Assembly: GCF_004145845.1 (NCBI RefSeq)
Contig: NZ_SELP01000001.1
Location: 744,001 to 808,000 of the forward strand
DNA from: Loktanella sp. IMCC34160
GTDB lineage: Bacteria; Pseudomonadota; Alphaproteobacteria; Rhodobacterales; Rhodobacteraceae
Direction of reading: 5' to 3'
Length of the DNA: 64,000 nucleotides
Position numbers and translations under genes: made by a program. Position 1 is the first letter of the stretch; each line of letters begins with the position of its first letter. Below are positions 1 through 64,000 of the stretch, one piece after another. The notes under the pieces were generated by a model. The model was not told the origin of the DNA, did no database searches, and saw only the letters and a list, made by a program, of their open reading frames with translations.

Positions 1-1806
1 ACGGGCGGGCCATGCGGCGGGCGACAGGGTGCTGTCGGCCCCCATGACATTGACCGCGATGCGCCGGTCCTCGCCCGCATAAAGGCCGGGCGGCAGGTCC
101 GCTCCGGGGGTCGCCTCGGCCAGCCGGGCGCCGGGAACGCCGGGCAATGTGTCCACCTCGTCCAACCGGCCTTCGGCGGTCAGCAGCACCTCGGGCAACC
201 ATGTGGTGCCCTCCAGTTCCGCCGCGTCCGGCCGGGCCGGACGGGTCGAGACGGCCAGCCGTTCCAGCATCTGCACGAACAGGCCCGACAAGGGCAGCGA
301 CGACCATTCGGCATTGGCGGTGACGTGGTAGAGAACGATCTGCCCTTCGCCCATTGCCTTGCGGGTCACCAGCGGCGTGCCATCGGCCAATTGTGCGATC
401 ACTCGTTCGGCCAGCGTAGGGTCGGGCTGGGCCATGACCTGCGTCGTGACCGTCACGTCACCCGGAACCGCCAGACCGAAAAAGGGTGACGTCTCGGCAA
501 AGGGGGCCAGCGCCTTGGGGTCGCCCCAACTCATCGCGCCGCCGATACTGCGGCCCCCGGCGCGCAGCCGCACCGGCATCAGCGGGTCTTCCTCGGCGCG
601 GCTCACGTCGCTGGCGGCAAGGCGCGGCCCGGCAAAGCGCAACAGCAGCCCGCCATTGTCCACCCAATCCGACAGGTCCTCGGTCTCCGACGGTGACAGG
701 GCGGCCACATCGGCAAGGATGATCACATCCGGGTTCGCGGGCAGGATATCGGCGAGGGGCCCTTCCAGCAGGTCGGCGGTCGGGGCCAGCGCCTCGCGCA
801 GGTAGTGCAGCGGCGACAAAAGGTCGAGCGTTTCATCCGCCCCGCCGCCCGCGATCATCGCCACCTCGCGGCGACGCAGGCTGTCGTCGGTCAGGGTCAC
901 GGCCCCGGCCGACCGCAGGCCGGTCAGTTCAAACCGGGTGACGCGGTTGCGCAATTCGGGTGGCAGCGACAGGGCCAGATCGGCCACTGGTTCGCCCGCC
1001 TCGAATGTGAAACTCGCCGTGGCCAACTGCCGTTCAACGCCTGCCGGGTCCAGCCCGACGGCGGCCACGCCGACCTCGCGTGCGTCGCCCACCGGGGTGC
1101 GCACCGCCTGAAGCGCCACGGCCCCGTCGGCATAGCTGGCAGGGCGCAGGGCGATTGTCTGGCGCGGGCTTTGGAACACGGTGACCGGCCCGCGATCTTC
1201 CAGCGCCTGCAACAGCGGCGCGCGGCCCGCACGGTCCAGCCCGTCGGACAGCCAATAGGTCTCGAACCCGCCCGACAGGGTGCCCGCGAATGCGGCCAGA
1301 TCGGCCTCGGACGGTTCCCACGGGCGCGGCGACAGGTTCGGCAGCCGGGCAATGGCCGCATCGGCGGATTGGAACAGCGGGCCATCGGGCGGCAGATCGG
1401 TCAGCGTGGTGAGGGCCACCGCGCGGCCCGCCGCGCCCGCCTCGGTCAACAGCGCCTCGATCCGGTCCACCCGGGCGGTCCAGTCGCGGGCATCGGCCCA
1501 TGTGCCGTCCGCCACGATCAGCAACGGCCCGGACCCGGCCCGGTCCGCCTGCGGGTTCAGCACCGGCCCGGCAAAGCCAAGGATCACCGCCGCCACCGCC
1601 AGAATGCGCAGCAAAAGCAGCCACCACGGCGTCCGGTCGGTCTGCGCCTCGTCATCGGTCAGGCCCAGCAACAGCGCGACACCGGGAAACCGGCGGCGGA
1701 TCGGGGCAGGGGGCACGGCCCGCAGCAAAAGCCACAGGATCGGCAGCACGATCAGCCCCAGAAGCAGCCAGGGCGCGGAAAACGCTATCGGGCCAAGGGT
1801 CCACAT
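1..1806 (-). CDS. BatA/DUF4159-type membrane protein (partial, C-terminus off the left edge)
   Basis: The reading frame starts at ATG 1806 and stays open for 602 codons to the window edge. The N-terminus has two hydrophobic segments (about residues 9-30 and 62-82) separated by a basic stretch, the usual BatA-like anchor. A long domain follows with the LLIVADGTWADARDW start of a von Willebrand-like region and later glutamine-amidotransferase-like strands (DVIILADVAALSPSE). These match the Rhodobacteraceae DUF4159 family, whose members are about 900 residues, so roughly 300 residues are missing. The start overlaps the stop of the DUF58 gene by one base. It is the third gene of a MoxR-DUF58-BatA operon, a type linked to metalloprotein or envelope maturation. 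The exact role is unknown. Confidence 0.75.
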   Translation of the reverse strand, partial: MWTLGPIAFSAPWLLLGLIVLPILWLLLRAVPPAPIRRRFPGVALLLGLTDDEAQTDRTPWWLLLLRILAVAAVILGFAGPVLNPQADRAGSGPLLIVADGTWADARDWTARVDRIEALLTEAGAAGRAVALTTLTDLPPDGPLFQSADAAIARLPNLSPRPWEPSEADLAAFAGTLSGGFETYWLSDGLDRAGRAPLLQALEDRGPVTVFQSPRQTIALRPASYADGAVALQAVRTPVGDAREVGVAAVGLDPAGVERQLATASFTFEAGEPVADLALSLPPELRNRVTRFELTGLRSAGAVTLTDDSLRRREVAMIAGGGADETLDLLSPLHYLREALAPTADLLEGPLADILPANPDVIILADVAALSPSETEDLSDWVDNGGLLLRFAGPRLAASDVSRAEEDPLMPVRLRAGGRSIGGAMSWGDPKALAPFAETSPFFGLAVPGDVTVTTQVMAQPDPTLAERVIAQLADGTPLVTRKAMGEGQIVLYHVTANAEWSSLPLSGLFVQMLERLAVSTRPARPDAAELEGTTWLPEVLLTAEGRLDEVDTLPGVPGARLAEATPGADLPPGLYAGEDRRIAVNVMGADSTLSPAAWPAR

Positions 1807-2681
1807 CAGCCGCGCCGCTCCAGCCCGCGATAAAGCCATTGCAGCGCGCCCGCCGCCGGATCGCCCGTGTGATGGGTGGAATAGAGCCAGCCTGTGGTGC
1901 GGGCCAGCCCCGCCAGCCGGTCCTTGCGTTCCGCCAGCCGGTCAAGATAGCGGGCGCGCAACTCGCCCGCCTTCAGGGTCTCATGGGTCACGCCGCCGCC
2001 CATGCTTTCGAAAATCGTGCGCCCGTCGTAGGGAAACGCCTCCTCCGCCGGGTCGAGCACCTGCAGGATCACCCCGTGCACGTCCCGGTCGGCGGCCCGC
2101 AGCAGCGCCTCTTCGGCGGCATCCATATTGCCCATGAAATCGGACATGAACACCGCGCGGCTATGCGCCAACATCCCTTCGGTTTCCGGCTGGCCGTAAT
2201 CGGTGGGGGCGTCTTCCGCCAGACGGTCGGCCATGCGGGCGATTTGGGCCGTGCCCCTGCGCGGCGGCAGGCGCAGTCCGGTCAGCCCCACCCGTTCACC
2301 GCCCCGGATCAGCAGGATCGTCGCGGCTAGCGCCAGCAGGCGGGCGCGGTCGGCCTTGGTCGGGCCACCCTTGACCGACCCGAACGACATCGACGCCGCC
2401 AGATCGACCCAGAAGACCACGCTTTGCGCGACCTGCCATTCCTTGTCCTGCACGAAGGCTGCGTCGGACCGGGCCGACCGGCGCCAGTCGATGGACCTTG
2501 CATCGTCAAAGGGCATCGCCGGGCGGTATTGCCAGAAATCATCGCCCAATCCCGCGCGCCGGCGCCCGTGATCGCCAAGGATCACGGTCGTCGCCAGATG
2601 TTCGGCAGCGGCCAGAAGCGGCGGCAGCGGGGCGGCAAGCGCCTCTGCCCCGGCCCGCAGGGTGGCGGGGGCGTCGGTCAC
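1806..2681 (-). CDS. DUF58 domain protein
   Basis: 291 residues from GTG 2681, chosen because it overlaps the stop of the MoxR gene in a GTGA arrangement; the frame is open further upstream but that stretch is out of character. The DUF58 hallmark is clear: FDDARSIDWRRSARSDAAFV, followed by a beta strand ending in a D-x-S-x-S-like VDLAASMSFG, as in von Willebrand-like folds. DUF58 proteins are partners of MoxR AAA+ ATPases in a predicted chaperone pair. The position directly behind MoxR and ahead of the BatA/DUF4159 gene supports one transcription unit. Confidence 0.85.
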   Translation of the reverse strand: MTDAPATLRAGAEALAAPLPPLLAAAEHLATTVILGDHGRRRAGLGDDFWQYRPAMPFDDARSIDWRRSARSDAAFVQDKEWQVAQSVVFWVDLAASMSFGSVKGGPTKADRARLLALAATILLIRGGERVGLTGLRLPPRRGTAQIARMADRLAEDAPTDYGQPETEGMLAHSRAVFMSDFMGNMDAAEEALLRAADRDVHGVILQVLDPAEEAFPYDGRTIFESMGGGVTHETLKAGELRARYLDRLAERKDRLAGLARTTGWLYSTHHTGDPAAGALQWLYRGLERRG

Positions 2682-3682
2682 GCGGCGGCCTCGACCTTCG
2701 TGATGCGGGCCGCGACCTCGGCGATGACATCGGGCAGGGTGACGCCCCGGGCGCGGGCGGCAAAAGACAGCGCCATCCGGTGCGACAGGACCGGCGCGGC
2801 AAGGCGGCGGACGTCTTCGGGCGAGGGGGCAAGGCGGCCATCCAGAAGCGCCTCGGCCCGGACGGTCAGCATCAGCGCCTGCGCCGCGCGGGGGCCGGGA
2901 CCCCAACTGACGTTCTGGCGGACGATCTCGGGGGCGTCGGCATCGGGGCGGCAGGCGCGGACCAGATCAAGGATCATCTCGACGATGCTGTCACCCACCG
3001 GCATACGGCGCAGCAGGGTCTGCGCGGCGATCAGCTCGGCAGCGGTAAAGACAGGCTCGGCCGCGGCCTCCTCGACACCTGTGGTGGCCAGCAGAATATC
3101 GCGTTCCGTGGCGCGGTCGGGGTAGGGCACGTCGATCTGGACAAGGAAACGGTCCAGCTGCGCTTCGGGCAGGGGATAGGTGCCTTCCTGTTCAATCGGG
3201 TTCTGGGTGGCCAGCACATGAAACGGCGCGCCAAGGGGGCGGTGTTCGCCGGCAATGGTCACCTCGCGTTCCTGCATCGCCTGCAACAGGGCGGACTGGG
3301 TGCGCGGGCTGGCGCGGTTGATCTCGTCCGCCATTAGCAACTGGCAGAAAATCGGTCCTTCGATGAACCGGAACGCGCGGCTGCCGTCCTTGCCGGTCTC
3401 CAGCACCTCGGACCCAAGGATATCGGCGGGCATCAGGTCGGGCGTGAACTGGATGCGGTTGCCGTCAAGGCCCATCACGGTCGACAGCGTATCCACCAGA
3501 CGGGTTTTTCCCAGCCCCGGCAGGCCGATCAGCAGGGCATGGCCCCCCGACACCAGCGCCGACAGGGTCAGGTCCACCACCCGGTCCTGCCCGATAAAGC
3601 GCCGCCCGATCGAGGCCCGCGCCGCGCCCAGTTTTTCGCCAAGCGCTTCGATCCCGGCCACCAGATCGTCGGTCCCTGCCAT
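2678..3682 (-). CDS. MoxR family AAA+ ATPase
   Basis: 334 residues. Walker A (GLPGLGKT, residues 53-60), Walker B with the MADEINRASPRTQSALL segment, and the QEREVTIAGEHRPL / ATQNPIEQEGTYPLPEAQ sensor region are those of MoxR ATPases. The C-terminal lid domain is present, so the length is normal. MoxR proteins act as ATP-driven chaperones or insertases with DUF58/VWA partners. Here the partners follow directly with overlapping ends. It is the first gene of the minus-strand unit and diverges from the DUF1285 gene; the 60-base gap to that gene must hold both promoters. Confidence 0.92.
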   Translation of the reverse strand: MAGTDDLVAGIEALGEKLGAARASIGRRFIGQDRVVDLTLSALVSGGHALLIGLPGLGKTRLVDTLSTVMGLDGNRIQFTPDLMPADILGSEVLETGKDGSRAFRFIEGPIFCQLLMADEINRASPRTQSALLQAMQEREVTIAGEHRPLGAPFHVLATQNPIEQEGTYPLPEAQLDRFLVQIDVPYPDRATERDILLATTGVEEAAAEPVFTAAELIAAQTLLRRMPVGDSIVEMILDLVRACRPDADAPEIVRQNVSWGPGPRAAQALMLTVRAEALLDGRLAPSPEDVRRLAAPVLSHRMALSFAARARGVTLPDVIAEVAARITKVEAAA

Positions 3683-3742
3683 GACAACACCTCCTGCAAA
3701 TACTATCTTCGGGTCAGACTACAGATATTGCAGCGGACCCCA

Positions 3743-4330
3743 ATGGCAAAAACAACAGGAAGTGAACGAAACCCCGCTTCGGCGGAAAGCCTCGCATCGG
3801 CGGCGAAATGGGCGTCGAAAAAGGGGCCCCCGCCGGTGCACCTGTGGAACCCCGAGTTCTGCGGTGATCTGGACATGCGGATCGCCCGGGACGGGACGTG
3901 GTTCTACCTTGGAACGCCCATCGGGCGGCACGAGCTGGTCAAGCTGTTTTCGTCGATCATCCGCAAGGATGGCGAGGCTTATTTCCTTGTGACCCCGGTC
4001 GAGAAGGTGGGGATCACGGTGGATGACGCCCCCTTTGTCGCAGTGGATTTCAACCGGGTCGGCGACGGGCTGGAGTTCGAAACCAATGTGCAGGACAGGG
4101 TCATTGCCGGGCCGGATCACCCGATCCGCGTGGCGCGCGACCCGGACACCGGGGAACCTTCGCCCTATGTGCTGATCCGCCGGAACCTTGAGGCGCTGAT
4201 CGACCGCAAATCCTTCTACCGGCTGGTCGATCTGGGCGAGGTGGCCGAACAGGACGGGGAAGACTGGTTCGGAGTGCGGTCGCAGGGCGTGTTCTTTCCG
4301 ATCATCCCGGCGGCAGAGTTGCAAGGATAG
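3743..4330 (+). CDS. DUF1285 domain protein
   Basis: 195 residues from ATG 3743 (MAKTTGSERN); a longer upstream frame antisense to moxR is disregarded. The motif VHLWNPEFCGDLDMRIARDG and the later GTPIGRHELVKLFSSIIRKD are typical of DUF1285, a small soluble family of unknown function. In Rhodobacteraceae I recall DUF1285 genes lying divergent from moxR-DUF58-DUF4159, which is the arrangement here, so a link with that cluster is likely but is only inferred from position. Confidence 0.85.
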   Translation: MAKTTGSERNPASAESLASAAKWASKKGPPPVHLWNPEFCGDLDMRIARDGTWFYLGTPIGRHELVKLFSSIIRKDGEAYFLVTPVEKVGITVDDAPFVAVDFNRVGDGLEFETNVQDRVIAGPDHPIRVARDPDTGEPSPYVLIRRNLEALIDRKSFYRLVDLGEVAEQDGEDWFGVRSQGVFFPIIPAAELQG

Positions 4331-4337
4331 GATGTTG

Positions 4338-4360
4338 GGACCGGGCGGCCAGCCCGGTCC
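4338..4360 (+). terminator. GC-rich hairpin after the DUF1285 gene
   Basis: A perfect 9-bp stem (GGACCGGGC / GCCCGGTCC) with a 5-base loop begins 8 bases after the DUF1285 stop. There is no T-run behind it, so it is a weak intrinsic terminator candidate or an RNA 3'-end stabiliser. Confidence 0.45.
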
Positions 4361-4403
4361 GCGCCCGCCCCGCCCCATCCCTGCGCGGGAACAAGGCCGC
4401 AGG

Positions 4404-4549
4404 CCGCCCGCGCATCGCCTGTCCGTCTCGGCGGGCTGGCGATCTGGCGGAACGTCCGCCCAAGCCAGCCGTCTTTGCGGTGTTGCACGATAAAGCGCTT
4501 GGGCCTGTCCGTTTCGTCGCCATCCCACGGGCAGGCGATGCGCGGGCGG
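4404..4549. repeat. 18-bp perfect inverted repeat in a gene-free stretch
   Basis: The arm CCGCCCGCGCATCGCCTG at 4404-4421 recurs as its exact reverse complement at 4532-4549, about 110 bases apart. A partial direct repeat (CCTGTCCGTYTCG, at 4419 and 4505) lies beside both. The stretch 4331-4557 holds no gene I can support. The minus strand has open frames but none I recognise. It may be a decayed element. Confidence 0.4.
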
Positions 4550-4557
4550 AGGCAGGA

Positions 4558-4601
4558 TTGACTGCAACTGCGACTCCGGCTATTTATTGAACAACTGTTC
4601 A
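4558..4601 (+). promoter_or_regulatory. liuA promoter with overlapping palindromic operator
   Basis: A -35 TTGACT (4558-4563), an exact 17-base spacer and a -10-like TATTTA (4581-4586) lie just ahead of the perfect palindrome TGAACA-AC-TGTTCA (4588-4601). The palindrome would cover the transcription start, the usual place for a TetR-type repressor operator. A GGAG ribosome site (4612-4615) stands 6 bases before the liuA ATG. Which protein binds is unknown; no regulator gene lies next to the operon. Confidence 0.6.
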
Positions 4602-4621
4602 TTTAACGCCCGGAGGCCCCG

Positions 4622-5785
4622 ATGTTCACCGCAACCATGCGATTTGACCTTGGCGAAGATGTGAACGCCCTGCGCGATATGGTGCACGGCTGGGCGCAAG
4701 AGCGGGTCAAGCCGCTTGCCGCCGAGATTGACCGGACCAACGACTTCCCCGCGCATCTGTGGACGGAAATGGGCGACCTTGGGCTTCTGGGGATCACCAC
4801 GCCCGAGGAATACGGCGGGGCCGGGATGTCCTATCTCGCTCATGTGGTCGCGGTCGAGGAAATCGCCCGCGCCTCTGCCTCGGTCAGCCTGTCCTACGGG
4901 GCGCATTCCAATCTTTGCGTCAACCAGATCAAGCTGAACGGCACCGAAGAGCAGAAACACAAATACCTGCCCGGCCTGATTTCCGGCCAGCATGTCGGCG
5001 CGCTGGCCATGTCCGAGGCCGGGGCCGGGTCCGACGTGGTGTCGATGAAACTGCGGGCGGAAAAGAAGAACGACCGCTTCGTGCTGAACGGCACGAAATT
5101 CTGGATCACCAACGGGCCGGACGCCGACACGCTGGTGGTCTATGCCAAGACCGACCCCGACGCCGGGTCCAAGGGGATCACCGCCTTCATTGTGGAAAAG
5201 TCGATGAAGGGTTTTTCGACCTCCAAGCATTTCGACAAGCTGGGGATGCGCGGATCGAACACCGCGGAACTGGTGTTCGAGGATGTCGAGGTGCCGTTCG
5301 AAAACATCCTTGGCGAAGAGGGCAAGGGCGTGCGGGTGCTGATGTCCGGGCTCGACTACGAACGGGTCGTGCTGTCGGGGATCGGCACCGGCATCATGGC
5401 CGCCTGTCTGGACGAGGTGATGCCCTATCTGGCGCAGCGCCAGCAGTTCGGCCAGCCGATTGGAAGCTTCCAGCTGATGCAGGGCAAGATCGCGGACATG
5501 TATACCAAGATGAATTCGGCCCGCGCCTATGTCTACGAGGTGGCCAAGGCCTGCGACCGGGGCGAGGTCACACGGGCCGACGCGGCGGCCTGCGTGCTCT
5601 ACGCCTCGGAAGAGGCGATGACCGTCGCGCATCAGGCGGTGCAGGCCATGGGCGGCATGGGCTTCATGAACGAATCCCCGGTGGCTCGCATCTTCCGCGA
5701 CGCCAAGCTGATGGAAATCGGCGCGGGCACCTCCGAGATTCGGCGGATGCTGATCGGGCGCGAAATGATGGGGGCGATGGGATGA
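4622..5785 (+). CDS. liuA: isovaleryl-CoA dehydrogenase
   Basis: 387 residues, full acyl-CoA dehydrogenase length. It oxidises isovaleryl-CoA to 3-methylcrotonyl-CoA with FAD, passing electrons to ETF. The N-terminal helical domain, the middle FAD-binding part ([19 protein letters not shown] and [16 protein letters not shown]) and the C-terminal helices ([20 protein letters not shown]) are intact. Glu247 in the [10 protein letters not shown] helix matches the catalytic base position particular to isovaleryl-CoA dehydrogenases, which separates it from short-chain relatives. It is the first gene of the leucine-degradation operon and the only one with an obvious promoter in front. Confidence 0.95.
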
Positions 5786-5854
5786 CGCCGCGCGCCGCTC
5801 GACCCCGGCCATGCCGGGATCATCGCCCCGCCCGCCGTCCCGCAGAGGTGCCGC

Positions 5855-7432
5855 ATGACTAACCTTCCCCTGACAGGTCGCGCTGGCCACGAAGCGGCGC
5901 TCACCCAAGTGGCCGAGGCCGCCCGTCTGGCCGCGCTTGGCGGCGGCGAGAAATCCCGCGCCCGCCATGTGGCCCGGGGCAAGATGCTGCCGCGTGAACG
6001 GGTCGCGAACCTGCTCGACCCCGGATCGCCCTTCCTCGAAGTCGGGGCGACGGCGGCGCATGGCATGTATGGCGGCGCGGCCCCCTGTGCCGGGGTCATC
6101 GCCGGGATCGGCCTGGTCGAGGGGCGGCAGGTCATGGTGGTGGCCAACGATGCCACCGTGAAGGGCGGTACCTACTACCCGATGACCGTCAAGAAACATC
6201 TGCGGGCGCAAGAGATTGCCCAGCAGAACCGGCTGCCTTGCGTCTACCTTGTCGACAGCGGCGGCGCCAACCTGCCCAATCAGGACGAGGTCTTTCCCGA
6301 CCGCGATCACTTTGGCCGCATCTTCTACAATCAGGCCCAGATGAGCGCCGCTGGCATCCCGCAAATCGCCGTGGTCATGGGGTCGTGTACCGCCGGGGGC
6401 GCCTATGTCCCGGCGATGGCCGATGTGTCGATCATCGTGAAGGAACAGGGGACGATTTTCCTCGCCGGTCCGCCGCTGGTGAAGGCCGCGACGGGCGAGG
6501 TCGTCAGCGCCGAAGACTTGGGCGGCGGCGACGTGCACACCCGGCTGTCGGGGGTCGCGGACTACCTGGCAGAGGACGACGCGCATGCGCTGGCACTCGC
6601 GCGGCGGGCGGTACAAAACGCGCAACCTGCCCCGTCGGAAGTGTACAAACCGGACAATTTCGACGCCCCGGCAAGGCCCATCGACGACCTCTTCGATGTG
6701 ATCCCTTCGGACCTGCGCACCCCCTATGACATCCGCGAGTTGATCACCCGGATCGTCGACGGATCGCGATTTGACGAGTTCAAGGCGCGGTTCGGGGAAA
6801 CGCTCGTCACCGGCTTTGCCGAGATCGAGGGCATGGCCTGCGGCATCGTCGCCAACAATGGCGTGCTGTTTTCCGAGGCCGCCCAAAAGGGCGCGCATTT
6901 CGTGGAACTGTGCAGCCAGCGCCGTATCCCGTTGATTTTCCTTCAGAACATTACCGGGTTCATGGTCGGGCGGAAGTATGAAAACGAAGGGATCGCGCGG
7001 CACGGAGCCAAGATGGTGACCGCCGTGGCAACCACCGCCGTCCCCAAGATCACCATGATCGTCGGCGGATCGTTTGGCGCCGGGAATTATGGAATGTCTG
7101 GAAGGGCTTACAGTCCGAATTTCATCTGGTCCTGGCCCACGTCGCGCACCGCCGTAATGGGCGGGGAACAGGCGGCAGGCGTGCTGGCAACCGTTCAGGC
7201 CGACGCGGCGGAACGGGCCGGAACGCCGCTTACCGACGACCAGATCGACGCGATAAAATCACCGATTATCAAACAGTTCGAAGAGCAATCTCATCCCCTC
7301 TATGCCTCGGCCCGGCTGTGGGATGACGGTGTGATCGACCCGCGCGACAGCCGCAAGGTGCTGGCCCTGTCCTTGCGGGCGGCACTGAATGTGCCGATCC
7401 CGGAAACCCGCTTCGGCGTGTTCCGGATGTGA
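5855..7432 (+). CDS. liuB: methylcrotonyl-CoA carboxylase beta subunit (carboxyltransferase)
   Basis: 525 residues. Together with LiuD it carboxylates 3-methylcrotonyl-CoA to 3-methylglutaconyl-CoA. The N-terminal half shows [19 protein letters not shown] and [18 protein letters not shown]; the [15 protein letters not shown] loop is specific to the methylcrotonyl enzyme and absent from propionyl-CoA carboxylases. The C-terminal half carries [20 protein letters not shown] and the oxyanion-type [16 protein letters not shown]. It lies 69 bases behind liuA; the gap contains a small hairpin (CCCGGC-CAT-GCCGGG, 5804-5818) that could tune the ratio between the two genes. Confidence 0.96.
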
Positions 7433-7439
7433 GGGCAGG

Positions 7440-7898
7440 ATGACCGAATTTCCCGACGAAGGACGTTTTGAACGCGGCAAGATGGACCGGCTGACCGGTG
7501 CGCAATGGGTGCATGTGACACCCGAAATGGCGCGGGCGCATCCGCAGGGAAACCTGTCGCCAATGCTTTGGATCATCGTGATAATTTTCGTGGGCGCAGC
7601 GGGTTTTCAGCTTTGGGAAACGCTCGGCGGGGTGGGACGGTTCAGCTGGGTTGGCGTGGTACTGAAACTGGGTACCGCGATCCTTCTTGTGTTGCGCGCG
7701 CCCTATGCGCTGGTGCTGGCGATGGTGCAGTTGATCTTTTCCGTCTTCACGCTGGCGACCTTTCTTGCGGACGGAATCAGCCCCTTTGCAATCGTCGAGC
7801 TGATTTTTGTAATATTGGCAGTATCTTACCTGATGGAAGGCGACCGGCCGAACCTGATCTACCGGCACCGGTTCCGCAGCTATCCGAAGGGGGAGTGA
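7440..7898 (+). CDS. small integral membrane protein in the liu operon
   Basis: 152 residues from ATG 7440, preceded by GGGCAGGA. A soluble charged N-terminus of about 40 residues (DEGRFERGKMDRLTGAQWVH) is followed by three or four hydrophobic helices (LWIIVIIFVGAAGFQLW, AILLVLRAPYALVLAMVQLIF, AIVELIFVILAVSYLM) and a short basic tail. I do not recognise the family. It begins 7 bases after liuB and abuts the nuclease gene, so it must be co-transcribed. It might transport or sense something in branched-chain catabolism, but nothing in the sequence shows this. Confidence 0.75.
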   Translation: MTEFPDEGRFERGKMDRLTGAQWVHVTPEMARAHPQGNLSPMLWIIVIIFVGAAGFQLWETLGGVGRFSWVGVVLKLGTAILLVLRAPYALVLAMVQLIFSVFTLATFLADGISPFAIVELIFVILAVSYLMEGDRPNLIYRHRFRSYPKGE

Positions 7899-8390
7899 AT
7901 GCGCCCGTCGCCCATCCTGCGCCGTCCCCATGTGCGGGGTCGTGGCACGGTCCGCCGGTTTCGCATGGCGGCGCTGGCCCTTGTCGTGCTTGTCGGGGCC
8001 GGGCCGATGGTTCTGGACGCTGCAATCCTGGCGACAAAAGACCAGTCCGGCTGCACCATTCGCGGGGTGGTCGATGGCGACACGGTGCGGCTGACCTGCC
8101 CGGATCTGGGCCGGGTGAATGGCCGCATTACCGGGATCGACACGCCGGAACTGCGGGGGAGGTGCCTGTCGGAACGACTTCAGGCATTGCACGCAAAGGC
8201 TTGGCTTCATTGGACATTCTGGTCCGCCCGCAGCCTTGAGGCCAAACCCGGCGCACCCGATCTGTATAACCGCCCGCTGACGACGGTCATGATCGATGGC
8301 CGCCCGCTGACAGAGATGATCATCGCCGCAGGTCTGGCCCGTCCCTATGACGGGGGCCGCCGGGCAAGCTGGTGTGAAGAGGAACGCTGA
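7899..8390 (+). CDS. thermonuclease-like (SNase fold) protein
   Basis: 163 residues starting immediately after the previous stop. A basic N-terminus and one hydrophobic segment (residues 23-45) suggest a signal anchor or secretion signal. The SNase core has VVDGDTVRL, R76 (in GRITGIDTPE), D81, T82, E84 and R125 (LYNRPLT). These correspond to the calcium and catalytic positions of staphylococcal nuclease (D21, R35, D40, T41, E43, R87), so activity is plausible. Its stop overlaps the liuD start (TGATG). Why a nuclease fold sits in a leucine operon is unclear. Confidence 0.75.
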   Translation: MRPSPILRRPHVRGRGTVRRFRMAALALVVLVGAGPMVLDAAILATKDQSGCTIRGVVDGDTVRLTCPDLGRVNGRITGIDTPELRGRCLSERLQALHAKAWLHWTFWSARSLEAKPGAPDLYNRPLTTVMIDGRPLTEMIIAAGLARPYDGGRRASWCEEER

Positions 8391-10324
8391 TGTTTGACAA
8401 GATCCTGATCGCAAACCGGGGCGAGATTGCCTGCCGGGTCATAAAAACCGCCCGCGCGATGGGCGTTCGAACCGTGGCCGTCCATTCCGACGCGGACGCC
8501 ACCGCCCTGCATGTCGAACTGGCGGATGAGGCGATCCATATCGGTCCGTCGCCGGTGTCCGAAAGCTACCTTAAGGGCGATGCGATCATCGCCGCCGCGC
8601 TGGCCACCGGGGCAGAGGCGATCCACCCCGGCTATGGCTTCCTGTCGGAAAACCCGGATTTCGTTGAGGCGGTCGCGGCCGCGGGGCTGGTCTTTATCGG
8701 CCCGTCGGCCAAGGCGATCCGGGCGATGGGCCTGAAGGACGCGGCCAAGGCGCTGATGGAACGGGCCGGCGTGCCGGTCGTGCCCGGCTATCACGGTCCG
8801 GACCAGTCCGATGACCTGCTGGCGGCAGAGGCCGGGCGGATCGGCTATCCGGTGCTGATCAAGGCCGTGGCGGGCGGTGGCGGCAAGGGGATGCGGCTGG
8901 TCGAAGACCCCGCCGAATTCGCCGAGGCGTTGGCCAGCGCCCGGGCCGAGGCAAAGACCGCCTTTGGCAACCCCGATGTGCTGATAGAAAAATTCGTGAC
9001 CCATCCCCGCCACATCGAGGTGCAGGTCTTCGGCGATGGCACCCGAGCCGTGCACCTTTTTGAACGGGACTGTTCGCTGCAACGCCGCCACCAGAAAGTG
9101 ATCGAGGAGGCCCCCGCGCCGGGCATGACCGAGGAGGTCCGTGCCGCCATGGGTGCCGCTGCTGTCCGCGCGGCCGAGGCGATCGGTTACTCCGGGGCTG
9201 GGACGGTGGAATTCATCGTGGATGGGTCCGGCCCGCTGCGCGTCGATGGCTTCTGGTTCATGGAGATGAACACCCGCCTTCAGGTCGAACATCCGGTGAC
9301 CGAGGCCATCACGGGCGTCGATCTGGTGGAATGGCAATTGCGCGTCGCCGCCGGAGAGCCATTGCCCGCCCGGCAGGAAGATCTGGAAATCAACGGTCAT
9401 GCGTTCGAGGCGCGGCTGTATGCCGAGGACGTGCCTGCCGGGTTCCTGCCCGCGACGGGGCGGCTGGCGCATCTGGCTTTCCCCGCACAGGTCCGGGCGG
9501 ACAGCGGCGTGCGGGCGGGGGATGACATCTCGCCCTTTTACGATCCAATGATCGCCAAGGTCATCGTGCATGGCCCCGACCGGGACAGCGCCCTGCGCCG
9601 CCTGTCGCGTGGGCTGGCGCACACGCAGGTGGCGGGGACCGTCACCAACCTGTCCTTCCTCAAGGCCCTGGCCGATCATGCGGGATTTGCGGCGGGGCAG
9701 GTGGATACCGGGCTGATTGCCCGCGACCTTGCCGACCTGACGCAGGTGGCGGAGGTCACCCCGCAGGTCGTGGCGCAGTCGGCGCTGATCCTGTCGGGCC
9801 TGTGGGACGGCGGCGCGCCGACCCGTGGCTTTGCCCTGTGGGCGCCCCTAACCCGGACGGTCAAGACGACCGCGGGGCCGGTCGTTCTTCAGGTCCGGGG
9901 GGCGGACAGCGTGCTTGTCTCGGTCGATGGGCTGGTGGTCGAAGCGCTGCGCGACCGGCTGGGCTGGACATTTGACGGGGACCGGGCGGTGCCCTTCGCC
10001 CGCCACCCGCGCGGCGTGACCCTGTTTGACGGGGTGGGCCGCGAAATCGGACTGGTGGACCTTTTGGACCGGGGCAGCGCCACCGGTGCTGGCGGCGATG
10101 CGGTTCTGGCCCCGATGCCGGGGCTGGTCACGGCCCTGTTCACCACTGTGGGCGCAGAGGTGAAGGAAGGCGACCGGCTGGCCACGCTGGAGGCCATGAA
10201 GATGGAGCACACCCTGCGCGCCCCCCGCGACGGGACCGTAGCCCGCATCGGGGCCGAGGCAGGCGGGCAGGTGGAAGCCGGGGCGCCGATCGTGGTATTG
10301 GACCCCGAAGGAGAGGTTACATGA
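8390..10324 (+). CDS. liuD: methylcrotonyl-CoA carboxylase alpha subunit (biotin carboxylase + biotin carrier)
   Basis: 644 residues. The biotin carboxylase N-domain (MFDKILIANRGEIACRVIKT), the ATP-grasp domain with the glycine-rich AVAGGGGKGMRLV, HxxRQ-like ERDCSLQRRHQKVIEE and EMNTRLQVEHPVTE are complete. At the C-terminus the biotin carrier has EAMKMEH with the biotinylated lysine at residue 604. It pairs with LiuB, with which it shares the operon. A propionyl- or acetyl-CoA carboxylase alpha subunit is the alternative, but the neighbours and the LiuB loop favour methylcrotonyl-CoA. Confidence 0.95.
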   Translation: MFDKILIANRGEIACRVIKTARAMGVRTVAVHSDADATALHVELADEAIHIGPSPVSESYLKGDAIIAAALATGAEAIHPGYGFLSENPDFVEAVAAAGLVFIGPSAKAIRAMGLKDAAKALMERAGVPVVPGYHGPDQSDDLLAAEAGRIGYPVLIKAVAGGGGKGMRLVEDPAEFAEALASARAEAKTAFGNPDVLIEKFVTHPRHIEVQVFGDGTRAVHLFERDCSLQRRHQKVIEEAPAPGMTEEVRAAMGAAAVRAAEAIGYSGAGTVEFIVDGSGPLRVDGFWFMEMNTRLQVEHPVTEAITGVDLVEWQLRVAAGEPLPARQEDLEINGHAFEARLYAEDVPAGFLPATGRLAHLAFPAQVRADSGVRAGDDISPFYDPMIAKVIVHGPDRDSALRRLSRGLAHTQVAGTVTNLSFLKALADHAGFAAGQVDTGLIARDLADLTQVAEVTPQVVAQSALILSGLWDGGAPTRGFALWAPLTRTVKTTAGPVVLQVRGADSVLVSVDGLVVEALRDRLGWTFDGDRAVPFARHPRGVTLFDGVGREIGLVDLLDRGSATGAGGDAVLAPMPGLVTALFTTVGAEVKEGDRLATLEAMKMEHTLRAPRDGTVARIGAEAGGQVEAGAPIVVLDPEGEVT

Positions 10325-10998
10325 TCCGTCTGCACCACTGCCACCAGACCCGGTCGATGCGGGTTCTTTGGCTGCTGAATGAACTGGAGGCGGACTTTGA
10401 GCTGATGGTCTATCCCTTCGACAAGACCCTGCGCTCGGACGCCTACCTGAGCCTCAGCCCGGCGGGCCGGGTCCCGGCGATCGAGGTGGACGGAGAGGTG
10501 ATGTTCGAAAGCCTTGCCATCCTTGAATACCTGACCGAACGGTTCCCCGATGCGGGCCTTGGCCGCGCGCCCGGCGACCTTGACCGGGCCGACTTCCTGA
10601 ACTGGTTGCATTTCGCGGAAACGATCAGCCAGCATTGCGCCGCCCTGACCCAGCAGCACATCATGCTGTACGAGGATCACATGCGGTCGCCGCTAATCAT
10701 GTCGTTGGAATCACGGCGGCTGGCCAATTGCCTGAAGGCGCTTGAGGGGCGGCTGTCCACCCCTGTCGAGAACCGCGACTACGTTCTGACCAGCGGGTTT
10801 TCGGCTGCGGATATCGCGCTGGGGCAGGCCGTTTATATGGCGCGGCACTTCGTCCGGCTGGACCCGTTCCCGGAGGTGGCGAAATGGTATGACCGTATCA
10901 CTGACCGGCCCGCCTTCCGCGCCTCGATCCCAGACGGTGACGTGCCGCTACTCTATGAACAGGACTTCTATCCGCCGTGGGAGGTGACAGGTGGCTGA
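10321..10998 (+). CDS. glutathione S-transferase family protein
   Basis: 225 residues, start overlapping the liuD stop as ATGA. The thioredoxin-like N-domain (LHHCHQTRSMRVLWLLNEL, then SLSPAGRVPAIEVDGEVMFE and SLAILEYLTERFP) and the all-helical C-domain with FSAADIALGQAVYMA are those of bacterial GSTs. The Pro-Ala-Ile and Glu-Ser glutathione-binding elements are kept. It is tightly embedded between liuD and liuE, so it probably protects against or processes a reactive intermediate of the pathway, for example an enoyl-CoA. That is inference from position. Confidence 0.85.
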   Translation: MIRLHHCHQTRSMRVLWLLNELEADFELMVYPFDKTLRSDAYLSLSPAGRVPAIEVDGEVMFESLAILEYLTERFPDAGLGRAPGDLDRADFLNWLHFAETISQHCAALTQQHIMLYEDHMRSPLIMSLESRRLANCLKALEGRLSTPVENRDYVLTSGFSAADIALGQAVYMARHFVRLDPFPEVAKWYDRITDRPAFRASIPDGDVPLLYEQDFYPPWEVTGG

Positions 10999-11866
10999 CC
11001 GCATCCGCATCTACGAGGTCGGGCCGCGCGACGGGCTGCAGAACGAACCGGGCGTGATCCCCATGGCCGGGCGGCTGGAGTTGATCCGGGCGCTGGTTGC
11101 AGCGGGACTGCGGGATATCGAGGTGGGCAGTTTCGTCTCGCCCCGCTGGGTGCCGCAGATGGCGGGCAGCGCCGAGATTCTGGCCGGGATCGACCTCGGC
11201 AACGACGTGAATTTCGCCGCCCTGATTCCCAACATGAAGGGGTGGGAGGCCTATGCCGAGGCCATCGCGCCCTTGCCACGGATTCCGGGCGAGGTGGCGG
11301 TATTCATCTCGGCCTCGGAAGGGTTCAGCAAGGCGAATTTGAATTGCTCTGTCGCCGAAAGCCTTGACCGGATCGCGCCGGTTGTGGACGCGGCGCGCGC
11401 AGCGGGGGTCACAGTGCGGGGCTATGTGTCTTGCGTGACGGACTGCCCCTTTGACGGGCCGACCGACCCAGCGCTGGTGGCCCGCGCGGTGGCGGGCCTG
11501 CGGGCGCTGGCGCCGATGCAGGTGTCGTTGGGTGATACCATCGGTCGGGGCACGCCCGACACCGTCAGCGCCATGCTGGACGCGGTTCTGGCGGTTTGCG
11601 GGCCGGGGAATCTTGCCGGGCATTTCCATGACACGACCGGGCTGGCGCTGGCCAATGTCGAGGCGTCAATCGCGGCGGGGCTGCGCACCTTTGACAGTTC
11701 GGTGGCGGGGCTGGGCGGTTGCCCCTATGCGCCGGGCGCGCCGGGCAATCTGGACACCGGGGCGCTGGTGGATCGCTGCATGGCGCTGGGGTTCGAGACA
11801 GGCGTGGACCGGGCGGCACTGGACCGTGCCGCAGATATTGCACGTGGGCTGAGGGCGGCAGCATGA
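10991..11866 (+). CDS. liuE: hydroxymethylglutaryl-CoA lyase
   Basis: 291 residues from a GTG at 10991 that overlaps the GST gene by 8 bases. It cleaves HMG-CoA to acetoacetate and acetyl-CoA, the last step of leucine degradation. The TIM-barrel motif EVGPRDGLQNE, the metal/catalytic segments SLGDTIGRGTP and GHFHDTTGLALANV, and the mobile catalytic-cysteine loop GLGGCPYAPGAPGNL are present. Length is normal for the short bacterial form. Confidence 0.95.
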   Translation: MADRIRIYEVGPRDGLQNEPGVIPMAGRLELIRALVAAGLRDIEVGSFVSPRWVPQMAGSAEILAGIDLGNDVNFAALIPNMKGWEAYAEAIAPLPRIPGEVAVFISASEGFSKANLNCSVAESLDRIAPVVDAARAAGVTVRGYVSCVTDCPFDGPTDPALVARAVAGLRALAPMQVSLGDTIGRGTPDTVSAMLDAVLAVCGPGNLAGHFHDTTGLALANVEASIAAGLRTFDSSVAGLGGCPYAPGAPGNLDTGALVDRCMALGFETGVDRAALDRAADIARGLRAAA

Positions 11867-12651
11867 CAGAACAGACGATTTCGGTATCGGTGGATGACCG
11901 GGGGGTGGCCCGGCTGACCCTTGCGCGGGCGGAAAAGCACAACGCCATGTCGGCGGAGATGATCGGGGAACTGACGCAGGCCGCCAAACGGCTGGGCACG
12001 GACCCGGCGGTGCGTGTGGTGGTTCTGGCCGCCGAGGGGGCCAGTTTTTGCGCCGGGGGCGATCTGGGCTGGATGCGAGATCAGATGCAGGCCGATGCCG
12101 CGACCCGCGCACGAGAGGCGACGAAACTGGCGATGATGCTGAAGGCGATCAACGATTGCCCCAAGCCGGTGATCGCGCGGGTGCAGGGCAATGCCTTTGG
12201 TGGCGGCGTCGGGCTGATGTCGGTGGCCGATGTGGCGGTGACGGTCGAGGGGGCGAAATTCGGGCTGACGGAAACCCGGCTGGGCCTGATTCCCGCGACC
12301 ATCGGCCCCTATGTCGTCGCCCGCATGGGCGAGGCGATGGCACGGCGCGTGTTCATGTCCGCCCGGATTTTCGGCGCGGCAGAGGCGGTGACGCTTGGGC
12401 TGGCGGCCCGCGCGGTCCCGTCCGAGGCGCTGGACGCCGCGGTCGAGGCAGAGATCGCGCCCTATCTGTCCTGCGCCCCCGGTGCGGTGGCCGAGGCCAA
12501 GCGGCTGGCCCTGTCGCTTGGCGGGGCCCCGGACGAGGCCACCATCGCCCGCAGCATTGACGCGCTGGTGACCCGCTGGGAAAGCGCCGAGGCAGAGGCG
12601 GGAATCGCGGCCTTCTTCGCCAAGACGCCGGCACCCTGGGCACAGGGCTAG
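11863..12651 (+). CDS. liuC: enoyl-CoA hydratase, probable 3-methylglutaconyl-CoA hydratase
   Basis: 262 residues, ATGA overlap with liuE. The crotonase fold is clear: AEKHNAMSAEMI, the oxyanion hole FCAGGDLGWM and QGNAFGGGVGLMSVADVAV, and the catalytic ETRLGLIPATIGPYVV stretch with Glu. The operon needs a hydratase turning 3-methylglutaconyl-CoA into HMG-CoA, and this is the only candidate. Its stop codon overlaps the stop of the convergent diguanylate cyclase within the four bases CTAG (12648-12651). Confidence 0.9.
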   Translation: MTEQTISVSVDDRGVARLTLARAEKHNAMSAEMIGELTQAAKRLGTDPAVRVVVLAAEGASFCAGGDLGWMRDQMQADAATRAREATKLAMMLKAINDCPKPVIARVQGNAFGGGVGLMSVADVAVTVEGAKFGLTETRLGLIPATIGPYVVARMGEAMARRVFMSARIFGAAEAVTLGLAARAVPSEALDAAVEAEIAPYLSCAPGAVAEAKRLALSLGGAPDEATIARSIDALVTRWESAEAEAGIAAFFAKTPAPWAQG

Positions 12652-13403
12652 AACACCGCCCGACCTTCGATGCTGGCGAATTCGATCCGGGCCCGGCCCA
12701 TTTCCTTGGCCCGGTACAGCGCGGCATCGGCAAGCGTCAGCATCTTTTCGATACTGTCGGCGGCCCGCACGGGCGTCGCCCCGACCGATAGGGTGATCTG
12801 CACCTCCGTCCCCTCCTTCGGGACCGGAATCTTAACCCCTTCGCAAATACGCTCGCCAACCGCACGGGCCATGTCCGGGGTCGCCTTGGGCAGGAAGACG
12901 GCGAATTCCTCGCCTCCGAAGCGACCCACGATATCGCCCGAACGGACCAGTTTGCGCATCCGCCCGGCGATTGCCTGAAGGCACAGGTCGCCAATCGCAT
13001 GGCCATAGGTATCGTTGATCCGCTTGAAATGGTCGGCATCCACCAGCAGCAGCGCGCCCCCCTGACCGGCGACCGAGGCCATTGATGCCCGTTCAAGGAA
13101 ATCCCCCCGGTTCGACAGGCCGGTCAGAAGATCGGTGGCCGCCAGATTGGCAAGGCGGCACTGCAGCCGATACTGATGCGACATCACCGCAAGGGCGAAA
13201 ACCAAGAATGGTGTCGAGACGATCACGGTGACAAGGATCTGGCTGGTCGGGTCGAATCCAGCCTCGGGCCGGACCAGTCGTTCCACGGTCAGATTGACCA
13301 GATTGATCGCCAGTTCGAACAAGAGCCATTTCACAACGAAGTCGGGCCACGACTTTGGTGCGACGCGGTTGACGATGCGATGCATGAGGCCAGACGAAGG
13401 CAT
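12648..13403 (-). CDS. membrane-anchored GGDEF diguanylate cyclase
   Basis: 251 residues from ATG 13403; a TTG at 13454 would add 17 residues without improving the domain. Two hydrophobic helices (residues 23-40 and 56-75) anchor a C-terminal GGDEF domain. The signature is GGEEF (163-167), and an allosteric I-site RSGD (154-157) sits exactly five residues ahead, so the enzyme should make c-di-GMP and be product-inhibited. No sensor domain is visible apart from the membrane part. Convergent with the liu operon. Confidence 0.9.
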   Translation of the reverse strand: MPSSGLMHRIVNRVAPKSWPDFVVKWLLFELAINLVNLTVERLVRPEAGFDPTSQILVTVIVSTPFLVFALAVMSHQYRLQCRLANLAATDLLTGLSNRGDFLERASMASVAGQGGALLLVDADHFKRINDTYGHAIGDLCLQAIAGRMRKLVRSGDIVGRFGGEEFAVFLPKATPDMARAVGERICEGVKIPVPKEGTEVQITLSVGATPVRAADSIEKMLTLADAALYRAKEMGRARIEFASIEGRAVF

Positions 13404-13554
13404 GTATTCGGCTCTTCTACCCGGTGGTGAACAGATGTCCCAGATGTCCGCCAAAACCGTTCACGAATCCCAAATTTCCGGACCTTGATTGCTCACATTG
13501 GATTCAAACTGGCGCGAACGGCCGAAAAACCGGGCGCTAGCCTCTCGCCCTTGG

Positions 13555-13583
13555 TTGACCCTCTACCGCCCGAAGGGTAAAGC
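13555..13583 (+). promoter_or_regulatory. possible nuo promoter
   Basis: TTGACC (13555-13560), a 17-base spacer and TAAAGC (13578-13583) lie about 70 bases ahead of nuoA, inside the only gap before the nuo genes. The -35 is good and the -10 is poor. Confidence 0.35.
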
Positions 13584-13651
13584 CTGACCAAGCCAACATG
13601 CGCCGGGCCGGTCTTGCGGCCCCGCGGCGCGATGCGTGAAAGGAACCGGCC

Positions 13652-14017
13652 TTGGAAGATCTCCTGCGCGAATACCTTCCCATCATCATTTTTCTGGGAC
13701 TTGCCATCGTTCTTGGCGTGATCCTGATCCTTGCGGCGGTCGTGCTGGCCGTGCGCAACCCGGACCCGGAAAAAGTGTCCGCCTACGAATGCGGGTTCAA
13801 CGCCTTCGATGACGCCCGGATGAAGTTCGACGTGCGCTTCTACCTCGTGTCGATTCTGTTCATCATCTTCGACCTTGAAGTGGCCTTCCTGTTCCCATGG
13901 GCGGTGGCCTTCCAGGACATTTCGATGGTGGGCTTCTGGTCGATGATGGTGTTCCTGGCCGTGCTGACCATCGGCTTTGCCTATGAATGGAAGAAAGGGG
14001 CTCTCGAATGGGAGTGA
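13652..14017 (+). CDS. nuoA: NADH-quinone oxidoreductase subunit A
   Basis: 121 residues, three transmembrane helices. Starts with TTG at 13652, behind AAAGGA; there is no in-frame ATG near the conserved N-terminus ([17 protein letters not shown]). The cytoplasmic loop [22 protein letters not shown] is the hallmark of NuoA and lies near the quinone channel. First gene of the complex I operon. Confidence 0.95.
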
Positions 14018-14541
14018 TGACCGGATCCAATACCGCGGGCGTCGACAAGGAAGTCGTCACCAGCGCGATCAATGCCGAGCTGCAGGACAAGGGGTTCATC
14101 GTCACCTCGACCGCCGACATCATCAACTGGGCGCGGACCGGGTCGCTGCACTGGATGACCTTCGGCCTTGCCTGCTGCGCGGTCGAGATGATGCATACCT
14201 CGATGCCGCGCTATGACCTTGAACGTTACGGCACCGCGCCGCGCGCCTCTCCGCGCCAGTCGGACCTGATGATCGTCGCGGGCACCCTGACCAACAAGAT
14301 GGCCCCGGCGCTGCGCAAGGTCTATGACCAGATGCCGGAACCGCGCTACGTGATCTCGATGGGGTCCTGCGCGAATGGCGGTGGCTATTATCACTACAGC
14401 TATTCCGTGGTGCGCGGCTGTGACCGGATCGTGCCGGTTGACGTCTATGTGCCCGGCTGCCCGCCGACGGCAGAGGCGCTGATGTATGGCATCCTGCAGT
14501 TGCAGCGGAAGATCCGCCGCACCGGCACCATCGTTCGCTAA
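14008..14541 (+). CDS. nuoB: NADH-quinone oxidoreductase subunit B
   Basis: 177 residues from ATG 14008, supported by the purine-rich AAAGGGG about ten bases upstream; ATG 14017 (MTGSNTAG) is the alternative. Carries the N2 [4Fe-4S] ligands: the tandem cysteines of [11 protein letters not shown], the cysteine of [11 protein letters not shown] and that of [12 protein letters not shown]. Overlaps nuoA by 10 bases, suggesting translational coupling. Confidence 0.95.
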
Positions 14542-14551
14542 GGGGGCGCAT

Positions 14552-15163
14552 ATGTCTGATGCACTGAATGAACTGGGCGCCCTGCTGGAACTGAAGCGCA
14601 AGGATTGCGTGCTGGGCTGGGACGTCGCCTTTGGCGAACTGACCGTCGATGTGGCCCCGTCCAACCTTGTGGCCTTTGTCGACTACATCAAGTCCGACAG
14701 CGCCTGCCAGTTTTCAAGCCTCGTGGATATCACCGCGGTCGATTACCCCGGCCGGGCCAAGCGGTTCGACGTGGTCTATCACTTCCTGTCGATGTACCAG
14801 AACCACCGGATCCGCCTGCGGGTGTCGATCGGGGAAGAAGAGATGGTCCCCTCGATCATCGAGGTACACCCCAGCGCCAACTGGTTCGAACGTGAAGTCT
14901 TCGACATGTTCGGGATCATCTTTTCCGGCCACCCGGACCTGCGCCGCATCCTGACCGACTACGGATTCCGCGGCCATCCGCTGCGCAAGGATTTCCCGAC
15001 CACCGGCTATACCGAGGTCCGCTATGACGAGGTGCAGAAGCGCGTCGTCTATGAACCGGTCAAGCTGGTGCAGGAATACCGCCAGTTCGATTTCATGAGC
15101 CCGTGGGAAGGGGCGGAATACATCCTTCCGGGCGACGAGAAGACGGAAAAGGCCGGGAGCTGA
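14552..15163 (+). CDS. nuoC: NADH-quinone oxidoreductase subunit C
   Basis: 203 residues, ATG 14552 behind an AGGGGG site. The 30-kDa subunit motif [20 protein letters not shown] followed by [17 protein letters not shown] is complete. It stands as a separate gene, not fused to NuoD as in enterobacteria. Part of the peripheral arm. Confidence 0.95.
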
Positions 15164-15165
15164 GG

Positions 15166-16086
15166 GTGAGCGACCGGGCGGCCATAAACGCGGGCCCCGA
15201 TGGTGGGGCAGGGCAGGCGACGCTCCTTTTCGGGGTGGGCGCGACCAAGGCCGGCACCAGCTGGCTTTACCGCTTTTTGGCGTCCCATCCCGAATGCCAC
15301 CTGCGCACGATCAAGGAACTGCATTTCTACGATACGCTGGACCGGGACAACCTCGATTTCCAGTCCAAGCAGTTTCTGACGAAGCACGCCGCCCTTCTGG
15401 CCCGCCGCGAACAGGTGCCCGCTGGCGATCCGCGCCGCCGCTACCTGCGCCGCCAGATTGCCGATCTGGAAGCCTATCTTCCGGTCCTCGAAGCCGGGGA
15501 CGAAGGCGGCTACCTGTCCTACCTGTCTGACGGGCGCGGACAAAAGGGGTTGGTCGCGGATGTGACCCCGGCCTATTCGCTTCTGTCGCCAGAGCGGCTG
15601 AAATCCATGGCGTCGCTGGCCCCGGTCACCCGGTTTGTCTACCTGATGCGCGATCCGGTCTCCCGGCTGTGGAGCCACGTTCGCATGATGGCCAACCGCG
15701 CCGCCAAAGCGGGCAAGACCCTTGCCGATCATGCCGCCCGCATCTTTGACAACGCCCTGTCGGGCAAGGCCCTGCATGTGACCGACCGCGGTGACTATGT
15801 CGGGGCGCTGGACCGGCTGGATGCGGCGCTGGACCCCAAGGCGCTGTTTCTTGGGTTCTACGAAGAACTGTTTTCCGAGCAGGCCATCGCGCGCCTCTGC
15901 GCCTTTCTTGGCCTTGCCCCGGTGGAGGCCCGTTTCGACAAGCGGGTGCACGAAGGGGTGAAGATTGAAATGACCGCTGACCAGCGGGCCCGCGCAGCCG
16001 CCTATCTGCGGCCGCAATATGATTACGTCTTGGCCCGGATGGGCCGGCTTCCCGCCAAATGGGAAGCCAACTACGCAGGAGTATGA
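15166..16086 (+). CDS. PAPS-dependent sulfotransferase family protein, inserted between nuoC and nuoD
   Basis: 306 residues from GTG 15166, two bases after the nuoC stop. The 5'-phosphosulfate loop [20 protein letters not shown] (Lys28 in the loop) and the 3'-phosphate site [16 protein letters not shown] identify a Sulfotransfer family fold. It would move sulfate from PAPS to an unknown acceptor, typically a sugar, lipid or peptide. It has no known part in complex I and yet is completely embedded in the nuo operon, so it is co-expressed with it. Confidence 0.85.
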
Positions 16087-16088
16087 CG

Positions 16089-17312
16089 ATGATGGACGGC
16101 TCCAAGGGATTCGAAGACGCCGAAACCGGCGAACAGAAGATCCGCAACTTCAACATCAACTTCGGACCGCAGCACCCTGCGGCCCACGGGGTGTTGCGCC
16201 TTGTGCTGGAACTGGATGGCGAGATCGTGGAACGCTGCGACCCGCATATCGGGCTTTTGCATCGCGGCACCGAAAAGCTGATGGAAAGCCGGACCTACCT
16301 GCAAAACCTGCCCTATTTCGACCGGCTGGATTACGTGGCCCCGATGAACCAGGAACACGCCTGGTGTCTGGCCATCGAAAAGCTGACCGGGACCGAGGTG
16401 CCGCGCCGTGCCTCGCTGATCCGGGTGCTCTATTCCGAAATCGGCCGGGTGCTGAACCACCTGCTGAACGTCACCACGCAGGCCATGGACGTGGGCGCGC
16501 TGACCCCGCCGCTTTGGGGCTTTGAAGAGCGTGAAAAGCTGATGATCTTCTACGAGCGGGCCTGTGGCGCGCGCCTGCACGCGGCCTATTTCCGGCCCGG
16601 CGGCGTGCATCAGGACCTGCCCGATGCGCTGCTGAACGACATCGAGGAATGGGCCCACGCCTTCCCCGCCGTTCTGGACGATATCGACGGGCTGCTGACC
16701 GAGAACCGCATCTTCAAACAGCGCAACGTCGACATCGGCGTCGTCACCGAACAGGAAATCCTTGATTGGGGGTTCTCGGGCGTGATGGTGCGCGGGTCGG
16801 GCCTTGCCTGGGACCTGCGCCGCGCCCAGCCCTATGAATGCTACGATGAGTTCGACTTCAAGGTGCCGGTCGGCAAGAACGGCGACTGCTATGACCGCTA
16901 CCTTGTCCGCATGGAAGAGATGCGCCAGTCGACCAGCATCATCCTTCAGGCCATCGAAAAGCTGCGCGCCCCCGAAGGGCAGGGCGACATCATGGCCCGC
17001 GGCAAGATCACCCCGCCGAAACGGGGCGACATGAAGACCTCGATGGAAGCGCTGATCCATCACTTCAAACTGTACACCGAAGGGTTCCACGTCCCAGCGG
17101 GCGAGGTCTATGCCGCCGTCGAGGCCCCTAAGGGCGAATTCGGCGTCTACCTTGTCGCCGACGGGACCAACAAACCCTACCGCGCCAAACTGCGTGCCCC
17201 CGGATACCTGCACCTTCAGGCCATGGACCACGTCGCCTCTGGCCACCAACTTGCCGACGTCGCCGCCATCATCGGCACGATGGACGTCGTTTTTGGAGAG
17301 ATTGACCGCTAA
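16089..17312 (+). CDS. nuoD: NADH-quinone oxidoreductase subunit D
   Basis: 407 residues from ATG 16089, which stands 7 bases behind AGGAG (16077-16081); ATG 16083 is too close to it. The 49-kDa subunit motifs [29 protein letters not shown] and [16 protein letters not shown] line the quinone site. The sulfotransferase stop lies 2 bases upstream. Confidence 0.95.
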
Positions 17313-18403
17313 TGCTCCGCCGTCTTCATCCCGAACAGCCCGAAAGCTTTGCTTTCTCCCCCGCCAACCAGAAATGGGCCGAGGCGCAGATCACCAAGTA
17401 TCCCGAGGGTCGTCAGGCCAGCGCGGTGATCCCGCTGTTGTGGCGCGCGCAGGAACAGGAAGGCTGGCTGACCCGGCCGGCGATCGAAGAGGTCGCCAAG
17501 ATGCTGAACATGGCCCCGATCCGCGTGATCGAGGTGGCCAGCTTCTACTTCATGTTCCAGTTGCAGCCGGTCGGCTCTGTTGCCCACATCCAGATTTGCG
17601 GCACCCTGTCCTGCATGATCTGCGGCGCCGAAGACCTGATCGCGGTCTGCCGCGAAAAGATCGCGGACAAGCCCCATGCGCTGTCGGCGGATGGCAAGTT
17701 TTCCTGGGAAGAGGTGGAATGCCTTGGCGCCTGCGCCAACGCCCCCATGGCCCAGATCGGCAAGGACTATTACGAAGACCTGACCGCCGACCGCCTGCGG
17801 GGCATTCTGGACGAACTGGCCGCGGGCAAGGTGCCGGTGCCGGGTCCGCAGAATGGCCGCTATGCGGCCGAGCCGCTGTCGGGGCTGACCTCGCTGACCG
17901 ATCACGAAAGCGGCCGGACCCAGTATAACGCCAGCGCCCAGCTGGCCGTGGATATCGGCGATACGGTGAAACGGATCGACGGGACCGAAGTGCCGCTGCT
18001 GACGCCCTGGCTGGGCAAGGGTGGGGCAAAGCCCGCGAAACCGGCAGCCAAGCCCGCCGCGAAACCGGCAGCCAAGACGGCCGCCCCGAAAGCCGCCGCC
18101 AAGGCTGAAAAGCCCGCCGCCCCCGTTGCAGCCCCTGCCGCCGTGACCGCCCCCGCGCGGGAAAAGAAGCCGCGCACCATGGCGGCCCCGCGCAAGGCCG
18201 GTGCCGACGATCTGAAGCGGATTTCCGGGGTCGGCCCCAAGCTGGAAGGCGTGTTGAACGAATTGGGCTTCTGGCACTTCGACCAGATCGCCAAATGGAC
18301 CCCCGAAGAGATCGCCTGGGTCGACAGCCGGTTGAAGTTCAAGGGCCGGATCGAACGGGATGACTGGATCGGGCAGGCCACGAAACTCGCGGCCGAGGGC
18401 TGA
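17312..18403 (+). CDS. nuoE: NADH-quinone oxidoreductase subunit E with C-terminal HhH-like extension
   Basis: 363 residues, start overlapping the nuoD stop (TAATG). Residues 1-235 are a normal 24-kDa subunit with the [2Fe-2S] ligands C96, C101, C137 and C141. Then comes a low-complexity Ala/Pro/Lys linker (about 236-292) and a compact domain (297-361: [32 protein letters not shown]) resembling a helix-hairpin-helix fold of the COG3743 type. The extension makes it about 140 residues longer than a plain NuoE. The same domain closes the next gene. Whether the tail binds nucleic acid or a protein is unknown. Confidence 0.93.
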
Positions 18404-18470
18404 CGGATCGCATTGAAGCCACGCACATGATGCCGAAACCGCGCAATCTGTTGACTGAAGGCCGCAAGCG

Positions 18471-18505
18471 GGGCGGGAAACGTCCCGTCCGGCCCGGTTT
18501 TCTTT
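18471..18505 (+). terminator. terminator-like hairpin after nuoE
   Basis: GGGCGGGA-AACG-TCCCGTCC (18471-18490, one G-T pair) is followed by TTTTCTTT at 18498-18505. It stands in the 199-base gap between nuoE and the next gene, the longest gap within the cluster, and may reduce read-through to the distal genes. Confidence 0.5.
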
Positions 18506-18602
18506 GCCCGTTCTGCGCGGTTTCCCCTACAAATGCCCTGTCGGCCAAGCCGCGCGCCATGACGCGGCAGGCCAAACAGGGAAGTTGAAGGAGTTAAGCG
18601 TT

Positions 18603-19421
18603 ATGTCGCAATCAAACGAAGCCACCAGCTGCCGCAATCTGTCGTGGCTTGTCGCCCTGTTGGCGGGGCTGGTCGTCACCCTCTTGATGCGCGGTGCGGA
18701 TCAGGGATGGATTCTCTCGATCATCTTCGGGCTGGTCGTCTTGTTCGCGCTTGGGTTCGTATTGACCCGGTACTTCTGCGCCGATTCCGGGGTCACGAAA
18801 TCCGCCGTGTCCCAGACCGTTGCACCCGTTTCTGCGGCCGCAACCCCCACGCCGCGCGCCGCCGCGCCGGCCGCCGCCGCGACACCGGTTGCGACTTCGG
18901 CCCCGGTGGCTGCAGAGCCTGCGCCCGAACCGGCCCCGGATGCCGAACCGAAGGCCGAGGCGGAGCCCAAGGCAGCCGCCAAGCCGAAAGCGGCGGCAAA
19001 GCCCAAGACCGCAGCAAAACCGAAGGCCGCCGCAAAGCCCAAGGCAGAGACCAAGCCCAAGGCCGCCGCTGCCAAGGTAGAGGCCAAGCCCGCGGCGGCG
19101 AAACCCGCCCGTCCGCCGGTGGCCAAGGATGGCACGCCCGCCGATCTTCTTGCCAAACCGCGCGGCGGCAAGGCGGACGATCTGAAGATGATCAAGGGCG
19201 TCGGGCCGGGCATCGAAAAGACGCTCAACGAGATGGGGATCTGGCACTATGATCAGGTTGCCGGATTGCGGGGCAAGGAAATCAAGTGGGTAGATGACCG
19301 GCTGAAGTTCAAGGGCCGGATCACGCGCGACGAATGGATCAAGCAGGCCCGGGTTCTGGCCCGGGGCGGCGCGACCGAATTCGCGGCCCGCGCCAAGAAG
19401 GACGGCACCTACAAAGCGTAG
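18603..19421 (+). CDS. membrane protein with Ala/Lys/Pro linker and HhH-like domain
   Basis: 272 residues from ATG 18603 behind AAGGAG (18588-18593). Two transmembrane helices (about 13-29 and 36-55), then a long linker (65-188) made of PKAAAKPKAAAKPK-like repeats, then a C-terminal domain (190-254) almost the same as the tail of NuoE: by eye 41 of 64 positions agree ([37 protein letters not shown]). The design is a membrane tether with a long arm. It lies between nuoE and nuoF, so a function connected with complex I assembly or position is possible. No catalytic residues are evident. Confidence 0.8.
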   Translation: MSQSNEATSCRNLSWLVALLAGLVVTLLMRGADQGWILSIIFGLVVLFALGFVLTRYFCADSGVTKSAVSQTVAPVSAAATPTPRAAAPAAAATPVATSAPVAAEPAPEPAPDAEPKAEAEPKAAAKPKAAAKPKTAAKPKAAAKPKAETKPKAAAAKVEAKPAAAKPARPPVAKDGTPADLLAKPRGGKADDLKMIKGVGPGIEKTLNEMGIWHYDQVAGLRGKEIKWVDDRLKFKGRITRDEWIKQARVLARGGATEFAARAKKDGTYKA

Positions 19422-19439
19422 GGCCGATAGAAGACACGA

Positions 19440-19664
19440 ATGGGAGACGATTCAGACCGCAAACGGGCCGAGGCCGGCAAACGCGCCGCCAAGGTATTGA
19501 TTGCCACCGGGCTGTTCTGGATCGTCACCACCTATCTTGGGTCGCACCTGGGCTGGCCGCAACGCACGCGGGCCCTGTTCGACCTGATCGCCCTTGCCGG
19601 TTTCGGCTGGGCATTGTGGATGACTTATGGCATCTGGCGGTCACGCCAGAACGACAAGGGGTGA
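19440..19664 (+). CDS. DUF5337-like small membrane protein
   Basis: 74 residues. A charged N-terminus ([16 protein letters not shown]) and two helices ([20 protein letters not shown] and [21 protein letters not shown]). I recall this as DUF5337, a small protein found between nuoE and nuoF in Rhodobacteraceae. Function unknown; an accessory or assembly role for complex I is inferred from position. nuoF begins 4 bases later. Confidence 0.75.
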
Positions 19665-19668
19665 GCCG

Positions 19669-20949
19669 ATGCTCAAAGACCAGGACCGGATCTTTACCAA
19701 CATCTACGGCATGCATGACCGGACGCTGAAAGGCGCCCAGTCCCGTGGGCATTGGGATGGCACTGCCGCGATCATCAAGAAGGGCCGCGACTGGATCATC
19801 GACGAGATGAAGGCCAGCGGCCTGCGGGGCCGGGGCGGCGCGGGTTTCCCCACGGGCCTGAAATGGTCGTTCATGCCCAAGGAATCGGATGGCCGTCCGT
19901 CCTACCTTGTGATCAACGCCGACGAATCCGAACCGGGCACCTGCAAGGACCGGGAAATCATGCGCCACGATCCGCATACGCTGATCGAAGGGGCGCTGAT
20001 CGCCAGTTTCGCGATGCAGGCCCATGCCTGCTACATCTACCTGCGCGGCGAATACATCCGCGAACGTGAAGCCCTGCAAAACGCCATCGACGAAGCCTAT
20101 GCCTCGGGCCTTCTGGGCAAGAACGCGGCCAAGTCGGGCTGGGACTTCGACCTTTATCTGCACCACGGCGCGGGCGCCTATATCTGTGGCGAGGAAACCG
20201 CCCTTCTTGAAAGCCTTGAGGGCAAGAAGGGGATGCCGCGGATGAAACCGCCGTTCCCGGCGGGCGCGGGCCTTTATGGCTGCCCGACCACGGTGAACAA
20301 CGTCGAATCCATCGCCGTCGTGCCGACCATTCTGCGCCGGGGCGCATCGTGGTTCGCGGGCTTTGGCCGCCAGAACAACGCGGGCACCAAGCTGTTCGCG
20401 ATCTCGGGCCATGTGAACAACCCCTGCGTCGTCGAAGAGGAAATGTCGATCACCTTTGAAGAGCTGATCGAAAAGCACTGTGGCGGCATCCGGGGTGGCT
20501 GGGACAACCTCAAGGCCGTGATCCCCGGTGGGTCGTCCGTGCCCTGTGTCCGTGGCGAGAAGATGAAAGACGCCATCATGGACTTCGACTACCTGCGCGG
20601 AGAGCTGGGCTCGGGCCTTGGCACCGCTGCGGTGATCGTGATGGACAACTCTGTCGATATCATCAAGGCGATCTGGCGCCTGTCGAAGTTCTACAAGCAC
20701 GAAAGCTGCGGCCAGTGCACCCCCTGCCGCGAAGGCACCGGCTGGATGATGCGGGTGATGGAACGGCTGGTGCAGGGCAATGCGAGCGTCGAAGAAATCG
20801 ACATGCTGTTCGACGTGACCAAGCAGGTCGAAGGCCACACCATCTGCGCCCTTGGCGACGCGGCGGCCTGGCCGATCCAGGGTCTGATCCGCAACTTCCG
20901 AGACGAGATCGAGGACCGGATCAAGAGCAAGCGGATCGCGGCTGAATAA
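19669..20949 (+). CDS. nuoF: NADH-quinone oxidoreductase subunit F (NADH-binding)
   Basis: 426 residues from ATG 19669. The NADH-binding loop [10 protein letters not shown] (residues 54-63), the FMN region ([18 protein letters not shown]) and the N3 [4Fe-4S] ligands C347, C350, C353 and C393 are present. It accepts electrons from NADH in the peripheral arm. Notably it is the last nuo gene here; nuoG and the membrane subunits do not follow. Confidence 0.95.
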
Positions 20950-20957
20950 CCGGAGCG

Positions 20958-21164
20958 ATGCAATACGATCAGTTCCACCCCAACAGTTGCCCCAGTTGCG
21001 GAACGCGCCCCTATCCTTGGGGCAAGGCCTGCGAAACCTGCGGACTGGTTGGGGAGGAACGGGTTGGCCCGGCATGGATGCCGCGCCTTGCGCCTGTCGC
21101 GGCCTCGCTGTTTGTCATTCTGGTGATCATGGCCGTGATCGGAGCGGTTTTTTCGGCCGGATAG
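20958..21164 (+). CDS. small zinc-ribbon membrane protein
   Basis: 68 residues. The N-terminus has two CxxC knuckles (CPSCG and CETCG, 15 residues apart) that could bind zinc, followed by one hydrophobic helix (VAASLFVILVIMAVIGAVF). It starts 8 bases after nuoF and likely belongs to the nuo transcript. Family and role not recognised. Confidence 0.65.
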   Translation: MQYDQFHPNSCPSCGTRPYPWGKACETCGLVGEERVGPAWMPRLAPVAASLFVILVIMAVIGAVFSAG

Positions 21165-21195
21165 CCGTGGCATCCCGCCCCGATAGGCGAATCTA

Positions 21196-22287
21196 ATGAC
21201 GATGGAACTTTTCCTTGCCTGCCCGCCGGGCTTTGAACCGACCCTTGCCGCCGAGGCGCGCGAGGCGGGGTTCAAGGGCGTGGCGGAAACGCCGGGCGGC
21301 GTGACCTGCGCGGGCGACTGGGCCGAGGTCTGGCGTGCCAACCTTGTTTTGCGGGGCGCGACCCGCGTGCTGGCCCGGGTCGAAGAGTTTCGCGCCTTCC
21401 ACCTGGCCCAGCTCGACAAACGCGCGCAAAAAGTCGATTGGGCCGCGATCCTGCCCAAGGCCACCCCGGTCAAGGTCGAGGTGACAAGCCGCAAATCCAA
21501 GATCTATCACGCGGGCGCGGCTGCCCAGCGGATCGAAAAGGCGCTGACCGACAGCATCGGCGCTGTGATCGACCCGGAGGCCGCGATCAAGTTGAAGGTG
21601 CGGATCGACGACAACCTTGTGACCTTTTCCATCGATACGTCGGGCGAAAGCCTGCACAAACGCGGCCACAAGGTCGCGGTGAACAAGGCGCCGCTGCGGG
21701 AAACGCTGGCTGCGCTGTGCCTGCGGGCCTGCGGATTTGACGGGACCCAGACCGTGCTGGACCCGATGTGCGGGTCGGGCACCTTCCCGATCGAGGCGGC
21801 GGAATGGGCCGCAGGGCTGATGCCTGGGCGGGACCGCCGGTTCGCCTTTGAAGACCTGCCCAGCTTTGACGCGGCCAGTTGGGCGCGGATGAAAACGGGT
21901 GCTGCACGGCCAACGTCGGCCCGTTTCTACGGGTCCGACAGGGACGCAGGCGCGGTGCGTATGGCGCAGGACAATGCAGGCCGGGCCGGGGTGGACGACA
22001 TCTGCCTGTTCGAATGCAAACCCATCTCGGACATCGCGCCGCCCGATGGGCCGCCTGGGCTGGTGATGATCAACCCGCCCTATGGTGGCCGGATCGGCAA
22101 CAAGAAGCTGTTGTTCGGCCTTTATGGCGCGATGGGCAAGGTCCTGTCGGAGCGGTTCTCCGGCTGGCGGGTCGGCTTTGTCACCTCGGACGGGGGGCTT
22201 GCCAAGGCGACGGGGCTGGACCTGTCCGCAGGCCCGCCCATCGATAACGGCGGGATCAAGATCCGGCTGTATCAGGCGCAGCTGTAG
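21196..22287 (+). CDS. THUMP-domain class I SAM-dependent RNA methyltransferase
   Basis: 363 residues. N-terminal ferredoxin-like/THUMP region (to about 160), then a Rossmann methyltransferase with the SAM motif LDPMCGSGTFPIEAAEWAAG and the catalytic NPPYGGRIG, as in the RlmL/UPF0020 group that methylates guanine N2 in 23S rRNA. The much larger E. coli RlmL has an extra domain, so the exact target base is open. Its 3' end overlaps that of bhcR by 32 bases (convergent). Confidence 0.88.
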   Translation: MTMELFLACPPGFEPTLAAEAREAGFKGVAETPGGVTCAGDWAEVWRANLVLRGATRVLARVEEFRAFHLAQLDKRAQKVDWAAILPKATPVKVEVTSRKSKIYHAGAAAQRIEKALTDSIGAVIDPEAAIKLKVRIDDNLVTFSIDTSGESLHKRGHKVAVNKAPLRETLAALCLRACGFDGTQTVLDPMCGSGTFPIEAAEWAAGLMPGRDRRFAFEDLPSFDAASWARMKTGAARPTSARFYGSDRDAGAVRMAQDNAGRAGVDDICLFECKPISDIAPPDGPPGLVMINPPYGGRIGNKKLLFGLYGAMGKVLSERFSGWRVGFVTSDGGLAKATGLDLSAGPPIDNGGIKIRLYQAQL

Positions 22288-23083
22288 CGCCGATCGCGGC
22301 CGAGATTTCGGCCGCCGCGCGGGCCACTTCCGCCCCGAAGGCCGCAAGCCGCGCTTCGGTGAACCGGGCCGAGGGGCCCGAGATGGAAATCCCGCCCACC
22401 ACCTCGCCCCGCGCGTCGCGGATCGCCGCGCCCATGCAGGACATGCCGATGTGCCGTTCTTCGCGGTCGAACGACCAGCCGCGCGCGGCGGTCTTGTCCA
22501 GATCGGCCTCCAGCACCGGGCGATGCGACAGGGTGCTGCCGGTAAAGGCGACCAATTGCATTGACCCGATCAGCCGGTCGCGCCGGTCGCGGGGCAGGGC
22601 GGCAAGGATCGCCTTGCCGGTGCCAGAGGCATGCATCGCGGTGCGGGTGCCGGGGTGAAAGAAGGCCCGGATCGGGTTCCGGCTTTCGACCTGACCGACG
22701 AAGACCACCTCGGCCCCGTCCTGAACCGCAAGGTTCGCGGTTTCCCCCGTCGCCTCCATCAGCTGGCGCATCACCGGGCGGGCGGCATCCAGAAGCGTGG
22801 TGCGCCGCAGATAGGCGGACCCGGTGCGATAGGCCTCGATCCCGACGGCCCATGTTTGGGCCGTGCTGTCAAAGGCGGCAAAGCCCCGGTTCTGAAGCGT
22901 GGTCAGAATGCGGTGGGTCGTGGGGGCGGGGATGTCCAGCGCCTCGGATATCCCGGTCAGGGTCCTGTCTTCGGCCCGGGCCAGATGTTCCAGCACCAGA
23001 AGCGCCCGGTCCAGCGCCTGAAGCGTGGGCGCGGTGGATTCGGTGAAAGTGGAGCGGGGGCGGCCGCGGCTGCGTTTTTCCAT
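22256..23083 (-). CDS. bhcR: IclR-family regulator of the beta-hydroxyaspartate cycle
   Basis: 275 residues. Winged helix-turn-helix (about 20-75, LTGISEALDIPAPTTHRIL) and the IclR effector domain (GKAILAALPRD, RGWSFDREERHIGMSCMGAA, GISISGPSARFT). It diverges from bhcABCD, the arrangement described for Paracoccus denitrificans, where BhcR responds to glyoxylate and controls the cluster. Both genes must be driven from the 201-base AT-rich gap. The identity as BhcR rests on context, since IclR proteins look alike. Confidence 0.9.
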   Translation of the reverse strand: MEKRSRGRPRSTFTESTAPTLQALDRALLVLEHLARAEDRTLTGISEALDIPAPTTHRILTTLQNRGFAAFDSTAQTWAVGIEAYRTGSAYLRRTTLLDAARPVMRQLMEATGETANLAVQDGAEVVFVGQVESRNPIRAFFHPGTRTAMHASGTGKAILAALPRDRRDRLIGSMQLVAFTGSTLSHRPVLEADLDKTAARGWSFDREERHIGMSCMGAAIRDARGEVVGGISISGPSARFTEARLAAFGAEVARAAAEISAAIGATAAPDTAGS

Positions 23084-23284
23084 GGCGGGTCTCCTGTCGG
23101 ATCTAGTCTAGGTGCGTGAAAATATTTTTCAATCTTGATCATGTGGGCAGTGTGAAAAGAAATAAAATGAATATGAACAACGCGTTAGATATTTTAATGC
23201 GGTAGTGAAAAATAATTTTGAAAAAATTGCGAATAGCGGGCGCTGGCCGCATGATCTGCGCATACAGCCCGAAAGGAGCCTTCG
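23084..23284. promoter_or_regulatory. AT-rich bhcR-bhcA control region
   Basis: The centre (about 23115-23230) is strikingly AT-rich against a background of about two-thirds GC. GTGAAAA occurs three times in direct orientation (23116-23122, 23152-23158, 23205-23211), and a near-palindrome TGAAAATATTTTTCA lies at 23117-23131. These are the best candidates for BhcR binding, but I cannot align them to a known site. A ribosome site AAGGAG (23273-23278) serves bhcA. Confidence 0.6.
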
Positions 23285-24472
23285 ATGTCAGATCAGAACC
23301 CGGTTTTCATTCCCGGCCCGACCAATATCCCTGACCGCCTGCGACGCGCGATGATGGTGCAGACCCGCGACCACCGCGCGCCGGATTTCGTGGATACCCT
23401 GCTGCCGGTGCTGGAGCGCTGCAAGACGGTCTTCGGCACGACCGACGGCACCGTCATCACTTTCCCGTCCTCGGGCACTGGTGGCTGGGAAGCGGCGATC
23501 ACCAATACCCTGTCGCCCGGCGACGCGGTTCTGATCGCCCGTTATGGCATGTTCTCGCACCGCTGGATCGACCTGTGCCAGCGGCACGGGCTGGACGTGC
23601 GGATCATCGAATGCGACTGGGGCAGCGGTGCCCCCGCCGACAAGTTCGCCGAGGCGCTGGCCGCCGATACCGCCCATGACATCAAGGCGGTCCTTGTCAC
23701 CCATAACGAGACCGCGACCGGCGTCCTGTCCGATATCGGCGCGGTGCGGGCGGCGATGAACGGGGCCGGTCATCCGGCGCTGTTGATGGTCGATGCGGTG
23801 TCATCGCTCGCTTCCGTCCCGTTCCGGATGGACGACTGGGGCGTCGATATCTGCGTTTCGGGCAGCCAGAAGGGGTTCATGCTGGCCACCGGCATGGCGA
23901 TCCTTGCGGTCAGCCCAAAGGCGCTTGCCGCGATGGAGGGGGCGACCCTGCCGCGCACCTTCTTTTCCTTCAAGGACATGATGGGGGCGAATGCCAATGG
24001 CGGCTTCCCCTACACCCCGCCGCTGCAACTGATCTATGGTCTGTCCGAGGCGCTGGACATGTTGGAAGAGGAGGGGTTGGACAATGTCTATGCCCGCCAT
24101 CACCGGCTGGCCGAAGGGGTTCGCCGCGCGGTCGCGGCATGGGGGCTGAAGCTGGTTGCCCAATCGCCCGACCTGTACAGCGATACGGTCAGCGCGATCT
24201 ACGTCCCCGAAGGGTTCAACAGCGATGCGCTGACCGATCACGCCTTCCATGCTTATGGCGTGTCCTTCGGGGTTGGCCTTGGCCAGATGAAGGGCCGCGC
24301 CTTCCGCATCGGCCATCTGGGTATGCTGACCGAAACCATGGTCTTGTCGGGCCTTGCCACCATTGAAATGGCGATGGCCGATCTGGACTACCCGATCACC
24401 CTGGGCAGCGGGGTTGCCGCCGCGCAGGACTATTTCCGCAAATCGCGCCCCGCGCTGTCCAAAGCCGCATGA
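23285..24472 (+). CDS. bhcA: aspartate-glyoxylate aminotransferase
   Basis: 395 residues, class V PLP aminotransferase related to serine-glyoxylate aminotransferases. FIPGPTNIPDRLRRAMM opens the protein. The PLP lysine is K196 in CVSGSQKGFMLATG, with the aspartate of LLMVDAVSSLASVPF pairing with the ring nitrogen. In the beta-hydroxyaspartate cycle it converts glyoxylate and aspartate to glycine and oxaloacetate, the net product. The divergent bhcR and the three following genes fix this over a photorespiratory role. Confidence 0.95.
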   Translation: MSDQNPVFIPGPTNIPDRLRRAMMVQTRDHRAPDFVDTLLPVLERCKTVFGTTDGTVITFPSSGTGGWEAAITNTLSPGDAVLIARYGMFSHRWIDLCQRHGLDVRIIECDWGSGAPADKFAEALAADTAHDIKAVLVTHNETATGVLSDIGAVRAAMNGAGHPALLMVDAVSSLASVPFRMDDWGVDICVSGSQKGFMLATGMAILAVSPKALAAMEGATLPRTFFSFKDMMGANANGGFPYTPPLQLIYGLSEALDMLEEEGLDNVYARHHRLAEGVRRAVAAWGLKLVAQSPDLYSDTVSAIYVPEGFNSDALTDHAFHAYGVSFGVGLGQMKGRAFRIGHLGMLTETMVLSGLATIEMAMADLDYPITLGSGVAAAQDYFRKSRPALSKAA

Positions 24473-24479
24473 GGACCGA

Positions 24480-25430
24480 ATGACACACTGGCCCACCTTC
24501 GATGACGTGATCGCGGCCCATGACCGGATCGCGCCATATATCCACCGGACCCCGGTCCTGACGTCCGAGTTCATCAACGGGCTTGCCGGGTGCGAGCTGT
24601 ACTTCAAGTGCGAGAATCTGCAAAAGGCGGGCGCGTTCAAGGCGCGCGGCGCGTCCAACGCCGTCTTTGGTCTGACCGACGAGCAGGCCGCGCGGGGCGT
24701 TGCCACCCATTCCAGCGGCAACCACGGCACCTGCCTGTCCTATGCCGCCGGACGCCGGGGCATTCCCTGCACCGTGGTCATGCCGCGCACCGCGCCGCAG
24801 GCCAAGAAGGACGCGGTCAAGGGCTATGGCGGCCGCGTGGTGGAATGCGAACCCTCGACCACCTCGCGAGAGGCGGTCTTTGCCGAGGTCGTGGCCGAGA
24901 CCGGGGCCGAGTTCGTGCACCCCTACAACGACCTGCGCGTCATCACCGGGCAGGCCACCTGTAGCCGCGAGCTGATGGAACAGGCGCCGGGGCTGGACGC
25001 GGTCATCGCACCCATTGGCGGCGGCGGCATGGTGTCGGGCACCTGCCTGACCCTGTCGAACATCGCGCCCGGCGTGAAGATCTACGCCGCCGAACCGGAA
25101 CAGGCCGATGACGCCGCCCGCAGTTTCCGCGCGGGCCACATCATCGCCGATGACGCGCCGGTGACGGTGGCGGACGGGCTCAAGGTGCCGCTGAAGGAAA
25201 ACACATGGCACTATGTGTCAAACCATGTGACCGACATCCTGACCGCATCCGAGCAAGAGATCATCGACGCGATGAAGCTGATCTGGAAACGGATGAAGAT
25301 CGTGATGGAACCCTCCAGCGCCGTGCCGCTGGCCACCATCCTGAAGAACCCTGACATTTTCGCGGGCCAGAAGGTCGGCGTCATCATCACCGGCGGCAAC
25401 GTCGATCTGGACAAACTGCCTTGGCAGTGA
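24480..25430 (+). CDS. bhcB: beta-hydroxyaspartate dehydratase
   Basis: 316 residues from ATG 24480. Fold type II PLP enzyme of the serine/threonine dehydratase group: PLP lysine K54 in KAGAFKARGAS, the substrate loop THSSGNHGTCLSYAA and the phosphate loop PIGGGGMVSGT. It removes water from erythro-beta-hydroxyaspartate to give iminosuccinate. A threonine dehydratase or serine racemase would look alike; the neighbours decide. Confidence 0.94.
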   Translation: MTHWPTFDDVIAAHDRIAPYIHRTPVLTSEFINGLAGCELYFKCENLQKAGAFKARGASNAVFGLTDEQAARGVATHSSGNHGTCLSYAAGRRGIPCTVVMPRTAPQAKKDAVKGYGGRVVECEPSTTSREAVFAEVVAETGAEFVHPYNDLRVITGQATCSRELMEQAPGLDAVIAPIGGGGMVSGTCLTLSNIAPGVKIYAAEPEQADDAARSFRAGHIIADDAPVTVADGLKVPLKENTWHYVSNHVTDILTASEQEIIDAMKLIWKRMKIVMEPSSAVPLATILKNPDIFAGQKVGVIITGGNVDLDKLPWQ

Positions 25431-25441
25431 AGGAGGATACC

Positions 25442-26605
25442 ATGAACGCAGAAACCAAATTCGAAGGGCTTGAGGTCGGGTTCGACGTGCCCGCACTGCC
25501 CGGCATGGACGAGGCCGATATCCAGACCCCCTGCATCGTGCTGGATCTGGACGCGCTGGAACGCAACATCGTCAAGATGGGCGACTATGCCAAGGCGCAT
25601 GGGATGCGCCACCGGGTGCACGGCAAGATGCATAAATCCGTGGATGTGGCCAAGCTGCAGGAACGGCTGGGGGGCGCCGTCGGCGTCTGCTGCCAGAAGG
25701 TGTCCGAGGCCGAGGTTTTCGCCCGCGGCGGCATCAAGGATATCCTTGTGTCCAATCAGGTGCGTGACCCGCTCAAGATCGATCGTCTGGCCCGTCTGCC
25801 CAAGCTGGGCGCGCGGACCATCGTCTGTGTCGATGATGTCGCCAATGTCGCGGACCTTTCGGCGGCGGCGGTCAAGCATGGCACCGAGCTGGAAGTCTTT
25901 GTCGAGATCGACTGCGGCGCGGGCCGCTGCGGCGTCACCACGACCCCGGCCGTGATCGAGATTGCCAAGGCGGTTCAGGCGGCACCGAACCTGAAGTTCA
26001 CCGGCATTCAGGCCTATCAGGGCGCGATGCAGCACATGGACAGCTATGCCGACCGCAAGGCCAAGCTGGACGCCGCGATTGCGCAGGTGAAGGACGCCGT
26101 GGACGGGCTGAAGGCCGAAGGGATCGAGTGCGAATTGGTCTCGGGCGGCGGTACGGGCAGCTATTATTTCGAAAGCAACTCGGGCGTTTACAACGAATTG
26201 CAGTGCGGGTCCTACGCCTTCATGGATGCCGACTATGGCCGCATCCTTGACGCGGACGGCAACCGCATTGACCGGGGCGAATGGGAAAACGCGATGTTCC
26301 TTTACACCCAGGTCATGTCCCACGCGAAGGCGGACAAGGCGATTGTCGATGCCGGGCTGAAGGCGCAATCAGTCGACAGCGGGTTGCCGGTGGTCTTTGG
26401 CCGCGACGATGTCGAATACATCAAATGTTCGGATGAACACGGCGTCGTTTCGGACCCGAAGGGCGTGCTGAAGGTCGGCGACAAGCTGCGGCTTGTGCCC
26501 GGTCACTGCGACCCGACCGCGAACGTCCATGACTGGTATGTCGGTGTCCGGAACGGCAAGGTCGAAACCCTTTGGCCCGTGTCGGCCCGTGGAAAGGCCT
26601 ACTGA
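25442..26605 (+). CDS. bhcC: beta-hydroxyaspartate aldolase
   Basis: 387 residues from ATG 25442, behind AAGGAGGA. Fold type III (alanine racemase-like) PLP enzyme related to D-threonine aldolases. The likely PLP lysine is K62 in HRVHGKMHKSVD, and LVPGHCDPTANVHDW near the C-terminus holds the His/Cys metal site of the family. It condenses glycine with glyoxylate to beta-hydroxyaspartate. The stop overlaps the bhcD start (TGATG). Confidence 0.95.
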   Translation: MNAETKFEGLEVGFDVPALPGMDEADIQTPCIVLDLDALERNIVKMGDYAKAHGMRHRVHGKMHKSVDVAKLQERLGGAVGVCCQKVSEAEVFARGGIKDILVSNQVRDPLKIDRLARLPKLGARTIVCVDDVANVADLSAAAVKHGTELEVFVEIDCGAGRCGVTTTPAVIEIAKAVQAAPNLKFTGIQAYQGAMQHMDSYADRKAKLDAAIAQVKDAVDGLKAEGIECELVSGGGTGSYYFESNSGVYNELQCGSYAFMDADYGRILDADGNRIDRGEWENAMFLYTQVMSHAKADKAIVDAGLKAQSVDSGLPVVFGRDDVEYIKCSDEHGVVSDPKGVLKVGDKLRLVPGHCDPTANVHDWYVGVRNGKVETLWPVSARGKAY

Positions 26606-27582
26606 TGGCCGAGGGTTTGCTGATCGTGAACGAGGCCGCCTGCGAGGCGGTCGTGACCCGCGGCGCGGCCTTTGCCGCCGTGGAAAGCACATTCGCCGCC
26701 ATGGCGACGGGGGAGGCGTGGAACTTTCCCGTGGTGCGCGAGGCGCTGGGCCATGCGGACGCGCTTTACGGCTTCAAGTCCGGGTTCGACCGGGCGGGGA
26801 TGGCGTTGGGCGTGAAATCCGGGGGCTACTGGCCGGGCAACGCGGCCAAGGGGCTGACCAACCACCAGTCCACCGTGTTTCTGTTCGACCCGGACACCGG
26901 GCAGTTGGCGGCGCTGGTCGGGGGCAACTACCTGACAGCGATCCGCACCGCGGCCGCGTCGTCGGTTTCCATCGCGCATCTGGCGCGGCCGGACGCCAAG
27001 GTGATCGGCATGGTCGGGGCGGGGCACCAATCGGCGTTCCAGCTGCGCGCGGCGCTGGAACAGCGGGACTTTGAAAAGGTCGTCGCCTGGAACCCGCATC
27101 CGGACATGTTGCCCCGGCTTCAGGCCGTGGCGGAAGAGGCCGGGCTGCCCTTTGAAGGGGTGGAGCGCGAGGAACTAGGGGCGCAAGCGGATGTGATCAT
27201 CACCATCACCTCGGCCTTCGAGCCGCTTTTGATGCGCGACTGGATCAAGCCGGGCACCCATCTGGCCTGCATGGGCACCGACACCAAGGGCAAGCAAGAG
27301 GTCGACCCGGCGATCCTGACCGCCGCGACCGTGTTCACCGATGAGGTCGCCCAGTCGATCACCATCGGCGAGGCGCAGCACGCGGTGGGCCACGGGCTGA
27401 TGGGCGAGGGGGATATCACCCCCATTGGGGCGGTCATCAACGGCACACATCCGGGCCGGACGTCAGAGGCAGAGATCACCCTGTTCGACGGAACCGGTGT
27501 CGGGCTTCAGGACTTGGCGGTGGCACAGGTGGCCGCAAAGCTGGCGGAAGAGCAAGGCAAGGCGCAGCGGATCGCCCTGTGA
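26605..27582 (+). CDS. bhcD: iminosuccinate reductase
   Basis: 325 residues, ornithine cyclodeaminase/mu-crystallin family. The Rossmann motif GMVGAGHQSAFQLRAAL, the substrate loop YGFKSGFDRAG and the DEVAQSITIGEAQ segment are kept. It reduces iminosuccinate to aspartate with NADH, closing the cycle so that aspartate again feeds BhcA. Last gene of the bhc operon; a structured repeat follows directly. Confidence 0.95.
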   Translation: MAEGLLIVNEAACEAVVTRGAAFAAVESTFAAMATGEAWNFPVVREALGHADALYGFKSGFDRAGMALGVKSGGYWPGNAAKGLTNHQSTVFLFDPDTGQLAALVGGNYLTAIRTAAASSVSIAHLARPDAKVIGMVGAGHQSAFQLRAALEQRDFEKVVAWNPHPDMLPRLQAVAEEAGLPFEGVEREELGAQADVIITITSAFEPLLMRDWIKPGTHLACMGTDTKGKQEVDPAILTAATVFTDEVAQSITIGEAQHAVGHGLMGEGDITPIGAVINGTHPGRTSEAEITLFDGTGVGLQDLAVAQVAAKLAEEQGKAQRIAL

Positions 27583-27589
27583 CGGGGGT

Positions 27590-27660
27590 GGTGGGTTAAA
27601 ACCCACCTTACGTTCAGGGGCGCTGCCCCTCTGGCCCTTCGGGCCATTCACCCCGGAGTA
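27590..27660 (+). repeat. structured intergenic repeat, copy 1 (left part only)
   Basis: Starts 8 bases after bhcD. Hairpin GGTGGGTT-AA-AACCCACC (27590-27607), TTACGTTC, then two more hairpins: AGGGGC-GCT-GCCCCT (27616-27630) and TGGCCC-TTC-GGGCCA (27632-27646), ending in CACCCCGG. Over about 70 bases it is nearly identical to the left part of the copy at 51862, but the right-hand hairpin end is missing. It could act as a transcript end for bhcD. The gap continues to 27764 without a gene. Confidence 0.8.
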
Positions 27661-27764
27661 TTTGGGGCAAAATGAGAGAGGGCAGGCTGGTTTCGATCGG
27701 CCTGCCCTTGCCGGTTCCGGGGGAATGCGGTTTCCTCGGTCCATTCAGGAAGACGGGGGGTGAC

Positions 27765-29459
27765 ATGGCGGGTTTGGAACAGCGAATTGCGCAGGGGCGC
27801 GGCGACGACGTGGCCGATCTGGTTCTGCGCGGCGGTCGGGTGCTGGATGTTGTCACGGGCGATTTGATCGCGGGCGATGTGGCGATCTGCGGCGATACGA
27901 TCGTCGGGATCGGGGCCGATTATGACGGGGCCGAGATCGTCGATGTGTCCGGCCTGACGCTGGTGCCCGGCTTCATCGACACCCACCTGCATATCGAATC
28001 GAGCCTGATCACCCCTTTCGAGTTTGACCGCTGCGTCACCCCGCGCGGCGTGACCACCTGCATCTGCGACCCGCATGAGATCGCCAATGTCCTTGGCGTT
28101 CCGGGGATCGAATATTTCCTTGAAGCCGCGACCCGGACGGTTCTGGATATCCGCGTGAACCTGTCGTCCTGTGTGCCATCGACCGAGATGGAGACCGCAG
28201 GCGCCCGGATCGAGGCGGCCGACCTTGCCCCGTTGATGTCGCACCCCAAGGTGATCGGGCTGGCCGAGTTCATGAATTACCCCGGCGTGATCCACCGCGA
28301 CCCGGGGGCCATGGCCAAGCTGTCCTTGTTCGAGGGGCGCCATATCGACGGCCACGCGCCGCTTTTGTCGGGCAAGGATCTGAACGCCTATATCGCGGCG
28401 GGCATTCGCACCGAACACGAGGCGACCACCGCCGCCGAGGCCCGCGAGAAGCTGCAAAAGGGGATGCGCGTGCTGATCCGCGAAGGGTCGGTGTCGAAGG
28501 ACCTTGATGCGCTATTGCCGCTGCTGACGCCGCTGACCTCGGCCTATATGTGTCTGTGCACGGATGACCGGAACCCGCTGGATATCGGGGAACATGGGCA
28601 TCTGGACTATATGATCCGCCATGCCATCGCCGAAGGGGTTGATCCCGTCGCCATCTACCGCGCGGCCAGCCTGTCGGCGGCAGAGGCGTTCGGGCTGAAG
28701 GATCGCGGCCAGATCGCGCCGGGCAAGCGGGCCGATATCGTGGCGCTGGGCAGTCTGGAGGGTTGCGACGCCCGCGCTGTCTGGGCCGGTGGGGTCCGGG
28801 TGGGCGGGGCCGCCTTTGCCGCCCGCACCGAGATCCCCCCCATCGGGCGCGGGTCGGTCAAGGCCCCGGCCATTGTTGCGGCCCATTTCCGCACCGCGTC
28901 GAACCGCGACCAGACCGATGTGATCGGCATCCTGCCCGGCAAGATCATCACCGAACACCTGCACGAGGAGATCCCCGTGCAGGACGGCGACAAGCGGCCC
29001 GATATTGCCCGCGACCTGATCAAGATCGCGGTGATCGAACGGCACGGCAAGAACGGCAATGTGGCCACCGGCTTTGTGCGTGGGTTCGAATTGAAGCGCG
29101 GGGCCATCGCCTCGACCGTCTGTCACGATCATCACAACATCGCCGTGGTGGGCGCCGATTACGACGATATGGCGCTGGCCGCCAACCGGCTGGCCGAGAT
29201 CGAGGGCGGGTTCGTCGTCACCGAGGGCGGCAAGGTTCTGGCGGAACTGGCGCTGCCGGTAGCGGGGCTGATGTCGCTGCTGACCTTTGAAGAGGTCCGC
29301 GACCGGCTGGTCGCCCTGCGCGACGCGGCGAAATCACTGGGGGTCACATTGGAAGAGCCGTTCCTGCAACTGGCCTTCCTTGCCTTGCCGGTGATCCCGA
29401 TGCTGAAGATCACCGACCGGGGTCTGGTCGACGTCACCAAGTTCGAGATCATCGGCTGA
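27765..29459 (+). CDS. ade: adenine deaminase
   Basis: 564 residues from ATG 27765; an upstream in-frame start would add an unlikely tail. Amidohydrolase fold: the metal motif [46 protein letters not shown], and the C-terminal adenine deaminase domain with [16 protein letters not shown]. It turns adenine into hypoxanthine and ammonia for purine salvage or nitrogen supply. It stands 182 bases behind bhcD with a repeat between them, so it probably has its own promoter. Confidence 0.93.
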
Positions 29460-29469
29460 AACGAAAGAA

Positions 29470-29489
29470 GCCGGGCGTTGCCGCCCGGC
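29470..29489. terminator. hairpin between convergent ade and alsT
   Basis: A perfect 8-bp stem GCCGGGCG / CGCCCGGC with loop TTGC, 10 bases after the ade stop. The T-run on the plus side is short (AGTTT), so its strength is uncertain. Confidence 0.6.
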
Positions 29490-29527
29490 CAGTTTCACGA
29501 ACAAGGGACGTTCGTGGGTGTTATGGG

Positions 29528-31075
29528 TCAGTTCTTGAACTTCCGGATCTGGCCCGACCGCAGGCGCGACAGGTAGCTGTCCATCTCGCCCCGAACGATC
29601 GGCATCAGGAAGTAGAGCGCCACGATGTTGACCACGGCCATGGCGAAGATCGCCGCATCCGAGAAGTCGATCACCGGGCCAAGGCTGGCGGCGGCGCCGA
29701 TCACCACGAAGAGGCAGAAGATCACCTTGAACACCAGTTCCGTGGTCTTGCCTTCGCCGAACAGGTAGGTCCAGGCCTTGAGCCCGTAGTAGGACCAGCT
29801 GATCATCGTCGAGAAGGCAAACAGGATCACCGCAAGCGCCAGCACATACTGGAACCAGCCAAAGGCCGAGGAGAAGGCGGCAGAGGTCAGGGCGACGCCC
29901 TTGTTGCCGTCCACGGTCTGGATGGTCGTGGCACCTTCGTCCAGGAGGTAAAGGCCGGTTGCCGGATCCTGGATCAACTGCCCGGTGATGATGATCACCA
30001 GCGCGGTCATGGTGCAGATCACCACGGTGTCGATGAAGGGTTCCAGAAGCGACACGAAGCCTTCGGTGATCGGTTCCTTGGTCTTCACGGCAGAGTGCGC
30101 GATGGCGGCAGAGCCGACCCCGGCCTCGTTCGAGAAGGCGGCCCGCTTGAACCCCTGGATCAGCGCGCCGACCATACCGCCCGCAACACCGGCCCCGGTA
30201 AAGGCCCCGGCAAAGATCTGGCCAAAGGCCCAGCCGATCTTGTCGACATTCATCAACAGGATCACAAGCGCGGCGGCGACATACATCACCCCCATGAAGG
30301 GCACGACCTTTTCAGTGACGCTGGCGATGGATTTCAGCCCGCCGACGATCACAAGGAAGACGATGATGGCGAAGATCACACCGGTGATCCAGCCCGGATA
30401 GTCACCGATCACGTTGGTCAACTGGGCATGGGCCTGGTTGGCCTGGAACATGTTGCCGCCGCCGAAGGCGCCAAGGATACAGAAGATCGCGAAGAGTACC
30501 GCAAGGAACTTGCCCGCGGGCAGGCCACGTTCGGCAAAACCCTTGGTCATGTAATACATCGGGCCACCGGAGACGGTGCCGTCGTCGTATTCATTGCGGT
30601 ATTTCACGCCCAGCGTACATTCGGTGAATTTCGATGCCATGCCCAGAAGGCCGGCAAGGATCATCCAGAAGGTCGCGCCGGGGCCACCGATGCCCACGGC
30701 CACCGCCACACCGGCGATGTTGCCAAGGCCGACGGTGCCGGACAGGGCGGTCGCAAGCGCCTGAAAGTGGCTGACCTCGCCCGCGTCGTTCGGGTCCGAA
30801 TAATCGCCCCGGACAAGCCGGATCGCGTGGCCGAAGGTGCGGAACTGCACGAAGCCGAAATAGAGCGTGAAGACGGTCGCCGCGATTACCAACCACATCA
30901 CGATCCAGGGGAAGCTGGTCCCCGGAAACGGGCTGAAGATGAAGTTGACGAACCAGCCCGTCGAATTGGCGAACACTTCGTTCACCTTTTCATCAAGGCT
31001 TTGGGCCATGGCCGGGGCTGCGCCCAAGGCAAGGCCGGTCGCGGCCAGCGCCGCGGATTTGAAAATGCGTGTCAT
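29528..31075 (-). CDS. AGCS-family alanine/glycine:cation symporter
   Basis: 515 residues with about ten membrane helices. The family signature around ATALSGTVGLGNIAGVAVAV and GGPGATFWMILAGLLGMASK is clear, as is NEAGVGSAAIAHSAVKTKEP. The first 25 residues look like a cleavable signal peptide (AALAATGLALGAAPAMAQS), seen in some members of this family. It probably imports alanine or glycine with sodium; the substrate cannot be read from sequence. Follows the usp gene by 18 bases. Confidence 0.9.
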   Translation of the reverse strand: MTRIFKSAALAATGLALGAAPAMAQSLDEKVNEVFANSTGWFVNFIFSPFPGTSFPWIVMWLVIAATVFTLYFGFVQFRTFGHAIRLVRGDYSDPNDAGEVSHFQALATALSGTVGLGNIAGVAVAVGIGGPGATFWMILAGLLGMASKFTECTLGVKYRNEYDDGTVSGGPMYYMTKGFAERGLPAGKFLAVLFAIFCILGAFGGGNMFQANQAHAQLTNVIGDYPGWITGVIFAIIVFLVIVGGLKSIASVTEKVVPFMGVMYVAAALVILLMNVDKIGWAFGQIFAGAFTGAGVAGGMVGALIQGFKRAAFSNEAGVGSAAIAHSAVKTKEPITEGFVSLLEPFIDTVVICTMTALVIIITGQLIQDPATGLYLLDEGATTIQTVDGNKGVALTSAAFSSAFGWFQYVLALAVILFAFSTMISWSYYGLKAWTYLFGEGKTTELVFKVIFCLFVVIGAAASLGPVIDFSDAAIFAMAVVNIVALYFLMPIVRGEMDSYLSRLRSGQIRKFKN

Positions 31076-31093
31076 GTATGTCCCCCTGAAGGC

Positions 31094-31528
31094 TTACGGC
31101 ACGATGGTGACGGGCACGGGTGCGGCCTGTGCAAGGCTGCCCGCGACCGACCCGAAGAGACGGCTGGCCATGCCGGAATGCCCGGTGCGGCCGATGACGA
31201 TCTGGTTGGCGCCCGCGTCTTTCGCGGATGCGGCCAGAACCTCGGCGATATGGCCGTATTTGACCGCGCCTTCGACCATGACGCCGGCATCGCCCAGACG
31301 GGACAGGACCGGGTCGATGATCGCGCTTTGGGCGCGGGCCAGTTCTTCGCTGCGGCGTTTGTGCCGTTCTTCCAGTTCGGTCGGTGTCAGGAACGAATAG
31401 GGTGACCATTCCAGCACATGGACCAGCAGCACGCTGCCGCCCTGCGCCTTGGCCCGGTCGACCGCGAAATCCAGCGCCCGGTTTGCGCTTTCGCTGCCGT
31501 CAAAGCCGACGACGATTTTTTGGGGCAT
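31094..31528 (-). CDS. universal stress protein (UspA family)
   Basis: 144 residues, one Usp domain. MPQKIVVGFDGSESANRALD at the start and the ATP-binding G-x2-G-x9-G-S pattern (GRTGHSGMASRLFGS) at the end put it in the nucleotide-binding subclass. Co-transcribed with the downstream symporter, so it may adjust transport under stress; Usp proteins are often paired with transporters. Confidence 0.92.
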   Translation of the reverse strand: MPQKIVVGFDGSESANRALDFAVDRAKAQGGSVLLVHVLEWSPYSFLTPTELEERHKRRSEELARAQSAIIDPVLSRLGDAGVMVEGAVKYGHIAEVLAASAKDAGANQIVIGRTGHSGMASRLFGSVAGSLAQAAPVPVTIVP

Positions 31529-31616
31529 CTTGTCCCTCCCTTTGTTGGTTCATGTCCTAAAGGACAGGGTCAGTATGCCATTGAAACGGGCGGAAATGAT
31601 CGCCTCATTTTCCTTG

Positions 31617-31638
31617 ATTTCGGAAAATTTCCGGAAAT
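31617..31638. promoter_or_regulatory. near-palindrome in the Lrp/usp intergenic region
   Basis: Nested symmetry around 31617-31638: outer ATTTC..GAAAT and inner GGAAA-A-TTTCC. It lies about 38 bases before the Lrp-type gene and about 90 before usp-alsT. Lrp/AsnC proteins bind such AT-rich dyads, so it is a candidate for autoregulation and control of the transporter. A second small dyad, GTCCT-AA-AGGAC, lies at 31554-31565. Confidence 0.45.
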
Positions 31639-31675
31639 ACTTGGGTGAAACGGGGTGTGAGTGGGAAAATTTACA

Positions 31676-32134
31676 ATGGATACATTGGATATCCGTATTC
31701 TTTCTGTTCTTCAGAAAGACGGTCAGATTTCGATGGCGCGCCTGTCAGAGGAGGTCGGGCTGTCGCTTTCGGCCTGTCACCGGCGGGTAAAACTTCTGGA
31801 ACAATCCGGCAAGATCGCCAACTACGCGGCGCGGTTGAACCGGCGGGCGATCGGGCTGGAAATTCAGGTCTTTATCGAGGTGCAGCTGACCAGCCAGCGG
31901 CGCGAGGATATCGCCGCCTTTGAAGACGCGATCGCGCGGATGCCCGAGGTTCTGGAATGCCACCTGATCTCGGGCGAGTTCGATTACCTGATGCGGGTGG
32001 CGGCGCGGGATACGGGCGCTTACGAGGCGCTGTATCGCAACCGTCTGTCGGACATTCCGTCCGTCGCCAAGATGAAAACCCTGCTGAGCCTGTCGACCGT
32101 CAAGGAGTTCCGGGGCTTTTATCTGGAAGGGTAG
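31676..32134 (+). CDS. Lrp/AsnC family transcriptional regulator
   Basis: 152 residues from ATG 31676 (MDTLDIRILSVLQKDG), the family-typical start; a GTG 15 bases earlier is possible. The helix-turn-helix (ISMARLSEEVGLSLSACHRR) is followed by the RAM ligand domain (FIEVQL, VLECHLISGEFDYLMRVAA). Divergent from usp-alsT, so it most likely controls amino-acid uptake by that symporter. Confidence 0.93.
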   Translation: MDTLDIRILSVLQKDGQISMARLSEEVGLSLSACHRRVKLLEQSGKIANYAARLNRRAIGLEIQVFIEVQLTSQRREDIAAFEDAIARMPEVLECHLISGEFDYLMRVAARDTGAYEALYRNRLSDIPSVAKMKTLLSLSTVKEFRGFYLEG

Positions 32135-32154
32135 GGGCCGGGCGTCCCGGCCCC
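32134..32154. terminator. hairpin between convergent lrp-type and sulP-type genes
   Basis: GGGGCCGGG-CGT-CCCGGCCCC is a perfect 9-bp stem beginning at the last base of the lrp-type stop and ending 8 bases before the SulP stop. There is no T-run on either side. Confidence 0.45.
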
Positions 32155-32162
32155 CGTCACCG

Positions 32163-33896
32163 TCAGGCGGCCTTGGCGGTTTCCGGCGACAGGGCCGCCA
32201 GCGCATCGAACTGCGCAAGGAAGACCTTGCCGGTCAGATCGTCAAGGAAGTGCGTCTTCTTCAGCCGGTCCATGACCGGGCCTTTCACCTCGGACAGGTG
32301 GAACCGGATGCCCAGTTCCTTCAGGCGGGTGTTGATCGCCTCGAGGCTTTCGAGGGCGGACATGTCCACCTCGTTCACCGCCGGGCACATCAGAACCACG
32401 TCGCGGATCGGGCAATCCTGCACCACCCGGTCAAGGATGTAGTCCTCGAGGAAGCGGGCGTTGGCGAAATAGAGGCTTTCGTCGACCCGGATCGTCAGCA
32501 GGCTGGGCGAGGTCAGCACCGCGTGCCGCTTCACGTTGCGGAAGTGCTGGGTGCCGGGGACAAGCCCCACCTCGGCGATATGCGGCTTGGACGTCTTGTA
32601 GAGGTGCAGGGCGATGGACAGGATCACGCCTGCCGATACGCCCGCCTCGACCCCCAGGGCCAGTGTCACGGTGATGGTGGCGGCCACGGCAAGGAAGTCG
32701 GCAAAGGAATAGCCCCAGGCCTTTTTCAGGATCGACAGGTCCACAAGCGACAGGACCGCGACGATGATGGTGGCGGCCAGCGTGGCCTTGGGCAGGAAGA
32801 AGACCAGCGGCGTCAGGGCCACGGCGGCGATGGCAAGGCCCACGGCAGTGAAGGCCCCGGCGGCGGGGGTTTCGGCGCCCGCGTCAAAGTTCACGACCGA
32901 GCGGGCAAAGCCCCCGGTGACCGGATAGCCGCCGGTGAAGGCCGCGCCGACGTTCGCCATGCCAAGGCCGATCAATTCCTGATCCGGCTTGATCCGCTGC
33001 CGCTTTTTCGCGGCAAGGGTCTGCGCGACCGAAATGGATTCGACGAAGCCGATGATGGAAATCAGGATCGCGGGGATCAGAAGCTGGCCCACCAGCTCTG
33101 ACGACAGGTCGGGCATGGTCAGGGGCGGCAGGCTTTGCGGCACCTCGCCCACGACGGCGACACCCCGGTCGGCCAGTCCCAGCCCCCAGGTGGCAACGGT
33201 GGTCGCCACCACGGCGGCAACCGGCCCGGCCTTGGTGATCACATCGGCAAGACGCGGGCCAAGCCCGTAGCTGCGCAGCAGCGGCTTCAGCCCCTTGCGG
33301 ACCCAGAACAGGAAGGCCGTGGCGGCAATGCCGATGATCGCGGTGATCAGGTTCATCTGTCCAAGGTTGTGCCACAGGCTCTCCAGCCGGTGAATCAGTG
33401 TGTGCCCGTCGCTTTTGATGCCCAGGATATGGCCGACCTGACTGGTCGCGATCAGGATGCCCGAGGCGGTGATGAAGCCCGCGATGACCGGGTGCGACAG
33501 GAAGTTAGCGATGAACCCCAGCCGCAGGACCCCGAGGATCAGCAGAAAGACCCCGGACAGAAACGCCAGCGTCAGCGCGGCGGCGGCGTATCCCATCGTC
33601 CCGCTTTCGGCCACTTGCCCCACGGCGGCGGCGGTCATCAGCGACACGACCGCGACCGGTCCGACGGCCAATGCCCGGCTGGTCCCGAACATGGCATAGA
33701 AGATGATCGGCACGATCGAGGCATAGATCCCCGCCTCGGGCGGAAGCCCGGCGAGAAGGGCGTAGGCCAGTGATTGGGGGACCAGCATGATCGTCACGAT
33801 CACGGCGGCGATCAGGTCGTTCGACAGGGCGTTGCTGTCGTAGGTCCGGCCCCAGTCAAGGATCGGCATGTAGCGGGCGAGGGTCTTGGGGATCAT
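32163..33896 (-). CDS. SulP-family anion transporter with STAS domain
   Basis: 577 residues. The transmembrane core begins with LPILDWGRTY-like residues and the SulP signature (MLVPQSLAYALLAGLPPEAGIYAS). The C-terminal STAS domain has VNEVDMSALESLEAINTRL. SulP proteins carry sulfate, bicarbonate or other anions. Its place directly behind the SQR fusion suggests export or uptake of sulfate, sulfite or thiosulfate in sulfide oxidation. A terminator-like hairpin between the two genes implies partial read-through. Confidence 0.9.
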   Translation of the reverse strand: MIPKTLARYMPILDWGRTYDSNALSNDLIAAVIVTIMLVPQSLAYALLAGLPPEAGIYASIVPIIFYAMFGTSRALAVGPVAVVSLMTAAAVGQVAESGTMGYAAAALTLAFLSGVFLLILGVLRLGFIANFLSHPVIAGFITASGILIATSQVGHILGIKSDGHTLIHRLESLWHNLGQMNLITAIIGIAATAFLFWVRKGLKPLLRSYGLGPRLADVITKAGPVAAVVATTVATWGLGLADRGVAVVGEVPQSLPPLTMPDLSSELVGQLLIPAILISIIGFVESISVAQTLAAKKRQRIKPDQELIGLGMANVGAAFTGGYPVTGGFARSVVNFDAGAETPAAGAFTAVGLAIAAVALTPLVFFLPKATLAATIIVAVLSLVDLSILKKAWGYSFADFLAVAATITVTLALGVEAGVSAGVILSIALHLYKTSKPHIAEVGLVPGTQHFRNVKRHAVLTSPSLLTIRVDESLYFANARFLEDYILDRVVQDCPIRDVVLMCPAVNEVDMSALESLEAINTRLKELGIRFHLSEVKGPVMDRLKKTHFLDDLTGKVFLAQFDALAALSPETAKAA

Positions 33897-33912
33897 TGCA
33901 GTAATCCAAAGG

Positions 33913-33947
33913 CGAAAGAGAAAAGGGGCCGACAGGGGGCCTGCCGG
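33913..33947 (-). terminator. intrinsic terminator behind the SQR fusion gene
   Basis: On the minus strand CCGGCAGG-CCC-CCTGTCGG (one G-T pair) is followed by CCCCTTTTCTCTTTC. It lies between the SQR gene and sulP and may attenuate transcription into sulP. Confidence 0.55.
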
Positions 33948-33989
33948 GGTCCCGACCCGCCCCGTACTTGGGACGGTCCGGTGCGTGTA

Positions 33990-35666
33990 TTAGCTGGAAA
34001 CCGTTACTTTTTCCGGTTTGACCATCCATTCGCGGCCACGCAGCATGGCCTTCCAATAGATTGGCGGCAGGGCGGTTTCCTTCAGCCACCAGGCCAGACG
34101 CGTAGGCTTGGTCCCGTTCAGCAGCCATTTCGGGAAAGAAGGCAGCAGCGCACCGCCATAGCCAAACTCGGCCAGAACGATCTTGCCGCGCTCAACAGTC
34201 AGCGGGCAGGAGCCATAGCCGTTGTATTGTACCTGCGGGCCCTTGCCGTCGATGTCGGCGGCCAGATTGGTGGCAACGATGGGGGCCTGCATCCGGGCGG
34301 CGGCGGCGGTTTTGGCGTTGGGGGCGTTCATCACATCGCCAAGGCTCCAGATGTTGTCATAGGTCTTGTGGCGCAGGGTGGCCTGATCCACATCGACCCA
34401 TCCGGCGGCATCGGCCAGCGGCGACACGCGGATGAAATCGGGCGCGGTCTGCGGCGGGGTGACATGCATCATGTCAAATTCCACCGTGACCCGTTCCTTG
34501 GGTGTGTCGGGCTTTGCGACCTCGAAGGTCGCCGTGCGGGCTGCCCCATCCACCGCGACAAGGTTGTGGAAGAAGTTCAGCGTCGCGTCGTATTTCTGGA
34601 CATATTCCTCAAGCGCGGGGACGTAATCCTTGACCCCGAACAGCACGCCGCCCGCGTTCATGAACTGGATGTCGATGTCCTTCAGCACGCCGGTCCGGAA
34701 CCAGTGATCGCCGGACAGGTACATCGCCTTTTGCGGGGCGCCGGCGCATTTGATCGGCATGGGCGGCTGGGTGAACAGGGCGCGGCCCTCTTTCAACTCT
34801 TTCACCAGCTGCCATGTGTAGGGCGCGAGGTCGTAACGGTAGTTGGAGGTCACGCCGTTCTTGCCCAGTGTTTCCACCAGACCTTCGACCTTGTTCCAGT
34901 CGAGTTTCAGCCCCGGTGTGACGACCAGACGTTTGTAGCCGACAACCCGACAGCCATCGAGGATGACGGCATTGTCCTTGGGTTCAAAAGCCGCGACGGC
35001 GGATTTGATCCAATGGACCCCTTTGGGGATCAGGCTGCCCATGGTCTTGGCGGTGTCCTGCGCATCAAAGACGCCGCCGCCCACCAAGGTCCAGCCGGGT
35101 TGGTAATAGTGGATGTCGGCCGGATCGATGATCGCGATGTCCAGATCGGGCTTGCGCGCCTTCAGCGACGAGGCGACCGAGATGCCACCCGCGCCCGCGC
35201 CCACGATCACCACGTCATAGCTGGCGTCGGTCTGGGTCGTCGGGGTCTTGCCGCCGTTGACGATGCGGCGCACCACACCGCCCATGTCATAGCCCGCCGC
35301 CTTGGTGGCCGACAGGATGTCTGCCGGTGCCATTGTCGCCGCCTGACTTAGCGACCAGAGCGTCGCCGACCGGGTGCCGGTCCGGCAGTAGGCAAGCACC
35401 GGGCCGGGCAGGGTATCAAGTGCATTCCCGAAATCGGCGGCGTCCTGATCGCTGACCTTGCCGGCGACGATCGGCAGATAGGCGATTTCCAGCCCCGCGG
35501 TTTTCGCGGCGGATTCGATCTCTTCAAAGGTCGGCTGATCCGCGGCTTCGCCATCGGGGCGGTTGCAGATGATCGCGCGGAAACCCGCGGCCTTGATCGC
35601 GTCGATGTCCGACGCAGCGATCTGCGGCGAAACCGAAATCCGTGGGGAAATTTTCTTGATGTCCAT
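33990..35666 (-). CDS. DUF442 (rhodanese/phosphatase-like) - sulfide:quinone oxidoreductase fusion
   Basis: 558 residues. Residues 1-135 form a DUF442 domain (TIGR01244-like) with the active-site loop AYCRTGTRS (Cys94), a family tied to sulfur transfer. Residues 150-558 are an FAD-dependent oxidoreductase of the SQR type: GAGAGG dinucleotide loop (156-161), C239, C307 in KCAGAPQKAMY and C487 in YGSCPLTVERG, resembling the human-type SQOR. It should oxidise sulfide to a persulfide and reduce quinone; the N-domain may accept or pass on the sulfane sulfur. Next to the persulfide dioxygenase-like gene. Confidence 0.9.
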   Translation of the reverse strand: MDIKKISPRISVSPQIAASDIDAIKAAGFRAIICNRPDGEAADQPTFEEIESAAKTAGLEIAYLPIVAGKVSDQDAADFGNALDTLPGPVLAYCRTGTRSATLWSLSQAATMAPADILSATKAAGYDMGGVVRRIVNGGKTPTTQTDASYDVVIVGAGAGGISVASSLKARKPDLDIAIIDPADIHYYQPGWTLVGGGVFDAQDTAKTMGSLIPKGVHWIKSAVAAFEPKDNAVILDGCRVVGYKRLVVTPGLKLDWNKVEGLVETLGKNGVTSNYRYDLAPYTWQLVKELKEGRALFTQPPMPIKCAGAPQKAMYLSGDHWFRTGVLKDIDIQFMNAGGVLFGVKDYVPALEEYVQKYDATLNFFHNLVAVDGAARTATFEVAKPDTPKERVTVEFDMMHVTPPQTAPDFIRVSPLADAAGWVDVDQATLRHKTYDNIWSLGDVMNAPNAKTAAAARMQAPIVATNLAADIDGKGPQVQYNGYGSCPLTVERGKIVLAEFGYGGALLPSFPKWLLNGTKPTRLAWWLKETALPPIYWKAMLRGREWMVKPEKVTVSS

Positions 35667-35701
35667 GGGTCCGTTCCTGTCGTGTCACCCGGAAGGTAAG
35701 G

Positions 35702-35724
35702 AGGCCCGGCGCTGGGCCGGGCCT
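35702..35724. terminator. hairpin between the hydrolase and SQR genes
   Basis: A 9-bp perfect stem AGGCCCGGC / GCCGGGCCT with a 5-base loop. The T-run (TTTCTT) is on the plus side, against the direction of the flanking genes, so here it is more likely an RNA-stability or attenuation element. Confidence 0.45.
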
Positions 35725-35733
35725 TTCTTGTGG

Positions 35734-36618
35734 TCAAAGGCCGTTAACCGGCACCTTCAGCATCTTCTTGCCGTCCTTGTCGGTCGGGATTTCGCCCGCC
35801 CGCATGTTCACCTGAAGCGAGGGGATGATCAGCTTGGGCATATCAAGGGTCGCGTCGCGTTCGGTGCGGAACTTGACGAAGTCCTCTTTGGTCTTTCCGG
35901 CGCCGACGTGGATGTTGTGCTCCCGTTCTTCGCCGACGCTGGTTTCCCATTTGATGTCGCGGCCGTTGGGGCCGTAGTCGTGGCACATGAACAGGCGGGT
36001 TTCATCGGGCAGTTCCAGCACGCGCATGATCGAATCGTACAAGATGCCGGCATCGCCACCCGGGAAATCGGCGCGGGCCGATCCGCCGTCGGGCATGAAC
36101 AGCGTGTCGCCGACAAAGGCCGCGTCGCCGATGACATGGGTCATGCAGGCGGGGGTATGGCCCGGGGTGTGGATCGCGAACCCGGTCATCGTGCCGATCT
36201 GGTAGGTGTCGCCATCCTTGAACAACCGGTCGAACTGCGACCCGTCGCGCTGGAATTCGGTGCCTTCGTTGAAAACCTTGCCGAAAGTGTCCTGCACGAT
36301 GGTGATATTCTCACCGATGCCGATCTTGCCGCCCAGCTTGTCCTGAATATACGGCGCGGCGGACAGGTGGTCTGCGTGGACATGGGTTTCGATCTGCCAT
36401 TCCAGCTTCAGCCCGTTGTCCTGCACGAACTTGATGATTTCGTCGGCGTTTTCATAGGTGATCCGCCCGGCGGCATAGTCGATGTCCATGACGCTGTCGA
36501 CGATGGCACAGGCGTTCGAATTGGGATCCTTGACCACATAGGAAATCGTGTTTGTCGCCGGGTCGAAAAACGCGGTGACCTCGGGTTTGACCGAAAGATC
36601 GGTGGACGGAATGGCCAT
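35734..36618 (-). CDS. MBL-fold hydrolase, probable persulfide dioxygenase (Blh/ETHE1-like)
   Basis: 294 residues. The metallo-beta-lactamase motif THVHADHLSAAPYI, the later HTPGHTPACMTHVIGD and FVGDTLFMPDGGSARADFPGG, and HDYGPNGRDIKWETSVGEE match the Blh/ETHE1 group, iron enzymes that oxidise glutathione persulfide to sulfite. Leading gene of the unit with the SQR fusion, so sulfide is first oxidised to persulfide and then to sulfite. In related bacteria this pair is governed by BigR/SqrR; here a Crp/Fnr gene sits upstream. Confidence 0.88.
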   Translation of the reverse strand: MAIPSTDLSVKPEVTAFFDPATNTISYVVKDPNSNACAIVDSVMDIDYAAGRITYENADEIIKFVQDNGLKLEWQIETHVHADHLSAAPYIQDKLGGKIGIGENITIVQDTFGKVFNEGTEFQRDGSQFDRLFKDGDTYQIGTMTGFAIHTPGHTPACMTHVIGDAAFVGDTLFMPDGGSARADFPGGDAGILYDSIMRVLELPDETRLFMCHDYGPNGRDIKWETSVGEEREHNIHVGAGKTKEDFVKFRTERDATLDMPKLIIPSLQVNMRAGEIPTDKDGKKMLKVPVNGL

Positions 36619-36720
36619 GATGAACTCCTCGTGTTCTGTCGTTCGGGGATATGTCGTCTTTACATATCACAATATTGGAATGTGTATGGATGTATACAAG
36701 GGGGGTGTCAAGATATTCTG
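36619..36720 (-). promoter_or_regulatory. promoter region of the sulfide-oxidation unit
   Basis: AT-rich. On the minus strand TTGACA (36708-36713) is followed after 17 bases by CATACA. The perfect palindromes TGTATACA (36690-36697) and CAATATTG (36669-36676) and the inverted pair ATATGT / ACATAT (36649-36667) offer operator sites. The nearby Crp/Fnr protein is the obvious candidate binder, but none of these is a classic TTGAT-N4-ATCAA box. Confidence 0.5.
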
Positions 36721-37347
36721 TCAGCGGTTGGTGCTGACAAAGGCGCGCAGGCGATCCGGGGACAAAAGCACGATGCGGCCACGCCCCTGTTCGATCCAGC
36801 CACGCCGTTGAAATTCAAGCAATTGGCGCGATACGACCTCGCGCGCGGTGCCCAGTTCGGCGGCAAGCTGTTGGTGCGTTGCCTGCACCCCGGACCCATC
36901 CGACAGCTCCAGCAACTTGTCGGCCAGCCGCATGTCGATTCGATGAAAGGCAATTTCCTCGATCGTCAGGAACAGGTCGGCCATGCGCTGCGAATACGAG
37001 GCGAAGACGAATTTCCGAAATGCGGCGGAGGAGGCGATGAGCCTGTCGAAGGCGGCCTTTGGCACGGCGATGGCTTCGGCCTCGGTCTCGGCGATGCCTT
37101 CGGCGGAATAGGGTTCTTCGCCGATCAGACAGGCGGTTGTCAGAACGCAGCTTTCCCCGGCGTGCACCCGGTAGAGGACAATCTCGCGCCCGCCCTCGGT
37201 GACCTGCTGCACCCGCACCACGCCCCGCGTCACCAAAAGCAGATGATCCGGGGTCTGGCCCACCCCGAAGACAGACGCGCCCTTGGGGACGGTCACGACA
37301 TGACCCGCAGCGCGGGCAAGATCAAGGGGGGGCGGGGCGCTGTCCAT
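36721..37347 (-). CDS. Crp/Fnr family transcriptional regulator
   Basis: 208 residues from ATG 37347. Cyclic-nucleotide-binding-like beta barrel (VPKGASVFGVGQTPDHLLLVTRG), a dimer helix, and a C-terminal HTH (THQQLAAELGTAREVVSRQL). The FNR iron-sulfur cysteine cluster is absent. Two cysteines, C67 and C73, lie in GESCVLTTACLIGEE of the sensor barrel and could respond to sulfide or redox state. It ends 102 bases before the sulfide-oxidation unit on the same strand, so it probably regulates it. Confidence 0.88.
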   Translation of the reverse strand: MDSAPPPLDLARAAGHVVTVPKGASVFGVGQTPDHLLLVTRGVVRVQQVTEGGREIVLYRVHAGESCVLTTACLIGEEPYSAEGIAETEAEAIAVPKAAFDRLIASSAAFRKFVFASYSQRMADLFLTIEEIAFHRIDMRLADKLLELSDGSGVQATHQQLAAELGTAREVVSRQLLEFQRRGWIEQGRGRIVLLSPDRLRAFVSTNR

Positions 37348-37458
37348 GACCCGACTATCCGCCAAAGCCGGCAGCGGGCAAAGACGTTTCGGCGGATCGT
37401 GCCTGCGACCAATGATCCGCAGTTGACAGGCGGCGCGCGCTGTCGTTCCACTGCGCCC

Positions 37459-38154
37459 ATGATCAAAGGTATTCTCTTCGACAAGGACGGCACGCTGTTC
37501 GATTTCAACGCGACCTGGGGGGCGTTCACCGAAACGCTGCTTTTGTCCGAAGTCGGTGGCGATCTGGCGCGTGTTCAGCAACTGGCGGACCGGCTGGGCT
37601 ATGACCTTGCCAACAAGGTGTTCTTTCCCGGGTCCATCGTCATTGCCGAAACCGTCGAGGTGGTCGCGGGCCACATCCTGCCGCTGCTGCCCGAGACCGA
37701 CAAGGCGTCGCTGATCGGTCGGATGAACGGGTTGGCGGCGCAGGTGCCGCAGATCGAGGCGGCCCCGCTTGTGCCCTTTGTCGGGGGCCTGAAGGCGCGG
37801 GGGCTGCGCATCGGGGTCTGCACCAACGATGCCGAGGCGCCCGCGCGGTCCCATCTGGGCCGGGCCGGGGTTGAGGAGGCGTTCGACTTCATCGCCGGTT
37901 ATGACAGCGGGCATGGGGCGAAACCGGCCCCTGGTCCGCTTCTGGCCTTTGCCCGTGCGGTCGATCTGGATCCCGCGCACTGCATCATGGTGGGCGACAG
38001 CCTGCACGACCTGCACGCCGGACGCGCCGCGGGAATGCGGCCGGTGGGTGTGCTGACCGGCCCGGCCGGGGCCGAGGAACTGGGCACCGTGGCCGAGGTC
38101 GTGCTGGACAGCATCGCGGACCTGACCGACTGGGTGGACGAGCAGAACGCCTGA
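37459..38154 (+). CDS. HAD-superfamily hydrolase (phosphoglycolate phosphatase-like)
   Basis: 231 residues from ATG 37459. The nucleophile motif LFDKDGTLFDFN (Asp8, Asp10), the motif II region GVCTNDAEAPAR, the lysine in HGAKPAPGPLL and the motif IV MVGDSLHDLHAGRAAGM are complete. The cap is of the Gph type. The substrate is unknown; phosphoglycolate or another small phosphomonoester is likely. It stands divergent from the Crp/Fnr gene. Confidence 0.87.
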   Translation: MIKGILFDKDGTLFDFNATWGAFTETLLLSEVGGDLARVQQLADRLGYDLANKVFFPGSIVIAETVEVVAGHILPLLPETDKASLIGRMNGLAAQVPQIEAAPLVPFVGGLKARGLRIGVCTNDAEAPARSHLGRAGVEEAFDFIAGYDSGHGAKPAPGPLLAFARAVDLDPAHCIMVGDSLHDLHAGRAAGMRPVGVLTGPAGAEELGTVAEVVLDSIADLTDWVDEQNA

Positions 38155-38162
38155 AAGAAATA

Positions 38163-38177
38163 CGACAGGTTCTGTCG
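38163..38177. promoter_or_regulatory. 15-bp palindrome upstream of the MttB-like gene
   Basis: CGACAG-GTT-CTGTCG is a perfect dyad in the 85-base gap between the HAD gene and the methyltransferase. It may be an operator or a weak hairpin; no T-run follows. Confidence 0.35.
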
Positions 38178-38239
38178 CTGATGCGCCAACCATCGGCCTT
38201 CGACCGTGCGAAACTTTTCCCAACAACAGGAGAGTCTCC

Positions 38240-39799
38240 ATGGCCGATACGCCAAACCGTCGCCGCCGTTCCGGTGGCCGCGCCGCCAATACCGCCAAAC
38301 GCAGCGCCGAACTGTTCAAGCAAAGCCCCTGGCGTCTGCCGGTCAACATCGACCGGCCCACCGAACCGCTGGGCCCGGAGGGGGTTGAGGCGATCCATGA
38401 TGGCGCCATGCGCATTCTGGAAGAAATCGGGATCGAATTCCTGAATCAGGAAGCGATCGAGATTTTCAAGGAAGCGGGCTGCAAGGTCGAGGGCACCAAC
38501 GTGAAGATGGGCCGCGATTGGGTGATGGAGATGGTCGGCAAGGCCCCGGCCCAGTTCACGATCACCCCGCGCAACCCGGACAAGCAGATCACCGTGGGCG
38601 GCAAGCACATCCTGTTCGGCAATGTGTCGTCACCCCCCAACTATTTCGACCTTGAGATCGGGCGCAAGGTGTCGGGCAACCGCGAACAATGCGCCAACCT
38701 GCTGAAGCTGACCCAGCATTTCAACTGCATCCATTTCGCGGGCGGCTACCCGGTGGAACCTGTGGATGTTCATGCCTCGGTCCGGCATCTGGATGTGGTC
38801 CATGACAAGCTGATGCTGACCGACAAGGTGGCCCATGCCTACAGCCTTGGCAGGGAACGGGTCGAGGATGTGATGGAGATGGTGCGGATCGCCGGGGGCC
38901 TGACCCATGAGGAGTTTGAATCCCGCCCGCATATGTACACCAACATCAACTCTACCTCGCCGTTGAAGCATGACGAGCCGATGATCGACGGCTGCCTGCG
39001 GCTGGTGCGCAAGGGGCAGGCGGTCTATGTCACCCCCTTCACGCTGGCGGGGGCGATGGCGCCGGTGACGATGGCGGGCGCGGTGACCCTGTCGATCGCC
39101 GAGGCGCTGTCGGCCATTGCACTGTTCCAATATGTGCGCCCCGGCTGTCCCTGTGTGATCGGCACCTTTACGTCGAACGTGGACATGAAATCGGGCGCGC
39201 CCGCCTTTGGTACGCCGGAATACATGCGCGCCACCCAGATGACCGGCCAGATGGCCCGGTTCTACGGGCTGCCGATGCGGGCGTCGGGGTCCTGCGCGGC
39301 CAACGTGCCGGACGGGCAGGCGATGTGGGAAACATCAAACGCGCTGTGGTCGGCGGTGCAGTCGGGCACCAACGTGGTCTATCACGCGGCGGGCTGGCTG
39401 GAGGGTGGGCTGATCGCCAGCCCCGAGAAATTCGTCATGGATTGCGAGGTGATCCAGATGATCCAACGCTATCTGGAGCCCGAGATCTGCGACACCAGCC
39501 CCGAGGCCATTGCCGTGGACGCCATCAAGGAGGTCGGCCCGAACGGCCATTTCTTCGGCATCCAGCACACGCAGGACCGCTATCAGACCGCCTTCTACGA
39601 ACCCTTTGTCAGCGACTGGCGCAACTTCGAGGCCTGGGAAGTGGCCGGCAGCGTCTGGACCCCGGAACGGGCGCATCGGGTGTTCAAGGACATCATCGCC
39701 AATTTCGAGGCCCCGCCGATGGACGCGGGCATCGCCGAGGAGCTGGCCGATTTTGTCGCCCGCCGCAAGGCCGAGGGCGGTGCGCCGACAGATTTCTAG
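38240..39799 (+). CDS. trimethylamine methyltransferase (MttB) family protein, non-pyrrolysine
   Basis: 519 residues from ATG 38240 behind CAGGAGA. A basic N-terminal tail (NRRRRSGGRAANTAKR) precedes the MttB barrel (GAMRILEEIGIEFLNQEA, NSTSPLKHDEPMIDGCLRL, YVTPFTLAGAMAPVTMAGAV). No in-frame amber codon interrupts it, so it belongs to the pyrrolysine-free branch, which includes glycine-betaine methyltransferases. Such enzymes give a methyl group to a corrinoid protein, but no corrinoid protein gene is next to it. The substrate is open. Confidence 0.87.
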   Translation: MADTPNRRRRSGGRAANTAKRSAELFKQSPWRLPVNIDRPTEPLGPEGVEAIHDGAMRILEEIGIEFLNQEAIEIFKEAGCKVEGTNVKMGRDWVMEMVGKAPAQFTITPRNPDKQITVGGKHILFGNVSSPPNYFDLEIGRKVSGNREQCANLLKLTQHFNCIHFAGGYPVEPVDVHASVRHLDVVHDKLMLTDKVAHAYSLGRERVEDVMEMVRIAGGLTHEEFESRPHMYTNINSTSPLKHDEPMIDGCLRLVRKGQAVYVTPFTLAGAMAPVTMAGAVTLSIAEALSAIALFQYVRPGCPCVIGTFTSNVDMKSGAPAFGTPEYMRATQMTGQMARFYGLPMRASGSCAANVPDGQAMWETSNALWSAVQSGTNVVYHAAGWLEGGLIASPEKFVMDCEVIQMIQRYLEPEICDTSPEAIAVDAIKEVGPNGHFFGIQHTQDRYQTAFYEPFVSDWRNFEAWEVAGSVWTPERAHRVFKDIIANFEAPPMDAGIAEELADFVARRKAEGGAPTDF

Positions 39800-39944
39800 G
39801 GAAAATCAAACCGCTTCCCCTCGCTTCGTTTGTGGGCTGGCCCCTGTCGAGAGACTTGGGAGCGATCTGCCCCATGGAGTCGCTGTTACCCAACGAGATG
39901 ACCGATCCTCTAGAGCCGGGAAAGGTCTGTAAAGAGCCCCATGC

Positions 39945-40607
39945 CTACCGATCTTCTGCTACGCGGCGAAGGTCCTGCAATCGTCTTTTTTGCAGCCCAC
40001 TTTCATCGAAGTTCGCTGGCGAAAGCCATTCTTCGATCGCTGTTCTACACAAGGGCCATTCGCTACGGAGGATGGAAAACCAAGCAATGTCGCGTTGCCA
40101 TCTGTCGTACACTAATGCATTTCGCCACGTTCCCTCGTGTTTGAAGCCAAGGCTGATTGCCGCACGGAATGAGCGTTCGTTTTGCGCCTGACAGCGCCAA
40201 ACAAGCCGCTCATACTGAAAATCATCCATACCTAAACACATCAGTAGAAAGATTGCTTCACGAGCTTCGCGAGACCCCTGAAGCGACGGTGCAAACCAGA
40301 TGCTTCCTATTTCGAACGCGCCATCATTTTGATAAACATCGCAAATTGACAGCCATCCTTCTGCGCGGCCATGCTTTCCGAGTACGGCCCAGAACGGTTG
40401 ATCCTTTCGCGAACCTAGGTCTGAAATTAATTCGGCTAGCTGTTCACGCGTTTGGAAAGGCCCGTAGCGCAAGTAGAGAAAGCTGTCAGGGGCGACACTC
40501 GCACAGGTCCAAAGGTCATCAATATGAGCAGCAGAGAGCAGCTCGAGCCGAACATAATTTCCCTGAAGGGTCGCCCTTCGAGGAAATTTCCACGGACCAC
40601 GATTCAT
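39945..40607 (-). CDS. GNAT family acetyltransferase (RimJ/RimL-like)
   Basis: 220 residues from ATG 40607 (MNRGPWKFPRRATLQGNYVR), chosen by analogy with relatives; ATG 40673 is possible. Contains WLSICDVYQNDGAFEIGSIWF and the acetyl-CoA region GSREAREAIFLLMCLGMDD, then ERLVWRCQAQNERSFRAAISLGFKHEG as in GNAT proteins of this group. The substrate is unknown. The gene and its flanks are near 50 per cent GC by eye, far below the neighbours, which suggests recent acquisition. Confidence 0.82.
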   Translation of the reverse strand: MNRGPWKFPRRATLQGNYVRLELLSAAHIDDLWTCASVAPDSFLYLRYGPFQTREQLAELISDLGSRKDQPFWAVLGKHGRAEGWLSICDVYQNDGAFEIGSIWFAPSLQGSREAREAIFLLMCLGMDDFQYERLVWRCQAQNERSFRAAISLGFKHEGTWRNALVYDRWQRDIAWFSILRSEWPLCRTAIEEWLSPANFDESGLQKRRLQDLRRVAEDR

Positions 40608-40915
40608 GGGGTTACCTAGCGACAATTCATGAATCCTTCCGAAGACCGATGTGACCCGGACACATGCCAGCATTTGAGGAAATGCTCAACGGCAGCCTTC
40701 ATCCGCACAATTGAAGCAAGCACAGTCCCACGGCGGCTAGGTGTGGGTTTCCTTTCAGTGCAGGGTCGGCACGTCACAATAGCGTCGGTCTTCTAAGGTC
40801 CATCACGGTGCAGAAGACCCCCGGACTGCTGACGAAACGAACGGGTTCTGTGCGAAAATGAAGGAGGCGCCGGCGCTTCTGCCCTGCTAGGACTGGGAAA
40901 AAGGAGCCTTTGCCC
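40608..40915. other. gene-free stretch before the luciferase-like gene
   Basis: About 300 bases of mixed composition. I see no gene, transposase remnant or convincing promoter. The last 20 bases hold AAAAAGGAG, the ribosome site of the following gene. Confidence 0.4.
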
Positions 40916-41956
40916 ATGTCCGATCTTGAATTCGCGCTTGATACCTTCGGGGATGTGACCGTCGGGCCTGATGGGCAGCTGATCCCGCAGGATCAGGTGA
41001 TCCGTGACGTGGTCGAGCAGGCGGTTCTGGCCGATGAACTGGGGGTCGACTATTTCGGCCTTGGCGAGCATCACCGCGACGATTTCGCGGTCTCCTCGCC
41101 CGAGGTTTTGCTGGGTGTCATCGCTGGACGGACCAGCCGCATTCGCCTTGGCACGGCGGTTACGGTCCTGTCCACGGATGACCCCGTGCGCCTGTTCCAG
41201 CGGTTTTCGACCCTTCAGGCGGCCAGCGGCGGCCGGGCCGAGGTGATCCTTGGCCGTGGGTCGTTCACCGAAAGCTACGGGTTGTTCGGCCACGACCTGC
41301 ACGATTATGGCCTGCTGTTCGAGGAAAAACTGAACCTGTTTCACCGTCTGTTGCAGGGCGGCCCGGTCGAGTGGTCGGGCCAGACCCGTCCCGCCCTGAC
41401 CGGGCAGGAGATTTTTCCGCCCCTTGGGCCCAAGGGCCTGCCGACATGGATCGGGGTCGGGGGCAGCCCGGAATCGGTGGTGCGGGCGGTCCGCTATGAC
41501 CTGCCGATGATCCTGGCCATCATCGGCGGCAACCCAACGCGGTTCCGGCCTTTCGTCCAGCTGTATCACGACGCCTATGCCAAGCTGGGCAAGCCGCCCC
41601 GCCCGCTGGGCGTCCATTCGCCCGGCCATGTGGCCGAGACGGAAGAACAGGCACAGGAAGAGGCCTGGGCAGGCTACCGCGTCCTGCGCGACCGGATCGG
41701 GCGCGAACGCGGCTGGCCCCCCGCCGACAAGGCGGAATTCCTGCGCGAGGTCAGCCACGGGTCGATGTATGTGGGCACGCCCGAGACCGTGGCCCAGAAG
41801 ATCACCCGCACGATCCGGGCGCTGGGCCTGACCCGGTTCGAGATGAAATATTCCCAAGGCACGCTGCCACATCCGGCGCTGATGACGTCGATCGAGCTGT
41901 ATGCCACCCGCGTCATCCCCCGCGTCCGCGAGTTGCTGGCCGACGACGCGGGTTAG
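40916..41956 (+). CDS. LLM-class (luciferase-like) flavin-dependent oxidoreductase
   Basis: 346 residues from ATG 40916. Bacterial luciferase-like barrel: GVDYFGLGEHHRDDFAVSSP, TSRIRLGTAVTVLSTDDPVR, SGGRAEVILGRGSFTESYGL and the C-terminal YVGTPETVAQKITRTIRALG. It probably uses FMNH2 or F420-like flavin reduced by a partner. The substrate is unknown. The next gene starts 60 bases later on the same strand. Confidence 0.88.
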   Translation: MSDLEFALDTFGDVTVGPDGQLIPQDQVIRDVVEQAVLADELGVDYFGLGEHHRDDFAVSSPEVLLGVIAGRTSRIRLGTAVTVLSTDDPVRLFQRFSTLQAASGGRAEVILGRGSFTESYGLFGHDLHDYGLLFEEKLNLFHRLLQGGPVEWSGQTRPALTGQEIFPPLGPKGLPTWIGVGGSPESVVRAVRYDLPMILAIIGGNPTRFRPFVQLYHDAYAKLGKPPRPLGVHSPGHVAETEEQAQEEAWAGYRVLRDRIGRERGWPPADKAEFLREVSHGSMYVGTPETVAQKITRTIRALGLTRFEMKYSQGTLPHPALMTSIELYATRVIPRVRELLADDAG

Positions 41957-42016
41957 GATATCCCCACTGTCCCGGCCATGGGCCGCCTGCTAGGGTCTGC
42001 GAAAAGGGCAGGGACG

Positions 42017-43153
42017 ATGACGCAGGCGGATATCCGGATCGAGGTCGATAATTTCGGGGCCTTCTTCGAGGCGCCCTTTGCGGCCTATGGGCCGGACAGC
42101 GCCTATGTCTCGCCCCTCAAAGCCGACCTGCGCCGGTATCTGGACAAGACCCGCAACCCGTTGTTCAAGGATCCGGGCAGCGACCTGACCTATTTCACCG
42201 CCCATCGCGGCGACCGGGTGCTTGGCCGGATCACCGCCCATGTGCATGGCGCGTCGAACCGGCTGCACGGGGTGAACCGCGCCTATTTCGGCTATTTCGA
42301 CTGTGCCGATGATCCGGCTGCCGCCCGTGCCCTGCTGCTTGCGGCCGAGGAGTGGGCCCGCGCCCGGGGCCATGACGAGATTGCGGGGAACTTCAACCTG
42401 ACCGCGATGCAGCAGATCGGAGTGGTCACCGAAGGGTTTGAGGCGGACCCTTTCCTTGACCAGATCTGGTCGCCGCCGCAGATCGCCCGGCATCTAAAGG
42501 CCAATGGTTATGAAGCGGTCTTTCCGATGACGACTTTCGCCGTGGACCTGACCCGATCCGACCCGCCCGCGATCGGGCCGAAGCAGCGGGCGATCCTTGA
42601 TGACCCGGATTTCACATTCGCCCCGATCACCCGCCGCACCATCCCGCAGCGGATGGAGGAAGCGCGCGCGGTCCTGAACGCCTCCTTTGCCGAAAACCCG
42701 ATGTTCGTGCCGGTCACCGAGGAAGAGTTCCATTTTCAGGCCAAGGACATGAAATGGGTCATGGATCCGCGCATTTCGGCGGTGCTGCACCACAAGGGGC
42801 GGCCGGCCGCCTGCATCATCTGCGTGCCCGACCTCAACCCCTTCCTGAAGAAGGTGCGGTCGCGGATGGGGTTGCTTGCGCCGTGGCATTTCCTCCGTCA
42901 CCGCATGAGCAATCGACGGGCGGTCCTGATCTTTTCCGGTGTGATCCCGGAATTGCAGGGGCAGGGGATCAACCCGGTGGTCCTTCACCGCGTATTCATG
43001 GCCGCGAAACAGGCTGGGTATACCCATGTCGCCAATACCTGGATCGCGGATGAAAATGGGCCCAGCCTTGCCCAGAAGGAAAAGGCCAGCGCCGGGGCGA
43101 TGCACCGGCTGCACCTGTTCCGAAAGTCGCTGGATCCCGCGCCAATTGGTTGA
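42017..43153 (+). CDS. GNAT-fold protein of unknown function (YghO-like)
   Basis: 378 residues from ATG 42017, behind GCAGGGA. N-terminal and C-terminal halves both look acetyltransferase-like (VLGRITAHVHGASNRLH; IPELQGQGINPVVLHRVFMAAK), and GNFNLTAMQQIGVVTEGF is a stretch I recall from conserved hypothetical proteins related to YghO. No catalytic assignment is possible. Possibly in an operon with the LLM gene. Confidence 0.7.
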   Translation: MTQADIRIEVDNFGAFFEAPFAAYGPDSAYVSPLKADLRRYLDKTRNPLFKDPGSDLTYFTAHRGDRVLGRITAHVHGASNRLHGVNRAYFGYFDCADDPAAARALLLAAEEWARARGHDEIAGNFNLTAMQQIGVVTEGFEADPFLDQIWSPPQIARHLKANGYEAVFPMTTFAVDLTRSDPPAIGPKQRAILDDPDFTFAPITRRTIPQRMEEARAVLNASFAENPMFVPVTEEEFHFQAKDMKWVMDPRISAVLHHKGRPAACIICVPDLNPFLKKVRSRMGLLAPWHFLRHRMSNRRAVLIFSGVIPELQGQGINPVVLHRVFMAAKQAGYTHVANTWIADENGPSLAQKEKASAGAMHRLHLFRKSLDPAPIG

Positions 43154-43253
43154 AAACGGGCGAATTGTCGCCAGATCGCCCCTCTGCTGCCGCGCGGTTG
43201 CCTAGGTTGCCTGCCAAGGACCTTCCGGTGGGGCGAGATGAAGAGGATGCGAC

Positions 43254-43742
43254 ATGCGTCGAGCATTTACTGCGGCGGGCTTTGCCGTGGCTTTCATTCT
43301 GTCCTCCGGGCAGGTGCAGGCCTCGAACGCCTGCCAGATCCCAACCAACCAGCAGGCCCTGTTTCAGGACATCGACCGGGGATTGAACCAGATTCGGCGG
43401 CAGAACGGGTTGCGCGGCCTGCGCTATAACGCGGAGCTGAGCCAGGCGGCGACCAACCATGCCTGCGACATGGCCGTGCGCGGATACTTCAGCCACACAG
43501 GTCGCAATGGGTCCACCGTGCAGCGGCGGGCCCGGAGTGCCGGCTATCGCGATTGCCTGATTGCCGAAAACATCGCCCATGGCACCCCCTATGCCGCGCC
43601 GAATGCGGTACTGAACGGCTGGATGAATTCGGAAGGCCATCGGTTCAACATGATGCTGGACCGGGTGCAGGACTATGGGATCGGGATCGCCGTGGATCAG
43701 AACGGCCCCTATTGGGTGCTGGTGCTGGCCAAGGGCTGCTGA
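43254..43742 (+). CDS. secreted CAP/SCP domain protein
   Basis: 162 residues. Signal peptide (RRAFTAAGFAVAFILSSGQVQA, cleavage about residue 23), then a CAP domain: LNQIRRQNGLRGLRYNAELS, NHACDMAVRGYFSHTGRNGS, AENIAHGTPYAAPNAVLNGW and NSEGHRFNMMLD. Four or more cysteines may form disulfides in the periplasm or outside. Bacterial members (YkwD-like) are of uncertain function. The following structured repeat probably ends the transcript. Confidence 0.88.
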   Translation: MRRAFTAAGFAVAFILSSGQVQASNACQIPTNQQALFQDIDRGLNQIRRQNGLRGLRYNAELSQAATNHACDMAVRGYFSHTGRNGSTVQRRARSAGYRDCLIAENIAHGTPYAAPNAVLNGWMNSEGHRFNMMLDRVQDYGIGIAVDQNGPYWVLVLAKGC

Positions 43743-43749
43743 GGGGTAG

Positions 43750-43812
43750 GGTGGGTTGAAACCCACCTTACGACATCGGAAAGGTTCCGCGTAAGGTGGG
43801 TCTTGACCCACC
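43750..43812. repeat. structured intergenic repeat, copy 2 (short form)
   Basis: Two end hairpins, GGTGGGTT-GA-AACCCACC (43750-43767) and GGTGGGTC-TT-GACCCACC (43795-43812), face each other through TTACG and CGTAAG, so CCCACCTTACG / CGTAAGGTGGG is also an outer inverted repeat. It fills the gap between convergent genes and can serve as a two-way terminator. Confidence 0.8.
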
Positions 43813-43818
43813 GCCCGT

Positions 43819-44256
43819 CTAGACGTCCATCCAGATCGTCACCGGCCCGTCGTTGACAAGGCTGACCTGCATATCCGCGCCGAACCGCCCGGTTTCGACC
43901 GGAACACCCTGCGCCCGCAGCGCATCTGCGAAGGCAAGGTAGAGCCGTTCACCCACTTCAGGCGCGGCGGCAGCGGAAAACCCGGGGCGGTTGCCGCTGC
44001 GGGTGTCGGCAGCGAGGGTGAACTGGCTGACCACAAGGGCCGAGCCGCCAATGTCCACGACCGAGCGGTTCATCTTGCCCGCCTCGTCCTTGAAAATGCG
44101 CAGCTTGGCCACTTTGGCAGCCAGTTTCGCCGGGGCGTCCTCTGCGTCCCCGTCCATCGCGCAGACCAGAACCAGAAGCCCCTGACTGCAGGCGCCGACC
44201 AGATCCCCATCCACGTGAACGGAAGCCTGCGTGACCCGCTGGATCAGTGCCCTCAC
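43819..44256 (-). CDS. dtd: D-aminoacyl-tRNA deacylase
   Basis: 145 residues, full length. The two active-site motifs are present: [18 protein letters not shown] and the C-terminal [11 protein letters not shown] (Gly-Pro of the NxPVT type). It hydrolyses D-amino acids from mischarged tRNAs. The start overlaps the stop of the PfkB kinase gene by 4 bases. Confidence 0.95.
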
Positions 44257-45158
44257 AGCTCTGACGCCCAGGGCGGGTTGGCCCCGGCGCGGCTGACGGT
44301 GACTGCCGCAGCCTTTGCCCCAAGCTCAACCGCCGCCCGCAGGGTTGCCTCGTCCGCGTCGTCCAGCCCGTCAAGGGTCAGCGCCCCGGCCTGATGCAGC
44401 CCGGCAAGGAAGCCCGCGTTGAACGTGTCGCCGGCGCCGACGGTGTCCACCACCTCGACCCGGGTTGCGGGGACGTCAAAGGTGCCGTGGTCACAGATCA
44501 CCGTCACCCCATCCGCGCCGCGCGTGACCAGAACGACCGAGGCGGCGCAGCTGTCGCGGAAGGCTTCGCCGTCGGTGCTGCCGGTGATCCATTCCAGATC
44601 TTCGTCGGACACTTTGATGATGTCGGCACAGGCGAACATGACGTTCAGCCGTTCCCGATAGGCTGCCTCGTCCTTGATGAAGCCGGGGCGGATGTTCGGG
44701 TCAACCATCACCGGCGCGGTTCCGGCGACCCGCCGGGCGAGCGCCTCGTAGGCCTGGCCGCAGGGTTCCACCACCAAGGATATCCCGCCGAAGAAATAGG
44801 CACTTACCGAGGTGTCGGGCAGGTCGTCGGGGCGGAGCATCCGCCCGGCGGTGTTTTCATCGTAAAAGGCATATTTGGCGTGGCCGTTGGTCAGGGTGAC
44901 AAAGGCCAGCGTGGTCGGCCTGTCCGACCGGATCAGGTGGCCGGTGCCCACCTTAGAGGCTTCGAGCGAGGCCAAGAGCTGTTGCCCGAACAGGTCGGTC
45001 GAGACGCCCGACAGGAACCCGGTCGGCACCCCGAGCCGCCCCAGTGCGATGGCGGTATTGAACACCGCACCGCCCGCATAGGGGGCAAAGGCGGGTTCAC
45101 CGGCGGTGCTTTCACGCGGCAACATGTCAATCAGGGCTTCGCCACAGGCAAGGATCAT
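44253..45158 (-). CDS. PfkB-family carbohydrate kinase (fructokinase-like)
   Basis: 301 residues. Ribokinase fold: [17 protein letters not shown], the first signature [20 protein letters not shown], and the ATP/catalytic signature [18 protein letters not shown] with the catalytic Asp. Fructokinase is the likeliest activity given the N-terminal pattern. It stands 73 bases behind the zinc-ribbon gene on the same strand and overlaps dtd. Confidence 0.9.
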
Positions 45159-45231
45159 TGGGCCATTCCTTCTTCAGAGACGCGCGACTGATAGCGCAAA
45201 CATTTCCGCGAGGCGAGCGGTTTCCGCCGGG

Positions 45232-46353
45232 TCAGCCCTGTTGCGTCGCCATGACATAGCCGACCGCCCCTGCCACGATCAGCCCGATCAGGACGGCAAA
45301 GGCGATCTTCCATGCCGACCAGGGCCGTTCGCCCTGCACCCGTCCGGTCTGGCCGTTCACGACGAAACGATAGGTTTCGCCCCGGTATTTGTATGCGGCC
45401 ATCCAGACCGGCAGCAGGATATGCTTGAAGGTCACGGCACTGACCGCGGTGTCAATGTTGTGGACCCGTTGATGGTCGCCGCCGATGTCGAATTTCACGT
45501 CCCGCAGGATGATCCGGTCCATGATCGTCCGCGCCTCGGTATAGCCTTCGGCCAGTTCGACCTGATAGCCCTCGGCCCGGAACCCGGCAAGATAGTCCGG
45601 CGCATAGGGTTCCAGCCGCGACAGATCCCAGGGTTCCAGCGCGTCGGTGTAGCGTTTGGGCAGGCTGCGCGAGGCCAGCACCAGCACATCGTCGAAGAAC
45701 CGCGCCACCCGGCCGGATTTCGGCCGCCAGCGGGTCTTGCGCACCCGGACCGTCTGTTTCTTGCCGTCGCGCACGACGGTGCGGGTTTCATAGTAATCGT
45801 CGCCCCGTTCGCCCCGGTAGCTGGACTTCGTATCGGCGTCGAAGGTCCAATAAGGGACATAGATGCCGTTCATCCGGCGTCCCTTGCGGGCGTAATCCTT
45901 GAGCCCGTTCGGCGCAAACCACAGCCGCCCCAGCCAATCGGTCATCGCCTTGCGGGCCTGGGTTTCGTCCAGAACGAAGGGGACCAGCCCCTTGGGTTTG
46001 ATTTGCCGGTGCGTGCCCGTGTCGGTGACGACCGGGGTGGCGCAGAACGGGCATTCGGCGGCGTGGTCCTTTTCGCCCAGATCGGTCTGCGCCCCACAAT
46101 TGGGGCAGGTCACGACACGGGTTACTTCGATCTCGGTCTCGGGCAGGTGGTTTTCGATGGCGGTCCGGAAATCCAGTTCGCGGATCGCCCCGCCGGCCCA
46201 GGGCCCCCGGTCGATCGCCTGCTCGGCGCCGCAATGGTCGCAGATCAGCCGGTCGGCGCCGGGGTCAAACCGCATGTCCGCGCCGCATTGCTCACAGGGA
46301 AAGCGGTGTTCGGTTTCGGGCGCGGTGGTGGCAGAGCCGTCAAAGTCGGACAT
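45232..46353 (-). CDS. zinc-ribbon protein with C-terminal membrane anchor
   Basis: 373 residues. Two zinc ribbons lie near the N-terminus: CEQCGADMRF..CDHCG and CPNCGAQTDL..CPFCATPV. A long middle part follows (LVPFVLDETQARKAMTDWLG, MNGIYVPYWTFDADTKSSYRG), and a single C-terminal helix (WKIAFAVLIGLIVAGAVGYVM). Such proteins are annotated as TFIIB-type zinc-ribbon or primosomal N'-like but are not helicases. Last gene of the TelA/SPFH operon; role unknown. Confidence 0.75.
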   Translation of the reverse strand: MSDFDGSATTAPETEHRFPCEQCGADMRFDPGADRLICDHCGAEQAIDRGPWAGGAIRELDFRTAIENHLPETEIEVTRVVTCPNCGAQTDLGEKDHAAECPFCATPVVTDTGTHRQIKPKGLVPFVLDETQARKAMTDWLGRLWFAPNGLKDYARKGRRMNGIYVPYWTFDADTKSSYRGERGDDYYETRTVVRDGKKQTVRVRKTRWRPKSGRVARFFDDVLVLASRSLPKRYTDALEPWDLSRLEPYAPDYLAGFRAEGYQVELAEGYTEARTIMDRIILRDVKFDIGGDHQRVHNIDTAVSAVTFKHILLPVWMAAYKYRGETYRFVVNGQTGRVQGERPWSAWKIAFAVLIGLIVAGAVGYVMATQQG

Positions 46354-46411
46354 GTCGGGGCGCTTTGGTCTGGATGGGGTGGGGCAGGGCGGGCCTGCCC
46401 CCTTGCAAGGC

Positions 46412-47530
46412 TCAGATACCGGGGGGCGGGGGTGGCGGCATCACCGTGAACAACTGCGCCAGTTCGGCCACGTCGCCTGCGGGCATCCAGCCGTCCTGCC
46501 CCTGCGTCCAGACCATGCTGGCGCGGGTCAGGGCGCCATCGGTGACCATCCGGCCCATCGACGCCTTGGAATAGGGGCCTTTCACCTCGCCCCCTTCGGC
46601 GATGTGCCAGACATGTTCGACGGGGGGCGGGGGCGGCGGGGCCATCGGGGCGGCCTGTGGCGCGGGGGCCCGGCCCCAGGGGCCCGATTGGGTCGCCATC
46701 TGCTGTGCCATGGCCAGGCCCATCCCGGCGCCCATGCCCGCGCCCATCGCGCCCGAGGCATCGCCGCCCTTCATCAGCGCCTCGGCGGTGGCGTATTTCA
46801 GGTGATCGCCCAGATCGCCCGTCAACCCGCGCGAGGTGCGGGTATCCAGCGCCGCCTCGACCGCCGGGGGCAGGCTGATGTTTTCGATATAGAGTTCGGG
46901 GACGGACAGGCCGTATTGCTCCATCACCGGTTCAATGGCCGTGGCGATATGTTTGCCCAGATCGGCGGTATTGGCCGCCATATCCAGAACCGGGATGCCG
47001 GATCCGGCGATCACCCGGCTGAATTCCTGAACGATGATGTTGCGGATCTGGAAGCTGATCTCGTCCATCGTAAACTCGCCGTCGGTGCCGACGATTTCCG
47101 ACATGAAGCGGGCCGGGTCGGAGACTTTGACCGTATAGGTGCCAAAGGCGCGGATGCGGGTCGGGCCGAATTCCGGATCGCGCAGGATGATCGGGTTCTT
47201 GGTGCCCCACTTGAGGTTCGCAAATCGGGTGGTGTTGATGAAGTAGACCTCTGACTTGAAAGGCGACTGGAACCCGTGGTCCCAGTGCTGCAACTTCGTC
47301 AGGATCGGCATGTTGTTTGTTTCCAGCATGTAGAGGCCGGGGGTGAAGACATCGGCCAACTGCCCTTCGTGCACGAAAACGGCGGCCTGCCCTTCGCGCA
47401 CCGTCAACTTGGCCCCGTATTTGATCTCGTGGCCTTCGCGTTCGAACCGCCAGACCATCGTGTCGCGGGTGTCATCGACCCAATGGATCACGTCGATGAA
47501 TTCGCCCTTCAGAAAATCGAGAATGCCCAT
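46412..47530 (-). CDS. SPFH-domain protein with C-terminal GYF-like domain
   Basis: 372 residues. The N-terminal three quarters are an SPFH/band-7-like domain of the 'virion core protein' type (MGILDFLKGEFIDVIHWVDD, LTVREGQAAVFVHEGQLADVF, FGTYTVKVSDPARFMSEIVG). A glycine/alanine/proline-rich stretch (GAMGAGMGAGMGLAMAQQ) leads to a GYF_2-like module (HVWHIAEGGEVKGPYSKASM, GQDGWMPAGDVAEL). No clear membrane helix is present. It probably scaffolds a membrane-associated assembly with TelA and the zinc-ribbon protein. Confidence 0.85.
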   Translation of the reverse strand: MGILDFLKGEFIDVIHWVDDTRDTMVWRFEREGHEIKYGAKLTVREGQAAVFVHEGQLADVFTPGLYMLETNNMPILTKLQHWDHGFQSPFKSEVYFINTTRFANLKWGTKNPIILRDPEFGPTRIRAFGTYTVKVSDPARFMSEIVGTDGEFTMDEISFQIRNIIVQEFSRVIAGSGIPVLDMAANTADLGKHIATAIEPVMEQYGLSVPELYIENISLPPAVEAALDTRTSRGLTGDLGDHLKYATAEALMKGGDASGAMGAGMGAGMGLAMAQQMATQSGPWGRAPAPQAAPMAPPPPPPVEHVWHIAEGGEVKGPYSKASMGRMVTDGALTRASMVWTQGQDGWMPAGDVAELAQLFTVMPPPPPPGI

Positions 47531-47549
47531 GTGGTGGTTCCTTTCTTGG

Positions 47550-48509
47550 TCAGACGGGGCCTGTTTCCAGGTATTCGCGTGCCAGTTGCCGCGCGATTGG
47601 CGCGGCCTCTGCGGCGCTCATTCCCGGGTGCAGCCGGTCGTCATACAGCAGTTTGAGGAGGAGTTCATCGTGGCTGGTCAAAAGCCCGAATTCCTCGTCG
47701 TCGTTGAAGATAGAGGGGCGGGCGCGGGGGCTGTCGTTGGCCAGCCCCATGCCCTGCGCCAGTTCCTCGTGAATACAGGACAGGCGCATCATGTCGGGAT
47801 GTTCCGCCCGGATCAGGACGATTGCCTGCCGATAGGTTGCGGTGCCCGGCACGAAGGTGCCGATCACGATGCAATACTGGTCGCGCGGCAGGGTCAGGAA
47901 GGCGTTGACCGAGGCCTGCGACAGGTTCGGCTCCAGCGCCAGCAGCTCCGGTCCAAAGGCGCGGCGTTCGGCCTCGCTCAGGAACAGGACGTGGAAATTC
48001 GGGTTGGCGGTGGTCTGGGTGATCGGCACGCCGGTCAGCCCCGACAGACGCCGGGCAAAACTGGCCACTGCGTTGCGGTCGGTCACCCGCTGTTCAAACC
48101 CGACACTGTCGCCGAAGCGGATGTTCATCCGGATCGGGCTGTCCCAGCGATGGATGGAATTGATCCGCTGCTGCGACCGAAGAACACCGCCGTTGTCGGT
48201 GTATTCCTCGAACAGGGCGATCCGCACGAAGTTCTGCGCCAGTTGCACATCGGTAAAGGGGGTGTCAGGCCCGCCCCCGTCGGTGCGCAGCAACCCCTGC
48301 GCCAGCAGGTCGGCCTGCACCCGGCGATAATACAGCGCCAGCGCCTCGCTTTGCGCATCCGGCACCGGATCGGGCGGCGGGGCGACCCGCGCTTCGGGCC
48401 GGGCCGAGGTGTCGGGTGGGTTGGGGCCGCCAAAAGGCAGGTCGTCGCAGGCGGCAAGGGACAAGGCCCCTGCCACCAGCGCGAACCGAAAACCCCAGCG
48501 GCCCCGCAT
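47550..48509 (-). CDS. DUF2927 lipoprotein
   Basis: 319 residues from ATG 48509. Signal peptide with lipobox (VAGALSLAAC), so a lipid-anchored envelope protein. The DUF2927 domain holds NFVRIALFEEYTDNGGVLR and the HExxH-like CIHEELAQGMGLANDS, in which His-Glu-Glu followed by Gln-Gly recalls a metallopeptidase helix. Overall a protease-like role is possible but unproven. The start lies just inside the TelA operon, 7 bases after telA. Confidence 0.82.
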   Translation of the reverse strand: MRGRWGFRFALVAGALSLAACDDLPFGGPNPPDTSARPEARVAPPPDPVPDAQSEALALYYRRVQADLLAQGLLRTDGGGPDTPFTDVQLAQNFVRIALFEEYTDNGGVLRSQQRINSIHRWDSPIRMNIRFGDSVGFEQRVTDRNAVASFARRLSGLTGVPITQTTANPNFHVLFLSEAERRAFGPELLALEPNLSQASVNAFLTLPRDQYCIVIGTFVPGTATYRQAIVLIRAEHPDMMRLSCIHEELAQGMGLANDSPRARPSIFNDDEEFGLLTSHDELLLKLLYDDRLHPGMSAAEAAPIARQLAREYLETGPV

Positions 48510-48516
48510 CCGGGAC

Positions 48517-49704
48517 TTATCCCGCGGCCGTGCCGATGGTGTCGCCGACCCCATCGTTGCGGGCCTTGGCGCTGGCCAGCGTGGCCTTCAACTCGGCTTC
48601 CATCTTCTGCAGCTCGATCTCGGCCTCGGCCCGCTTGCGCTTGCCTTCGTCCGCGATTTGCAGGCTTTCGTTGATGGTGGCGATCAGGTTCTCGTTCGCC
48701 TCTTTCACAGCGTTGATGTCGAAGACGCCGCGTTCCATTTCCTCGCGGACGACCTTGTTGGCCTCGCGCAGGTTCTTGGCGTTGGCGGTCAGCAGTTCGT
48801 TGGTCAGATCGTTCGCCTCGCGCACGGCCTTTGCCGCCTCGGCGGACCGCTGGATGGTGACGGCCTGTGCCAGCTGGGTTTCCCACAGGGGCACGGTGTT
48901 CACGAGGGTCGAGTTGATCTTGGTGACCAGCGACTTGTCGTTTTCCTGAACCAGACGGATCGAGGGCAGCGACTGCATCGTGACCTGGCGGGTCAGTTTC
49001 AGGTCGTGCACCCGGCGTTCCAGATCGTCGCGGGCGGCGCGGAGGTCGCGCAGTTCCTGCGCCTTCATCACACCCTGATCTTCGGGCGCGGCGGCGACTT
49101 CGGCCTCTTTCGCCGGGATGATCTTTTCGTCCAGTTCCTTCAGCTTGGCCTCGCCCGCGGCGATGTAGATGGCAAGCTCGTCGTAGAAGGTCAGGGTTTT
49201 GTCATACAGAACGTCAAGCGATTCAATGTCCTTCAAAAGCACATGTTCGTGGCGCAAAAGGTCATCAGTGATCTTGTCGATCTGGCCCTGAACGCTTTCG
49301 AAGCGGGCAACGAATTTGGCCATCGGCGCGGCGCGGCCCAACAGCTTTTCCCACCATGTCCGTTTGCGGCGCACGTCCAGTTCGGACACCGAAAAGCCCC
49401 GGATCGTGGTGACGATGTCGCGCAGGCTGTCGCCGGCCGGGCCGACGTCCTTGTTGCGGACGCCCTGAAGCATCGACTGGCTGATTTCCTGCAATTCGGC
49501 CTGCGCGCGGCTGCCGAAACGGACGATGGAATTGGTGTCGCCCATGTCGATCTCGCCCATGGCGCGGGTGATCTCGGCGCTGGTCGGCGCGTCGGCGGCA
49601 TCCAGCGTGATCAGCTCCCCTCTTGGTTCGGGCAGGACCACGGCGGTGACCTTTTCAACCTCGGCAAGGGTCGCTTCGGCCTTCTGGCGGATGGTGTCGG
49701 ACAT
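48517..49704 (-). CDS. telA: TelA family toxic-anion resistance protein
   Basis: 395 residues, highly helical and charged. TelA motifs: DTNSIVRFGSRAQAELQEIS, RKRTWWEKLLGRAAPMAKFV, RQVTMQSLPSIRLVQENDKS and VPLWETQLAQAVTIQRSAEA. The family was named for tellurite resistance, but the chemical role is not known; it often occurs with XpaC-like proteins, as here. Soluble coiled-coil-rich protein, third in a six-gene operon. Confidence 0.92.
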   Translation of the reverse strand: MSDTIRQKAEATLAEVEKVTAVVLPEPRGELITLDAADAPTSAEITRAMGEIDMGDTNSIVRFGSRAQAELQEISQSMLQGVRNKDVGPAGDSLRDIVTTIRGFSVSELDVRRKRTWWEKLLGRAAPMAKFVARFESVQGQIDKITDDLLRHEHVLLKDIESLDVLYDKTLTFYDELAIYIAAGEAKLKELDEKIIPAKEAEVAAAPEDQGVMKAQELRDLRAARDDLERRVHDLKLTRQVTMQSLPSIRLVQENDKSLVTKINSTLVNTVPLWETQLAQAVTIQRSAEAAKAVREANDLTNELLTANAKNLREANKVVREEMERGVFDINAVKEANENLIATINESLQIADEGKRKRAEAEIELQKMEAELKATLASAKARNDGVGDTIGTAAG

Positions 49705-49722
49705 GTTTTCTGTTCCCTCTCG

Positions 49723-50601
49723 TTACTCGGGCCTGACGCCCTCGCGCTGCAAACGGTCGCGCAGCACCTTGATTTCAATTTCCATATCGCTGCGGTCGTC
49801 CGTCAGCATCTTGCGGGTCTTGGCGTCGAAGCTTGTTTCCAGATCGGTCAGCAGCTGTTCGAAATCGCCGCGCGCGGCCGGGTCTGCGCCGCGCCGGTAG
49901 AGGTCGGCGAATTTTGCGGCGGCGTCGCGCGCGCCCATCAGGTAGACACCGAGGTATTTCCGGGCGCCGGTCAGGTCGCGGGGGTCTTCTTCGACGGTGC
50001 GGATCATCTCGCGGGCGGCGTTCTGGAACTGCACCACGCGCAGGTCCAGCTTGCGGTCCTTCAGGCTGGCAATGTGGTCGGCCATTGTGGAAAGATAGGC
50101 CTCTGCCTCGTCCACGACCCGGGCAACGCGGTCTTGCTGGAAGGTGTCGATCCCTTCCATCCGCTTGTCCGACAAGGGGTCGATCCCGAAGGCCGCCACA
50201 TGCAGCCCGGTGGCCGCGATGCCAAAGGCGACAGCGCCGATCAGACCGGCGTCGCCGGTCATGGCCGCAAGGAAGACACCGATCCCGGTCAGGGCCGAGG
50301 CAAGCATCTTGCGGGGCAGGGCGGGGCGGCGGGCGATCTTGCGGGCGTCATAAGCGGCTTCGGCCCGTAGGCCTTCGTGCAGAAGCCATGCCGCAAGCGC
50401 AAGAATGCCCGCGCCGATCAGGCCCAGCATCAGTCCGGTCGGCCCTTCGTTCAGCGAGGTGAAGGCAAGGATGACAGGCGGCAGGAACAAAAGGTTGGCC
50501 TTGGTTCCGGCCGCATCGACCGTGACCTTGACCGATCCCTTGGGCGCTGTGCCCTTGCCCTCGCCATCGGGGCTGAATTCTCCGCCATAGCGTTTCGCCA
50601 T
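49723..50601 (-). CDS. XpaC-like (5-bromo-4-chloroindolyl phosphate hydrolysis) protein
   Basis: 292 residues from ATG 50601 (MAKRYGGEFSPDG), overlapping the stop of the small upstream gene as TGATG. Two pairs of hydrophobic segments (FLPPVILAFTSL, LIGAGILALAAWLLHEGL, MLASALTGIGVFLAAM, LIGAVAFGIAATGLHVAAFG) are followed by a helical cytoplasmic tail (FQQDRVARVVDEAEAYLSTM). Members are found next to TelA. The hydrolysis name comes from an old phenotype and is not evidence of enzyme activity. Confidence 0.85.
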   Translation of the reverse strand: MAKRYGGEFSPDGEGKGTAPKGSVKVTVDAAGTKANLLFLPPVILAFTSLNEGPTGLMLGLIGAGILALAAWLLHEGLRAEAAYDARKIARRPALPRKMLASALTGIGVFLAAMTGDAGLIGAVAFGIAATGLHVAAFGIDPLSDKRMEGIDTFQQDRVARVVDEAEAYLSTMADHIASLKDRKLDLRVVQFQNAAREMIRTVEEDPRDLTGARKYLGVYLMGARDAAAKFADLYRRGADPAARGDFEQLLTDLETSFDAKTRKMLTDDRSDMEIEIKVLRDRLQREGVRPE

Positions 50602-50822
50602 CAAACCGCCCCCAGCCAGCCCGTGACCACGCCGAACATCAGCGCAAGCAACAGGAGATAGGCGATGGTGCTGAACGTCTTGCCCATGGGCACGTCCACT
50701 CCTCTGCCGGCCCTTGAAACCTCTGCCGCGCTTGTGGCCAGCACGCGCAACAAGATGATGACAGTGATCAGGGCCAGGCCCACAACCGCCACCAGAACAA
50801 AGAAAAGGATGATCCGTCCCAT
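50601..50822 (-). CDS. small two-helix membrane protein heading the TelA operon
   Basis: 73 residues. Two helices (IILFFVLVAVVGLALITVIILL and TIAYLLLLALMFGVVTGWL) with a short basic loop (SRAGRGVDVPMGK). The stop overlaps the XpaC start, so it is translated with it. The family is not recognised. It is the first gene of the unit; the promoter must be in 50823-50994, where I see no clear -35/-10. Confidence 0.7.
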   Translation of the reverse strand: MGRIILFFVLVAVVGLALITVIILLRVLATSAAEVSRAGRGVDVPMGKTFSTIAYLLLLALMFGVVTGWLGAV

Positions 50823-50994
50823 TGGTCGAATGCCCCCGTTTCAGAGGCAGGATAGGCAGCCGCGCCGCAGAAAGCGAGTGTGACCTGACGCCGACAAGAA
50901 AAAGTTGCACGACAGCAGGCGGCCCTCGCGTGGCGTATTTGCCAAGTGCCCCATCCCCCAAAACATGGGCGGGCGCGGCGGCAAGGGCAAGGGG

Positions 50995-51819
50995 TCAATC
51001 GGCGCGGGTTTTCCCCCTTGGGGGCTTGCGGGACCGGGTCGGGCGCGGGCGGGGTTTGTCCGCAGGCTTAAGCTCCGCGTCCAGCCCAAGCTGGTCACGC
51101 AGGACGCGGCGCTTGATCTCTTCCACCTCGCCTTCCTTCAGGTTGCCCAGTTGGAACGGCCCGTAGGATATCCGGATCAGCCGGTTCACTACCGCGCCGA
51201 CGGCTTCCATCGCGCGGCGGATCTCGCGGTTCTTGCCTTCGCGCAGGCTGATGGTCAGCCAGGAATTCGCGCCCTGCTGCCGGTCAAAGGTCACTTCCAT
51301 CGGCTGGTAGCGCAGCCCCTCGACCTCGATCCCCTTGCGCAGCTGGTCCAGTTTTTCCTCAGACGGGGCCCCCTTGCAGCGCACCCGGTAACGGCGCAGC
51401 CAGCCGGTGGCCGGCAGTTCCAGCCGCCGTTTCATCTCGCCGTCGTTGGTCAGCAAGAGCAGCCCTTCGGAATTCAGGTCAAGCCGCCCGACAGACATGA
51501 CCCGCGGCATATCGGCGGGCAGGCCGTCAAAGACCGTGGCCCGGCCCTTTTCATCCCGCGCACTGGTCACAAGGCCGGCGGGCTTGTGATACAGCCACAG
51601 GCGCGGCGGTTCCGGTTCGGACACCGGTTTGCCGTCGACGAGGATTCGGTCCCGCGCGGTTACGTTCAGCGCGGGCGAGGTGATGGTCGTCCCGTTCACC
51701 TTGACCCGTCCGTCTTCGATCATGCGTTCCGCTTCGCGGCGCGAGGCGACGCCCGCGCGCGACAGGACTTTGGCGATCCGGTCGCCGGAGGGAGGGGTGG
51801 TCGGAGGTGTCTGTGTCAT
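50995..51819 (-). CDS. RluB/RsuA-family pseudouridine synthase
   Basis: 274 residues. An S4 RNA-binding domain (KVLSRAGVASRREAERMIED), then the catalytic domain with the active-site aspartate in SVGRLDLNSEGLLLLTNDG and the GKNREIRRAMEAVG segment typical of the RluB/RluE/RsuA branch. A basic disordered tail (KPADKPRPRPTRSRKPPRGK) follows. It likely modifies 23S rRNA; RluB is the best guess. Its start lies 42 bases from the structured repeat. Confidence 0.92.
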   Translation of the reverse strand: MTQTPPTTPPSGDRIAKVLSRAGVASRREAERMIEDGRVKVNGTTITSPALNVTARDRILVDGKPVSEPEPPRLWLYHKPAGLVTSARDEKGRATVFDGLPADMPRVMSVGRLDLNSEGLLLLTNDGEMKRRLELPATGWLRRYRVRCKGAPSEEKLDQLRKGIEVEGLRYQPMEVTFDRQQGANSWLTISLREGKNREIRRAMEAVGAVVNRLIRISYGPFQLGNLKEGEVEEIKRRVLRDQLGLDAELKPADKPRPRPTRSRKPPRGKTRAD

Positions 51820-51861
51820 GACCTTCCGGTTACGCGCAGGCCGCGGTCTTGTCCAGCGGGC

Positions 51862-52047
51862 GGTGGGTTGAAACCCACCTTACGTTCAGGGGCTCTGCCC
51901 CTCTGGCCCTTCGGGCCATTCACCCCGGGATATTTTTGACCCAAAGAAGGGGGCTGGACTCGCGGGTCCACTCTTCTTTGGGTTCTAAATATCCTCTGGG
52001 GGTCCGGGGGGCGAAGCGCCCCCGGGTAAGGTGGGTCTTGACCCACC
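51862..52047. repeat. structured intergenic repeat, copy 3 (long form)
   Basis: Left end hairpin GGTGGGTT-GA-AACCCACC (51862-51879) and right end hairpin GGTGGGTC-TT-GACCCACC (52030-52047) enclose about 150 bases. Inside are AGGGGC-TCT-GCCCCT, TGGCCC-TTC-GGGCCA and a 22-base inverted repeat with three mismatches (51928-51949 / 51973-51994, core ACCCAAAGAAG). Before the right end comes a CCGGGGGGC..GCGCCCCC hairpin. It lies between the divergent rluB-like and tadA genes, so it is not simply a terminator. Confidence 0.85.
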
Positions 52048-52087
52048 GCCCCCTTGCCCGCGCCGGGCGGGCCTGCAAAGAAGGGAC

Positions 52088-52540
52088 ATGACGTTTCGAA
52101 GCCATATGGATGCCGCGCTGGACGAGGCGCGGGCCGCCGCCGGGCGGGGCGAGGTGCCTGTGGGTGCTGTCGTCGTGGGACCGGGCGGGGCGATCGTCGC
52201 TCGTGCCGGGAACCGCACCCGTGAATTGAGCGACCCGACCGCCCATGCCGAGGTTCTGGCGATCCGCGCAGCCTGCGCGGTGCTGGGGCAAGAGCGGCTG
52301 CCGGGGCACGATCTCTACGTCACCCTTGAACCTTGCCCGATGTGCGCCGCCGCGATCTCCTTTGCCCGCATCGGCAGGCTGTATTACGGCGCCGCCGATC
52401 CCAAATCCGGCGGCGTGGCACAGGGCGCCCGCGTCTATGCCCATCCGCAATGCCACCATGTCCCCGAGGTCTATGACGGAATTGGCGCGGGTGAGTCCGA
52501 GGCCCTTTTGAAACGGTTTTTCGAGGATCGCCGCGGCTAG
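52088..52540 (+). CDS. tadA: tRNA-specific adenosine deaminase
   Basis: 150 residues from ATG 52088, after GAAGGGAC. Cytidine-deaminase fold: H53-A-E55 (TAHAEVLAIR) and PCPMC (Cys83, Cys86) bind the catalytic zinc. It makes inosine at the wobble position of tRNA-Arg(ACG). Length and motifs are normal. Confidence 0.94.
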   Translation: MTFRSHMDAALDEARAAAGRGEVPVGAVVVGPGGAIVARAGNRTRELSDPTAHAEVLAIRAACAVLGQERLPGHDLYVTLEPCPMCAAAISFARIGRLYYGAADPKSGGVAQGARVYAHPQCHHVPEVYDGIGAGESEALLKRFFEDRRG

Positions 52541-52566
52541 TCCCACGCTGCCTTTGTGAAACGGAC

Positions 52567-52609
52567 TTGACAGGCGGGGTTTGCGGGATCACTATTTGAA
52601 CAATGTTCA
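52567..52609 (+). promoter_or_regulatory. promoter with TGAACA-A-TGTTCA operator
   Basis: TTGACA (52567-52572, perfect -35), then ACTATT (52591-52596) as a weak -10, followed at once by the palindrome TGAACA-A-TGTTCA (52597-52609). The layout copies the one before liuA, including the TATT just ahead of the palindrome, except that the centre is one base instead of two. The gene start is 52629. Confidence 0.55.
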
Positions 52610-52628
52610 CGTTGATCGGGAGATCCCA

Positions 52629-53258
52629 ATGGCCGTCAGAGAAGAGCTTGTCACCTTTACCCGTGACGCCCTTGTTGCGGGCAAATCGCGTGAGGATATC
52701 TCGGGTGCGATGGAGCGGGCCGGTTGGTCTGGGCCGGAAGTGGCCGAGGCGCTGGCCGCCTTTGCTGACACGGATTTCACACCGCCTGTGCCGCGTCCCC
52801 GTGCCGTGGTGTCGGCGCGGGATTTCTTCATTTACGTCCTGATTTTCGGGATGATGCTGACCTCGGCCATCGCACTTGTTGTCCTCTGCTTCAACCTGAT
52901 CGAGCTGACTGTCGGCGACACCAACTACCCGCGCTATGTGCTCAACAGCATTCGGGACGGGATCGCGGTGTTGATCGTTAGCGTGCCGCTCTTGATCTGG
53001 CTGCACCTGCGCGAGAACAAGCGCCTTGCGGCCTCGCCCGGGCGGCGGCGGTCCGCGATCCGCAAATGGGTCGCCTCCATTTCCCTTCTGATCGCGGCCG
53101 GTGTGTTTCTGGGGGATGTGATCTATGCCCTGCAACAGCTGCTGCGTGGGGATTTGACCCTTGAATTCCTGCTGCGGGTTCTGGTCGTTGCCATCGTGTC
53201 GGGCGGGGTGTTCCAGTTCTATCGTCACGACCTGTCGGAAGACGAGGGGGCGGCATGA
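52629..53258 (+). CDS. DUF5671-like membrane protein
   Basis: 209 residues from ATG 52629, preceded by GGGAG. The soluble N-terminus (VREELVTFTRDALVAGKSRE, then AGWSGPEVAEALAAFAD) resembles a small helical UBA-like module. Four hydrophobic segments follow (FFIYVLIFGMMLTSAIALVV, GIAVLIVSVPLLIWLHL, SISLLIAAGVFLGDVIYAL, VLVVAIVSGGVFQFY). This is the DUF5671 layout, of unknown function. Overlaps the next gene as ATGA. Confidence 0.78.
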   Translation: MAVREELVTFTRDALVAGKSREDISGAMERAGWSGPEVAEALAAFADTDFTPPVPRPRAVVSARDFFIYVLIFGMMLTSAIALVVLCFNLIELTVGDTNYPRYVLNSIRDGIAVLIVSVPLLIWLHLRENKRLAASPGRRRSAIRKWVASISLLIAAGVFLGDVIYALQQLLRGDLTLEFLLRVLVVAIVSGGVFQFYRHDLSEDEGAA

Positions 53259-53662
53259 CCCGCGTCGCGCTTGCCGGTCTTGGGGTGCTTCTGGTCGCGG
53301 CGCTGGGCTATGCCTTCTGGCTGGTTGGCGGGCCGGAGCAGGCGCGGGTCGACACCCGCGACCAGCAACGCCTGCAAAACCTGGAAACCGTGATTGGCCA
53401 TCTGCGCTGCACCGACCCGTCGGTCGTCTTGCCGGACAATCTGCGCGACATTGCGGATACGCGGTATTGCGACCGGTCGATGTGGGGCTTTGACCGGGCG
53501 GTCACTGACGAAGAATTGCCAATGGTCTACACGCGCCTGTCGGATACCGAATTCCGCCTGTGTCAGGAATTCGAGGATATCGACCGACTGTCCAGCCTGC
53601 TTCGCCTGCCTGAAGGGCTGGATCCGGCGACCGGATGCTATACCGGCCGCCTGCGTCCCTGA
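53255..53662 (+). CDS. small membrane-anchored protein, partner of the DUF5671 gene
   Basis: 135 residues. One N-terminal helix (VALAGLGVLLVAALGYAFWLV) then a periplasmic domain with three cysteines (HLRCTDPS, DTRYCDRS, FRLCQEFEDI) and one near the end (TGCYTG), an even number that may form two disulfides. No family known to me. The stop lies 3 bases from the end of the convergent UPF0173 gene. Confidence 0.72.
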   Translation: MTRVALAGLGVLLVAALGYAFWLVGGPEQARVDTRDQQRLQNLETVIGHLRCTDPSVVLPDNLRDIADTRYCDRSMWGFDRAVTDEELPMVYTRLSDTEFRLCQEFEDIDRLSSLLRLPEGLDPATGCYTGRLRP

Positions 53663-53665
53663 CCG

Positions 53666-54361
53666 TCAGAGGCTGATCGGCTCCAGCACGCTGGGTTCGA
53701 TCAGCCGCACGTTGGCGGGCAGGCCGTTCTTCAGGTCCTCGGCGTCCTGTGCAAGGATCGGGAAGGTCTTGTAGTGGCAGGGGATCACCACGTCGAAGTC
53801 GAAGAAACGGCGCGCCGCGTAGGCTGCCCCCTCCATGTCCATCGTGTAGTGCCCACCGGCGCAGAGGATGCCGATGTCTGGTTTGTAGCGGTCGGCGATC
53901 ACCTCCATATCCGCCATCACGTCTGTATCGCCCGAGACATAGATGGAATGATCTTCGCCCCGGATGATGAACCCGGCCTCGCCGCCCGCGTATTGCACGC
54001 CACCCCGGAAATCGATGCTGGAGGAATGCAGCGCATGCACCATGCTGACCCGCGCCGCACCCAGCGCGATGGTGCCGCCCTTGCCGAAGCCAAGGGTCTG
54101 GACCCCATCTTCGCTGCCCAGCAGCTCTGCCAGTTCGTGGATGCAGGCAATCGGCACCCCGTGATCCCGCGCAATCCCGATCGCATTGGCTGCGTGATCG
54201 CCGTGGCCGTGTGTCAGAAGGATCGCGGTGACGCCCGCCACGGCCTCTGCCTCGCGCTCTTCGGGGAAGGCGGGGTTGCCGGTCATCCACGGGTCGATCA
54301 GCAGCACCTGATCCTCGATCTCGATCCGAAATCCGGAATGTCCTAGCCAGGTGATTTTCAT
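53666..54361 (-). CDS. UPF0173 metal-dependent hydrolase
   Basis: 231 residues, beta-lactamase-like fold: MKITWLGHSGFRIEIEDQVL, HGHGDHAANAIG, YVSGDTDVMADMEVI and IPCHYKTFPIL complete the metal site. UPF0173 proteins are conserved and of unknown substrate. Stands alone on the minus strand. Confidence 0.9.
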   Translation of the reverse strand: MKITWLGHSGFRIEIEDQVLLIDPWMTGNPAFPEEREAEAVAGVTAILLTHGHGDHAANAIGIARDHGVPIACIHELAELLGSEDGVQTLGFGKGGTIALGAARVSMVHALHSSSIDFRGGVQYAGGEAGFIIRGEDHSIYVSGDTDVMADMEVIADRYKPDIGILCAGGHYTMDMEGAAYAARRFFDFDVVIPCHYKTFPILAQDAEDLKNGLPANVRLIEPSVLEPISL

Positions 54362-54418
54362 GGAGCCCTCCCTGTGATCCTATACGGGGCAGGATAGGGC
54401 AGGATGGGCGGGACGCAA

Positions 54419-55054
54419 ATGGATTGGATGGCGCAGTCGATCGACTATTGCGAACGGGTGGGGTTCGGGTTCTGGGACGAGCCGGTCAACGCGGTGACCA
54501 ACCTGTCCTTCGTCCTTGCGGGTCTGGTCATGTGGGGCCGCTGTCGGGGGCTACCCATGGGGCGGGCGCTGTCGGCGCTGATCATGGTGATCGGGGTGGG
54601 CAGTTTCCTGTGGCACACCTTTGCCACCCGCTGGGCCGAGATGGCCGATACCCTGCCCATTGGCATCTTCATTCTGACCTACCTGTTCGCGGTGAACCGG
54701 GACATGCTGCGCTGGCCCCTGTGGAGGGCGGCGCTGGGGACTGCGGCCTTTATCCCCTATGCGATGGTCGTTGTGCCCCTGGCCAATGCGCTGCCGTTCT
54801 TCCGGGTGTCGAACTTCTATTGGACCGTGCCACTGCTTCTGGTGATCTATGCCCTGATCTTCCTGCGGGGCCGGGCCGAGGCGCGGGGGTTCTGGATTGG
54901 CGCGGGTCTGTTGGCGGTGTCTATCTCGGTCCGGTCGGTGGACCGGGCGTGGTGCGAGGTGCTGCCCATCGGCACCCATTTCCTGTGGCACACGATCAAC
55001 GGCGTGATGCTGGGTTGGATGGTCGAGGTCTATCGCCGGTCCCGGATCACCTGA
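54419..55054 (+). CDS. ceramidase-like (CREST family) membrane protein
   Basis: 211 residues from ATG 54419 (ATG 54404 adds five residues). Seven likely helices. The CREST-type residues are visible: FWDEPVNAVTNLSFVLAGLV, VGSFLWHTFATRWAEMADTLP and the C-terminal pair GTHFLWHTINGVMLGW, that is Ser, Asp and three His for a zinc. This pattern belongs to alkaline ceramidases and adiponectin-type receptors. Ceramide as substrate is uncertain in this group of bacteria. Confidence 0.8.
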   Translation: MDWMAQSIDYCERVGFGFWDEPVNAVTNLSFVLAGLVMWGRCRGLPMGRALSALIMVIGVGSFLWHTFATRWAEMADTLPIGIFILTYLFAVNRDMLRWPLWRAALGTAAFIPYAMVVVPLANALPFFRVSNFYWTVPLLLVIYALIFLRGRAEARGFWIGAGLLAVSISVRSVDRAWCEVLPIGTHFLWHTINGVMLGWMVEVYRRSRIT

Positions 55055-55541
55055 CCTGCCGCAACGCGTCGTGCAATTCGCCATAAAGGGCACGGCGTTC
55101 CTCGGGGGTCAGGAAGCTGCCGATCTCCACCTCCCGGTCGCCGCCCCGAAGTGTCAGGTAGTCGGGCACCGGGCCGTCGTGGGGATGGAGACGGACCTGC
55201 ACCCAATAGGGGTTTGCCTCCCAGCGTTGACGGGGGCCGCGCGGGTTCTGCCGGACCAGTTCGATCCGGTCACGTGTCAGGGTCAGCGCCTCGACCAGTT
55301 CGCCATCCCGGTAGCTGCGGCCAAGGCCCCACCAGACCCCGGCCACCGCCAGAATCAGGAACGGCAACAGCCCCCAAAGCACCAGCGAGCCGACCACGGC
55401 CAGAAGCGGCAGCAGGAGAAACCCGGCGGTCAGGCCGATGAAGATGACGAAGCCGCGCTTGGGCAGGGACCGGTAGGGCCAAAGATGCAGCTCGGCGCCC
55501 GCATCGCTGTCCACGCGGGCAGAGGTCCATTCGTAGGGCAT
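55047..55541 (-). CDS. DUF2244 membrane protein
   Basis: 164 residues from ATG 55541 (MPYEWTSARVDSDAGAELHL); ATG 55595 is a longer option. LHLWPYRSLPKRGFVIFIG leads into two helices (FIGLTAGFLLLPLLAVVGSL, WGLLPFLILAVAGVWWGL), then a soluble C-terminus. DUF2244 genes often lie near cytochrome oxidase genes; here it is downstream of ctaD, separated by a repeat and a terminator. The end overlaps the convergent ceramidase-like gene by 8 bases. Confidence 0.83.
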   Translation of the reverse strand: MPYEWTSARVDSDAGAELHLWPYRSLPKRGFVIFIGLTAGFLLLPLLAVVGSLVLWGLLPFLILAVAGVWWGLGRSYRDGELVEALTLTRDRIELVRQNPRGPRQRWEANPYWVQVRLHPHDGPVPDYLTLRGGDREVEIGSFLTPEERRALYGELHDALRQVR

Positions 55542-55632
55542 GATCGTCCGGGGCTGGTTCGCGTCCGGCGTAAGGGTAGCGGTGGCCGGGATCATGTAAA
55601 GGGGCCAGCCGGTCGCAGGGGCGGCGGCGGAT

Positions 55633-55703
55633 GGTGGGTCAAGACCCACCTTACACCATCGGCCGGCCGGGCACGGAACCCCTAAGGTGGGTTTCAAACC
55701 ACC
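55633..55703. repeat. structured intergenic repeat, copy 4 (short form)
   Basis: GGTGGGTC-AA-GACCCACC (55633-55650) and GGTGGGTT-TC-AAACCACC (55686-55703, one base off perfect) face each other through CTTAC and CTAAG. The middle holds CGGCCGGCCG. It lies between ctaD and the DUF2244 gene. Confidence 0.8.
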
Positions 55704-55710
55704 CGTCCAA

Positions 55711-55747
55711 AACGAAACCGGCCCCGGAGATCGCTCCGGGGCCGGTT
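55711..55747 (-). terminator. strong intrinsic terminator of ctaD
   Basis: A 14-bp perfect stem AACCGGCCCCGGAG / CTCCGGGGCCGGTT (55716-55747) with a 4-base loop. On the minus strand it is followed by TCGTTTTGG. Twenty bases behind the ctaD stop. Confidence 0.8.
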
Positions 55748-55766
55748 CTGTTGGATCAGGTCGGGA

Positions 55767-57440
55767 TCAGTGGGCGTGGCCCTTGTCCCAGTCCTCCTGC
55801 TTCGGCAGCTGCTCGAACGTGTGTTCGGGCGGCGGCGAGGGCAGGGTCCATTCCAGCGTGTCAGCCCATTCGTTCCACGGGTTGTTTTCGGTCGCGTTGC
55901 GCGGGCGCATCAGGACGATGGCCAGCATCACGATGAAGAACAGGAACGAGGCAAAGGCGATGAAGGCGCCGATCGACGAGACATAGTGCCAGTAGGCAAA
56001 GGCCTCGGGGTAGTCGATGTAGCGGCGCGGCATGCCCTGACGGCCCAGGAAGTGCTGCGGGAAGAATGTGACGTTCGCACCGATGAACATCGCCCAGAAG
56101 TGCAGCTTGCCTGCCCATTCCGGGAACTTCCGGCCCGAGAACTTGGGCATGTAGAAGTAGATCCCGGCGAAGATGCCGAACACGGCGCCAAGCGACATCA
56201 CGTAGTGGAAGTGCGCAACCACGTAGTAGGTGTCGTGATAGGCCCGGTCGACGCCAGCCTGGCTCAGGACGATCCCGGTCACGCCACCGACGGTGAAGAG
56301 GAACAGGAACCCGAAGGCCCAGACCATGGGCGTCTTGAATTCAACCGACCCGCCCCACATCGTGGCGATCCAGCTGAAGATCTTCACGCCGGTCGGCACC
56401 GCGATGACCATGGTGGCCAGCATGAAGTAGGACTGCTGGGTCAGGGACATGCCGACGGTGTACATGTGGTGCGCCCAGACGACGAAGCCCAGCGCGCCGA
56501 TGGCGACCATTGCGTAGACCATCGGAAGGTAGCCGAAGATCGGCTTCTTCGAGAAGGTCGCGATGACGTGGCTGATGATCCCGAAGGCCGGCACGACGAT
56601 GATGTACACCTCTGGGTGACCGAAGAACCACAGGATGTGCTGGTACAGGATCGGGTCGCCACCACCTGCCGGATTGAAGAAGGTGGTGTCGAAGTTGCGG
56701 TCCATCAGCAGCATGGTGATGGCGCCTGCCAGAACCGGAAGCGACAGAAGGATCAGCCATGCGGTGACGAAGATCGACCAGGCGAACAGCGGCACCTTGT
56801 GCAGGGTCATCCCCGGGGCGCGCATGTTCAGGAAGGTGGTGATCATGTTGATCGCGCCGAGGATCGACGAGGCACCTGAGACGTGCACCGCGAAAATGGC
56901 GAGGTCCATGGAAATCCCGGTCTCGTTCGTGGACAGCGGCGGGTAAAGGACCCAGCCCACGCCGGACCCGGACTGACCGTTGCCACCGGGCGCGAGAAGC
57001 GACGCAACGCCAAGCGACACACCGGCCACATACATCCAGAAGGACAGGTTGTTCATCCGCGGGAAGGCCATGTCCGGCGCGCCGATCTGCAACGGCATCA
57101 GGTAGTTGCCGAAGCCGCCGAACAGGGCCGGAATGACCACGAAGAACATCATCAGCACACCGTGATAGGTGGTGAAGACGTTCCAGCGGTGTCCGTTGGG
57201 CGTACATTCGGCGGTCGCGTCAGCAACAAGACGCATCCCTTCCTGACACATGTACTGCACACCGGGCTCCATCAGCTCCAGTCGCATATAGACAGTCATG
57301 GCGACCGAGATGAACCCGACAACCCCGGAAACCCAGAGGTAAAGGATCCCGATATCCTTGTGGTTGGTGGACATGAACCACCGGGTAAAGAACCCCCGGT
57401 CGTCGTGATGTTCATGGCCGTGAACGGCTGCGTCTGCCAT
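55767..57440 (-). CDS. ctaD: aa3-type cytochrome c oxidase subunit I
   Basis: 557 residues from ATG 57440, behind GGGAGT. The haem-copper oxidase core is complete: [17 protein letters not shown], the copper/cross-link region [17 protein letters not shown] (Glu and Tyr of the proton path), [13 protein letters not shown], and the haem ligand histidines in [16 protein letters not shown]. The D-channel NxxxxN and Asp are in [20 protein letters not shown]. The C-terminus [20 protein letters not shown] is close to the Paracoccus protein I remember. It stands alone, apart from other cta genes, as in Paracoccus ctaDII. Confidence 0.96.
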
Positions 57441-57645
57441 GTGGCACTCCCGTATTGGCGTCAATTCCAGTGCGGGGCCGAGTCAGACTCCGCCCCACCA
57501 TTGGCAGTGGTTCTAAGGCGAAGGGGCGGGCGGGGCAATATTCGAAACGCCCGATGTGTCGGGATAAATTGGCGCACCCCGCGCCGGAACGCGGGGGTGT
57601 CGGGAATCGGTGGCCTCTTTCTGGGGGGATGGGGCCGCCGTTGCC

Positions 57646-57659
57646 TTGATTTGGATCAG
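57646..57659. promoter_or_regulatory. FNR-type box between ctaD and the aminotransferase
   Basis: TTGATTTGGATCAG matches TTGAT-N4-ATCAA at nine of ten fixed positions. It is 206 bases ahead of ctaD and 180 ahead of the aminotransferase, in a 398-base gap (57441-57838) that otherwise shows no gene. An inverted pair AATAG / CTATT lies near 57763-57779. Confidence 0.5.
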
Positions 57660-57838
57660 ATGGGCGGGCAGGGGGCGCGTTTCAACCCGCTGCGCGCCCG
57701 CGCTGGCGCCCTTGCCCTGCGATCCGATCACAAATTCAGGCCGGGCCGGGGCTTTTTTGAAATAATAGGTCAGGACTATTGACTAAAAGGCAGCACCTCG
57801 CCTTGTCTTGCGCAAACGATGTGCGAGGAGGGCACGGG

Positions 57839-59056
57839 ATGGAGTGGCATCATGTTCTGGCAGGGCGGACCGGGCGGATGAAGGCCTCGGAAATCCGCGA
57901 GTTGCTGAAGCTTCTGGACCAGCCCGACATCATTTCTTTTGCCGGGGGCATCCCGGACCCCGCATTGTTCCCCAAAGCCGCCTTTTCCGAAGCGATGACC
58001 GAGGCGCTGTCAGGGCCGGGCGGCGGTGCGGCCCTGCAGTATTCGGTGTCCGAAGGCTATCGCCCGCTGCGCGACTGGATCGCGGCGGAGATGGGCCGGA
58101 TCGGCGTGCCCTGCGACGCGGACAACATCCTGATCACCTCCGGATCGCAGCAGGCGCTGGACTACCTTGCCAAGCTGATGATCGATCCGGGCGATACGAT
58201 GCTGTTAGGCTGGCCGACCTATCTGGGCGCGCTTGGGGCCTTCAACGCCTATGAGCCGCGCTTTGATCAGCTTGTGCCCGGGGGAAACCGGGGTGCCGCC
58301 GACTATGCCGCCGCAGCCGAAGCCGCCGGCGGGCGGGTCAAGTTCGCCTATCTGTCCGTCGATTTCGCCAATCCCACCGGCGAAACCCTGTCACGGCGAC
58401 AGCGCGAGGCGGTCCTGGATCTGGCCGAGGCGCTGGATATCGCCATCGTGGAGGACGCGGCCTATCAAAGCCTGCGTTATGACGGAGAGGCCGTCCCGCC
58501 GATCCTTGCGCTGGAACTGGAGCGGACCGGCGATCTGGAAGCCTGCCGCACACTCTATTGCGGGTCGTTTTCGAAATCCCTGTCGCCCGGATTGCGGGTC
58601 GGCTGGGTTGTCGGGGCAAAATCGGTTATTTCGCGCCTTGTCCTTATGAAGCAGGCGGCGGACCTGCATTCCGCGACATTGAACCAGATCGCGACCCAGA
58701 AGGTCGCGCAATCCACCTTCGACGCCCATGTGGCGACCCTGCGCAGCGTTTATTCGGCGCGCCGCGACAAAATGTTGGATGCGCTAACGCGCCATATGCC
58801 CGAAGGGGTCAGCTGGACCCGGCCCGAAGGGGGCATGTTCGTCTGGGTGACCCTGCCGGTGGGGCTGGACGGCGCGGACCTGCTGGCGCGGTCGCTGGAA
58901 ACCGAACGGGTTGCCTTTGTGCCGGGGCGGGCATTCTTTGCCGACGGGTCGAACGGAAATACCCTGCGGCTTAGCTTTTCTTGCGCCGATGAGGCGATGA
59001 TCGAAGAGGGGATATCGCGGTTGGGCCGGTTGATCCGGGGGCAGTTGGACGGCTAG
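57839..59056 (+). CDS. PLP-dependent aminotransferase (2-aminoadipate/aromatic, MocR/LysN-like)
   Basis: 405 residues from ATG 57839, behind GAGGAGGG. Fold type I: IISFAGGIPDPALFPKAAF, ALQYSVSEGYRPLRDWIA, LITSGSQQALDYLAKLM, VDFANPTGETLSRRQREAVL, and the PLP lysine in YCGSFSKSLSPGLRVGWVVG. No DNA-binding domain, so a free aminotransferase of the 2-aminoadipate group rather than a MocR regulator. The substrate is unknown. The stop overlaps the stop of the convergent small gene within CTAG. Confidence 0.88.
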   Translation: MEWHHVLAGRTGRMKASEIRELLKLLDQPDIISFAGGIPDPALFPKAAFSEAMTEALSGPGGGAALQYSVSEGYRPLRDWIAAEMGRIGVPCDADNILITSGSQQALDYLAKLMIDPGDTMLLGWPTYLGALGAFNAYEPRFDQLVPGGNRGAADYAAAAEAAGGRVKFAYLSVDFANPTGETLSRRQREAVLDLAEALDIAIVEDAAYQSLRYDGEAVPPILALELERTGDLEACRTLYCGSFSKSLSPGLRVGWVVGAKSVISRLVLMKQAADLHSATLNQIATQKVAQSTFDAHVATLRSVYSARRDKMLDALTRHMPEGVSWTRPEGGMFVWVTLPVGLDGADLLARSLETERVAFVPGRAFFADGSNGNTLRLSFSCADEAMIEEGISRLGRLIRGQLDG

Positions 59057-59382
59057 GCGACCCGGTGCCCCGCCTTCGGCGCGTCCACGTCGCGCAGCAG
59101 CCGGCCAAGCTCTGACCGGTCGACGCTGCGGCTTTCGTCGGCAAGCGTCCGGATCAGGCCAATGCAGCAGTCGCGGGCGTCTTCGAACGGCACGATTGCC
59201 GCGATTTCGAGAACTTCACGGCCATAGGGTTCGTCCAGCCAGCGAACGAGGGTTTGCACCCCCGTGCCATGCGCGGCCTGAAGCCTTGCGGCACGGTTGA
59301 TCGCCTCGGCCATGATGCCAAGCTGGATCTGGCGTCTGCGAAAATGGAACGGGTTCGTGGTTCTGGATCGTCTGGCTGACAT
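59053..59382 (-). CDS. hypothetical protein
   Basis: 109 residues. A basic start (SARRSRTTNPFHFRRRQIQL) and a helical body (MAEAINRAARLQAAHGTGVQ, VRWLDEPYGREVLEIAAIVP, CCIGLIRTLADESRSVDRSE). It has no membrane helix. Not recognised; codon use is like the neighbours. The convergent overlap with the aminotransferase (four bases) supports a real, conserved end. Confidence 0.65.
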   Translation of the reverse strand: MSARRSRTTNPFHFRRRQIQLGIMAEAINRAARLQAAHGTGVQTLVRWLDEPYGREVLEIAAIVPFEDARDCCIGLIRTLADESRSVDRSELGRLLRDVDAPKAGHRVA

Positions 59383-59473
59383 GTTCGCTCACTCTCCCAT
59401 CTCCTGACGTGGCCGGTTGCGTTGCTGCGCCCGACACTCGCAAGGGTTGTTAACAAATGTGGCGAAAATGTGG

Positions 59474-59498
59474 CGGACCTATCCAAAAGTTAGGTCCG
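59474..59498 (-). terminator. terminator-like hairpin behind lipB
   Basis: CGGACCTA / TAGGTCCG, a perfect 8-bp stem with a 9-base loop. On the minus strand CCACATTTTCGCC follows. It lies 8 bases past the lipB stop. Confidence 0.55.
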
Positions 59499-59506
59499 AG
59501 CCGATT

Positions 59507-60169
59507 TTAGCCCGCGCAGCGGGGGGTAAGTGCGGTTTCAAAGGTCTTTTTCAGCGCAACATCGACGTCGTCCATGCTGACCGGAAGGCCCAGATCTACA
59601 AGGCTGGTGACCCCGTGTTCACGAATGCCGCAGGGCACGATCCCGTCGAAATGGCCAAGATCCGGTTCGACGTTGATGGAAATGCCATGGAAGCTGACCC
59701 ATTTGCGCAGGCGGATGCCGATGGCGGCGATCTTGTCTTCCTTCACCGATCCGTCCGGGTTCTGGCCCTTTTCAGGGCGTTCCACCCAGACGCCGACCCG
59801 ACCGGGGCGGATGTGGCCGGTCACGTTGAATTCGGCCAGCGCCGCGATCACCCAATGTTCAAGGTCACGCACGAAACAGCGCACGTCGCGCCCGCGTTCG
59901 CCGACGTTCAGCATGACATAGGCCACCCGCTGGCCCGGGCCGTGGTAAGTATATTGTCCGCCGCGCTTGCTGTCGTAGACGGGAAACCGGTCCGGGTCGG
60001 TCAGGTCTTCGCGCTTGGCCGAGGTGCCGGCAGTATAGAGCGGGGGATGTTCGACCAGCCATATCGCGTCCTCGGCCTCGCCCTTGGCGATCGCCTCGGC
60101 GCGCGCTTCCATAAAGGCGACGGCAGCGTCATAGTCGGTCAGCCCCGTGCTGGTGATCCATTCAACCAT
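59507..60169 (-). CDS. lipB: lipoyl(octanoyl) transferase
   Basis: 220 residues from ATG 60169 ([20 protein letters not shown]); the frame is open upstream but out of character. The active-site lysine K146 ([14 protein letters not shown]) and cysteine C180 ([17 protein letters not shown]) are present, as is the [12 protein letters not shown] octanoyl-binding loop. It transfers octanoate from acyl carrier protein to the lipoyl domains of 2-oxoacid dehydrogenases and GcvH. Confidence 0.94.
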
Positions 60170-60386
60170 CTGAACCGCGGGGCGCAGGGCCCCGTCCTGA
60201 ATTGCCTGCCCGATCGGGCATTCTGTGATCTTTTCAGGCTTAGACCGCTTTCCCCGGATTTGCCAGATCGGACGGCGGCGGCACGGTTTTCGCGGCAGGC
60301 CGGAGCCATGTCGGACAATCGTGAATTTTGCACTTGTCGTTGTCTGGACCATCGGCTAGAGAGCCGCCACCAAGCCAATGGCAAGT

Positions 60387-60473
60387 GCGGTCGTGGCGGA
60401 ATTGGTAGACGCGCAGCGTTGAGGTCGCTGTTCCTTAACCGGAGTGGAAGTTCGAGTCTTCTCGACCGCACCA
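60387..60473 (+). tRNA. tRNA-Leu (GAG)
   Basis: An 87-base class II tRNA. Acceptor stem GCGGTCG / CGACCGC, anticodon stem CAGCG / CGCTG with loop TTGAGGT, so the anticodon is GAG (60421-60423), reading CUC/CUU. A long variable arm follows, and the T-stem GGAAG / CTTCT with loop TTCGAGT. The discriminator A and CCA are encoded. No other tRNA is near. Confidence 0.95.
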
Positions 60474-60505
60474 TTTCCCAGACAGATCTGGGACACCACC
60501 GAACA

Positions 60506-60528
60506 GGCATCCCGAATGGGGTGCCTTT
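60506..60528 (+). terminator. terminator of tRNA-Leu
   Basis: GGCATCCC-GAAT-GGGGTGCC (one G-T pair), then TTTCGACTTT. A smaller hairpin CCCAGA-CAGA-TCTGGG (60477-60492) lies just ahead. Confidence 0.6.
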
Positions 60529-60799
60529 CGACTTTCCGGGCGCACCGCTTTTCCCGATTCTGGCTTGGTTGCGGATTATTTGGGCTAAGATCCTGACCGC
60601 CCTGCGGGACATTTTCCCGAATCCAGCGATTCTAAAGCCGAATCGTCGCAATTTCGGTCGAATACGCCGCAAACGCGGCCATTTTTTCGGAAATTATGCC
60701 TGATAGCGGCAAGACGGTTGCATCGCAAAACAGGGTTTGTTTTGCTGTGACGCGACAAGAGCGCAGCAAAAAAGCTGCCGATAGACAGGGAGAGTCGGT
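60529..60799 (+). promoter_or_regulatory. control region of the ABC-transporter operon
   Basis: A gene-free stretch. The inverted repeat GCAAAAC / GTTTTGC (60725-60731 and 60739-60745) lies about 55 bases ahead of the first gene and may be an operator. AT-rich blocks (AAAGCCGAATCG, ATTTTTTCGGAAATTATG) around 60634-60700 may hold the promoter, but I cannot fix the -35/-10 boxes. GGGAG (60788-60792) is the ribosome site for the TTG start. Confidence 0.4.
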
Positions 60800-61903
60800 T
60801 TGACGACATCTGGAACGGACGCCGCGTTCGTTGAATTTGAACGTGTGCAGAAGAGCTACGACGGCGAAACACTCGTTGTAAAAGACCTCAACCTTTCGAT
60901 GCCCAGAGGAGAGTTTCTGACGATGCTTGGGCCGTCGGGGTCGGGCAAGACAACCTGTCTGATGATGTTGGCCGGCTTCGAGACGGCGACCCACGGCGCA
61001 ATCCGCCTTGGTGGCCAGTCGATCAACGACATCCCGCCGCACAAGCGGGGCATCGGGATGGTGTTCCAGAATTACGCCCTGTTCCCGCACATGACGATTG
61101 CCGAAAACCTGTCCTTCCCGCTGGAAGTGCGCAAGCTGGGCAAATCCGTGCGGGAAGAAAAGGTCAAGCGGGCGCTGGACATGGTGCAGATGGGCGCCTT
61201 TGGCGGCCGCCGCCCGGCGCAGCTTTCGGGGGGGCAGCAGCAGCGGGTCGCCCTTGCCCGCGCGCTGGTGTTCGAACCGGAACTGGTGCTGATGGACGAA
61301 CCGCTTGGCGCACTGGACAAGCAGCTGCGCGAACATATGCAGTTCGAGATCACCCGCCTTGCCCACGATCTGGGGATCACCACGGTCTACGTGACGCACG
61401 ACCAGACCGAGGCGCTGACTATGTCGGACCGGGTTGCCGTGTTCAACGATGGCGTCATTCAGCAGCTGGCCCCGCCGGACGAGCTGTATGAAAGCCCGCA
61501 GAACAGCTTCGTTGCCCAGTTCATTGGCGAGAACAACACCCTGTCTGGCGTTGTGAAATCCATCGACGGCGACCGTTGCATCGTGGAACTTGACGGCGGC
61601 GGCGAGATCGACGCCAAGCCGGTCAACGTGTCCAAGGTCGGCGAGCGCACCACCCTGTCGATCCGCCCCGAACGGGTCGAGATCGACAAGAAGCGCCTGC
61701 ACAAGGATGCCCATACCCTTAAGGCCGAAGTGCTTGAGTTCATCTACATGGGCGACATTTTCCGGACCCGCCTGCGGGTTGCCGGTTCGGAAGACTTCAT
61801 CATCAAGACACGCAACGCGCCCGACCAGGTGCGTCTGCAGCCGGGAACCCAGATCGAAATCGGTTGGCTTCCGGAAGATTGCCGCGCGCTCGACGCCTCC
61901 TGA
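60800..61903 (+). CDS. PotA-type ABC transporter ATP-binding protein (polyamine/opine class)
   Basis: 367 residues from TTG 60800, seven bases behind GGGAG. Walker A GPSGSGKT (44-51), Q-loop FQNYALFPHMTI, signature LSGGQQQR (142-149), Walker B VLMDEP (163-168) and the H-loop VTHDQTEAL. A C-terminal TOBE domain (residues from about 240) is typical of the spermidine/putrescine importer ATPases. It powers import through the permease gene at the right edge, together with the binding protein that follows. Confidence 0.92.
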   Translation: MTTSGTDAAFVEFERVQKSYDGETLVVKDLNLSMPRGEFLTMLGPSGSGKTTCLMMLAGFETATHGAIRLGGQSINDIPPHKRGIGMVFQNYALFPHMTIAENLSFPLEVRKLGKSVREEKVKRALDMVQMGAFGGRRPAQLSGGQQQRVALARALVFEPELVLMDEPLGALDKQLREHMQFEITRLAHDLGITTVYVTHDQTEALTMSDRVAVFNDGVIQQLAPPDELYESPQNSFVAQFIGENNTLSGVVKSIDGDRCIVELDGGGEIDAKPVNVSKVGERTTLSIRPERVEIDKKRLHKDAHTLKAEVLEFIYMGDIFRTRLRVAGSEDFIIKTRNAPDQVRLQPGTQIEIGWLPEDCRALDAS

Positions 61904-61996
61904 GGGGCGCAGGCGCGTGCGAACGGAGTGGCCGACCCCCGCCCGGAGGGCGGTCACCTGAAACGATGAAACCGGGTTATAACACGGGAGAATAGT

Positions 61997-63109
61997 ATGA
62001 AACTCACCAAGACTCTGCTTGCTTCGACGGCCCTGACCGTTGCTGCTGGTGGCGCCATTGCAGAAGGCCACATGGCCGGTGACATGACGCTCGTCAGCTG
62101 GGGCGGTGCCTATCAGCAGTCGCAGATCAATGCCTATGCGACCCCCTATTCGGAAAACACCGGTGTGACCATCACCTGGGACGAAAGCTCTGCCGAAGCC
62201 GTGGCCAAGCTGCGCGCCATGAACGAAGCCGGCAACATCACCTGGGATGTGGTCGATGTGGTTGCCGCCGACGCCCTGCGTCTGTGCGACGAAGGCCTTG
62301 CCATGGAAATCGACCCGGACGAGCAACTTGCCCCGGCCCCCGATGGCACCTCGGCTGAAGATGACTTCGGTGACCTGCTGGTCGGCGACTGCTTCATTCC
62401 GCAGATCGTCTATTCGACCACCTTTGGCTACCGCACCGATATGGTTCCGGAAGGCGTCGAAGCGCCGAACGACATCTGTGACGTGTTCGACCTCGAAACC
62501 TACCCGGGCATGCGTTCGCTGGAAAAGCGTCCGATCAACAACGTCGAATGGGCGCTGCTGTGTGACGGCGTTGCCAAGGAAGACGTCTATGACGTTCTCG
62601 CCACCGAAGAAGGTCAAGAGCAGGCGCTTGCCAAGCTCGACACCATCAAGGACAGCGTGATCTGGTGGTCCGCCGGTGCCGACACCCCGCAGCTTCTGGC
62701 TGACGGTGAAGTCTTCATCGGGTCGACCTACAACGGTCGTCTGTTCTCGGCCATCGTCGAACAGAACCAGCCGATCGGCATGATGTGGGACGCTCAGGTG
62801 TTCGACCTTGACGGCTGGATCATCCCGACCGGTCTGTCGCCCGAGCGTGAAGCCCGTGCGCTGGACTTCGTCTACTTCGCCACCGACACCCAGCGTCTGG
62901 CGGATCAGGCCAAGTACATCTCCTACGGCCCGGCCCGTCTGTCCTCGGCTCCGCTGGTTGGCCAGCACGAGACCCTCGGCATCGACATGGCGCCGCACAT
63001 GCCGACCGATCCGGAGAACGCCAAGAACACGTTCCTCTACAACTACGAGTTCTGGGCTGACTACCGCGACGACATCGACGCCAAGTTCCAGGCATGGCTG
63101 GCCCAGTAA
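61997..63109 (+). CDS. periplasmic solute-binding protein of the ABC transporter
   Basis: 370 residues with a clear signal peptide (LLASTALTVAAGGAIA, cleavage near residue 22). A PotD-like extracellular binding protein: MTLVSWGGAYQQSQINAYA, NITWDVVDVVAADALRLCDE, FIGSTYNGRLFSAIVEQNQP. The ligand may be a polyamine or related cation; it cannot be read from the sequence. The strong hairpin behind it probably raises its level over the permease. Confidence 0.92.
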   Translation: MKLTKTLLASTALTVAAGGAIAEGHMAGDMTLVSWGGAYQQSQINAYATPYSENTGVTITWDESSAEAVAKLRAMNEAGNITWDVVDVVAADALRLCDEGLAMEIDPDEQLAPAPDGTSAEDDFGDLLVGDCFIPQIVYSTTFGYRTDMVPEGVEAPNDICDVFDLETYPGMRSLEKRPINNVEWALLCDGVAKEDVYDVLATEEGQEQALAKLDTIKDSVIWWSAGADTPQLLADGEVFIGSTYNGRLFSAIVEQNQPIGMMWDAQVFDLDGWIIPTGLSPEREARALDFVYFATDTQRLADQAKYISYGPARLSSAPLVGQHETLGIDMAPHMPTDPENAKNTFLYNYEFWADYRDDIDAKFQAWLAQ

Positions 63110-63121
63110 GGGCAACCCTTC

Positions 63122-63148
63122 GGAAGGGGCCGCGCGCCGGCCCCTTCC
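63122..63148 (+). terminator. hairpin between the binding protein and permease genes
   Basis: A perfect 11-bp stem GGAAGGGGCCG / CGGCCCCTTCC with a 5-base loop, then ACCCCTTTATTC. Typical of partial termination after highly expressed binding-protein genes. Confidence 0.7.
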
Positions 63149-63214
63149 ACCCCTTTATTCGTTTGGACATTTTCAAAGATCCGACCGGCAAAAACAAAGA
63201 CCAACGGGGACGCG

Positions 63215-64000
63215 ATGACTGATACGACCAATTCAGGCCCAATGCTGGCCGCGGACGGACGGCCGCTCAAGCAAAGCCTTGCCCGCGCGCTGCGGCGTCA
63301 AAAGATCCGCGCCCTGATGTTGATCGCGCCGCTGTTGATCTTCATCATGCTCACCTTCATCATTCCGATCGGCAACATGCTGTTCCGGTCAGTCGAAAAC
63401 GACATCGTCGGCAATACGCTTCCCGGAACGGTCGAAGCGCTTGAGGATTGGGATGCCCAATCCGCCGAAACGCTGGACGATGTTGTTTTCCAGAACCTCT
63501 TTATCGACCTGTTCAAGGCGGCCGAAGCCAAGGAACACACCAAGCTCGGCACCCGCCTGAACTATGAACAGACCGGGATTTCGTCCCTGTTCCGGACCAC
63601 GGGCCGCAACCTTGACGATATCGGGGAACCCTATCAGGACTGGCTGGAAGACACCGACGAGCGGTTCAAGGACGGCGCATTCTGGTATGAAATGATGTCC
63701 GGGTCCGGGGGCGAGGCGATTCTGGAAGAACGCCGCGATCTTTGGGCCGCGCTGGTGGGCGAGGGCATGGCGGGCGACATCGGCTTTACCCTGTCGGGCG
63801 AGGTGGCGGAGCTGCTGCCCTGGACCGCGAAGGCCTATTCCGACTGGGCGATCTATACCGCCATCGCCGACGAAGACGTCGTCGCCGAGGAAGACCCGTG
63901 GGAGGCCGTTTACGGCGCCCTTGGGATTGACCTTCGCAACGCCGACACGGTTGCGGCGATCGCCGGGTATTCCGGCCCGGGCGCCGATGCGCTTCGGGCT
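63215..64000 (+). CDS. ABC transporter permease with large periplasmic insert (partial)
   Basis: 262 codons from ATG 63215 to the window edge, still open. A basic N-terminus (KQSLARALRRQKIRA) and the first membrane helix (LMLIAPLLIFIMLTFIIPIG). Then, unlike PotB/PotC, at least 200 residues of acidic, soluble sequence follow (DNLDDIGEPYQDWLEDTDE, SGEVAELLPWTAKAYSDW) before any second helix. This marks a permease variant of roseobacters with a big periplasmic domain. The 3' part, with the EAA loop, is outside the window. Confidence 0.8.
   Translation, partial: MTDTTNSGPMLAADGRPLKQSLARALRRQKIRALMLIAPLLIFIMLTFIIPIGNMLFRSVENDIVGNTLPGTVEALEDWDAQSAETLDDVVFQNLFIDLFKAAEAKEHTKLGTRLNYEQTGISSLFRTTGRNLDDIGEPYQDWLEDTDERFKDGAFWYEMMSGSGGEAILEERRDLWAALVGEGMAGDIGFTLSGEVAELLPWTAKAYSDWAIYTAIADEDVVAEEDPWEAVYGALGIDLRNADTVAAIAGYSGPGADALRA

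Follow-up and report, generated by a model that had tools for sequence, protein, structure and literature searches.

Gene content and organization of the locus

The window, the whole 64,000-nucleotide stretch of Loktanella sp. IMCC34160 DNA analyzed here, contains six contiguous open reading frames on the minus strand that fill positions 50822-45232 exactly (Table 1). The ATG of the XpaC gene at 50601 makes this gene overlap the stop codon of the small-protein gene, and from XpaC onward the intergenic gaps are 18, 7, 19 and 58 bases. The listed reading frame for the DUF2927 protein begins at 48554, and the ATG at 48509 sets a lipoprotein signal (...LSLAAC) in place. The ORF coordinates and the Pfam identities agree with the original prediction of a one-strand six-gene set with short gaps or overlaps.

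Table 1. Features of the six-gene locus (positions in the window)
Product	Coordinates	Strand	Characteristics
Small membrane protein, 73 aa	50601..50822	-	Hydrophobic segments 4-22 and 53-71 by hydropathy
XpaC-like, PF10112	49723..50601	-	Pfam 1.3e-24; two membrane segments, then a helical cytosolic-type domain (hydropathy)
TelA, PF05816	48517..49704	-	Pfam 1.2e-109; no membrane segment by hydropathy; predicted long helical hairpin
DUF2927 lipoprotein, PF11150	47550..48509	-	Pfam 4e-60; predicted matrix-metalloproteinase fold, altered zinc motif
Soluble SPFH protein, Band_7_1, YdjI type	46412..47530	-	PF13421 1.4e-99; C-terminal GYF_2, PF14237, 1.7e-19
Double zinc ribbon protein, YdjG type	45232..46353	-	One membrane segment, 350-368, near the C-terminus

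The scores of XpaC (87.7 bits, with the curated PF10112 cut-off at 29.8) and TelA (366.8 bits, with the curated PF05816 cut-off at 30) are far above the respective thresholds. In the Pfam search of the six operon proteins, the ribbon protein yielded no match above the cut-off and the 73-aa protein no match whatsoever, and neither PspA nor TPM (ydjH) was matched. A sequence search of the PDB returned weak matches only (best E-values of 0.012 for TelA, 0.032 for DUF2927 and 0.014 for the ribbon protein). The PADLOC search for defence systems also gave only weak matches, onto the zinc-ribbon regions (best E-value 0.0038), and a role in defence was dropped.

The first gene had been described as encoding a two-helix protein, which is true of the 73-aa form in the window but is not the common form: the ORF that ends at the start of xpaC is shorter in many relatives and has a single hydrophobic segment. 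By a crude hydropathy rule, a small hydrophobic ORF is present in 57 of 79 relatives, and 55 of these 57 terminate no more than 12 bases from the XpaC match. The small ORFs of two loci (L145 and L154) lie beyond the usual distance.

Conservation, relocation and modular structure

In 66 of the 80 other TelA-carrying genera of Rhodobacteraceae, the genes for XpaC, TelA, DUF2927, SPFH and the double-ribbon protein are found in this order on one strand, and the same five-gene order is seen in 72 of 80 loci of a second, named sample chosen by SPFH similarity. TelA, XpaC and full-length SPFH are either all matched, as in 81 of the 90 family genomes, or all missing. The expected conservation of the full set is thus borne out within the family, but not without exception: there are 8 clear relocations, DUF2927 is separable, and the combination is rare outside the family.

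Five of the 8 relocations (G099, G113, G157, G178 and G180) retain both the XpaC-TelA and the SPFH-ribbon pair but part the two from each other. The supposition that every relocation respects both pairs is ruled out by the other three, namely G118, in which XpaC is encoded about 200 kb from TelA, and G120 and G159, in which the ribbon gene is apart from the SPFH gene. The modules are therefore not rigid, with 1 of 8 relocations splitting XpaC from TelA and 2 of 8 splitting SPFH from the ribbon gene; in addition, one locus (G173) has no ribbon gene. DUF2927 separates from the remaining set in both directions: it is retained in four genomes without the rest of the set and is missing between TelA and SPFH in two loci (L135 and L314).

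Each pair also occurs alone in other lineages. SPFH-ribbon pairs without TelA are present in other proteobacteria, in Tsukamurella and in Enterococcus; in the latter, a TPM gene comes after the pair, an arrangement that recalls ydjGHI. Conversely, XpaC, TelA, SPFH and the ribbon gene are contiguous, with no DUF2927 gene intervening, in two alphaproteobacterial genomes from other families (G057 and G064). The operon looks like two older modules, SPFH with the ribbon protein and XpaC with TelA, to which DUF2927 was added.

This distribution bears on the possibility that the genes have only ancestry and a promoter in common, such that XpaC-TelA, SPFH-ribbon and DUF2927 perform separate jobs and form no joint complex. 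The separation of the pairs in five genomes, their solitary occurrence elsewhere and the two-way loss of DUF2927 linkage are all compatible with this explanation, but it appears somewhat unlikely given the joint presence or absence of TelA, XpaC and full-length SPFH throughout the family and the recurrence of the four-gene core in two other families.

The SPFH and double-ribbon proteins

Hydropathy indicates no membrane segment in the SPFH protein from the window and in 70 of 71 relatives. At its C-terminus, where a zinc ribbon is described for Bacillus YdjI, the window protein has a GYF_2 module, which sits between two polyproline stretches; across relatives, the C-terminal module varies and can be GYF_2, HTH_17, SHOCT or a ribbon. 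A classical ligand of GYF domains is PPG[FILMV]. A C-terminal match to this motif is found in only 11 of 71 SPFH relatives (26 of 71 with alanine also accepted), so that a looser statement on proline runs is used instead: the last 25 residues include at least three consecutive prolines in 71 of 71 proteins and at least four in 65 of 71. Outside the family, the proline tail is present in 5 of 5 SPFH proteins with GYF and in 0 of 5 without it. The coupling of GYF_2 to a C-terminal polyproline tail suggests self-association of the SPFH protein and, more generally, a possible assembly route for such SPFH proteins.

The eight cysteines of the ribbon protein are invariant (68 of 68), and the window protein, like 65 of 65 relatives, has a single membrane segment by hydropathy. 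The closest arrangement among studied systems appears to be pspA-ydjGHI of Bacillus subtilis, in which, according to the accessible sections of the reports, a Band_7_1 SPFH protein adjoins a double-ribbon protein with a single TM (PMC8581546; PMC11237479). YdjG is described there as having a YpeB-like/NTF2-like middle domain (PMC11237479). Unlike that system, as far as it is outlined in those sections, the six-gene set lacks PspA and TPM and additionally includes XpaC, TelA and DUF2927. Another class of SPFH loci, the DUF350/spermidine-synthase type (e.g., L183), to which operons described in the accessible part of PMC11237479 are related, similarly encodes a Band_7_1 SPFH protein and, after it, a ribbon-bearing protein; however, the SPFH protein has SHOCT rather than GYF, and the long ribbon protein matches the one in the window at the ribbons only.

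TelA and XpaC

The XpaC and TelA pair resembles lmo1966-lmo1967 (TelA/YaaN) of Listeria, which is described as one putative xpaC-telA operon that answers bacteriocin, with a telA-type mutant showing raised sensitivity to nisin and tellurite; in contrast to the present locus, the accessible parts of that report make no mention of SPFH, ribbon or DUF2927 genes (PMC12791056).

The predicted model of TelA is of middling confidence (mean pLDDT 68.3), and its best match (Z 11.9, with the tool's guide value for such folds at about 13) is to unrelated helical bundles. The PDB matches are generic helical bundles that include several alpha-pore-forming toxins, designed bundles and coiled coils; as regards a PspA/ESCRT-III-like fold, no PspA is among the best 50 of either match list for this model. 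Of the 90 family genomes, 20 have a PspA match above the cut-off; 18 of these also have TelA, including the genome of the window, where PspA is encoded on a different contig and not at the XpaC-TelA-SPFH-ribbon locus. With PspA present elsewhere in 18 of 81 TelA genomes, the idea that TelA strictly replaces PspA finds no support, and it is no simple substitute.

The word TelA is absent from the accessible text of two Psp surveys. In the open-licence literature, nearly all listed papers that name two of the three terms TelA, XpaC and SPFH are unrelated, and no paper combines "toxic anion resistance" with "SPFH domain".

The DUF2927 lipoprotein

The structure of the DUF2927 protein is confidently predicted to adopt the metzincin (matrixin) fold: the model (pLDDT 91.6) matches a matrix metalloproteinase with a VIA-align Z of 12.2 and an rmsd of 2.6 over 147 residues, and the best Foldseek match has an E-value of 1.6e-3 and a probability of 1.00. 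The suggestion of a lipoprotein peptidase is accordingly supported for the fold (Z about 12) but not for catalysis. In place of the metzincin motif HExxHxxGxxH/D, the protein reads, in an inferred residue register, EExxQxxGxxND (E248, E249, Q252, G255, N258 and D259), and motif alignment shows that the "HEE-type helix" noted earlier is no zinc-peptidase motif. HExxH is found neither in the window protein nor in any of 100 distinct relatives, in which the replacements are nearly invariant (E248 100, E249 100, Q252 99, N258 98 and D259 99 of 100). These counts are HMM-guided and are based on 105 rows, less the window protein found again (L204) and four duplicates; the weakest DUF2927 locus (L222) had no match in this table and was left out. 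Residues 260-275 of the window protein, an approximate place for the Met-turn, contain no methionine. With the zinc motif altered in this way, DUF2927 is probably non-catalytic or binds a different metal.

It is also conceivable, but quite unlikely, that DUF2927 is an active enzyme or a metal-dependent protein with a rebuilt site composed of E248/E249/Q252/N258/D259, and that the operon handles metals or toxic anions. The near-invariance of the replacement residues goes beyond what simple decay leaves, and both the name of TelA and a TerC-family gene, which adjoins the set at 14 of the 80 family loci and at 30 of the 80 named ones, fit such a role; however, the window's own locus has no TerC gene, the register is inferred, and glutamine and asparagine, which are poor transition-metal ligands, are among the replacements. 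Moreover, inactive metzincins carry comparable replacements: in the pseudopeptidases ADAM11 and ADAM23, as described in the accessible sections of PMC11266112, the zinc histidines of the same fold are also replaced, partly by glutamine. DUF2927 differs from these ADAM proteins in being a bacterial, matrixin-sized lipoprotein with nearly invariant replacements. A search of the open-licence literature found no paper on DUF2927. A bacterial family in which the matrixin fold is kept and the zinc site changed throughout would clearly exemplify the reuse of a fold.

A putative membrane surveillance assembly

Computation supplies the gene set, its conservation, the identities of the domains, the predicted fold, the loss of the motif and the way the pairs are distributed. 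We infer the function of the operon from homologues and synteny, and likewise infer the contacts, the topology, the role in membrane stress and the job of DUF2927. To the hypothesis that the six genes specify a surveillance assembly of the inner membrane, in which two older modules are combined with a non-catalytic DUF2927 protein, we assign a probability of about 45%. Under this hypothesis, the tail-anchored YdjG-type ribbon protein would keep the soluble YdjI-type SPFH oligomer at the membrane, with SPFH subunits linked through GYF modules that grip C-terminal polyproline tails; XpaC, with its two membrane segments, would keep the long helical TelA at the same place, where the XpaC-TelA pair would occupy the position of PspA in Firmicutes; and DUF2927, with a metzincin fold devoid of zinc ligands, could serve on the opposite side of the membrane, as a sensor, an inhibitor or a docking part that has no catalytic activity.

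The membrane-stress reading made from the sequence at the outset fits the nearest characterized relatives, Bacillus YdjG/YdjI-PspA and Listeria XpaC/TelA (PMC12791056), as far as the accessible sections describe them; in Bacillus, PspA is brought to the membrane by YdjG, YdjH and YdjI, which are important during alkali shock (PMC8581546). The quality-control role named alongside membrane stress is speculative. The accompanying statement that no part has a defined activity was too pessimistic because homologues of the SPFH and ribbon proteins have been studied. Overall, the original prediction is supported in part: with respect to conservation, fit to membrane stress and the fold, but not as regards catalysis. 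In a bolder and rather improbable version of the assembly hypothesis, the DUF2927 proteins would be matrixin-fold lipoproteins with a zinc site rebuilt into a nearly invariant Glu-Glu-Gln-Asn-Asp site; they would serve as sensors beyond the inner membrane and signal through TelA-XpaC-SPFH-ribbon, the whole being a PspA-independent membrane guard of Rhodobacteraceae.

The relocations, the two-way separation of DUF2927, the PspA genes elsewhere and the middling TelA model speak against the assembly, as does a cytochrome b561-like gene located between the SPFH and ribbon genes in up to 12 loci. The locus links TelA/XpaC and DUF2927, two long-standing orphans, with an SPFH-ribbon membrane module that has been studied, so that each gains a testable partner.

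Gene set and its conservation

The predicted six-gene set is confirmed by the coordinates and by domain searches. A small membrane protein, recognized by hydropathy, is followed by XpaC (PF10112), TelA (PF05816), DUF2927 (PF11150), an SPFH protein (PF13421) with a C-terminal GYF_2 domain, and a protein with two zinc ribbons and a single membrane segment near the C-terminus. The 3.77 Mb assembly contains one TelA and one Band_7_1 match. The kinase-like and deacylase-like genes downstream (named by eye) accompany the ribbon gene in many loci, even where the latter is relocated. The genome also encodes a PspA-family match, with no operon families around it within the fetched 15 kb.

Coordinates of the gene set and of associated features (L, fetched loci; C, contigs of the Loktanella genome)
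Feature	Location	Coordinates	Strand	Remarks
Six-gene set	window	50822 to 45232	minus	neighbours separated by short gaps or overlapping
Sugar-kinase-like and D-aminoacyl-tRNA deacylase-like genes	window	43819-45158		downstream of the set
PspA-family match	C16 (L236)	53259-53930		4e-18
Second DUF2927 protein	C10 (L186)	774483-775082 (L186 7398-8756)		452 aa; PF11150, 1.3e-48
Cytochrome b561-like gene	L127	5762-6286	minus	PF01292, 1.8e-21 (one tested)
Diverged XpaC-like gene	L094	6468-7268 (numbered along the operon)		also L106, L107, L110, L118, L126, L133, L142, L146, L153
Hsp20 gene	L173	6843-7331	opposite to ribbon gene
Hsp20 gene	L174	3918-4367	opposite to ribbon gene
TIR-domain gene	L190	980-1849		Vibrio coralliilyticus plasmid

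Among 90 Rhodobacteraceae genomes, one per other genus, TelA and XpaC are each present in 81, Band_7_1 in 82 (one, G154, with a weak, partial match), the ribbon protein in 79 and DUF2927 in 86, mostly in 2 or 3 copies. The same nine genomes lack TelA, XpaC and a full SPFH match (G109, G117, G124, G125, G128, G140, G154, G156 and G184). In G117, the tail of an SPFH gene and then the ribbon gene lie at a contig start, so that the absence is partly an assembly gap; of the remaining eight genomes, G128 is only 74% complete.

Conservation of the full gene set, proposed originally as a check, is evident within the family. In 66 of the TelA loci fetched from the other 80 TelA-bearing genomes, XpaC, TelA, DUF2927, SPFH and ribbon genes follow in this order on a single strand, and several of the other 14 loci stop at a contig edge. 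A second sample consists of the 80 best named matches to the SPFH protein, from Yoonia, Roseovarius, Sulfitobacter, Ruegeria, Octadecabacter and other genera. In it, the five genes are in order in 72, a figure that overstates conservation because this sample was chosen by similarity; seven of the eight exceptions are on short stretches, and the Planktomarina locus L314 has no DUF2927 there. At most 350 bases separate the matched regions of XpaC and TelA in 78 of 79 family loci, of TelA and DUF2927 in 74/76, of DUF2927 and SPFH in 61/72, and of SPFH and the ribbon gene in 38/68, where other genes often occupy the gap. A cytochrome b561-like gene is among them, and up to 12 loci carry a similar ORF. 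In 14 of 80 family loci (e.g., L131, L150, L156, L158 and L096), a gene of the TerC family separates rluB from the small ORF or xpaC; such a gene also adjoins the set at 30 of the 80 named loci and is retained in two genomes that have lost TelA and SPFH (L170, L171). Ten of 79 family loci and six of 74 named ones contain a second, diverged XpaC-like gene immediately upstream of xpaC. In two loci, an Hsp20 gene is found near the ribbon gene.

Two modules and an additional gene

With exceptions, the set consists of two modules, XpaC-TelA and SPFH-ribbon, plus DUF2927. In five genomes where the set is split (G099, G113, G157, G178 and G180), both pairs, XpaC-TelA and SPFH-ribbon, remain intact. 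DUF2927 accompanies TelA in three of these genomes and SPFH in one, and lies apart from both in the fifth. Counting against rigid pairs, about 200 kb separate XpaC from TelA in G118; the ribbon gene, with the kinase and deacylase genes that usually come after it, lies away from SPFH in G120 and G159 (the latter a fragmented assembly); and there is no ribbon gene at the G173 locus. XpaC-TelA-SPFH-ribbon without an intervening DUF2927 is seen in G057 and G064, two genomes of other alphaproteobacterial families; genome-wide, G057 has no DUF2927 and G064 has two elsewhere. XpaC and TelA less than 2 kb apart without SPFH (L226, L228, L230, L187) and SPFH-ribbon without TelA (L178-L182 and in Vibrio, Comamonas, Tsukamurella and Enterococcus) also occur, and across 160 genomes sampled from the phylum, strong matches to both families are adjacent only in Rhodobacteraceae. 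On a Vibrio coralliilyticus plasmid, the annotation places a TIR-domain gene a few kb upstream of the SPFH-ribbon pair.

DUF2927 can also occur apart from the rest of the set. Four of the eight genomes lacking the latter retain it (G109, G125, G156 and G184), in three cases close to rluB, the usual neighbor of the set; a short XpaC-like ORF (6.5e-7) is also nearby in G184, and a TerC gene is present at the G156 and G184 loci. Conversely, the set is found without a recognized DUF2927 in L135 and L314. DUF2927 is present in 30 of 200 genomes sampled from the phylum; several of these gave no match in the TelA search, which used a phylum sample of another size.

DUF2927 and its predicted fold

The AF2 model of DUF2927 (mean pLDDT 91.6) points to a metzincin fold. 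A Foldseek search with this model gave nothing at E 0.001 or better (best, 1.6e-3), the best 50 matches all being matrix metalloproteinases (MMPs), karilysin or snapalysin; the best 50 VIA-align matches are MMPs and karilysin (for MMP-7, Z 12.2, rmsd 2.6 over 147 residues). With the register inferred from secondary structure and spacing (helix 239-253 and glycine 255), the HExxHxxGxxH positions correspond to E248, E249, Q252, G255 and N258. Among 100 distinct relatives, including 21 that are not from Rhodobacteraceae, E248, E249, G255 and cysteines 213 and 245 are each conserved in all 100, Q252 and D259 in 99 and N258 in 98, and HExxH occurs in none. The previously noted "HEE" stems from H247; 76 of these relatives have a histidine there, and the 21 proteins not from Rhodobacteraceae all lack it. 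The strict lipobox pattern is present in 69 of 76 family members, with a near-lipobox in six of the other seven. Comparable replacements are described for inactive ADAM proteins (PMC11266112). The second, longer DUF2927 protein of the Loktanella genome has the same altered motif and is encoded apart from TelA or SPFH.

The SPFH-ribbon pair and a possible role in envelope stress

Judged by published descriptions of the Bacillus proteins, the SPFH-ribbon pair is of the YdjI/YdjG kind. In Enterococcus, a homolog of the ribbon protein (E 9e-27, 24.4% identity over 93%) is encoded with an SPFH gene on one side and a TPM-domain gene on the other, the gene content described for ydjGHI. According to a survey (PMC11237479), YdjG carries an NTF2-like domain and a TM segment in addition to two ribbons; all eight ribbon cysteines are invariant in our 68 sequences. 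In Bacillus, YdjI and PspA foci require YdjG and YdjH, PspA recruitment requires YdjI, and ydjG or ydjH mutants become misshapen upon alkali shock (PMC8581546).

Three consecutive prolines are present within the last 25 residues of all 71 family SPFH proteins. Of ten outside-family proteins scanned among 15 read (several phyla, few and not independent), the proline run accompanies GYF_2 in all five that contain this module and is missing from the other five, which carry HTH_17, SHOCT (just under the cut-off) or a ribbon in its place. This co-occurrence suggests that GYF might grip the tail of a neighboring SPFH subunit.

The original prediction of a membrane stress or quality-control assembly is partly supported. 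The individual parts are already known; neither their combination nor the zinc-less metzincin lipoprotein was found in the open-licence papers searched. Envelope stress is the best-supported theme because homologs of both modules show envelope phenotypes. In the probable mode of action, the ribbon protein would anchor SPFH, XpaC would anchor TelA with the small membrane protein alongside, and DUF2927 would watch from the opposite side of the membrane; every contact proposed between the modules derives from synteny.
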